Source: a virus
Length of the DNA: 26,392 nt
IMG/VR virus record: IMGVR_UViG_3300028559_000169
Location: 1 to 26,392 of that record
Strand: one strand, 5' to 3'
Each line of letters opens with the position of its first letter. The stretch's first letter is position 1. Position numbers and translations under genes: made by a program. This document shows positions 1 to 26,392 of this stretch, piece after piece. The notes below the pieces were generated by a model. The model did no database searches and was not told where the DNA came from. It worked only from the letters and a program-made list of their open reading frames with translations.

Positions 1-799
1 AGATGAGTTGAGTACCCGAGATGTTTCCTGTTGCGATCACTCGTGCAGTACCTAAATTACCAACGTTAGCGTTACCAGTTACACTTAGTGATGCTAATGT
101 ACCAACTGAAGTAATGTTTGGTTGTGCATTTGTAGTAAGAGTACCGGTTACAAAGTTTGCACGTGCGAGATTTCCTAAATTCGCATTAGCTGACGTGAGA
201 TTGCCGGAGAAGTTAGCAGTTGTGGCCCCGATTGTTCCCGAATTGGCATATATATTACCGACAGTTACGTTACCAGTGACAGATGCGGATCCGGTTAATG
301 TTGCGCCGGTAGCGCCGATATTGCCAACATTTGCATTGCCGATAACTGTCAATGTGGTATTACTAGTAAGGTTGGCGGCGATAAGATTTCCGATAAACCC
401 AGCAGTGTTACCATTAATGCTTGCATTAACATTTACGGTGTTTGCTGTTAATGTATCAGTGAGTTGTATATTGCTTAAGTTTGATATTGTACTAGGTAGA
501 TCGATAACAAGTATCTGAGACGAAGAGGTGATGAGTGCATTTTGTCCACCGTTTGATCCTTGACCAATGCTAAGGGTGCTGGTAGATACTCTAACACACG
601 CGATGTTAGCTGTAACAATAATATTGCCGGTCGGGGAGTTGACTGAAATGCCAGAGCCTCCCGTGACTGATGCAACCGTCTGTGCTCCTAAACTGGAATA
701 CAATTCAGTGAAGTTTTGTTGCGCTTTTTCAAAAGCTGTTCTAATCGCATCCGCATCCGGATCGTCTGGAAATGTTCCGAAATCAATATTACGTTGCAT
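1..799 (-). CDS. Tail-fibre-like virion protein, 5' part (runs off left edge)
   Basis: An open frame starts with ATG at 799 and has no stop before base 1, so about 266 residues of the N-terminal part are present. The protein begins MQRNIDFGTFPDDPDADAIR and continues with an AFEKAQQNFTELY segment. That is the short N-terminal signature seen in many phage fibre-like proteins, where it reads roughly GT..NDGTGD.LR.AF.K.N.NFTELY. The rest is a Gly/Asn/Thr/Val-rich repeat built from GNANVGN, TGNVTVGN and LTSANANLGN-like units, typical of beta-rich fibre shafts. A late box (GATAAATAC) lies 26 nt upstream and a strong terminator precedes that, so this is its own transcription unit. The ribosome site is weak. 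It shares repeat vocabulary with the gene cut by the right edge. Role in adsorption is inferred. Confidence 0.75.
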   Translation of the reverse strand, partial: MQRNIDFGTFPDDPDADAIRTAFEKAQQNFTELYSSLGAQTVASVTGGSGISVNSPTGNIIVTANIACVRVSTSTLSIGQGSNGGQNALITSSSQILVIDLPSTISNLSNIQLTDTLTANTVNVNASINGNTAGFIGNLIAANLTSNTTLTVIGNANVGNIGATGATLTGSASVTGNVTVGNIYANSGTIGATTANFSGNLTSANANLGNLARANFVTGTLTTNAQPNITSVGTLASLSVTGNANVGNLGTARVIATGNISGTQLI

Positions 800-825
800 G
801 GTAGCCGTTACTCTCTCGTTATGAT

Positions 826-834
826 GTATTTATC
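826..834 (-). promoter_or_regulatory. T4-type late promoter box
   Basis: GATAAATAC on the minus strand, close to the T4 late consensus TATAAATA. It lies between the terminator at 858-886 and the fibre gene starting at 799, leaving a leader of about 20 nt. Confidence 0.7.
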
Positions 835-857
835 GTTTTGGAAACAAACAGCTTGCC

Positions 858-886
858 AAAAAAATAGCCGGGTAACCCGGCTATTT
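858..886 (-). terminator. Rho-independent terminator after the large acidic virion protein gene
   Basis: A perfect inverted repeat has 11-bp GC-rich arms AATAGCCGGGT (863-873) and ACCCGGCTATT (875-885). On the minus strand it is followed by a run of seven T. It sits 30 nt after the stop of the gene at 918-3887 and before the late box of the next gene, so it separates two late transcription units. It is the strongest terminator in the window. Confidence 0.9.
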
Positions 887-917
887 CTATATTTTGTCGA
901 AATTAATATTCGTTGGT

Positions 918-3887
918 CTAATATTCATCGGGTCTATGAATTTTTCCCGATCTCATGCCGACTACTTCACCGTTTGGGCCGAACGCCGGAATGTCGAACT
1001 CCCCGCTGCCACCCGATAACCGTTCAGCGACTCCAGCAGCTACTGATAGCCCAAATGCAAAAATAAGAGCCAGCAATGCCTTGATAATGCTTCGGCGGTC
1101 ACCTTCTGCGAGTACTTCTTCGTTCGCCGACTGAGCGGCGTTGATGAATTTTTCTTCAGCACCAATCATAGCAACAAGGTCGACTAATAATTGTATAACA
1201 GCCAGTGCAGCATTGCCGGCATATCCTTCAGTAATCATTTTCATGCGCTTAAGCAACGAAGTAGTACTTTCACGCATTTCATCAGATGTATAATAGTCGT
1301 AGCGTTCGCCTGTAACGGACGATCCAGTAGGAACACACACTCTGTCATGTGGCTGAACGTAACCAGATCCGCCGAGTGCGTTGACGATTTTGAGTGCTGC
1401 ATTTCCTCCAATAGCTATAGCTAAACCGAGAATAGCACCGACAATCATATCGACTTTTCCACCTCGGCGTTCGTCGAGTTGCTGTTCATGCACCGTTGAT
1501 GATTGACCTCGTAATCTAGCAGCTAATAAAGGAAGAACTTGATCTTTGGCGCCGAGTACGTTGACGATTTTAGCTAAGATTGTCGAGACGCCGTTATCGT
1601 CTTCATTTAAGAAGTTTTTACCTTCATTGAGTCCTGAGAGCCTCTTAATCTCGTTGATCGCCTCATTGAATATGCGATCATTCTGACTCGCAACAACGGG
1701 AACAGTAGTCTGTCCAGTTGATTTTTTCTTGTTCAGTCCACCTGAAATAGTATTAGTCATAAATTCTATTCCTTGTTCAAATGTAGTTTCGGTGCCATTC
1801 TTGCCAGCATCGTTGGCCCATTCAGTGATTTTTTCTGGCTCATAAAAATCGTCTTCTTCGTCATCTTCTTCATTAACGGTATAAGTTCCGCCCTTTAAAC
1901 CTGCAGTTGCAAGTGCTTCATCTTCTGCTGCTTCTGCTTTTTCGTCTGCTACTGAATCTTCTGCACCACTGTCAGGAGCATTATCTTCAGCAACTTCCAA
2001 TTCCATTTGGTCTTCTGATTCTTCTTCGCCAACCACTTCTTTTCCACCGCAACTATGATCAGCTTCCATCATTCCCCCGCATTCGTTGCAAGTTTCTTCG
2101 TTGCAAGTTTCTTCTTCATCAGCGTAATCTTCATCAGAACCTACACCTGACAGTTTCTTCATCAATGCAAGCATCCCGTCATGATCATCGACTACCTCGA
2201 TACCACCGGAAGCATTCATTTCTGATGATCCACCAATTTCAGGAGAACCATACTCACTGCTTATCTCATCGCCGCCAAAGATACCCAAACCAGCTTGTTT
2301 AACAAGCGCGAGTAGCTGATCTGCCTCAGTGTCTTGTGCAGTAATAGTTACTGAATCCGGAGCATTCTGTTGCCCCTTTGAGATCGAGACTGAAAGACCT
2401 TCTTTCACTGACTCTTTCGCAGGTGTCTCATCTTCACTGAGAAGTCTATTCAATTGTCTATCGAGTGCTTCAAATGCAAAGGTTACATCAGGCTGGCGGC
2501 CGGAAGAGATACGTTTATCTAGCTCATAATCTGATTCACCACGATTTAACAGATCACGGATTGCCGGAGATTTAGCTTCTGGAAACGTTAGAAAGTCATC
2601 TTTCTTCTTATGCATATCATATTCAGGAGAGAACATCTCCTCAATCTCATGATCTTCCATCTCATCGAGCGGAGTGTTTTCTAGTGATTTTTGTGCCATA
2701 GCACGGGTAGAGACGGGCATACGAGGGTTCGATAGACCAATCATTGGATCCATGCCGTAACATTCATCAAGACCTTCTTTGTAGCCTTCATGATACGCTC
2801 TGCTCTCTTCCATGTCATCATAGTGCTTACCGTTGTGAGCGTGGCCCTTGAGACCGTGTGCTTTGCCCTCTAGGCGGGCCGCTTGCATTCTATGACTCAT
2901 GCTTTCTTTCACTGCTTTCTTTTTCTTATCGGCTGCTGCCTTCTTCATTGGTTCTTTCTTGTCGCCATCTTTGTCGAGATCAAGAAAGTCTGGCTTGCTG
3001 CCTTTAGCTGGTGCTTTAGTTGAAGCCTTGATGTCTTTCTTAGCAAAAGGATTGACGCCCTTAGTGCCTTCTTCAACCTTTTCTTCCTTAATCTTTTTGA
3101 TAGAATCAAGAGAATCAAAACCGGACTTCTTCTTAACTTGCTTAGTTGCATCTTCGATATTATGTGCGGTGATAGTGATTTTTCTTTCGTCACCTTTAGT
3201 AGTAGTATAGCAAACTACATACTTGTGTTCTTTGCTTTCCTTACTTTCATAAGTCTTTTCTGGTCGGCCCATGCCTAAGTTAGCTCCCATAGTATCGATT
3301 CCCTGTGTTGATGGAATGTCTGCTTCGTCAACCTTACCTAAAGGAAATCCGTCTTTGGTAACTTTGATCAAACTCTTTGCGTTTAAGCTCCTAGCTTTCT
3401 TCTTAGCTTCTTCTGGAGTTGCAGCTACGAAACGCTGGGTCTTTCCGTTGTTGAGCAACACTTCATAACGCTGTTCAGTCTTTTCTTTCATCTGTATCTG
3501 ACCTTGTTGAGGTTGACCAGTTGCACCCGCTTGATTGGGATTTCCAGCAGCGGTTGGTGTTTGCCCCGATGTACCGGGCATTACGATCTGTGCTTTTCCT
3601 TGTGCAGCTAGATCACCTAAAGCTTTTTGCATAGCTTGACCTGCCGGAGAAGTATCGTTAATGTTTATGAAACCTGCACCAGTTTTTTGAGTGTCGCCCT
3701 GCTTGCCAACTACGGGCATTGGCTTCTGACCGGGCGCCATCGCTTCATGTAGTTGGTTGAATAAGTTGGTAAGAGAAGTCTCATGTCTTATACCAGCAGA
3801 TGCTGATTCTTTGAGCAGTTTTTTCTTAGGAGCCGCCTTAGGAGCTGATGCTTCTAACTGGGTCATTTTGTTTAGTAGGTTTTTCAT
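918..3887 (-). CDS. Large acidic virion-associated protein with C-terminal hydrophobic segments
   Basis: 989 residues. Two ATGs lie close together (3893 and 3887). The sequence AAAGGA ends 7 nt before the one at 3887, so that start is preferred. The N-terminus MKNLLNKMTQLEA and a DFLDLDKDGDKKEPMKKAA segment resemble structural proteins of aquatic T4-like phages (from memory). Two short similar domains occur at about 140-182 (YEVLLNNGKTQRF...) and 223-272 (KYVVCYTTTKGDE...), each followed by a helix with an EEAKKKA or EDATKQV pattern. A very acidic middle holds a cysteine cluster near 595-620 (CNEETCNECGG, then a further Cys). The last 180 residues are different: hydrophobic stretches occur at about 811-841 (MIVGAILGLAIAIGG), 890-910 and 936-958 (IIKALLALIFAFGLSVAAG). 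It is the third gene of a late run after the gp16-like and conserved virion genes. Function is unknown; a capsid or scaffold-related role is inference. Confidence 0.75.
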   Translation of the reverse strand: MKNLLNKMTQLEASAPKAAPKKKLLKESASAGIRHETSLTNLFNQLHEAMAPGQKPMPVVGKQGDTQKTGAGFININDTSPAGQAMQKALGDLAAQGKAQIVMPGTSGQTPTAAGNPNQAGATGQPQQGQIQMKEKTEQRYEVLLNNGKTQRFVAATPEEAKKKARSLNAKSLIKVTKDGFPLGKVDEADIPSTQGIDTMGANLGMGRPEKTYESKESKEHKYVVCYTTTKGDERKITITAHNIEDATKQVKKKSGFDSLDSIKKIKEEKVEEGTKGVNPFAKKDIKASTKAPAKGSKPDFLDLDKDGDKKEPMKKAAADKKKKAVKESMSHRMQAARLEGKAHGLKGHAHNGKHYDDMEESRAYHEGYKEGLDECYGMDPMIGLSNPRMPVSTRAMAQKSLENTPLDEMEDHEIEEMFSPEYDMHKKKDDFLTFPEAKSPAIRDLLNRGESDYELDKRISSGRQPDVTFAFEALDRQLNRLLSEDETPAKESVKEGLSVSISKGQQNAPDSVTITAQDTEADQLLALVKQAGLGIFGGDEISSEYGSPEIGGSSEMNASGGIEVVDDHDGMLALMKKLSGVGSDEDYADEEETCNEETCNECGGMMEADHSCGGKEVVGEEESEDQMELEVAEDNAPDSGAEDSVADEKAEAAEDEALATAGLKGGTYTVNEEDDEEDDFYEPEKITEWANDAGKNGTETTFEQGIEFMTNTISGGLNKKKSTGQTTVPVVASQNDRIFNEAINEIKRLSGLNEGKNFLNEDDNGVSTILAKIVNVLGAKDQVLPLLAARLRGQSSTVHEQQLDERRGGKVDMIVGAILGLAIAIGGNAALKIVNALGGSGYVQPHDRVCVPTGSSVTGERYDYYTSDEMRESTTSLLKRMKMITEGYAGNAALAVIQLLVDLVAMIGAEEKFINAAQSANEEVLAEGDRRSIIKALLALIFAFGLSVAAGVAERLSGGSGEFDIPAFGPNGEVVGMRSGKIHRPDEY

Positions 3888-3898
3888 ATTCATGTCCT

Positions 3899-4525
3899 TT
3901 AATGACCTCGTGAACCGGTTTGTGGTTTTGCGGGCCTAGAAATTTTTGTCATAGGGCTTTTGTCTCCCAATTTCTTATCATCTAAGTATGGCTTGAATGG
4001 ATCAAACGCATCGGGAGTCGTCTTGCCAGCATAAGGAATATCAATCTTTGAATCTTTCCTTTGATCTTTAATGCTTGTTAGGTACGAATCGCCATATGCC
4101 TTTGATGCTTCTTTAGCTCCGGGTTGTTCTTCTAATTCAGTGTGGTTTAGCACTGGGCTGTGATCAGCTTCGTTAGCATAGCCTTCTGCTTCAGTTTGCA
4201 GGCTGTCTGCATAATCAGTGCTAGTCATTCTCACCAAATTTTCATCAATGCCTAATAGTTGTGCAAGCTGTCTTACCATTGGTTCTGTTGCAGGATAGCG
4301 AAACTCTGCATCAATCGAGGTCACTCTTTCGTTTTCTACACCTGGAAAACCTGCTACTGTTTTTTGAATAGGAGTAGATTTGGGCTGACTGATTCGTACA
4401 GGGCTGAACTTCTGAAGGTTGTGGTGTAATAGATCCAACTTATTATTGTCTATGTCACCTACCACACGAATGCGATAATTGTAAGTGTGTATAGATTCAA
4501 AAATGTAATGCTTTAGGCTTTTCAT
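3899..4525 (-). CDS. Conserved T4-like virion structural protein
   Basis: 208 residues starting MKSLKHYIFESIHTYNYRIR. AGAGG lies upstream at a workable distance and a late box (GATAAATAC, 4552-4560) lies about 27 nt upstream. Conserved-looking segments are STPIQKTVAGFPGVENE, EFRYPATEP, PGAKEASKAYGDSYL and FDPFKP, with a basic Lys/Arg/Pro C-terminus. From memory, proteins of this layout occur beside the preceding type of large acidic protein in aquatic T4-like phages, where they are listed as virion structural proteins. No enzymatic motif is visible. Its stop lies 11 nt upstream of the preferred start of the next gene, so the two are probably translated from one message. Confidence 0.7.
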   Translation of the reverse strand: MKSLKHYIFESIHTYNYRIRVVGDIDNNKLDLLHHNLQKFSPVRISQPKSTPIQKTVAGFPGVENERVTSIDAEFRYPATEPMVRQLAQLLGIDENLVRMTSTDYADSLQTEAEGYANEADHSPVLNHTELEEQPGAKEASKAYGDSYLTSIKDQRKDSKIDIPYAGKTTPDAFDPFKPYLDDKKLGDKSPMTKISRPAKPQTGSRGH

Positions 4526-4551
4526 TAAGGTGACCTCTAATGTATTATTGA

Positions 4552-4560
4552 GTATTTATC
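4552..4560 (-). promoter_or_regulatory. T4-type late promoter box
   Basis: GATAAATAC on the minus strand, about 27 nt before the ATG at 4525, in the 83-nt gap after the gp16-like gene. Identical to the boxes at 826-834 and 7996-8004. Confidence 0.7.
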
Positions 4561-4608
4561 TTGTTGACAACATATTTGCAGTTCGAGGATTCCATACTTC
4601 GATTGTTA

Positions 4609-5091
4609 TCATTCATCGTTTTTAGAGGTAAACATCTTGAGTAACTCATTGCGATCTAGTGATTTACCTTCACCTAATGGAGTGGCCTCTACTTCCTCGT
4701 TCTTAGAAGCAAGTTTCATATCGAGTTGCGCTTTCTTAAGCTGTAAATCAAGTATCTTAAGTTTCTTGTTGATTTTTACAGTCTTAGCAGTGATGGCATG
4801 CCCTAACATTGTTCCGGCAGCAGAGAATATTTCACTAGAGAACCTAGCTTCAACTTGTAAACCCAAATCTTGCAGGTCTTTAAAGCTGTTGGTTGCTAGT
4901 TCTGCAAGAACATCTAATTCGTTATCCGCTTCTTCTAAATCTCGTACCAAAGGGAGCGCGGCTTCGATCTTTTCTAAATTGCTTAGTGCGGTTTCTGTTA
5001 CTTCACGGGTTGTTTCTGGCAATGGAATAGTGAGGTCATTCTCTTCTGATGATGCCAAATCAAATAATTCTTCTAGTTTTTTGTTGCTCAT
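4609..5091 (-). CDS. Probable small terminase subunit (T4 gp16-like)
   Basis: 160 residues, largely helical and charged. The acidic N-terminal tail (KLEELFDLASSEENDLTIPL) is followed by a long helical centre including LEEADNELDVLAELATNSF, VEARFSSEIFSAAGTMLGHA and KKLKILDLQLKKAQLDMKLA. An acidic tail, a central coiled-coil domain and a loose C-terminus match the layout and size of T4 gp16 (164 aa), which regulates the packaging motor and binds DNA. The assignment rests on this layout and on its position between gp4 and virion genes, not on a diagnostic motif. A head-assembly coiled-coil protein is the alternative. There is no ribosome site: the ATG follows a TAAATA box after only 5 nt, and an in-frame TAG lies five codons upstream, so no earlier start is possible. 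Confidence 0.55.
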   Translation of the reverse strand: MSNKKLEELFDLASSEENDLTIPLPETTREVTETALSNLEKIEAALPLVRDLEEADNELDVLAELATNSFKDLQDLGLQVEARFSSEIFSAAGTMLGHAITAKTVKINKKLKILDLQLKKAQLDMKLASKNEEVEATPLGEGKSLDRNELLKMFTSKNDE

Positions 5092-5095
5092 GTAA

Positions 5096-5104
5096 GTATT
5101 TAGC
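5096..5104 (-). promoter_or_regulatory. Late box 5 nt from the start codon (leaderless type)
   Basis: GCTAAATAC on the minus strand lies in the 12-nt gap between the gp4 stop (TAG, 5104-5106) and the ATG at 5091. Five bases separate TAAATA from the ATG. With T4 late promoter geometry (box at about -13 to -6) transcription would begin at the A of the ATG. Confidence 0.55.
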
Positions 5105-5538
5105 TACTTGCGCCCATTACGGTACAGATCATCTTCCGTAATTACACGAAAAGAGAAGCCGTTGGCCTTACAGTATGCGGCGCAGGCTGTCCATTTGGCA
5201 TGATTGATAGCCACGATCATTCTATCTTTTGCACTTGCTACTTTACTTTCAATAATACTCTGCTTTTTTGGTTTAATCTCTACTATTTCTGCTAGTGTTC
5301 GCCCGTGCTTGTTTTGGTATACCACAAAGAAATCTGGAACATATATAGTGGGTTTGCCACTGAGTGGGTGTTTATATGGAATTTTTATAGTTTCACTTGC
5401 CCAATGTAATATGTTATCGTTGCTGTCAAGAAATATCATCATCGACAATTCCCAAGAACTGCGATATCGTGGCGCCCGCTTTCCTATGTATTTCTCAGGA
5501 TGTTTAGGAGTATATAACCCCTGCGCCCACTTAGCCAT
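5104..5538 (-). CDS. 4: Head completion protein (T4 gp4-like)
   Basis: 144 residues, close to T4 gp4 (150 aa), which acts late in head maturation before tail joining. The conserved pattern is clear: MAKWAQGLYTPKHPEKYIGK at the start, then YRSSWELSMMIFLD, ASETIKIPYKHPLSGKPTIY, VPDFFVVYQNKHG and EIVEIKPKKQ. The residues E30 (in SSWE), D69 (in PDF) and E87-x-K89 (in VEIKPK) have the order and spacing of a PD-(D/E)xK nuclease centre, consistent with the predicted TnsA-like fold of this family. AGAGGAAAT precedes the ATG at a good distance. It lies 18 nt after the preceding gene with no box of its own, so it is co-transcribed with it. Confidence 0.85.
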   Translation of the reverse strand: MAKWAQGLYTPKHPEKYIGKRAPRYRSSWELSMMIFLDSNDNILHWASETIKIPYKHPLSGKPTIYVPDFFVVYQNKHGRTLAEIVEIKPKKQSIIESKVASAKDRMIVAINHAKWTACAAYCKANGFSFRVITEDDLYRNGRK

Positions 5539-5556
5539 ATTTCCTCTACTTTGTTC

Positions 5557-5913
5557 TTACAAGACGACGTTACGTTGTACTGCTTCGTTGGGTTTAGGCA
5601 AGTTGCCGACGCCATACAGTGAAGCCTTTGACTTGTACGTATTCAGATAGTAACAGATGATGCTATTCATTTGCAGCTTGTCATCGGCTCCTTTGATCGC
5701 TGCTAATAGATTTTGTACGTTATAATTTCCTTGCTGAGCGATTCTAAATAATATGCTAGCTAAATTAGACGCAATCTGTTCAGTAGCAGATACTCCCTTA
5801 AAATACGAGAAAACGATTTCATATTCCGCAGCAGGAATTTCTAGCTTTAAACTATAAAAGCTATCAAAGATTTGAATAGTCTGGTCGACTTGTTGTAATG
5901 ATGTTATTGTCAT
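5557..5913 (-). CDS. Small conserved T4-like protein
   Basis: 118 residues from ATG 5913 (MTITSLQQVDQTIQIFDSFY). An in-frame ATG exists at 5970, but it lies inside the upstream gene, has no ribosome site and would add a non-conserved leader, so 5913 is preferred. The C-terminal part (QMNSIICYYLNTYKSKASLY, then NLPKPNEAVQRNVVL) resembles a small conserved protein that I recall near tail genes of aquatic T4-like phages. No catalytic motif or membrane segment is visible. It lies between a tube-like gene and gp4. The late box CATAAATAT ends 5 nt before the ATG and no Shine-Dalgarno sequence is present, the same arrangement as the gp16-like gene. Confidence 0.7.
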   Translation of the reverse strand: MTITSLQQVDQTIQIFDSFYSLKLEIPAAEYEIVFSYFKGVSATEQIASNLASILFRIAQQGNYNVQNLLAAIKGADDKLQMNSIICYYLNTYKSKASLYGVGNLPKPNEAVQRNVVL

Positions 5914-5917
5914 GTTA

Positions 5918-5926
5918 ATATTTATG
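5918..5926 (-). promoter_or_regulatory. Late box 5 nt from the start codon (leaderless type)
   Basis: CATAAATAT on the minus strand fills the 19-nt gap between the stop of the tube-like gene (5933-5935) and the ATG at 5913. Five bases (TTAAC) separate the ATAAATA core from the start codon. Confidence 0.55.
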
Positions 5927-5932
5927 CTTAGA

Positions 5933-7285
5933 TTAAATAGTGAACACGTCGTCAAACGGGTCAGATGCATTACCGAATATATCAGGCTCGCCTGCTAAGG
6001 AAGTGCCGTCGAATTCCTGAAAATTGCCAAAATCATTAGATGCATCTTCCCAAGCCGGATCAACATCTCCGATAAACTCTGTTGTACTGCCATAATTTGG
6101 GTTACTATAGAACGGATCGTTGAATACCGGAGGAGGATTTCTTAACGCGTTTATCACTGGTGAATTCGCTAGGCCGTGCGGTCCCGGAGATGACCCAGCA
6201 GACGGAAAAGAGAATGGACTATTTCTGTTAGTAGGAGTATTTCTTTCTGAATCTCTGAGCATGACGTTCAACCCAGTGTCATGAGACACATTCAACCCCG
6301 GAAATTTTTCTGAATTATATGCGGTACCTGAGTTTAGAATATTGGTAGCGTATTCTTCTTGTATTGGGCTTTCGAGTGATCCGCCATCAGCGTATACTAA
6401 TCCACCGTTACCCAATGTCATCGAATTAGATCCTGGAGGAGTAATAGGACTGAGTTCTCTGTCATACGTAGCTGGATCTCCAAATCCAGTTACGATATTT
6501 TCTGGTTCTTGTCCGTCGATGTTTCCATAATTATATACTACTGTTTCATAGTCTATGGTCATAGAATTTTCCATGATGCCGTTGCCAATATCGTAGGAAT
6601 AAGTGTCATGGCTAAAATTAGTTATGATTGGATTAACTAACGTGTATGCTACAAAACTATGCTGGTTAAATCCGAAAACAGTAATATTCTTAAAGAAAGG
6701 AATTTTTCTTGGGGTTTTACTGTCCTGATTAGTCTGGCCGCCAGCAAAGCCCCAATTCTCATCACCTGCTATAGATGCGTTGTATAGATTACTTTGGTTG
6801 TAAGAATCATAAGCATTAGGGGACGATCCCCTGTCTCCCTCAAACATAGCACCAGACCTAGTACCATCATTGTAATAATAGGTGTAGTATGCTTCCCATA
6901 ACTTAGTCATCGTGCTCTTATTGTCGTCGTGAAATTTGATGTCAACTGAGTCATACTTGATTTTTGATTGTATAATTCTTTTTCTATTATACTGATTCAT
7001 CGTATGAGTCTGAAAAGTGTATGACGGAAGCTTAACTTCTTTCACCAACAATCCAAAGTTTGTAGAGGTGTCTAACGTGCCTAAATTAGACAGCGTATAC
7101 GGAATAGTTGCAGCTGGGTTTATATTAAAGTAAGTATGAAATAGGAATTTTAGTTTAGGTGCGTTCGCATAGGAATCTGACCTAAACGTTTTTGACGCGT
7201 GAGTAAAATCTCTGAGGTAAGCGTCGCCGCTCCCAAAAGAGCCAGCGACGCTATTTTGTAATATTTGTCCCCAATTACCTGACAT
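5933..7285 (-). CDS. Tail-tube-like protein (gp19/gp54-related family)
   Basis: 450 residues. AGGGG lies 7 nt before the ATG. The first 260 residues carry the pattern KLKFLFHTYFNINP, GLLVKEVKLPSYTFQTHTMN, QYNRKRIIQSKIKYDSVDIK and FHDDNKSTMTKLWEAYYTYY. From memory this is a conserved tube-domain family of aquatic T4-like phages, related to tail tube and baseplate-tube initiator proteins. The C-terminal 190 residues are Pro/Gly/Ser/Asn-rich and look disordered. It lies 23 nt after gp19 and is probably read from the gp19 promoter. A role as tube initiator, or as an additional tube protein at one end of the tail, is inference. Confidence 0.75.
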   Translation of the reverse strand: MSGNWGQILQNSVAGSFGSGDAYLRDFTHASKTFRSDSYANAPKLKFLFHTYFNINPAATIPYTLSNLGTLDTSTNFGLLVKEVKLPSYTFQTHTMNQYNRKRIIQSKIKYDSVDIKFHDDNKSTMTKLWEAYYTYYYNDGTRSGAMFEGDRGSSPNAYDSYNQSNLYNASIAGDENWGFAGGQTNQDSKTPRKIPFFKNITVFGFNQHSFVAYTLVNPIITNFSHDTYSYDIGNGIMENSMTIDYETVVYNYGNIDGQEPENIVTGFGDPATYDRELSPITPPGSNSMTLGNGGLVYADGGSLESPIQEEYATNILNSGTAYNSEKFPGLNVSHDTGLNVMLRDSERNTPTNRNSPFSFPSAGSSPGPHGLANSPVINALRNPPPVFNDPFYSNPNYGSTTEFIGDVDPAWEDASNDFGNFQEFDGTSLAGEPDIFGNASDPFDDVFTI

Positions 7286-7308
7286 CTGGTGCCCCTAAAA
7301 TTTAAAAA

Positions 7309-7965
7309 TTAGAGACCGACACCCTGAGAAGCACCGATGCCCGTTGCAGAACCAGTTGTACCGCTAAGAACACGACCAACGTTAGCACCAACACCAGATC
7401 CAAGCGGCGCTTGAATTGCATTGTCATAACGAAGTGTTAACTGAATCTGAACAGCGTCAGAAGTCGCATAGTTGAGAGTTTGATAGTTTACTTGTTGAAC
7501 AAAGCAACCATATAGTTCCCATGTTTCAAGTACAACCGGAGCATTGGCGCCGTTACCACCGTCGAGAATTTCGATGTTAGTTTGGAACTTGTAATCTTGA
7601 CCAGTTGCAGCAGATGCCTGCTCAACGAAGTCAAGTTGCTTCTGGAGCTGTTGCCCAACTGCTGCTGCAACAGTACCAGATGCATCGTCACGGATGGTGA
7701 CGCTTAGCGGCTGCCAAGTATGCTTGCCCGCAAGATATATTCTTGAGTTGTAAAGGTTCAATGTGACCTCATCGAACTGAACTTGTGGTCTTGCACATTC
7801 CATGACTTGCTTAGTTAGACTGAGACCTGAAGCGGCGCCAATACCAAAGTTCAAGAAATTAACTCTAAATCTGAACTGTAATTTCGGCATCAACAGGCCT
7901 TGATTGCCGCCAGCATTATCAGATGCTACGGTCATGTTGAACAAACTTTGGCTTGCTGTGGCCAT
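7309..7965 (-). CDS. 19: Tail tube protein (T4 gp19-like)
   Basis: 218 residues (T4 gp19 is 163). The N-terminal core shows PKLQFRFRVNFLNFG, LTKQVMECARPQVQFDEVTL, NLYNSRIYLAGKHTWQPLSV and TIRDDASG, then ETWELYGCFVQQVNYQTLNY and QIQLTLRYDNA near the C-terminus. This is the usual order of beta strands in the tube subunit, which polymerises inside the sheath and forms the DNA channel. The extra length is mostly a Gly/Ala/Ser-rich tail after LRYDNA. TAGGAGAT precedes the ATG. A late box lies at 7996-8004, and a strong hairpin separates the gene from the sheath gene upstream, so tube expression can be set independently of sheath. Confidence 0.9.
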   Translation of the reverse strand: MATASQSLFNMTVASDNAGGNQGLLMPKLQFRFRVNFLNFGIGAASGLSLTKQVMECARPQVQFDEVTLNLYNSRIYLAGKHTWQPLSVTIRDDASGTVAAAVGQQLQKQLDFVEQASAATGQDYKFQTNIEILDGGNGANAPVVLETWELYGCFVQQVNYQTLNYATSDAVQIQLTLRYDNAIQAPLGSGVGANVGRVLSGTTGSATGIGASQGVGL

Positions 7966-7995
7966 ATTATATCTCCTATTGTATGTTGTCTTAAT

Positions 7996-8004
7996 GTATT
8001 TATC
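7996..8004 (-). promoter_or_regulatory. T4-type late promoter box of the tail tube gene
   Basis: GATAAATAC on the minus strand, 31 nt before the gp19 ATG. It directly follows the hairpin at 8006-8036. Confidence 0.75.
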
Positions 8005-8005
8005 A

Positions 8006-8036
8006 ATGAAGTGAGTGATTTAGGCACTCACTTCAT
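8006..8036 (-). terminator. Intercistronic hairpin between sheath and tube genes
   Basis: A perfect inverted repeat has 12-bp arms ATGAAGTGAGTG (8006-8017) and CACTCACTTCAT (8025-8036) and a 7-nt loop. It lies 6 nt after the sheath stop and abuts the tube late box. It has no T-run, so it may be a weak terminator, a 3'-end stabiliser or a processing site rather than a classical terminator. Confidence 0.55.
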
Positions 8037-8042
8037 CAATGG

Positions 8043-11000
8043 TTAACTTATTTGCGATGTGTTATTCAATACTATTCCTGTTGATCCTGCTTGGTTCCCG
8101 ATTTCGCCCGTGTTGAAAATACGAACCGGAATGTAGATGAATTCAACTGCCTTGACAGGTTCAATCGCAACATCTACCCAGAGTTCATTTCTATCGATTC
8201 TTGCTGGGGTGTTATTAGATTCGTCACACACCACCAAATAGTCGTATACCCCTCTCTTAGCGACAAGATCAACTAGTAGAGTCTGTATAACACTACTGAT
8301 CTGGCTTCTTGTATAGGCGTCGTTTGGTTCAAATACAAAAGGTCTTGCTGCAATAGTCAACTGACGACGAAGATACGCAACGAGTCTTGCTACGTTAACT
8401 CTGTCGAGAGCCGACTGTGAGTTGAAGCTTGACTTGTTGCCGTAATTTAACAATCCATTGCCAGTAAAGAAGACGATTGGGTTGATCTGGTTAGTATATA
8501 GTACGTCACGGATACCAATTCTCGTCTTGATAGAAATAAATTCACCTGTAGTTGGGCTGATATAGCCGATACTACTTGCGTTGTCGATGGTGCCACGACG
8601 AGTACCAGCCGGAGCGAACCAAGGGTACGCAATCGCATCGTTTCTCAAGAAAGTTCTGATCATCATGTGTGATGGAGGAACTACAACCTGATTACCCTGT
8701 AGATCATTTGTAATACCTGAAGGGTAGAACAATCCAAGATAAGAGTTACGAGTAACAAGACCATCTTCGCCGGTTTCAGAAGCGTCAGCTGCGTTAGTTG
8801 CCCATGCTTGAATTGCGGTTGCAGAATCTGGAAGTCTCATTGGCGTATCACCGATGATAAATCCAGTTTCGCCCCTATCTGCATTGAGTACGATCATATT
8901 TGGTTGTAGTTCAGGATAGTTAGGTGCAGCGATCAGATTGAAGAAGTTGTCTTCGTCACGTATTGCTGTATTGCTATCAATCGCTGCTTTCATCGCCTTG
9001 ACTACCATTGCACGTTGTGCTTTACGACCCATATATGGGGCGCCGTTTGTTTGTAGTCCTGAATCACTGACCCATGCATCTTTTTCAGTAGGAAGAGATT
9101 CGCCGGGGAAATTATCATTGTTAAAGTAATTTGCTTTAAATTTCTTTACGTTATAGCCAGAACGTCGGGTGTTGAACAATAACATACCGACTGGGTATAG
9201 CGAGCTTTCAGGAGCATCAAGGTCGAGATAGTTGCTAGATAGTAAGCTTATGATGCTTGGGATAGGGTCGCTTGATGGATTTACCGTGCCGCTAGTTGCC
9301 CATCGTGCGTCAGCGAACAACACGCCAGTTGAACTTGTCTGATCTGAATTATTGATTAGTACCCAAGTAGCAGTTCCATCAACAACTTGCCAGCGGTTGA
9401 TAATCGGATAGTTATCTAGATCACTTGTGTCGATCCAAATGTCACCCGGAACTAAAGCAGTACCATCTGACTGTACAGTAGGTGCAGTTGGACTTACTAA
9501 TGGTCCTGCTGGATCAGTAGCGTTGACACCTGTAGGAATAGGGAAACCGCTGTTGTCGTAGTTAGATATCTTATATCCTCTCCAACCACTTGCGGTATTG
9601 ACCATGATATCAACTTCATCGATTACTGAATAGAACCAATTAGTATCATCTGCTGGGGCTTCAACTATAGCACCCTCATTAGCAGTCATATCAAACTCTA
9701 CCCAGTTTGACAATTGAGTCGAATACGTAGCAGGAGGAGATCCAGAGATATATGTTATTCCAGTCACAAATCCACCCGGATCGACTGAAGTAACTTCTAC
9801 TACTAGATCATTAGCTGGAGTAGTGCCACCAAACTGAGTTCCTGAGAAAGTTACCAGATTGCCAACAGTATAACCAGAACCCGGATTCACGAATGTGTCT
9901 GGGTCTACGTAATATAGTTGATAGTCGTTAATCACGTTCAATTCAAGGCCGGTACCGGGACCCGCATTTACCGAAGTAGCAGTAGGAGTAAACGTTCCCG
10001 TAGCGAACGGACCATACTTGACACCCGTAGTAGTATTGATGACTAATCCAATCGCAGCACTTAAGCCATTGCTTACCCCATCGATGTAATCGTTGATAAT
10101 GATCACCCCGCCTTCAGTGTGGGTAATTGCGATAGCGCCGGTGTCGGTGACTGATGCAGTCGTATAAGGAATGCCGGCAGCAGACCAAGCAGTCACAAAC
10201 CCAGTCGCAGTCGCGTTGTCTGGAACAGTCAATGTATACTCAGCACTTAACGATGAGCTTCCTGGAACCGACACTTGAACCTTTGACACATATGGTCCTG
10301 CTGTAAATGTAGGAGACGTATTAGTTCCGGTAACAGTCGTCGGCCCTTCTAAAAGTCGTTCCCAATAATAAACAGGTCCTTGAGTCTGTCCATCGTATGC
10401 ATACTGAGCATACACTGTTCCGGCGTTGATATTCTGTCCGCCAGTAGAATCGATTGCTGCTGTAACTGCCCAATCGCTATCAGCAACATTTACTGCTACT
10501 GGAACCCAAACAGAAGAAAGATTGTCCCACTGAGAGATTATCGGATCGAGTCCGTTGCCAGCGTTGCCGACCTTTAGCCAAACTGAACCAGTTGGGCGAG
10601 CATAAGTTTGTCCTGCTTGCCACAAAGGCTGTTGTGCAGATGTACCATATGTGAATCCGGGTTGATAATAAGTACCAGCAGCGATTCCTAGATCAGCCAG
10701 TACAGTGTCAGTAGGATCGACATCTGCTGTAATAGTCAACGAGAGTGGTGTCGTTGATGATGGACTTGCGCCAGCAGTTTGTTGTGAATAGATATTTAAT
10801 TTACCACTTACTACTTCTGCGCTGACATAAGTATAACCCAACGCATTGATTTGTGTTGCAATGTTTGCTACAGTGTTATTGGGGGATGAAGCAACCGTGA
10901 TAGAGATATCAACATCACCGTTAATGCTGATAACAAAGTTATCGCCCGCAGTGAGTGTTGGGTTAGCTTGTGTACCTTGAATAGTTGGCCATGAGTTCAA

Positions 11001-11663
11001 CCATGAACTGCTTCCTAAAACTACCCAAGTGTTAGAGTTATTTTTATAAAAATACTGACGAGCGGCAGGAGCACTAGGTGCCGCATAACTAGGAATAGCG
11101 ATTACTGCATAATCACCAATTTGACCTACGCTTTGCAACGGCGCGTTGCTTGAAATTAGAGCAGAATCGGTAATTACGATAGGCGTCACTACATTGAACT
11201 TGCCAGTCGTCGCGTCGAATTCATAAATGCCCCATGCAGTTTGAGTAGTGTCTAACCAATAGGTTCCATCAGCTGGATTACCAGAAGGGCGACCAGTTGA
11301 TCCAACAAGTGAAGCAAGGTCAACATCTGCTCTTAAGCAGTAAATAGTATTAGATGCACCTAATGCCGAATATGCTGCAAGAAGCCCGTATTCATTTAAT
11401 TCATACCCTTGAATCGACGTACCGTTCGAAGTAGTATAAAAAAATGGATTTCCGTATAAAGTAGTCAGGTCACGCTGACTAGTAACTCTGTACAACTTGC
11501 CAGCGTTAGCAGGAGTTGTCGCCGGTGCGATGCCTACCCCATTAGGGTCTGCTTTATTCGTTGCTGTTGCTAACACAACGAAGGGTATTGAATTTGTGGG
11601 TGCAGGGAGATACTGGGATTGATCAATGATCGTTACCTCGACGCCCGGTGAAACTAATGCCAT
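8043..11663 (-). CDS. 18: Tail sheath protein (T4 gp18-like), greatly enlarged
   Basis: 1206 residues against 659 in T4 gp18. The N-terminus (MALVSPGVEVTIIDQSQYLP... then IPFVVLATATNKADP, LNEYGLLAAYSALGASN) is the standard sheath start. The C-terminal part from about residue 785 is also standard: LYPVGMLLFNTRRSGYNVKK, LQPNMIVLNADRGETGF, SSIGYISPTTGEFISIKTR, INPIVFFTGNGLLNYGNKSS, RVNVARLVAYLRRQL, RPFVFEPNDAYTRSQI and a final EFIYIPVRIFNTGEIGNQAG. Between about 130 and 780 lies a Ser/Thr/Gly-rich beta insertion with DGTYWLDTTQTAWGIYEF- and GDIWIDTSDLDNYPIINRW-like segments. The frame is uninterrupted. A ribosome site (AAAGGAAAAAG) and a long leader with a late box lie upstream. The insertion probably decorates the outer sheath surface. 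Confidence 0.92.
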   Translation of the reverse strand: MALVSPGVEVTIIDQSQYLPAPTNSIPFVVLATATNKADPNGVGIAPATTPANAGKLYRVTSQRDLTTLYGNPFFYTTSNGTSIQGYELNEYGLLAAYSALGASNTIYCLRADVDLASLVGSTGRPSGNPADGTYWLDTTQTAWGIYEFDATTGKFNVVTPIVITDSALISSNAPLQSVGQIGDYAVIAIPSYAAPSAPAARQYFYKNNSNTWVVLGSSSWLNSWPTIQGTQANPTLTAGDNFVISINGDVDISITVASSPNNTVANIATQINALGYTYVSAEVVSGKLNIYSQQTAGASPSSTTPLSLTITADVDPTDTVLADLGIAAGTYYQPGFTYGTSAQQPLWQAGQTYARPTGSVWLKVGNAGNGLDPIISQWDNLSSVWVPVAVNVADSDWAVTAAIDSTGGQNINAGTVYAQYAYDGQTQGPVYYWERLLEGPTTVTGTNTSPTFTAGPYVSKVQVSVPGSSSLSAEYTLTVPDNATATGFVTAWSAAGIPYTTASVTDTGAIAITHTEGGVIIINDYIDGVSNGLSAAIGLVINTTTGVKYGPFATGTFTPTATSVNAGPGTGLELNVINDYQLYYVDPDTFVNPGSGYTVGNLVTFSGTQFGGTTPANDLVVEVTSVDPGGFVTGITYISGSPPATYSTQLSNWVEFDMTANEGAIVEAPADDTNWFYSVIDEVDIMVNTASGWRGYKISNYDNSGFPIPTGVNATDPAGPLVSPTAPTVQSDGTALVPGDIWIDTSDLDNYPIINRWQVVDGTATWVLINNSDQTSSTGVLFADARWATSGTVNPSSDPIPSIISLLSSNYLDLDAPESSLYPVGMLLFNTRRSGYNVKKFKANYFNNDNFPGESLPTEKDAWVSDSGLQTNGAPYMGRKAQRAMVVKAMKAAIDSNTAIRDEDNFFNLIAAPNYPELQPNMIVLNADRGETGFIIGDTPMRLPDSATAIQAWATNAADASETGEDGLVTRNSYLGLFYPSGITNDLQGNQVVVPPSHMMIRTFLRNDAIAYPWFAPAGTRRGTIDNASSIGYISPTTGEFISIKTRIGIRDVLYTNQINPIVFFTGNGLLNYGNKSSFNSQSALDRVNVARLVAYLRRQLTIAARPFVFEPNDAYTRSQISSVIQTLLVDLVAKRGVYDYLVVCDESNNTPARIDRNELWVDVAIEPVKAVEFIYIPVRIFNTGEIGNQAGSTGIVLNNTSQIS

Positions 11664-11704
11664 ATTCTTTTTCCTTTTGTAATATTCTAAGGTTTACCAC
11701 CTAC

Positions 11705-11721
11705 CCTAGTACTGTACTAAG
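11705..11721 (-). promoter_or_regulatory. Hairpin in the leader of the sheath gene
   Basis: On the minus strand CTTAGTAC and GTACTAGG flank a single A and form an 8-bp stem with one U-G wobble, of which the innermost pair must open to give a loop. It lies between the sheath late box and its ribosome site, about 40 nt before the ATG. It may stabilise or regulate the message; there is no T-run. Confidence 0.35.
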
Positions 11722-11731
11722 ATTCTAATAA

Positions 11732-11740
11732 TTATTTAGC
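11732..11740 (-). promoter_or_regulatory. Late promoter box of the sheath gene
   Basis: GCTAAATAA on the minus strand, about 69 nt before the sheath ATG. It is divergent from the plus-strand box at 11789-11794, so this 135-nt gap drives late transcription both ways. Confidence 0.6.
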
Positions 11741-11788
11741 AAAAGATATTAAAAAGTCGGCACAGGTGCGCCTTCGAAGAGATTTTAC

Positions 11789-11794
11789 TAAATA
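11789..11794 (+). promoter_or_regulatory. Late box 4 nt from a GTG start (leaderless type)
   Basis: TAAATA on the plus strand is followed by four bases (GTAC) and the GTG start at 11799. An in-frame TAG lies immediately before that TAC codon, which rules out any earlier start. Confidence 0.5.
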
Positions 11795-11798
11795 GTAC

Positions 11799-12155
11799 GT
11801 GAGCCAAAGACCATTTTGTAAAAAATGTAACAAAAATGCCTGTGCCATAAATTATACAAAAAACGGCATAGTGCATTATCGCACCCATTGTCATAGGTGT
11901 GGGAAAAAAGAACCTAATAAAAAAACTTTGCCAAATAAATGGGGACAGTCTGGCTATAAAAAAAAATCCACATGCGATTGCTGTGGATTCAAAAGTGCTT
12001 ATGCAAGCCAAATGACAGTGTATTATATAGACGGGAACTTAACCAACAACTCAGTGTCTAACCTCAAAACTATATGCCTCAATTGCGTCGAAGTTATAAA
12101 ACGTCGAGAGGTCAAATGGAAAAGAGGAGATTTGGTAGTAGACTGGCATACATAA
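11799..12155 (+). CDS. Zinc-ribbon protein with an HNH-like fold lacking catalytic histidines
   Basis: 118 residues with a GTG start fixed by an in-frame stop just upstream. Four CxxC pairs are visible: CKKC (8-11), CHRC (31-34), CDCC (59-62) and CLNC near residue 98. The C-terminal segment VYYIDGNLTNNSVSNLKTIC reads like the HNH pattern VHHIDGN..NN...NL...C..CH, but the histidines expected at the active site are tyrosine and valine here, so nuclease activity is unlikely. From memory, similar small proteins occur near tail genes of aquatic T4-like phages with no assigned function. It is read divergently from the sheath gene and converges on the dNMP kinase gene with a 4-nt gap. A structural or DNA-binding role is inference. 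Confidence 0.75.
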   Translation: MSQRPFCKKCNKNACAINYTKNGIVHYRTHCHRCGKKEPNKKTLPNKWGQSGYKKKSTCDCCGFKSAYASQMTVYYIDGNLTNNSVSNLKTICLNCVEVIKRREVKWKRGDLVVDWHT

Positions 12156-12159
12156 AATA

Positions 12160-12792
12160 TTACAATTGACTATTAAGCACAATAGCTTCTAGTTGTTTAT
12201 GTAATTCGGCTACAGTTTTGTTATTTGTTACATAGAAGTCATGTGATAGTCCTATGCTGCTATACTCACTCTCGTGTACGTTATAGTATTCTAGCTTCTC
12301 TAGGTACTCTATACTTCCAGTCCTGTTGTATAGTTCGGCATAAGGATACCATTCTGGATCGGGACCGCGTTGTATTCTCATCGTTACCCCGCCGGCATTC
12401 TTGATCGCAGCTAATTCATTCGGAAATCTGCAATCCGTAATAACAATATCGTCATTGAGGCGGCGCCGCAATTGGTTTTCGACTGACGCAACCCAAATAT
12501 CCATATGAAAACCCTTGCGACCTACTTCAGTGCCCCATTGCTGTAGGATATATCGTGGGGTAAGATTAGGAATTCCAAGACGATTGGCCCACCATTCATC
12601 AACTTGCTCTCGCCAGACGCGACTAAGGCTAGTCGTACCTTCAAGAAGTTCTCTGTCCCACCCAAACACCACTGAAATAGCGTCTTTCAACGTGCCAGCA
12701 AAACTCATGCGCTTGAAGCCATGGACAGTACAGAGACAGTCTGCGGCTGTGTCCTTACCCGATCCTATCAGACCCGTGATGCCTACTAACAT
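12160..12792 (-). CDS. 1: Deoxynucleoside monophosphate kinase (T4 gp1-like)
   Basis: 210 residues from ATG 12792, which AAGGAG precedes by 7 nt; an in-frame ATG at 12822 lies before that ribosome site and is rejected. The P-loop GLIGSGKDTAADCL occupies residues 7-20. Further family features are FAGTLKDAISVVFGWDRELL, a YILQQWGTEVGR segment, DDIVITDCRFPNELAAIKNA and a C-terminal HESE segment. The enzyme phosphorylates dNMPs to dNDPs for phage DNA synthesis in the host cytoplasm. It follows a small 65-residue gene by 36 nt and is probably transcribed with it from the early promoter at 13057-13085. Confidence 0.9.
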   Translation of the reverse strand: MLVGITGLIGSGKDTAADCLCTVHGFKRMSFAGTLKDAISVVFGWDRELLEGTTSLSRVWREQVDEWWANRLGIPNLTPRYILQQWGTEVGRKGFHMDIWVASVENQLRRRLNDDIVITDCRFPNELAAIKNAGGVTMRIQRGPDPEWYPYAELYNRTGSIEYLEKLEYYNVHESEYSSIGLSHDFYVTNNKTVAELHKQLEAIVLNSQL

Positions 12793-12828
12793 GTCATTCT
12801 CCTTTAAGTTTAAAGTTGTCAACCGTTG

Positions 12829-13026
12829 TTAGCGAGTACGCCGGGCGTCACGACCAAAATCGTGATAGCCTTCCCAGCCTTTTTGCCACTTTTCCCGTTG
12901 CTTATGATCATAAGCAGGATCACGTTGACGGCGGATAGATAGGATCTCAGCATCACACTCTGCACAAATACGATGATATTCTTGCAGTGCAGCATTTTTA
13001 CGCGATTGAAGTTCACGAATGCCCAT
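12829..13026 (-). CDS. Small charged helical protein
   Basis: 65 residues (MGIRELQSRKNAALQEYHRI...), rich in Arg, Lys and Glu and probably one long helix. It has a CAECD segment and an Arg-rich end. AAGGAAAAG stands 3-8 nt before the ATG and a near-consensus sigma70 promoter lies just upstream, which supports a real early gene. It precedes the dNMP kinase gene in the same direction. No family recognised. Confidence 0.7.
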   Translation of the reverse strand: MGIRELQSRKNAALQEYHRICAECDAEILSIRRQRDPAYDHKQREKWQKGWEGYHDFGRDARRTR

Positions 13027-13056
13027 TGAGCTTTTCCTTGCTTCTGTCTATAACTT

Positions 13057-13085
13057 AATATAGCAAAACGGGTGAATGATGTCAA
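13057..13085 (-). promoter_or_regulatory. Strong sigma70-type early promoter (copy A)
   Basis: On the minus strand TTGACA (13080-13085), a 17-bp spacer and TATATT (13057-13062). The spacer end ACCCGTTTTGC and the flanks match the promoter at 17470-17498 almost exactly. It drives the 65-residue gene and probably the dNMP kinase. Confidence 0.9.
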
Positions 13086-13094
13086 CCTAAATCG

Positions 13095-13244
13095 TTAAAA
13101 AACATCACCTAAAAGCACATCCATTTGGAGACTTTTGATTTCGTCTCGCATGTCTGCGATTTCTTCTGGAGTCATTGTCCTAGCAGCGATCTTCTTGTTG
13201 AGGGATTCAATGAGATTGAAGATAGTTTGTTTTTCGTCGGACAT
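13095..13244 (-). CDS. Small hypothetical protein (49 aa)
   Basis: Starts at ATG 13244 as MSDEKQTIFNLIESLNKKIA and ends LLGDVF. AAGGT lies just upstream, inside the end of the homing endonuclease gene, whose stop is 1 nt before this ATG, so the two are translationally linked. The sequence predicts two helices with a TMTPEEIADMRDEIKSL segment. The in-frame ATG further upstream (13310) lies inside the endonuclease gene and lacks a ribosome site. No family recognised. Confidence 0.6.
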   Translation of the reverse strand: MSDEKQTIFNLIESLNKKIAARTMTPEEIADMRDEIKSLQMDVLLGDVF

Positions 13245-13245
13245 A

Positions 13246-14082
13246 TTAACCTTGTACCTCTTTGTTGTAGTCTTCATAGAGTTGTTCTTTAGTTTTGTGA
13301 CAACCTGCACCCTTACTTGAGTTTTCTAACTTCGGTAACAACCTTAGATTGGTCCAATGCCCGATGATTTCGGGAGGGATATTGTTGACAAACCCTTCTG
13401 CTATGCTGTATATATGATCAAGATGCAGGTCCCTGCTTCTTTGTAGTCGCTCAGGGTTGATGGTATAGAAATGTTCGTACCAGTTTTTGTTGGTGATTAG
13501 CCTAACCGCAATGTAATATTCTTCCATAAGAGTTCTGTCTTTTGGATTCAGTGCCTGCCACTCTTTGTTTTTGTCCGACAGTTTTTGTTTTATAGAAGGA
13601 TGTTTAGATGGATTGTCTACTCCATACTTTTCCATCCAAGTTAACTTAGCCGCAGCAAGACTTGCTTCGTAGTCTCTGTTGCGGTCTTCCCATGGTTTGT
13701 GTTTGCCAGCACGAAAGCCCTCAGAGAACTTTGTATTCGCTTTTTTGGACTTTTTGGGATCCTTCTGTCGCCAGTGCTTCCCGGTTGTTGCTTTACTAAC
13801 GATTTCACCAATAGCAGTGTTTTTTGCTTCAACTGATGAGAATCTTCGGTAATCCTTTTCGTTCCATCTTAGAGGTTCTTTAGTTACAGGACATATCTCA
13901 ATAGAATAACGGTCGTTGATTATGTGCCAAACCCGCTGTTTGGGTTTGGCATCGTCTGGCAAGAAAGAGGTAGCCTTTAATATATCAGCCCAAAGTTTTG
14001 GGTGGGTGTTTTTCAGCATTTTAGTTGCTGATTTATTACGGGTAATATCTGCCTTTAGTATATCTACAAGTATGTGTTTCAT
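13246..14082 (-). CDS. HNH-type homing endonuclease, probably free-standing
   Basis: 278 residues. The central KYGVDNPSKHPSIKQKLSDK (152-171) is the helix-turn-helix-like DNA-binding motif found in many phage homing endonucleases. The C-terminal LHLDHIYSIAEGF (220-232) followed by WTNLRLLPKLENSSKG (243-258) is an HNH nuclease core, with the D222-H223 pair, N245 and N254 in the expected order. The basic middle (WRQKDPKKSKKANTK) probably binds DNA. No intron is apparent: the gene lies between the complete gp13-like gene and small genes, as free-standing mob or seg genes do in T4. The ATG follows a TAAATAC box after 5 nt without a ribosome site. It cuts DNA to spread its own gene between related phages. 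Confidence 0.85.
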   Translation of the reverse strand: MKHILVDILKADITRNKSATKMLKNTHPKLWADILKATSFLPDDAKPKQRVWHIINDRYSIEICPVTKEPLRWNEKDYRRFSSVEAKNTAIGEIVSKATTGKHWRQKDPKKSKKANTKFSEGFRAGKHKPWEDRNRDYEASLAAAKLTWMEKYGVDNPSKHPSIKQKLSDKNKEWQALNPKDRTLMEEYYIAVRLITNKNWYEHFYTINPERLQRSRDLHLDHIYSIAEGFVNNIPPEIIGHWTNLRLLPKLENSSKGAGCHKTKEQLYEDYNKEVQG

Positions 14083-14085
14083 ACT

Positions 14086-14094
14086 TGTATTTAG
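14086..14094 (-). promoter_or_regulatory. Late box 5 nt from the homing endonuclease start (leaderless type)
   Basis: CTAAATACA on the minus strand. CAAGT, five bases, separates TAAATA from the ATG at 14082. No Shine-Dalgarno sequence precedes this start. Confidence 0.5.
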
Positions 14095-14120
14095 TCCGTT
14101 ACCCGTATATCCAAGTTAAA

Positions 14121-14906
14121 TCAACCTTGCACCCAGGTCAAGGGCATTGATAGGTCCACATAATTCTTGAGGTCAAGCAATAGTTGTTCTTGTGCCGCTT
14201 TAGATTCGGCTTTCATTGCAGTACCGTTCAATGTGGTTCCGCCGCCAGGCCCTGCAATACTACCAAACTTTTCACGAGCTTCACCGATAATGCCCTTCAA
14301 GATTGCAATGATAAAGTCAGCAATCCAAACACCTGCGCCAGGATCTTGAATAAGAACAGCTTCCGGGCGCTGAATGTCTGCCCAAATAAGAATTCTCTCG
14401 CCGGTACCCTTGAAATCACGGGTGATACGTAGAACCTTAGTGACTGGATCAAATGTATAGGTAAGATAGCCACCGAACATTCTAGCAGCTAATTCTACAT
14501 ACCCTGCATAAAAGTCGTATGTTGCCATACCACCTGTATAGTTGTAGTTCAACAGATAGGTGTTAAGAATAGCACTTGAGAACGGGTCAAACGAGGTTGA
14601 CGATGGCCCGGTCTCAAGTCCGACTGTTCGTCTAAACAATGCGCGCACGTTGATAAAGTCACTAGGAAGCGTGTACGTGTCCACATTCTTAATAACTGTC
14701 AATAATGTGTACGACTCTTGTACTGCATTCTCAGCGCGTTGACGATAGACTTTGATCGCATAATTATACGCTGCTTCATAATGCTGAGGATCAAGTTCTA
14801 GGTCGATGATGTCGCCGCCTAGACGAAGCCTGATGTTCTCGAACAGTGCTTCCTTGAGTTCTTCTAAATTATAATTCGTCGGCGTTGATAAGATATTTGT
14901 TGACAT
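14121..14906 (-). CDS. 13: Neck protein (T4 gp13-like)
   Basis: 261 residues (T4 gp13 is 309). The N-terminus has a helical LKEALFENIRLRLGG segment, then DPQHYEAAYNYAIKVYRQRA. The C-terminal half has WIADFIIAILKGIIGEAREK, FGSIAGPGGGTTLNGTAM and a closing KNYVDLSMPLTWVQG. From memory this is the pattern of the gp13-like neck family in aquatic T4-like phages, which ends with a KRQWG..L.KF.G..LPGGV..NG-like block. The protein closes the filled head and joins it to the tail. GAGGGA lies 5 nt before the ATG, with a late box (GATAAATAA, 14925-14933) upstream. A homing endonuclease gene follows it directly. Confidence 0.7.
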   Translation of the reverse strand: MSTNILSTPTNYNLEELKEALFENIRLRLGGDIIDLELDPQHYEAAYNYAIKVYRQRAENAVQESYTLLTVIKNVDTYTLPSDFINVRALFRRTVGLETGPSSTSFDPFSSAILNTYLLNYNYTGGMATYDFYAGYVELAARMFGGYLTYTFDPVTKVLRITRDFKGTGERILIWADIQRPEAVLIQDPGAGVWIADFIIAILKGIIGEAREKFGSIAGPGGGTTLNGTAMKAESKAAQEQLLLDLKNYVDLSMPLTWVQG

Positions 14907-14924
14907 AGCATTCCCTCGATATGT

Positions 14925-14933
14925 TTATTTATC
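14925..14933 (-). promoter_or_regulatory. Late promoter box of the neck gene
   Basis: GATAAATAA on the minus strand, 18 nt before the ATG at 14906, leaving a short leader with a good ribosome site. Confidence 0.7.
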
Positions 14934-14953
14934 GAAAAATGATGTGACAACTC

Positions 14954-15145
14954 TTAGTTAGGCAAGATCGTTGCGGGTGGGGACCCGCAATATTTGAACT
15001 CGAATTCACCATTTTTTGGATTATACTGAGCAACGTTATGTTCAATGGCGGCTGTTTGTAAATTTGCAACAGTCATCCAACGACCCAAAGTAAGTCCCAG
15101 CGAAAGGCTGGACAGACACAATGCAATAATAAGTAGCTTGTTCAT
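14954..15145 (-). CDS. Small membrane or secreted protein (63 aa)
   Basis: Begins MNKLLIIALCLSSLSLGLTL, a signal peptide or single membrane segment with a Lys in front. The short outer part ends NPKNGEFEFKYCGSPP. Its ATG overlaps the MazG stop (ATGA), so it is translationally coupled to mazG and read from the same early promoter. Small phage proteins with an N-terminal membrane segment and an NP.TGEFE.K motif are common but uncharacterised. Localisation to the host inner membrane is likely; function unknown. Confidence 0.7.
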   Translation of the reverse strand: MNKLLIIALCLSSLSLGLTLGRWMTVANLQTAAIEHNVAQYNPKNGEFEFKYCGSPPATILPN

Positions 15146-15549
15146 AGATCGCCTTCTTTGCGGTTCTCGCTTTGATGTACATCAAAAACGCCGCCCGGAT
15201 ATCGTGCTTCCAGCTTCTTGACGTTCTCTGTGATAACATCGCTAGGATCGAGCCCGAGTGCATTGCAAGCATTCATCCAATACCACATGATATCTCCTAG
15301 TTCCCGCTTTAGATGGAAGATGTTTTCTTCGTTAAGTGGCTTACCCTGGAATAAAATTTTCTTGACGATCTCCTGAAATTCTCCTCCTTCACTACCTAGC
15401 CCAGTCGATGCAGTAATAAGCAACGGAAGATTGACATTAGTAGTATTGTCAAGCTCCTTAAGATGGTCTACGAATGCTGTTAGGTCCCTGCTCTCTAGCG
15501 ATGCTACTGCAAAAACGAAGTCGGCATATTTTGATAAGCTAATAGTCAT
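15142..15549 (-). CDS. mazG: MazG-like nucleotide pyrophosphohydrolase
   Basis: 135 residues, a single MazG domain. The metal-binding pattern is visible as E54-x-x-E57 in SEGGEFQE and E83-x-x-D86 in RELGDIMW. It is followed by WMNACNALGLDPSDVITENV and the phage-type ending KKLEARYPGGVFDVHQSENR. MazG enzymes hydrolyse (d)NTPs to monophosphates; phage versions are thought to adjust nucleotide pools or alarmones. AAAGGAAAC precedes the ATG and a sigma70 promoter lies just upstream, so expression is early. It is followed by a coupled membrane protein gene. Confidence 0.85.
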   Translation of the reverse strand: MTISLSKYADFVFAVASLESRDLTAFVDHLKELDNTTNVNLPLLITASTGLGSEGGEFQEIVKKILFQGKPLNEENIFHLKRELGDIMWYWMNACNALGLDPSDVITENVKKLEARYPGGVFDVHQSENRKEGDL

Positions 15550-15572
15550 TATGTTTCCTTTGATATACCTAC

Positions 15573-15601
15573 ATATTACACGGTGAGTAGTTGAATGTCA
15601 A
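15573..15601 (-). promoter_or_regulatory. Sigma70-type early promoter of mazG
   Basis: On the minus strand TTGACA (15596-15601), a 17-bp spacer and TAATAT (15573-15578), 24 nt before the mazG ATG. The spacer differs from the repeated promoter at 13057 and 17470. Confidence 0.85.
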
Positions 15602-15614
15602 CAATTTTGGTCTC

Positions 15615-16856
15615 TTACCAAACTTTAAGAATTACCATATTCTGATTAAATCTACCATTCGGCACTGTAACTACAGACTTGATGTCCCCGACCATTTTCC
15701 GAACAGCAGGGCGACTTGCCTTATTAAACGCTGCCAAAAACTCACCGGGCTTACGGATAGTTTTACTCATACTCTTTTTCGTATCAAATCCTAGCACTGT
15801 GTTGCCCTTGACAAACAGACACTTACTATAGTCATCTGCAACCAACCAGATAAGTTTACGCTTCTGCGTATCATATACAAAAGCCTCAGTCGAGTTATGC
15901 AGCTTTGTGGGATGTAGACTGATCAGTTCCAGCTTGAGCGCAACGTCAGTGAACGACCTACAGAACTTGAGCTTTGCTACAGTACGTTCGACAGGAACTG
16001 GCTTCTTGACACGAACCTTCTTGGCAGCTTTCTTGAGCGAAGAGTACCCGTTGAATTCGGCAATAATTTCTTCGACCAACTTGATCGCGTTCCGAAGTTG
16101 CATCTTCGAATAATTCGAATATGCTTCGACAAGCTGCTCGCACTTGCCAGCCTGCACTTCGACATATTCGTCACGCAGCCGTTCCCAACGACGGATCATC
16201 GGAGAAAGATGTTGTGGCAGAATGTTGCGAGATTGTAGCTCACCAAGAACTCGGCGAGTGACCGAGAAATCTTTGGGCTTGTCTGCGATGAGGTATTCGT
16301 CCCAGATAGCTTCGACCTCGCTGCCTGCCTCGTCTGCCTTTTCACGCATAATTTCTTGAATATCGGGACGATCAACTTTCTTGAAGGAAAGCACTTTTGC
16401 TTTCTGTTCTTGAGCAGTAACAATATTGACTAGCTTGTCAACTTGTTTATTAACGCGGTCAAGTTCACGCTCGTTGAGTTCTAGTCCACGAACTGCCATA
16501 CGGGCAGTGAAGCCGTGGGTTGGAATCATTTGATTATCGGGGGCGCGACGAATAATCTTAGCCTTAGCTGGATCATTCGCGTCAACATATTGGATCAAGA
16601 AATCTTTGGCTTCTTTAGGACCATAGAAATGCGAGTACCAGTTATATGCCAGGTTCAACGCAATCGTCCGCTTTTCTGGGTCAGGCTGACCATCAGAAAA
16701 ATTAGGTTCGGTGCCGTAATATGTGAGGTCGGGGTCTTTAGGACGCAAATCCTTTACCAGAGTGTTGGACGAGACCGCTGCCAGTCCCGGTCTACGAGGA
16801 GTTCTTGACTTCGGCGCCGCTTTGCGAACGGTTGTTTTCTTAGCGCGATTAACCAT
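15615..16856 (-). CDS. Conserved phage protein of unknown function, basic N-terminus
   Basis: 413 residues. The Lys/Arg/Pro-rich first 25 residues are followed by a LTYYGTEPNF segment and a helical domain with ALNLAYNWYSHFYGPKEAKD, FLIQYVDAN and THGFTARMAVRGLELNERE. A long coiled-coil-like middle runs from about 125 to 270. A second Lys-rich linker (KKAAKKVRVKKPVPVERT) leads to a beta-rich end (EAFVYDTQKRKLIWLVADDY, GNTVLGFDTKKSMSKTIRKP). From memory, similar proteins occur in many large phages without assigned function. The basic ends suggest nucleic acid binding, which is inference. AAGGAG precedes the ATG and a sigma70-like promoter lies upstream, so it is an early gene. Confidence 0.8.
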   Translation of the reverse strand: MVNRAKKTTVRKAAPKSRTPRRPGLAAVSSNTLVKDLRPKDPDLTYYGTEPNFSDGQPDPEKRTIALNLAYNWYSHFYGPKEAKDFLIQYVDANDPAKAKIIRRAPDNQMIPTHGFTARMAVRGLELNERELDRVNKQVDKLVNIVTAQEQKAKVLSFKKVDRPDIQEIMREKADEAGSEVEAIWDEYLIADKPKDFSVTRRVLGELQSRNILPQHLSPMIRRWERLRDEYVEVQAGKCEQLVEAYSNYSKMQLRNAIKLVEEIIAEFNGYSSLKKAAKKVRVKKPVPVERTVAKLKFCRSFTDVALKLELISLHPTKLHNSTEAFVYDTQKRKLIWLVADDYSKCLFVKGNTVLGFDTKKSMSKTIRKPGEFLAAFNKASRPAVRKMVGDIKSVVTVPNGRFNQNMVILKVW

Positions 16857-16886
16857 GTTAGTCTCCTTTTCCGACTCTACTTATAC

Positions 16887-16915
16887 ATCATACATGTATG
16901 ACGGCACAATGTCAG
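16887..16915 (-). promoter_or_regulatory. Sigma70-type promoter overlapping the end of the 39-aa gene
   Basis: On the minus strand CTGACA (16910-16915), a 17-bp spacer and TATGAT (16887-16892), about 30 nt before the ATG at 16856. The -35 element contains the TGA stop of the upstream small gene. Confidence 0.75.
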
Positions 16916-17031
16916 CTCCTGATACGATCCCCGTGCTTACCGAGAGGGACCATAACAACATAGAGTTGACCATCGATCTCAAACCCGCGATAATACAGAC
17001 CTTTGATCGTAACCAGCCGATGCTTATTCAT
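16912..17031 (-). CDS. Small hypothetical protein (39 aa)
   Basis: MNKHRLVTIKGLYYRGFEID, then GQLYVVMVPLGKHGDRIRS and stop. An excellent ribosome site (GGAGG, 6 nt before the ATG) lies within the last codons of the upstream gene, whose stop is 1 nt before this ATG. This tight spacing argues that it is real and co-translated. The sequence alternates like a small beta sheet. No family recognised. Confidence 0.65.
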   Translation of the reverse strand: MNKHRLVTIKGLYYRGFEIDGQLYVVMVPLGKHGDRIRS

Positions 17032-17032
17032 A

Positions 17033-17434
17033 TCAGACCTCCATCATCTTGGCAAGAGTGCCATACTTCAAACCGAATTCGTGGTCGGCGTATTCGAGAC
17101 CGTAATGGGTCACATCTTCTTCCGAAATGTTTTGCGCTTGCATCATGATGCGGATAACATCAGCCTTACTAGCACGAGGCATGATCATCAGAATTTCCGC
17201 AACACGCTTCTCGAACTGTTCCCGCGCTTCGTGCTGCTCACGAATGTTGCGATCCATTTCAGAATACAAATCAGCTTCCGCACGTGCCCAAGCACGGTCG
17301 AAATCCGCCATATCAGCAAATTCGCAGGCGATGTCGCGGGGACGATATCCGTAAGCATCCTTATGCAGGTCCGAATAGACCGAACCCCTGAGTTCACCCG
17401 GGAACATGTCGTTGATTTCACGAAGAGTGATCAT
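17033..17434 (-). CDS. Conserved small phage protein with a YxPRD motif
   Basis: 133 residues. The N-terminal MITLREINDMFPGELRGSVY and SDLHKDAYGYRPRD segment resembles a motif (YKD.YGFRPR) that I recall in many uncharacterised phage proteins. A long charged helix follows (AWARAEADLYSEMDRNIREQ through EKRVAEILMIMP), then VIRIMMQAQNISEEDVTHYG. AAAGG stands about 10 nt before the ATG. Its promoter is the repeated early promoter at 17470-17498, so it is probably expressed immediately after infection. Function unknown. Confidence 0.75.
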   Translation of the reverse strand: MITLREINDMFPGELRGSVYSDLHKDAYGYRPRDIACEFADMADFDRAWARAEADLYSEMDRNIREQHEAREQFEKRVAEILMIMPRASKADVIRIMMQAQNISEEDVTHYGLEYADHEFGLKYGTLAKMMEV

Positions 17435-17469
17435 GTGTTTGCTGCCTTTTGAGTCAATCTCTATAATTC

Positions 17470-17498
17470 AATATAGCAAAACGGGTAATTGATGTCAA
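17470..17498 (-). promoter_or_regulatory. Strong sigma70-type early promoter (copy B)
   Basis: On the minus strand TTGACA (17493-17498), a 17-bp spacer and TATATT (17470-17475). It matches copy A at 13057-13085 in both hexamers and in most of the spacer and flanks. The -35 element contains the TGA stop (17495-17497) of the alanine-repeat gene. Confidence 0.9.
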
Positions 17499-18184
17499 CA
17501 CTTATTTTCGTATTCGGACAAAATAATGTTGATAAAGATTTCAGATAGGTCTGCACGAGCAGCAGCACGAGCATCATTAGCAGCATAAGCAGCAGCATCA
17601 GCAGCAGCAGCACGAGCAGCATCAGCAGCAGCACGAGCAGCAGCATCAGCAGCATAAGCAGCAGCACGAGCAGCATTAGCAGCAGCATAAGCAGCATAAG
17701 CAGCAGCACGAGCAGCATAAGCAGCAGCACGAGCAGCATTAGCAGCAGCACGAGCAGCATTAACAGCAGCATCAGCAGCAGCACGAGCAGCATTAGCAGC
17801 AGCACGAGCAGCATTAACAGCAGCATCAGCAGCATCGGCAGCAGCATCAGCAGCAGCATAAGCAGCATCGGTAGCAGCATAAGCAGCATCCAAATCACCA
17901 TTACCATTCAAGGCATCGATGACCTGTTGACATGCATCTTCTATTGTTTGCCAGTAATCAGGTAGAATAGTTGGTTGTACTTTTCTTGCGCTAGCAACTG
18001 CATATTCGATACATGCGATACGAAACTTGCATATCACCACGTCTGGGTCAATGGTATTCCAAGTAAACGAAGTTCTGTTGAACTTTTTCTTGAATTCTAC
18101 CGTATCGAAATGGCTTATCAGGTCGTTGAACTGCTCGGGTGGTTCACAAAGAACCGCCCACATCTCAGCTTGATGATCAAGCAT
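17495..18184 (-). CDS. Alanine heptad-repeat protein, resembling Imm5-like putative immunity proteins
   Basis: 229 residues from ATG 18184. Upstream in-frame ATGs fall inside the promoter and are rejected. The first 95 residues are ordinary sequence (MLDHQAEMWAVLCEPPEQFN... ending DACQQVIDALNGNGDLD). Then about 115 residues are nearly all alanine with polar residues at alternating spacings of 3 and 4, for example NAARAAANAARAAADAA, which is a seven-residue period. The order CIEYAV...P...IEDACQQVIDAL followed by Ala-rich helices resembles a family called Imm5-like putative immunity proteins; this is from memory and uncertain. A short normal tail (LSEIFINIILSEYENKC) follows, so the repeat is in frame and translated. 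It has an early promoter. Possible roles are a host-takeover or immunity-like factor, or a rod-like spacer. Confidence 0.65.
   Translation of the reverse strand: MLDHQAEMWAVLCEPPEQFNDLISHFDTVEFKKKFNRTSFTWNTIDPDVVICKFRIACIEYAVASARKVQPTILPDYWQTIEDACQQVIDALNGNGDLDAAYAATDAAYAAADAAADAADAAVNAARAAANAARAAADAAVNAARAAANAARAAAYAARAAAYAAYAAANAARAAAYAADAAARAAADAARAAAADAAAYAANDARAAARADLSEIFINIILSEYENKC
17551..17890. repeat. Imperfect 21-bp/3-bp tandem repeat within the alanine-repeat gene
   Basis: About 340 bp of GCA/AGC-type triplets interrupted at regular spacings, with a recurring 21-bp unit reading AGCAGCACGAGCAGCATTA plus two bases on the plus strand. The unit encodes the heptad NAARAAA on the minus strand. 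Such a tract can expand or contract by slippage in 21-bp steps without breaking the frame. Confidence 0.85.
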
Positions 18185-18212
18185 TGTACCGCCGTTTGTT
18201 TGTTTATGATTC

Positions 18213-18241
18213 AATATAACAACATGCATAACCATTGTCAA
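18213..18241 (-). promoter_or_regulatory. Sigma70-type early promoter of the alanine-repeat gene
   Basis: On the minus strand TTGACA (18236-18241), a 17-bp spacer and TATATT (18213-18218), 29 nt before the ATG at 18184. It is divergent from the plus-strand late box at 18254. Confidence 0.85.
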
Positions 18242-18253
18242 CCTTTTTCTTGC

Positions 18254-18262
18254 GATAAATAA
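18254..18262 (+). promoter_or_regulatory. Late promoter box of the plus-strand virion segment
   Basis: GATAAATAA on the plus strand, upstream of the gp14-like gene. It lies 12 bp from the -35 element of the divergent early promoter, so early and late transcription leave this gap in opposite directions. Confidence 0.7.
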
Positions 18263-18277
18263 TATAACAAGAAATGT

Positions 18278-20047
18278 TTGGTAGATGGCATAAAAATTGT
18301 TCTGTTAGATTGGAGGCCCAAAATTCCTAAACTTTCATTATACCGTCCTAATAAGCAAAATGATTATCGATTCTTCGACCGAACGATATCAGAGCAATTT
18401 ACTGTGGGTGGTACAGACTTGTACATTCATAAGTATGCAGGACCGCAAACAGGGCAGGCATCCATCGATTATACCCAGCCCGAGTATGATGTGCTTAACC
18501 CTACTAACATTCAGGACCTTCTCTTTTTAGAGAATAGAGATAGAGTGTACGACAAGAACATCTATCGCTTGCGTGGACATTATTCCGTTCAGAATCTTGA
18601 TTTTGACCTAAGCCAGTTCGGGTTGTTCCTAAACAATGATATCATTTTTGTCACCGTACACTACAATGACATGCTTGACATCATAGGTAGGAAACTTATG
18701 GTCGGTGACGTACTAGAACTACCGCACTTACTAGATTATAATCCGCTCAAAGAAACCATACCCACTGCATTGAAAAGGTTCTATCAGATAACTGATTCAA
18801 ACTATGCGAGTGAAGGGTTCTCGAACACTTGGTATCCGCATCTATGGCGTATCAAGTGTGAGCCTCTCGTTAACTCGCAAGAGTTTGCTGATATCCTCAA
18901 AGAACCAATCGAACAAGATAATTACCTTGGTGATTGGGACAAAGACAAAACTTATCCACCCGGATACACTATCGCATATGGTGATAAGATTTATGAATCG
19001 ATCAAAGATGTTCCCTCCGGACTCAATCCTCCTAATACTGAATATTGGAGACCTATTGACAACGGAAGTCTTTCTGATATCCTGTCAGCATACAATACGA
19101 ACATTTCAATCAATGATGCGGCGCTACAGGAAGCTGCTCGCCTCGTACCAAAATCTGGGTATGACGTAAGCAAATTATATGTGGTTCCAACATATGGAGA
19201 ATTTCAGGCAAATGGCATTCCTTCAGGAAAAATAAATCAGCCTGCTCCCCCTATCAATATCATAATTAGTGCTCCGGGAACAACTGTTCCTACAGGAACG
19301 GTTGTGTTCATGCGTAATCCTAAGTATAAAAACCCAAGCGCAGGAATTAAAATTTCTAAAGAAGCACTCAATAGTATCTGGGATATGACGGTTGACAGCG
19401 ATCATATATCAGATAAGATCGACAAGTTTGTTCAAGCAAGTTTACAAATAGTCGAAGAACGACCAGAGATGACAGACAGCGGATCTGGCTCAGTAGAGAC
19501 TACTAAAATGCTTTCGGTTCATTCATTGGGAATAGTTACCGGGCCATACGGCACTGCTGACAACACATACGCTACCGCTGATCAGAATCCAGAATTGCCT
19601 GGCTTTACCGGAACACAACCGTACGGTCCAGACACTATGGATTATCGTGCAGACTGCGATCCTAGATATCAATTTATCGCTCGACAAAGTCCAAGGTCAT
19701 TTGGATATCTAACTGGTTACTTGACTGGTGATGGGCAAGCTCCAAATGGTTATCCAACTGGTGCGGGAATATCATTTCCCCAAAATCCACAAGTAGGTGA
19801 CTACTTCTTACGAATTGACTACATGCCGCAGATTTTATATCGGTGGGACGGAGTTCTTTGGGTAAGAATTTCAGAAAATGTAAGAACCGAAACTGGATAT
19901 GGCTTAAACGACAAGTCACTGAAGTCGAGCTTTATTAATGACCAAGCTCAAATCTATCTAAATAACAGCGACACGTTTGTATCGGAAGCGCAACCGCTAT
20001 CGTCTATACTACAACCACCAAAACCAGTTCTTCCACCAAGAGTATAA
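18278..20047 (+). CDS. T4-like virion structural protein, possibly gp14-like neck protein
   Basis: Up to 589 residues. The core reads YRPNKQNDYRFFDRTISEQF, TVGGTDLYIHKYAGP, NIQDLLFLENRDRVYDKNIY, LRGHYSVQNLDFDLSQFGLF, DIIGRKLMVGDVLELPHLLD and EGFSNTWYPHLWRIKCEPL. From memory this is a conserved virion protein of aquatic T4-like phages; the GDVLELPH...RFYQI...LWRIK block resembles the beta domain of gp14 neck proteins. A chitin-binding-like insert lies near 216-262 (GDWDKDKTYPPGYTIAYGDK, then IYE..KDV, EYWRP). The C-terminus has GDYFLRIDYMPQILYRWDGV. The start is unclear: TTG 18278 is the first conventional codon but has a poor ribosome site, while TGGAGG (18311-18316) points to an in-frame ATT at 18323, giving 574 residues. 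gp15 follows after 1 nt. Confidence 0.8.
   Translation: MVDGIKIVLLDWRPKIPKLSLYRPNKQNDYRFFDRTISEQFTVGGTDLYIHKYAGPQTGQASIDYTQPEYDVLNPTNIQDLLFLENRDRVYDKNIYRLRGHYSVQNLDFDLSQFGLFLNNDIIFVTVHYNDMLDIIGRKLMVGDVLELPHLLDYNPLKETIPTALKRFYQITDSNYASEGFSNTWYPHLWRIKCEPLVNSQEFADILKEPIEQDNYLGDWDKDKTYPPGYTIAYGDKIYESIKDVPSGLNPPNTEYWRPIDNGSLSDILSAYNTNISINDAALQEAARLVPKSGYDVSKLYVVPTYGEFQANGIPSGKINQPAPPINIIISAPGTTVPTGTVVFMRNPKYKNPSAGIKISKEALNSIWDMTVDSDHISDKIDKFVQASLQIVEERPEMTDSGSGSVETTKMLSVHSLGIVTGPYGTADNTYATADQNPELPGFTGTQPYGPDTMDYRADCDPRYQFIARQSPRSFGYLTGYLTGDGQAPNGYPTGAGISFPQNPQVGDYFLRIDYMPQILYRWDGVLWVRISENVRTETGYGLNDKSLKSSFINDQAQIYLNNSDTFVSEAQPLSSILQPPKPVLPPRV
18311..18325 (+). promoter_or_regulatory. Ribosome site pointing to an ATT start codon
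   Basis: TGGAGG at 18311-18316 is followed by six bases (CCCAAA) and ATT at 18323, in frame with the virion protein. No ATG, GTG or TTG lies at that distance in this frame. The conserved part of the protein begins a few residues later (PKLSLYRP). Confidence 0.5.
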
Positions 20048-20048
20048 T

Positions 20049-21425
20049 ATGGCACAGTACCATTATGATAATCAGATACGCAGGTTTCTAATTCAATTTG
20101 GTAAAATTTTTTCCAATTGGTATGTTACCAAAGGCAAAGATCCAAACGGAAATGATATACTAGTTCGTGTCCCTATCATGTACGGAGACTCTAGCCGTCA
20201 AGCAGCAACTATCATTGCAAACAATAGTGCAAGTAACTTGCCATCTGCACCTATAATTACCTACTATATTAGCGGATTAGACTATGAGCAGAGCAGAACC
20301 CAAGAACCGTTCTTTGTTGATAAGATGCAGATTAGACAACGTGCATTCAATCAAGAGACTCAAACGTATGAACAGACGCAAGGACAAGCATTCACTGTTG
20401 AACGGTTAATGCCTGTTCCATACAAACTAAGCATTACGGTAGATTTTTGGACTACAAATTACAATCAGAAACTAGAGATTATCGAACAATTAGGTGTATT
20501 GTTCAATCCTGCACTAGAAATTCAAAGCACCGATAACTTTGTAGACTGGACTTCATTATCGGTAGTGTATCAGAATGGATTGACTTTCTCTAGTAGAAGT
20601 ATTCCGCAAGGCACCGGAAATCCAATAGATGTTATGTCTTGGAAGTTCTATATGCCTATCTGGATCACAACTTCTGCCAAACTTAAAAAGATGGGTGTTA
20701 TACAAAAAGTTATTGCGTCTATTTTCAGGGGTAATGCACTCGACGACATTCAGGACGATGATCTATTGCTTGGTACGAGACAAAAGATTACGCCATATGG
20801 ATATAATGTATTATTAATCGGCAATTCATTGCAATTGTTACCAGCTGATTCAGCGTTCAATCCTCCCAACGAATCATTAGCACAACCAGAAAATCCACCA
20901 ACGTCGTTATATTGGTCTAGTTTACTAAACGTATACGGTGCAATCAAACCCGGAGTATCTCAAATTTGGTTACAGAATCCTTATCTAGAAAATGACATTG
21001 TAGGAACAATTGTACCTGATCCATTAGATGATCGATTCTTGATCTTTAACATAGATTCGGATACTCTACCCCAAAATACATTACTACCTGTCGATAGTGT
21101 GATCAATCCACAGATTACTGGGCCTAATGCAGGGTTACCTGGACCTACTCCGGGTAAAAGATACCTGATCGTGGAAGATATCGGCAATGACGGAGATTCA
21201 TCGGTCGCTTGGGGATCCCTTGTCGCAAATGCAAACGATATTATTGAATATAATGCATCGTTGGCTACATGGGAAGTAGTATTTGATAGCATGACTGACA
21301 ATACGGTTCAATTCGTAACGAACTTGACCACAAACGTGCAGTATAGATTTGTTCCTTCTGAAGGATTATGGGTCAAATCATATGACGGCTTTGTAGCTCA
21401 AGGTGATTGGAGCGTAGTTATTTGA
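20049..21425 (+). CDS. 15: Proximal tail sheath stabiliser / tail completion protein (T4 gp15-like)
   Basis: 458 residues from ATG 20049; T4 gp15 has 272. An in-frame start at 19977 lies inside the upstream gene and is rejected. The N-terminus MAQYHYDNQIRRFLIQFGKI followed by FSNWYV and VRVPIMYGDSSRQ matches the gp15 pattern (YFYN...RRY...F..LFSNI.I..., then VPITY). VPYKLSITVDFWTTNYNQKL, EIIEQLGVLFNP and VDWTSLSVVYQNG correspond to the YELSIFTRYEDD..QIVEQILP.F block. The extra C-terminal 200 residues include GKRYLIVEDIG, NANDIIEYNASLATWEVVFD and a closing GLWVKSYDGFVAQGDWSVVI. From memory this end occurs in related aquatic phages. It caps the head-proximal end of sheath and tube. The ribosome site is weak (AAGAG) and the gene starts 1 nt after the upstream stop, so it is probably coupled. 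Confidence 0.88.
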   Translation: MAQYHYDNQIRRFLIQFGKIFSNWYVTKGKDPNGNDILVRVPIMYGDSSRQAATIIANNSASNLPSAPIITYYISGLDYEQSRTQEPFFVDKMQIRQRAFNQETQTYEQTQGQAFTVERLMPVPYKLSITVDFWTTNYNQKLEIIEQLGVLFNPALEIQSTDNFVDWTSLSVVYQNGLTFSSRSIPQGTGNPIDVMSWKFYMPIWITTSAKLKKMGVIQKVIASIFRGNALDDIQDDDLLLGTRQKITPYGYNVLLIGNSLQLLPADSAFNPPNESLAQPENPPTSLYWSSLLNVYGAIKPGVSQIWLQNPYLENDIVGTIVPDPLDDRFLIFNIDSDTLPQNTLLPVDSVINPQITGPNAGLPGPTPGKRYLIVEDIGNDGDSSVAWGSLVANANDIIEYNASLATWEVVFDSMTDNTVQFVTNLTTNVQYRFVPSEGLWVKSYDGFVAQGDWSVVI

Positions 21426-21444
21426 TAAAAAGAGATGATCCAAC

Positions 21445-21846
21445 GTGAATTCCGCTGCCGGAGTGTTCTTTTATAGTACCTCAACAAAACGCTATCTTTA
21501 TCTATTGAGATCAGACTCCAAAAGCCCAACTTGGAGTATCCCTGGTGGCGGAATCAATAAAGACGAAACTCTATATGAGGGAATAGAACGTGAATGTGTC
21601 GAAGAGATGGGATTCTTTGATCCAGATTTAAAATTAATTCCTATACAGAAATTCGTGATCAATACGTTTACATATCATACATTTTTCTGTCAAGTCACCG
21701 AAGAATTCATTCCATTGTTAAACAATGAACATGTGGGGTATGCCTGGGTGCAAGAGGGTAATTACCCTAAACCATTGCACCCAGGACTATTTTCTACAGT
21801 TAATATTGATATCGTAATCGAAAAACTAAATTCTCTTACTAAGTAG
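21445..21846 (+). CDS. Nudix hydrolase
   Basis: 133 residues with GTG as start; an in-frame TGA at 21436 leaves no earlier choice. The Nudix box is complete: in GGINKDETLYEGIERECVEE followed by MGF, the first G, x5, E, x7, RE, x2, EE, x, G spacing is exact. Nudix enzymes cleave nucleoside diphosphate-linked substrates such as oxidised dNTPs, NADH, ADP-ribose or capped RNA ends; the substrate here cannot be told. It lies 19 nt after gp15, AGAGAT precedes it, and it is read with the late virion genes, which is unusual for a nucleotide enzyme. Its stop is directly adjacent to the stop of the opposing gene. A strong inverted repeat lies inside its 3' third. Confidence 0.92.
   Translation: MNSAAGVFFYSTSTKRYLYLLRSDSKSPTWSIPGGGINKDETLYEGIERECVEEMGFFDPDLKLIPIQKFVINTFTYHTFFCQVTEEFIPLLNNEHVGYAWVQEGNYPKPLHPGLFSTVNIDIVIEKLNSLTK
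21743..21785. repeat. Two-tier inverted repeat inside the Nudix gene
   Basis: Outer arms CCTGGGTGCAA (21743-21753) and TTGCACCCAGG (21775-21785) are perfect over 11 bp. Between them lies a perfect 14-bp palindrome AGGGTAATTACCCT (21755-21768). The position, 60-100 bp before a convergent junction with no spacer, suggests an intragenic transcription terminator or roadblock. A T-rich TATTTTCT follows on the plus strand. Confidence 0.8.
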
Positions 21847-22161
21847 TTATCCAAACAAATTTTGAATTAAGGGAAATCCAGCAGAACCTGCTAACACCCC
21901 TGCTCCCATCAACATCCATCTCCACTTTTCTAATGTAGAAATTTTAGTTTCTAATGTTTGATGAGCAGCCGAGTTAGTTGCCTGAAACTCTTTGATAAGA
22001 GCTTGAGTAGATTCAGCATGGGTATCTAGGTGAGTTCGCAAATCCTTCAGATCATTTTTCAATTCATCGACTTTTTCTTCGATGTTTCTATATTGTACCT
22101 GAAGGATCGCGACCTCGGTCTCAGTCTGCTTCATTTTAGTAATGCTAGAAGGCTGGGCCAT
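21847..22161 (-). CDS. Coiled-coil protein with C-terminal membrane segment (XhlA-like layout)
   Basis: 104 residues. Residues 10-75 form a coiled coil (ETEVAILQVQYRNIEEKVDE, then LKNDLKDLRTHLDTHAE). The C-terminus KWRWMLMGAGVLAGSAGFPL ending IQNLFG is one membrane segment preceded by a basic/Trp patch. This layout matches XhlA-type haemolysin or holin-accessory proteins, which anchor in the host membrane, but the sequence alone does not prove it. AAGGAAAT precedes the ATG and the gene lies 11 nt after a virion protein gene, so it is expressed late. A lysis-associated or virion-anchoring role is inference. Confidence 0.65.
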   Translation of the reverse strand: MAQPSSITKMKQTETEVAILQVQYRNIEEKVDELKNDLKDLRTHLDTHAESTQALIKEFQATNSAAHQTLETKISTLEKWRWMLMGAGVLAGSAGFPLIQNLFG

Positions 22162-22172
22162 TTTTTATTTCC

Positions 22173-23426
22173 TTATGCGTTGCCGATAGTTACTATCGGA
22201 TAAGGCTGTGCATTTGCAACGTTTCCGTCAGCCGCAACAGCACTGTTGAATGACGCAAATGCCGGATTAGCATTCTGCAATACAATATTTCCAGTTGCTA
22301 CTGGCCCAGAGGTTGCAGTAAACAACTCGGCAGTGTGATCACTCAAACTTTGAACCTTAACAGTTGAGCTATTTGCATACGTTGCAGTGATAGTCATTTG
22401 GCCCGGAAGCATCGCGGTATTTGCAACGTTTGCAGTGTAGCATTGCCCAACTAGACCTGATGTACTGCCTTGAACAAGATACTTCTGCTTGCCCTTTTGA
22501 CGGACAATATATCCTGCTTCAGGGGTAGCATATACAAATGCTGCGCCGGCGATATTAGCTGTTGCGTTAGCAGTTAAGAGTGTTGTGTCTTGTGTTGCGT
22601 TGGGAGTACCTGTAGCATTGGATAGATCAACTTCATCACCAGCAACGGTTGTCGAAACAGTGAATGCAGATGCGTTAGCGATTGCCTTAACAAAATATGT
22701 AGTATTAGCTACTAAACCACCTAAGTTAGCACTGAATGCTACCGGAAGATTTACATATAATGTTTGTGCATTACCCGAAGTACCGATGATGTTTCCTGTG
22801 TTTTGTGTATTAGCTACTGCAACAGTAGTCACGCCTGTAGCAGTATCAACATATCCTAATGTAGTTGGGGTGCCGTCAGATGCAATATATTGTATTACAC
22901 TGGCAGCGCCGATGTTTGCCAAATCAGTTCCTAGTCCACCGACGACATTGCTACCGTCTGAAGCATAAAGCGTGCCAGTACCAGTTTGACCCAATGCAAC
23001 ATTACAAAGTACTTGTTTACCATAGAGAGCAGTATTGCCCCCGACTACTGAATACGTGTTTGCATTTGTTGCTGGCCATTCAGGACCATTTGGATTGTTG
23101 AAGTACATGTCAACCGGTGCAACCGTCGTTGCAATAGTTTGCGCCGAAGTAGTTGACAAATCAACTTTGGCTGATGTTGGATTAGCATTTAGTGGGGTAG
23201 CAGAAACAGTAAATGTGCTATTTGAACCAGCGTTTACTACTTCAAGAATCCAGTAGAGTGTACCGGCGACTAATCCGCCGACATTAGTTGCAGTTACAAA
23301 TGGCATACCGGCAATGATGCCGAGATTAGTAAAGTTTGCTGATGTTGTTACGATGTCTGTTGCAGCAGCAGTAGCAGTGATGGTTATGACTGCTTGAGCC
23401 TTTGCGATTTTTAGTGGACGACCCAT
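22173..23426 (-). CDS. Virion structural protein, MGRPLKI family
   Basis: 417 residues from ATG 23426, preceded by TAGGAGAAA; an upstream in-frame start at 23516 lies before that site and is rejected. It starts MGRPLKIAKAQAVITITATA. Two similar beta modules are visible: FTNLGIIAGMPFVTATNVGG followed by LVAGTLYWILEV, and later LPVAFSANLGGLVANTTYFV followed by KAIANASAFTVSTT. A Gly/Asn/Thr-rich middle and a QMTITATYANSSTVKVQSLS end follow. From memory, MGRPLKI-starting virion proteins are common in aquatic T4-like phages and probably decorate the particle. Its upstream late box (TATAAATA) is the only exact T4 consensus in the window. Confidence 0.75.
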   Translation of the reverse strand: MGRPLKIAKAQAVITITATAAATDIVTTSANFTNLGIIAGMPFVTATNVGGLVAGTLYWILEVVNAGSNSTFTVSATPLNANPTSAKVDLSTTSAQTIATTVAPVDMYFNNPNGPEWPATNANTYSVVGGNTALYGKQVLCNVALGQTGTGTLYASDGSNVVGGLGTDLANIGAASVIQYIASDGTPTTLGYVDTATGVTTVAVANTQNTGNIIGTSGNAQTLYVNLPVAFSANLGGLVANTTYFVKAIANASAFTVSTTVAGDEVDLSNATGTPNATQDTTLLTANATANIAGAAFVYATPEAGYIVRQKGKQKYLVQGSTSGLVGQCYTANVANTAMLPGQMTITATYANSSTVKVQSLSDHTAELFTATSGPVATGNIVLQNANPAFASFNSAVAADGNVANAQPYPIVTIGNA

Positions 23427-23528
23427 TTGGTTTCTCCTAAGTGGCGTTCTATGCCATACACGCCGGGTAGCGCGTAAACTCACGTTGATACAATGTGAAC
23501 GACTTCCACACTGCAATAGTAAGCACTG

Positions 23529-23537
23529 TTATTTATA
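23529..23537 (-). promoter_or_regulatory. Consensus T4 late promoter box
   Basis: TATAAATAA on the minus strand, an exact match to the T4 late consensus TATAAATA. It lies about 100 nt before the ATG at 23426, giving the longest late leader in the window. Confidence 0.8.
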
Positions 23538-23587
23538 CTAAAGGTGATATTTTAGGTGACCAACAAAGATATAGTACTATCGCAGCC

Positions 23588-24103
23588 CTACTCAGTGCCA
23601 GTATTTGCATGTGGCATGCCTAATTCAGTAATAGAAAAAGGTGATGAAGTAACGCCGGTAACTTCAACGAACGAAACAATGTTGCCTTGACCCACAATGA
23701 TATTATTCTCTACGGTATTCGCAGGAATGATTGTACTATTCGCATTTGCGATAGTATACGGCACCCCGTATGGATTGTATCTAGCAGTAGCACCTGAAAT
23801 CGCAACTGCGGCATTTGCAGTTAACGCTAAACTTGTATTATTAGCTATCGATGCTACGATACCAACTGTAGTTCCTGCTGTGTTTCCTATCCAGCTACCA
23901 ACGTCAAGTTGAGTAGTAAATGATGTTCCTGAACCAGTAACGGTGTTACTGTTGGTGGCACAAGTTACTGTGCCAGTTAAAGCTACGTTAGGAAAACTTG
24001 TTGTATATTGAATAGCACTCGTTGTCGCGATTCTAATCTTGTCTGTGGCGATATTGCCTGATGTCGCTACTGCTGAACTTGCTGTATATACATATGATGA
24101 CAT
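23588..24103 (-). CDS. Virion or fibre-associated beta-rich protein (171 aa)
   Basis: MSSYVYTASSAVATSGNIAT at the start, then a GTVTCATNSNTVTGSGTSFT, TQLDVGSWIG and VGIVASIANNTSLALTANAA segment. That module (TGSGT.F...l..G..I...... V..I.n.tsLtLt..a) recurs in many phage fibre and structural proteins. The C-terminus (NNIIVGQGNIVSFVEVTGV, then TELGMPHANTGTE) is also beta-like. AGGAAAC precedes the ATG and a late box lies about 70 nt upstream. Part of the fibre cluster; exact role unknown. Confidence 0.7.
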   Translation of the reverse strand: MSSYVYTASSAVATSGNIATDKIRIATTSAIQYTTSFPNVALTGTVTCATNSNTVTGSGTSFTTQLDVGSWIGNTAGTTVGIVASIANNTSLALTANAAVAISGATARYNPYGVPYTIANANSTIIPANTVENNIIVGQGNIVSFVEVTGVTSSPFSITELGMPHANTGTE

Positions 24104-24275
24104 AATTGTTGTTTCCTGTTTATGTTTTGCCGAGTGTCAAAGATGATGCTGTCGAATTTTCCTAACTCTAATATATTTATGTTATTTTTATAATTTTGGA
24201 CATACGTAAAGTGCAGGGTCACTCATAAGCGTATTCGACGTTGCAGCAAAGACAGTAGTTCTGCCGCCCCGAAGT
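24104..24275. other. Intergenic gap, late leader region
   Basis: 172 nt between the 171-aa gene and the small GTG-started frame. It holds the late box at 24173-24181 and an AT-rich stretch. I see no tRNA, clear hairpin terminator or further coding frame. Confidence 0.5.
24173..24181 (-). promoter_or_regulatory. Late promoter box
   Basis: CATAAATAT on the minus strand, about 70 nt before the ATG at 24103. It has the same sequence as the leaderless-type box at 5918-5926. Confidence 0.6.
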
Positions 24276-24428
24276 CTATGGTGAGGGGGCGGGGGCACGT
24301 TTAATATAGTTAATCATGGTATCACTGCGTAGTTTTGTCTTTTGAGCTAGAACAGAGAACACCTGTGTACAGAGATGACCGATTACAGTGAGTTGATCGC
24401 TTATGGCATCGAATGCTTTTTCCGTCAC
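24276..24428 (-). CDS. Possible small protein (50 aa)
   Basis: A GTG-started frame reads MTEKAFDAISDQLTVIGHLC, then TQVFSVLAQKTKLRSDTMIN and YIKRAPAPSP. The composition is protein-like, with a helix of alternating hydrophobic and polar residues. An in-frame TAG lies a few codons upstream, so GTG is the first available start, but no ribosome site is visible. It fills most of an otherwise empty 349-nt gap in the same direction as its neighbours. Confidence 0.4.
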   Translation of the reverse strand: MTEKAFDAISDQLTVIGHLCTQVFSVLAQKTKLRSDTMINYIKRAPAPSP

Positions 24429-24452
24429 TAATAAGACTGAATATATACATGA

Positions 24453-24815
24453 CTATGTATAACTTTCCCATTGACAATTCTCTTCGTTCCACCAATAATT
24501 ATTTTGGTCATCTGGTAATGGCACAGGCGGATCCCAGTTCAACGTGCTAACATTTAAAACCCAACTGTTGAATGGTTTAGGTAGGACAAATACATCTAAT
24601 TCAGGCAGGTATACGAAATTTGGACCAGCAAAAACATTTCTGAAGTTATGATTATAACTAGTTTGAATCCAAACCGTCTGACTCCCAAATAACATTTTAC
24701 AAAAATCTATGCCTTTTTGTTCTATTTCAATTCCGTTTTCTAGCAATTCAATATCATTAACCACAATTACCCTAATAACAACATTATTTTCGTTTAGTTC
24801 TGCAAAATGCGCCAT
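24453..24815 (-). CDS. Conserved small virion/fibre-associated protein
   Basis: 120 residues: MAHFAELNENNVVIRVIVVN, then a KGIDFCKMLFGSQTVWIQTS, YNHNFRNVFAGPNF and VYLPELDVFVLPKPFNSWVL pattern. The end is Trp-rich (NYWWNEENCQWESYT). From memory, proteins with MAHFAELDENN.V.RVIVV, FC...FGG..W.QTSYN.NFR..YAG and F.P.PFPSW are very common in aquatic T4-like phages, usually next to fibre genes. Function is not established; a fibre-associated or assembly role is inferred from position. The ribosome site is weak. It follows the polyglycine gene by 4 nt. Confidence 0.8.
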   Translation of the reverse strand: MAHFAELNENNVVIRVIVVNDIELLENGIEIEQKGIDFCKMLFGSQTVWIQTSYNHNFRNVFAGPNFVYLPELDVFVLPKPFNSWVLNVSTLNWDPPVPLPDDQNNYWWNEENCQWESYT

Positions 24816-24819
24816 CTTA

Positions 24820-25692
24820 TCACCACGTTATTGAACCTGATCCGGTAAATTGGTACACTGTATCCGCCCCCACAGTAGTAATGGTAGGCGACCCCGTAGT
24901 CGAGGCGGCGGCAGTAGTTGAACGGATCACGACTATACCTGAGCCGCCAGAACCACCGGCGATGATGGCGTCGAAGCCGCCTCCGCCACCACCGCCACCG
25001 GTATTAGTAGTGCCTGGTGATCCCGCAGCGAACTTGCCACCGGCACCGCCGCCGCCGGTACCACCCGTACCGGCGGTGCCGGTGGCGTTGGTGCGTTTGC
25101 CGCCTCCGCCGCCGCCGCCGTATACAGTTGAAGTTCCGGTTATGTCATCGGTTGTTCCCGAACCGCCGTTGCCGGCACTATTAATGCCGTCAGCAGCAGA
25201 ACCATTCCCGGACGATCCGCCACCGCCGCCGCCGCATTGAATGTTAGCATCAGAAGTAGAACTTCTGCCGCCACCGCCGGAGCCCGCGCCAACAGAAGAA
25301 ACGCCACCGCTGGTATTAGTGCTACTAAACCCGCCCGATCCGCCACCGCCGCCTCCGAGGGCGCCGCCGCCATTGTTAACCTGGCCGAAACTAGACCCGC
25401 CGCCGCCGCCGCTGCCCCCTAAGGAAGAATCTGCGAATGCAGATGAACTTGTGCCATTAGCAGCTACAGCAACATTAGCTACTCCGGTTCCCCCTCCCCC
25501 AACAGTAACAACATATGTAATGCCTGCGGCAACCATAGTTGTGCTAAGTTTAACTTGGCCGCCGCCGCCGCCGCCGGCACCCATATTAGAGTTTGTTCCG
25601 CCGCCGGCGCCACCACCACCAACTAATAGATACTCAATAGGTATCGTGGCGCGGGCCGAAAAAGTTAATAACACTGCAACAGAACTTGACAT
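24820..25692 (-). CDS. Glycine-rich fibre protein, probable receptor-binding tip
   Basis: 290 residues from ATG 25692. A short ordinary N-terminus (MSSSVAVLLTFSARATIPIE) leads into YLLVGGGGAGGG and then about 200 residues of repeated GGGGG runs separated by short variable loops. The end GGSGGSGIVVIRSTTAAAST and TVYQFTGSGSITW resembles the GGSGIV.IRY ending of glycine-rich phage fibre proteins. Runs of glycine with variable loops also form the polyglycine-II sandwich of gp38-type adhesins (T2, S16), where the loops bind the receptor. The ATG overlaps the stop of the upstream fibre gene (TAATG), so translation is coupled. GC content is much higher than in the neighbours because of GGN codons. 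Confidence 0.8.
   Translation of the reverse strand: MSSSVAVLLTFSARATIPIEYLLVGGGGAGGGTNSNMGAGGGGGGQVKLSTTMVAAGITYVVTVGGGGTGVANVAVAANGTSSSAFADSSLGGSGGGGGSSFGQVNNGGGALGGGGGGSGGFSSTNTSGGVSSVGAGSGGGGRSSTSDANIQCGGGGGGSSGNGSAADGINSAGNGGSGTTDDITGTSTVYGGGGGGGKRTNATGTAGTGGTGGGGAGGKFAAGSPGTTNTGGGGGGGGFDAIIAGGSGGSGIVVIRSTTAAASTTGSPTITTVGADTVYQFTGSGSITW
24940..25640. repeat. Low-complexity GGN/CCG tract
   Basis: Many (CCG)n/(CCA)n runs on the plus strand, encoding the polyglycine segments of the fibre protein on the minus strand. The long Pro-rich and Arg/Ala-rich frames in other phases here are by-products of this bias. Confidence 0.8.
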
Positions 25693-26392
25693 TATGTCAG
25701 CCCCGTGCCCCCAACAATCCACGACGTAGTTGTCACTTTAACCGCAGTAGCTAGCCCATACTGTATTAATATTCTATTTCCAGTCGACGATGACCCTGCT
25801 AATCTAAGAGTGTCTGTGGTGATACTCAGTGTTAAATTAGATGCATTAATGTTAATGAAAGTTAAGGTAGTGCCGATATTAAATGCAACTGACGCATTTG
25901 CAGGAATAGTTGCAAATAAATTTGATCCATTCATAATGATGCTTTTTCCGCTGTCTGCTAGTACTGCGGTGTAGTTGGCAGTTTTGGCAGCGGCACCAGA
26001 CTGTGGTATCTCAAGATATCCCGCGCTATAGGTTGTGTTCCCCGAATCTGCTATTGTGGTCGAGTGTGTGCCTGATACCGCATATACGGTTAATCCGGGA
26101 CCCGATCTAGGAGTAGCAAACACACCTGTGCCAGTGACAACAAGAACGTTAGCGTTACCGGCAACAGACATGTTGATATTGCCGTTAGCTGCTGGCATAT
26201 TGACATTCGAGTTGCCATTTGCATGGGGACCAATCAAGTTACCAGCAGTTAAGTTCCCCGACACACCCAATGTACCAGTTACGTTAGCGCCAGTTGAAGT
26301 AGCAGTGATTCTTGCTCCACCAACTGCATTTAGTGTAACGTTTCCATTTGCTGTTATAGTTACGTTCGAATTGCCGTTCTGCAATAATCCAC
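25692..26392 (-). CDS. Tail-fibre-like protein, 3' part (runs off right edge)
   Basis: About 233 residues of the C-terminal part; the frame is open at the window edge, and the TTG at 26384 is only an internal codon. The repeat region NGNSNVTITANGNVTLNAVG and ANGNSNVNMPAANGNINMSV uses the same Gly/Asn/Val vocabulary as the fibre gene at the left edge. The C-terminal domain (YTAVLADSGKSIIMNGSNLF, ATIPANASVAFNIGTTLTFI, then ILIQYGLATAVKVTTTSWIV) is the usual 'Y.l...DsGk.I.......t.tiPa....p.GT.i.f' capping module of phage fibre proteins. Its TAA stop shares a base with the ATG of the polyglycine gene, an arrangement like fibre/adhesin pairs. Confidence 0.8.
   Translation of the reverse strand, partial: GLLQNGNSNVTITANGNVTLNAVGGARITATSTGANVTGTLGVSGNLTAGNLIGPHANGNSNVNMPAANGNINMSVAGNANVLVVTGTGVFATPRSGPGLTVYAVSGTHSTTIADSGNTTYSAGYLEIPQSGAAAKTANYTAVLADSGKSIIMNGSNLFATIPANASVAFNIGTTLTFININASNLTLSITTDTLRLAGSSSTGNRILIQYGLATAVKVTTTSWIVGGTGLT

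Follow-up and report, generated by a model that had tools for sequence, protein, structure and literature searches.

A fixed 4–5-nt spacing between T4-type late boxes and start codons predicts a leaderless class of late mRNAs in a clade of uncultured giant phages

How is a late phage gene translated when its promoter-like box ends 4 or 5 nt before the start codon and leaves no Shine-Dalgarno (SD) sequence? The question arises in an entire IMG/VR contig, IMGVR_UViG_3300028559_000169 (26,392 bp, hereafter the window), for which a preliminary description had named four such genes and predicted leaderless late transcripts. The window belongs to a clade of giant freshwater phages that is widespread and uncultured; one of its marker genes has more than 580 relatives in IMG/VR. 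Judged by the sheath-stabilizer protein, the uncultured genomes G001, G004, G007, G008, G009 and G010 are 71–77% identical, and among cultured phages the closest are of the jumbo type (Atu_ph07 and Phosso, 34%; PA5oct, 31%; SCTP-2, 30%); a quick tree groups the six uncultured genomes together, apart from the cultured phages. A search for the host by homology, using a profile of the 160-aa protein described below against genome contigs, returned no relative.

Three of the four genes lie on the minus strand, each with a gap of 5 nt. The box CTAAATA at 5097..5103 (TAAATA, 5102–5097) is followed by CTTAC and by ATG 5091 of a 160-aa gene (4609..5091); ATAAATA at 5919..5925 (TAAATA, 5924–5919) by TTAAC and ATG 5913 of a 118-aa gene (5557..5913); and CTAAATA at 14088..14094 (TAAATA, 14093–14088) by CAAGT and ATG 14082 of a 278-aa homing-endonuclease gene (13246..14082). 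On the plus strand, CTAAATA at 11788..11794 (TAAATA, 11789–11794) precedes GTAC, a gap of 4 nt, and GTG 11799 of a 118-aa zinc-ribbon or HNH-like gene (11799..12155), whose upstream neighbour, the sheath gene, is on the opposite strand. All four boxes and spacings are thus as first described, as are the in-frame stops said to preclude earlier starts in two of the genes: a TAG lies 15 nt upstream of ATG 5091, and another, formed inside the box and spacer, lies 6 nt upstream of GTG 11799. The name 'gp16-like' (terminase small subunit) given to the 160-aa gene finds no support in Pfam or PHROGs; the gene belongs to PHROG 16202, of unknown function. The homing endonuclease has an in-frame TAA 36 nt upstream without a start codon in between, and only the frame of the 118-aa gene is open further upstream (ATG 5970), where homologues place the conserved start at 5913. 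By resampling of the 40 nt upstream of the 21 window gene starts, [AC]TAAATA at 4–5 nt was expected at a mean of 0.05 starts and reached four or more in 0 of 20,000 resamplings; it is found at 4 of the 21. TAAATA is not enriched in bulk in the window (17 seen, 24 expected), so the non-randomness resides in placement.

None of the four genes has a useful anti-SD match, in keeping with the preliminary description, and their neighbours have one. The best anti-SD duplexes at −20 to −5 reach −0.8 (160-aa gene), −0.5 (118-aa gene), −2.7 (zinc-ribbon gene) and −3.2 kcal/mol (homing endonuclease), against −5.2 to −7.3 kcal/mol for the leadered window genes (208-aa, gp19, gp13-like, gp4, gp18, 991-aa and 450-aa). 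The late genes already credited with normal leaders and ribosome sites do have an SD and a distant box, all on the minus strand: the 208-aa gene (ATAAATA, 4553..4559; SD TTAGAGGTC; leadered in 7/7 genomes), the gp19 tail-tube gene (ATAAATA, 7997..8003; SD AGGAGA) and the gp13-like gene (ATAAATA, 14926..14932; SD GAGGG; leadered in 8/8 genomes). A further leadered gene on this strand has ATAAATA at 827..833, an ATG 27 nt downstream and a weak SD (GAGAG), and the leadered sheath gene gp18 has a late-type box, CTAAATA at 11733..11739 (minus strand), about 70 nt upstream, with SD AAAAGGAA.

The same two arrangements recur throughout the clade. Counting ATG-started ORFs of at least 60 aa downstream of 726 [AC]TAAATA boxes in 1.15 Mb, with ORFs called mechanically and some boxes being chance occurrences, we found 34 boxes at 4 nt and 77 at 5 nt (111/726 at 4–5 nt), 32 over the whole range of 6–13 nt and 205 at 14–40 nt. 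The spacing is bimodal: a sharp class at 4–5 nt is followed, from about 16 nt on, by a broad peak of SD-bearing genes; the control [GT]TAAATA gave 4, 14 and 64 over these three ranges. Gaps in G007, a more distant relative (L063–L068), are 4–7 nt, that is, predicted leaders of 0–2 nt. Once dereplicated, the set comprised 97 leaderless-class and 155 leadered genes. An SD with an anti-SD energy of −4 or stronger occurred in 9% of the leaderless class, compared with 65% of leadered genes and 10% of random positions (p = 8e-22), and the ribosome site is thus missing in relatives as well. ATG is strongly preferred as start codon among the 97 (93 ATG, 2 GTG and 2 TTG), a trait of leaderless mRNAs; the zinc-ribbon gene of the window is one of the GTG cases.

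The same box in cultured phages gives a different picture. In T4, syn9, Atu_ph07, PA5oct, RaK2, Phosso and Vibrio 2.275.O (1.58 Mb, 736 boxes), only 4/736 boxes were at 4–5 nt and 248/736 at 14–40 nt; the odds ratio between clade and cultured phages at 4–5 nt is 33, with a p value (1e-30) that is indicative only, the sequences being related. The leaderless class is a feature of this clade and not a general T4 property, being essentially absent in T4 and in most cultured relatives sampled. T4 itself was rejected as support for the 5-nt class, since the sole [AC]-box example among its four cases lies inside mobB, and a general jumbo-phage trait is ruled out by AR9, with late leaders of 26–491 nt (PMC5312081). 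The clade spacing has a shape like that of leader lengths in Lactococcus cremoris, a bacterium with true leaderless mRNAs, where measurement found no leaders of 4–14 nt (PMC10986495).

Conservation of the spacing extends to homologues of all four window genes. For the 160-aa gene, TAAATA plus 4–5 nt plus ATG is present in 37–38 of 41 homologous viral loci; where the start is shifted by one or two codons (L004–L006 and L007), the box is shifted along with it, and the exceptions include two loci (L012 and L040) with an SD instead of the adjoining box. Among distinct homologues, the gap is 5 nt in 20/21 for the 118-aa gene and in 10/10 for the homing endonuclease, and 4–5 nt in 6/8 for the zinc-ribbon gene and in 9/9 for the MSHR family (found in G001, MSHRICCYTLFN...). 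PHROG 11591, annotated 'virion structural protein', has the leaderless gap without an SD in 42/44 distinct homologues. Upstream DNA has diverged among the homologues of the families that keep the spacing.

These comparisons bear on the objection that starts are mis-called, the ATG behind the box being a chance occurrence and the real starts, with leaders of the usual kind, lying further downstream. We found nothing for it, although the open upstream frame of the 118-aa gene illustrates that start calls can be ambiguous, and we regard it as exceedingly improbable: in every family conservation sets in at the ATG that follows the box, the frame is closed upstream by in-frame stops in three of the four window genes, the number of such sites in the window far exceeds its chance expectation, and annotators of SCTP-2 and PA5oct independently chose equivalent starts. 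The 200 kb of Salicola phage SCTP-2 contain six [AC]-box genes with a gap of exactly 5 nt, against a background of 0.45 per position (P ~8e-6), and for genes 25, 232, 271, 308, 366 and 462 the annotated start is 5 nt after ATAAATA. PA5oct gp262, a protein detected in virions by MS, likewise starts, at 144985, 5 nt downstream of ATAAATA, and the gene upstream of it is divergent; PA5oct alone has 4 cases at 5 nt, which is suggestive only (P ~0.006). A GIY-YIG-like endonuclease is among the SCTP-2 and PA5oct genes that begin 5 nt after ATAAATA.

Whether a gene is leadered or leaderless is largely a property of the gene. Orthologue pairs were leadered in both genomes in 170 cases, leaderless in both in 133 and discordant in 25 (303 concordant), and of the 50 families common to at least two genomes, 24 were purely leadered, 16 were purely leaderless and 10 held both kinds. 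The gp19 tube, the gp13-like adaptor, the 208-aa gene and a large family of virion and fibre-like proteins were always leadered; the 160-aa gene, zinc-ribbon proteins, the homing endonuclease, PHROG 11591 and several late proteins of 300–1000 aa were mostly or always leaderless. From this division, SD leaders seem to be retained for the virion proteins of highest abundance. The two translation classes that had been proposed among the late genes of the window are borne out by the bimodal spacing, the SD contrast and the retention of class among orthologues.

What the box itself does can be judged from T4, in which the late box spans −13 to −6. T4-type late promoters, dependent on gp55/gp33/gp45, carry TATAAATA in T4 and NATAAATA in cyanophages (PMC2988020, PMC7892883, PMC2984593), and the T4 box lies about one helical turn upstream of +1 (PMC2988020). 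In the clade, [AC]TAAATA near late genes is a TATAAATA-like −10 box. T4-type late promoters have no conserved −35 element; in the clade, the stretch covered, from −20 to −9 as counted from the end of the box and thus short of the −35 region, gave no signal. A gp55-family sigma factor (PHROG 234, E 1e-21 to 1e-24) was found in seven of the larger clade records searched (G001, G004, G009, G010, G011, G012 and G014), the window contig being too short to hold one, and a gp55-type sigma is also present in all cultured comparators searched, T4 included. The clade resembles T4-type late promoters in its −10-like box, in its gp55-family sigma and in the position of boxes upstream of virion genes; it differs in the 4–5-nt class, the box in cultured phages being mostly 14–40 nt from the start.

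The fixed distance to the AUG might instead mark TAAATA, at −11 to −6, as an AU-rich translation-initiation element (S1 binding or Kozak-like) and not a promoter, and Bacteroidota do use A-rich upstream signals in place of an SD. We consider this highly improbable, because late genes that do have an SD carry the same 7-mer, likewise restricted to A or C at its first base, 16–40 nt upstream, and because the proximal class is missing from cultured phages that share the box. Leadered genes use a canonical SD, so the host anti-SD works, and the 7-mer has the T4 late-promoter sequence (PMC2984593).

A promoter reading gives the following picture, which we hold to be very probably correct on the strength of the sequences compared here. 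Host RNA polymerase with the phage gp55-family sigma would recognize [AC]TAAATA as the −10-like element of a T4-type late promoter. In one late class, with the box fixed 4–5 bp from the start codon, transcription would begin on the A (or G) of that codon and yield true leaderless mRNAs, whose 5′ ends we infer from the position of the box; in gap-4 genes the transcription start would have to be one base nearer the box. The host ribosome would then start on these mRNAs without an SD, as on other bacterial leaderless mRNAs. In the second class (tail tube, sheath, gp13-like and most large virion proteins), the same promoter would act from further upstream and an SD would serve initiation. In this way, about 40% of box-driven late genes would most likely give leaderless mRNAs. 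The base before ATG at a gap of 5 nt is C or T in 88% of cases versus 67% in leadered genes (p = 1.6e-4), a pyrimidine bias to be expected of transcription that begins on the A of ATG (the usual −1Y/+1A initiator). Like the leaderless mRNAs of bacteria and phages (lambda cI, mycobacteria, Lactococcus), those predicted for the clade have no SD, a forbidden short-leader range and an AUG at the 5′ end (PMC9031893, PMC10986495). The leaderless class likely sets a lower or differently regulated level of expression, and the arrangement likely lets a gene carry its own promoter in about 12 bp.

The mRNA could also arrive from upstream as a polycistronic transcript, translated by coupling or 70S scanning, with the adjoining box a secondary promoter whose exact spacing is irrelevant. 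For 40 of the 97 leaderless-class genes, an upstream gene of the same orientation is no more than 30 nt away, so read-through RNAs may exist too, and the box of the 160-aa gene abuts the stop codon of the gene upstream. Such transcripts are nevertheless very unlikely to account for the class, given that the spacing is locked at 4–5 nt and depleted at 6–13 nt, that the upstream gene is on the opposite strand in 30/97 and that a terminator-like hairpin lies directly upstream in all 9 distinct MSHR homologues. In total, 35/97 (about a third) follow an opposite-strand gene or a terminator-like hairpin, and upstream operon mRNA cannot supply them.

The homing endonuclease adds a further point against read-through. 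A hairpin, CAAGTATG-AAACA-CATACTTG (14067..14087, minus strand), straddles its AUG, and TAAATACAAGTATGA...CATACTTG is invariant in ten homologues (L216–L231). Folded as part of a longer RNA, the AUG lies within an 8–10-bp stem (−26.9 kcal/mol in the window, z = −4.6); in an RNA beginning at the AUG the stem is gone (−2.4 kcal/mol, z = +1.0). With transcription starting at the A of ATG, the 5′ arm is missing and the AUG free, so the hairpin would sequester the AUG in read-through RNA and not in leaderless late RNA. Its invariance could alternatively reflect the endonuclease's own DNA target. In T4 e, soc, 49 and I-TevI and in Aeh1 mobE, a late promoter lies within a hairpin that sequesters the ribosome site (PMC3014915). 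The homing endonuclease matches the I-TevI/mobE type at the sequence level, with a sequestered start in the long RNA and, in or next to the hairpin, a late promoter whose use would remove it. It differs in that the freed start of T4 and Aeh1 keeps an SD, whereas in the present gene the AUG itself is inside the hairpin and would be the first codon of the late RNA, with no SD.

PHROG 11591 shows what accompanies a loss of the spacing. In the window, the late box ATAAATA and the gene together span 18255..20047 on the plus strand. The codon at the orthologous start, 18323, is ATT; GGAGG stands before it, and the box is some 60 nt upstream. The gene may instead start at TTG 18278. In G004 there is no ATG, GTG or TTG from the in-frame stop to the orthologous start, an ATT after AAGGAG. 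From these two genomes, the leaderless spacing appears to have been lost together with the gain of an SD. The apparent ATT start with a strong SD is seen at 18255–18340 (plus strand) of the window and around 15951 of locus L053, nearly all relatives having a leaderless ATG.

Translation factors were compared across the same phages. Leaderless mRNA is translated by 70S ribosomes, and high IF3 inhibits this (PMC9031893); IF3 inhibits AUU initiation as well. Atu_ph07, RaK2, Vibrio 2.275.O, Phosso and Kaldavass encode an IF3, and none has a leaderless peak; no IF3 gene was found in the sampled clade genomes (G001, G004 and G009–G014) or in SCTP-2. The pattern is suggestive, with the clade counting as roughly one evolutionary event. 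It hints at a two-tier late translation, which we advance tentatively and think unlikely as it stands: during gp55-driven late transcription, a low-IF3 (or 70S-initiating) cell would translate leaderless and AUU-start mRNAs efficiently, and spacing would act as a translational switch for dozens of genes. A phage-encoded S1-domain protein, linked to missing SDs in some huge phages (PMC7162821), was absent in all ten genomes searched and was rejected as an explanation, as was bS21, which occurs only in G007, PA5oct and Atu_ph07 and does not correlate with the class.

To our knowledge, leaderless cases in phages are single regulatory genes or the middle and late genes of Thermus phage phiYS40, and we found no report in the open-access literature of a leaderless class under T4-type late promoters. 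If the predicted starts are true, a whole late-gene class of an abundant clade uses leaderless initiation under such promoters, a combination of singly known ingredients that did not turn up in T4, in cyanophages or in most of the cultured jumbo phages sampled. Promoter-to-AUG spacing would become a readable code for translation mode, making transcript 5′ ends of uncultured phages predictable from sequence and correcting gene starts that SD-based callers may miss. In the clade one could also study, in a natural system, under which conditions and for what reasons bacterial ribosomes prefer leaderless mRNAs, and whether IF3 is adjusted by phages for that purpose.

Two minor features were recorded. 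A terminator-like hairpin and T-run ending right before a late box accompany a conserved 145–147-aa gene (L159:4780-4848; L235–L252). In the window, a 248-aa ORF (17495–18241, minus strand) encodes a long alanine-rich repeat (AADAARAAA...) from tandem GCA/GCT-type repeats.
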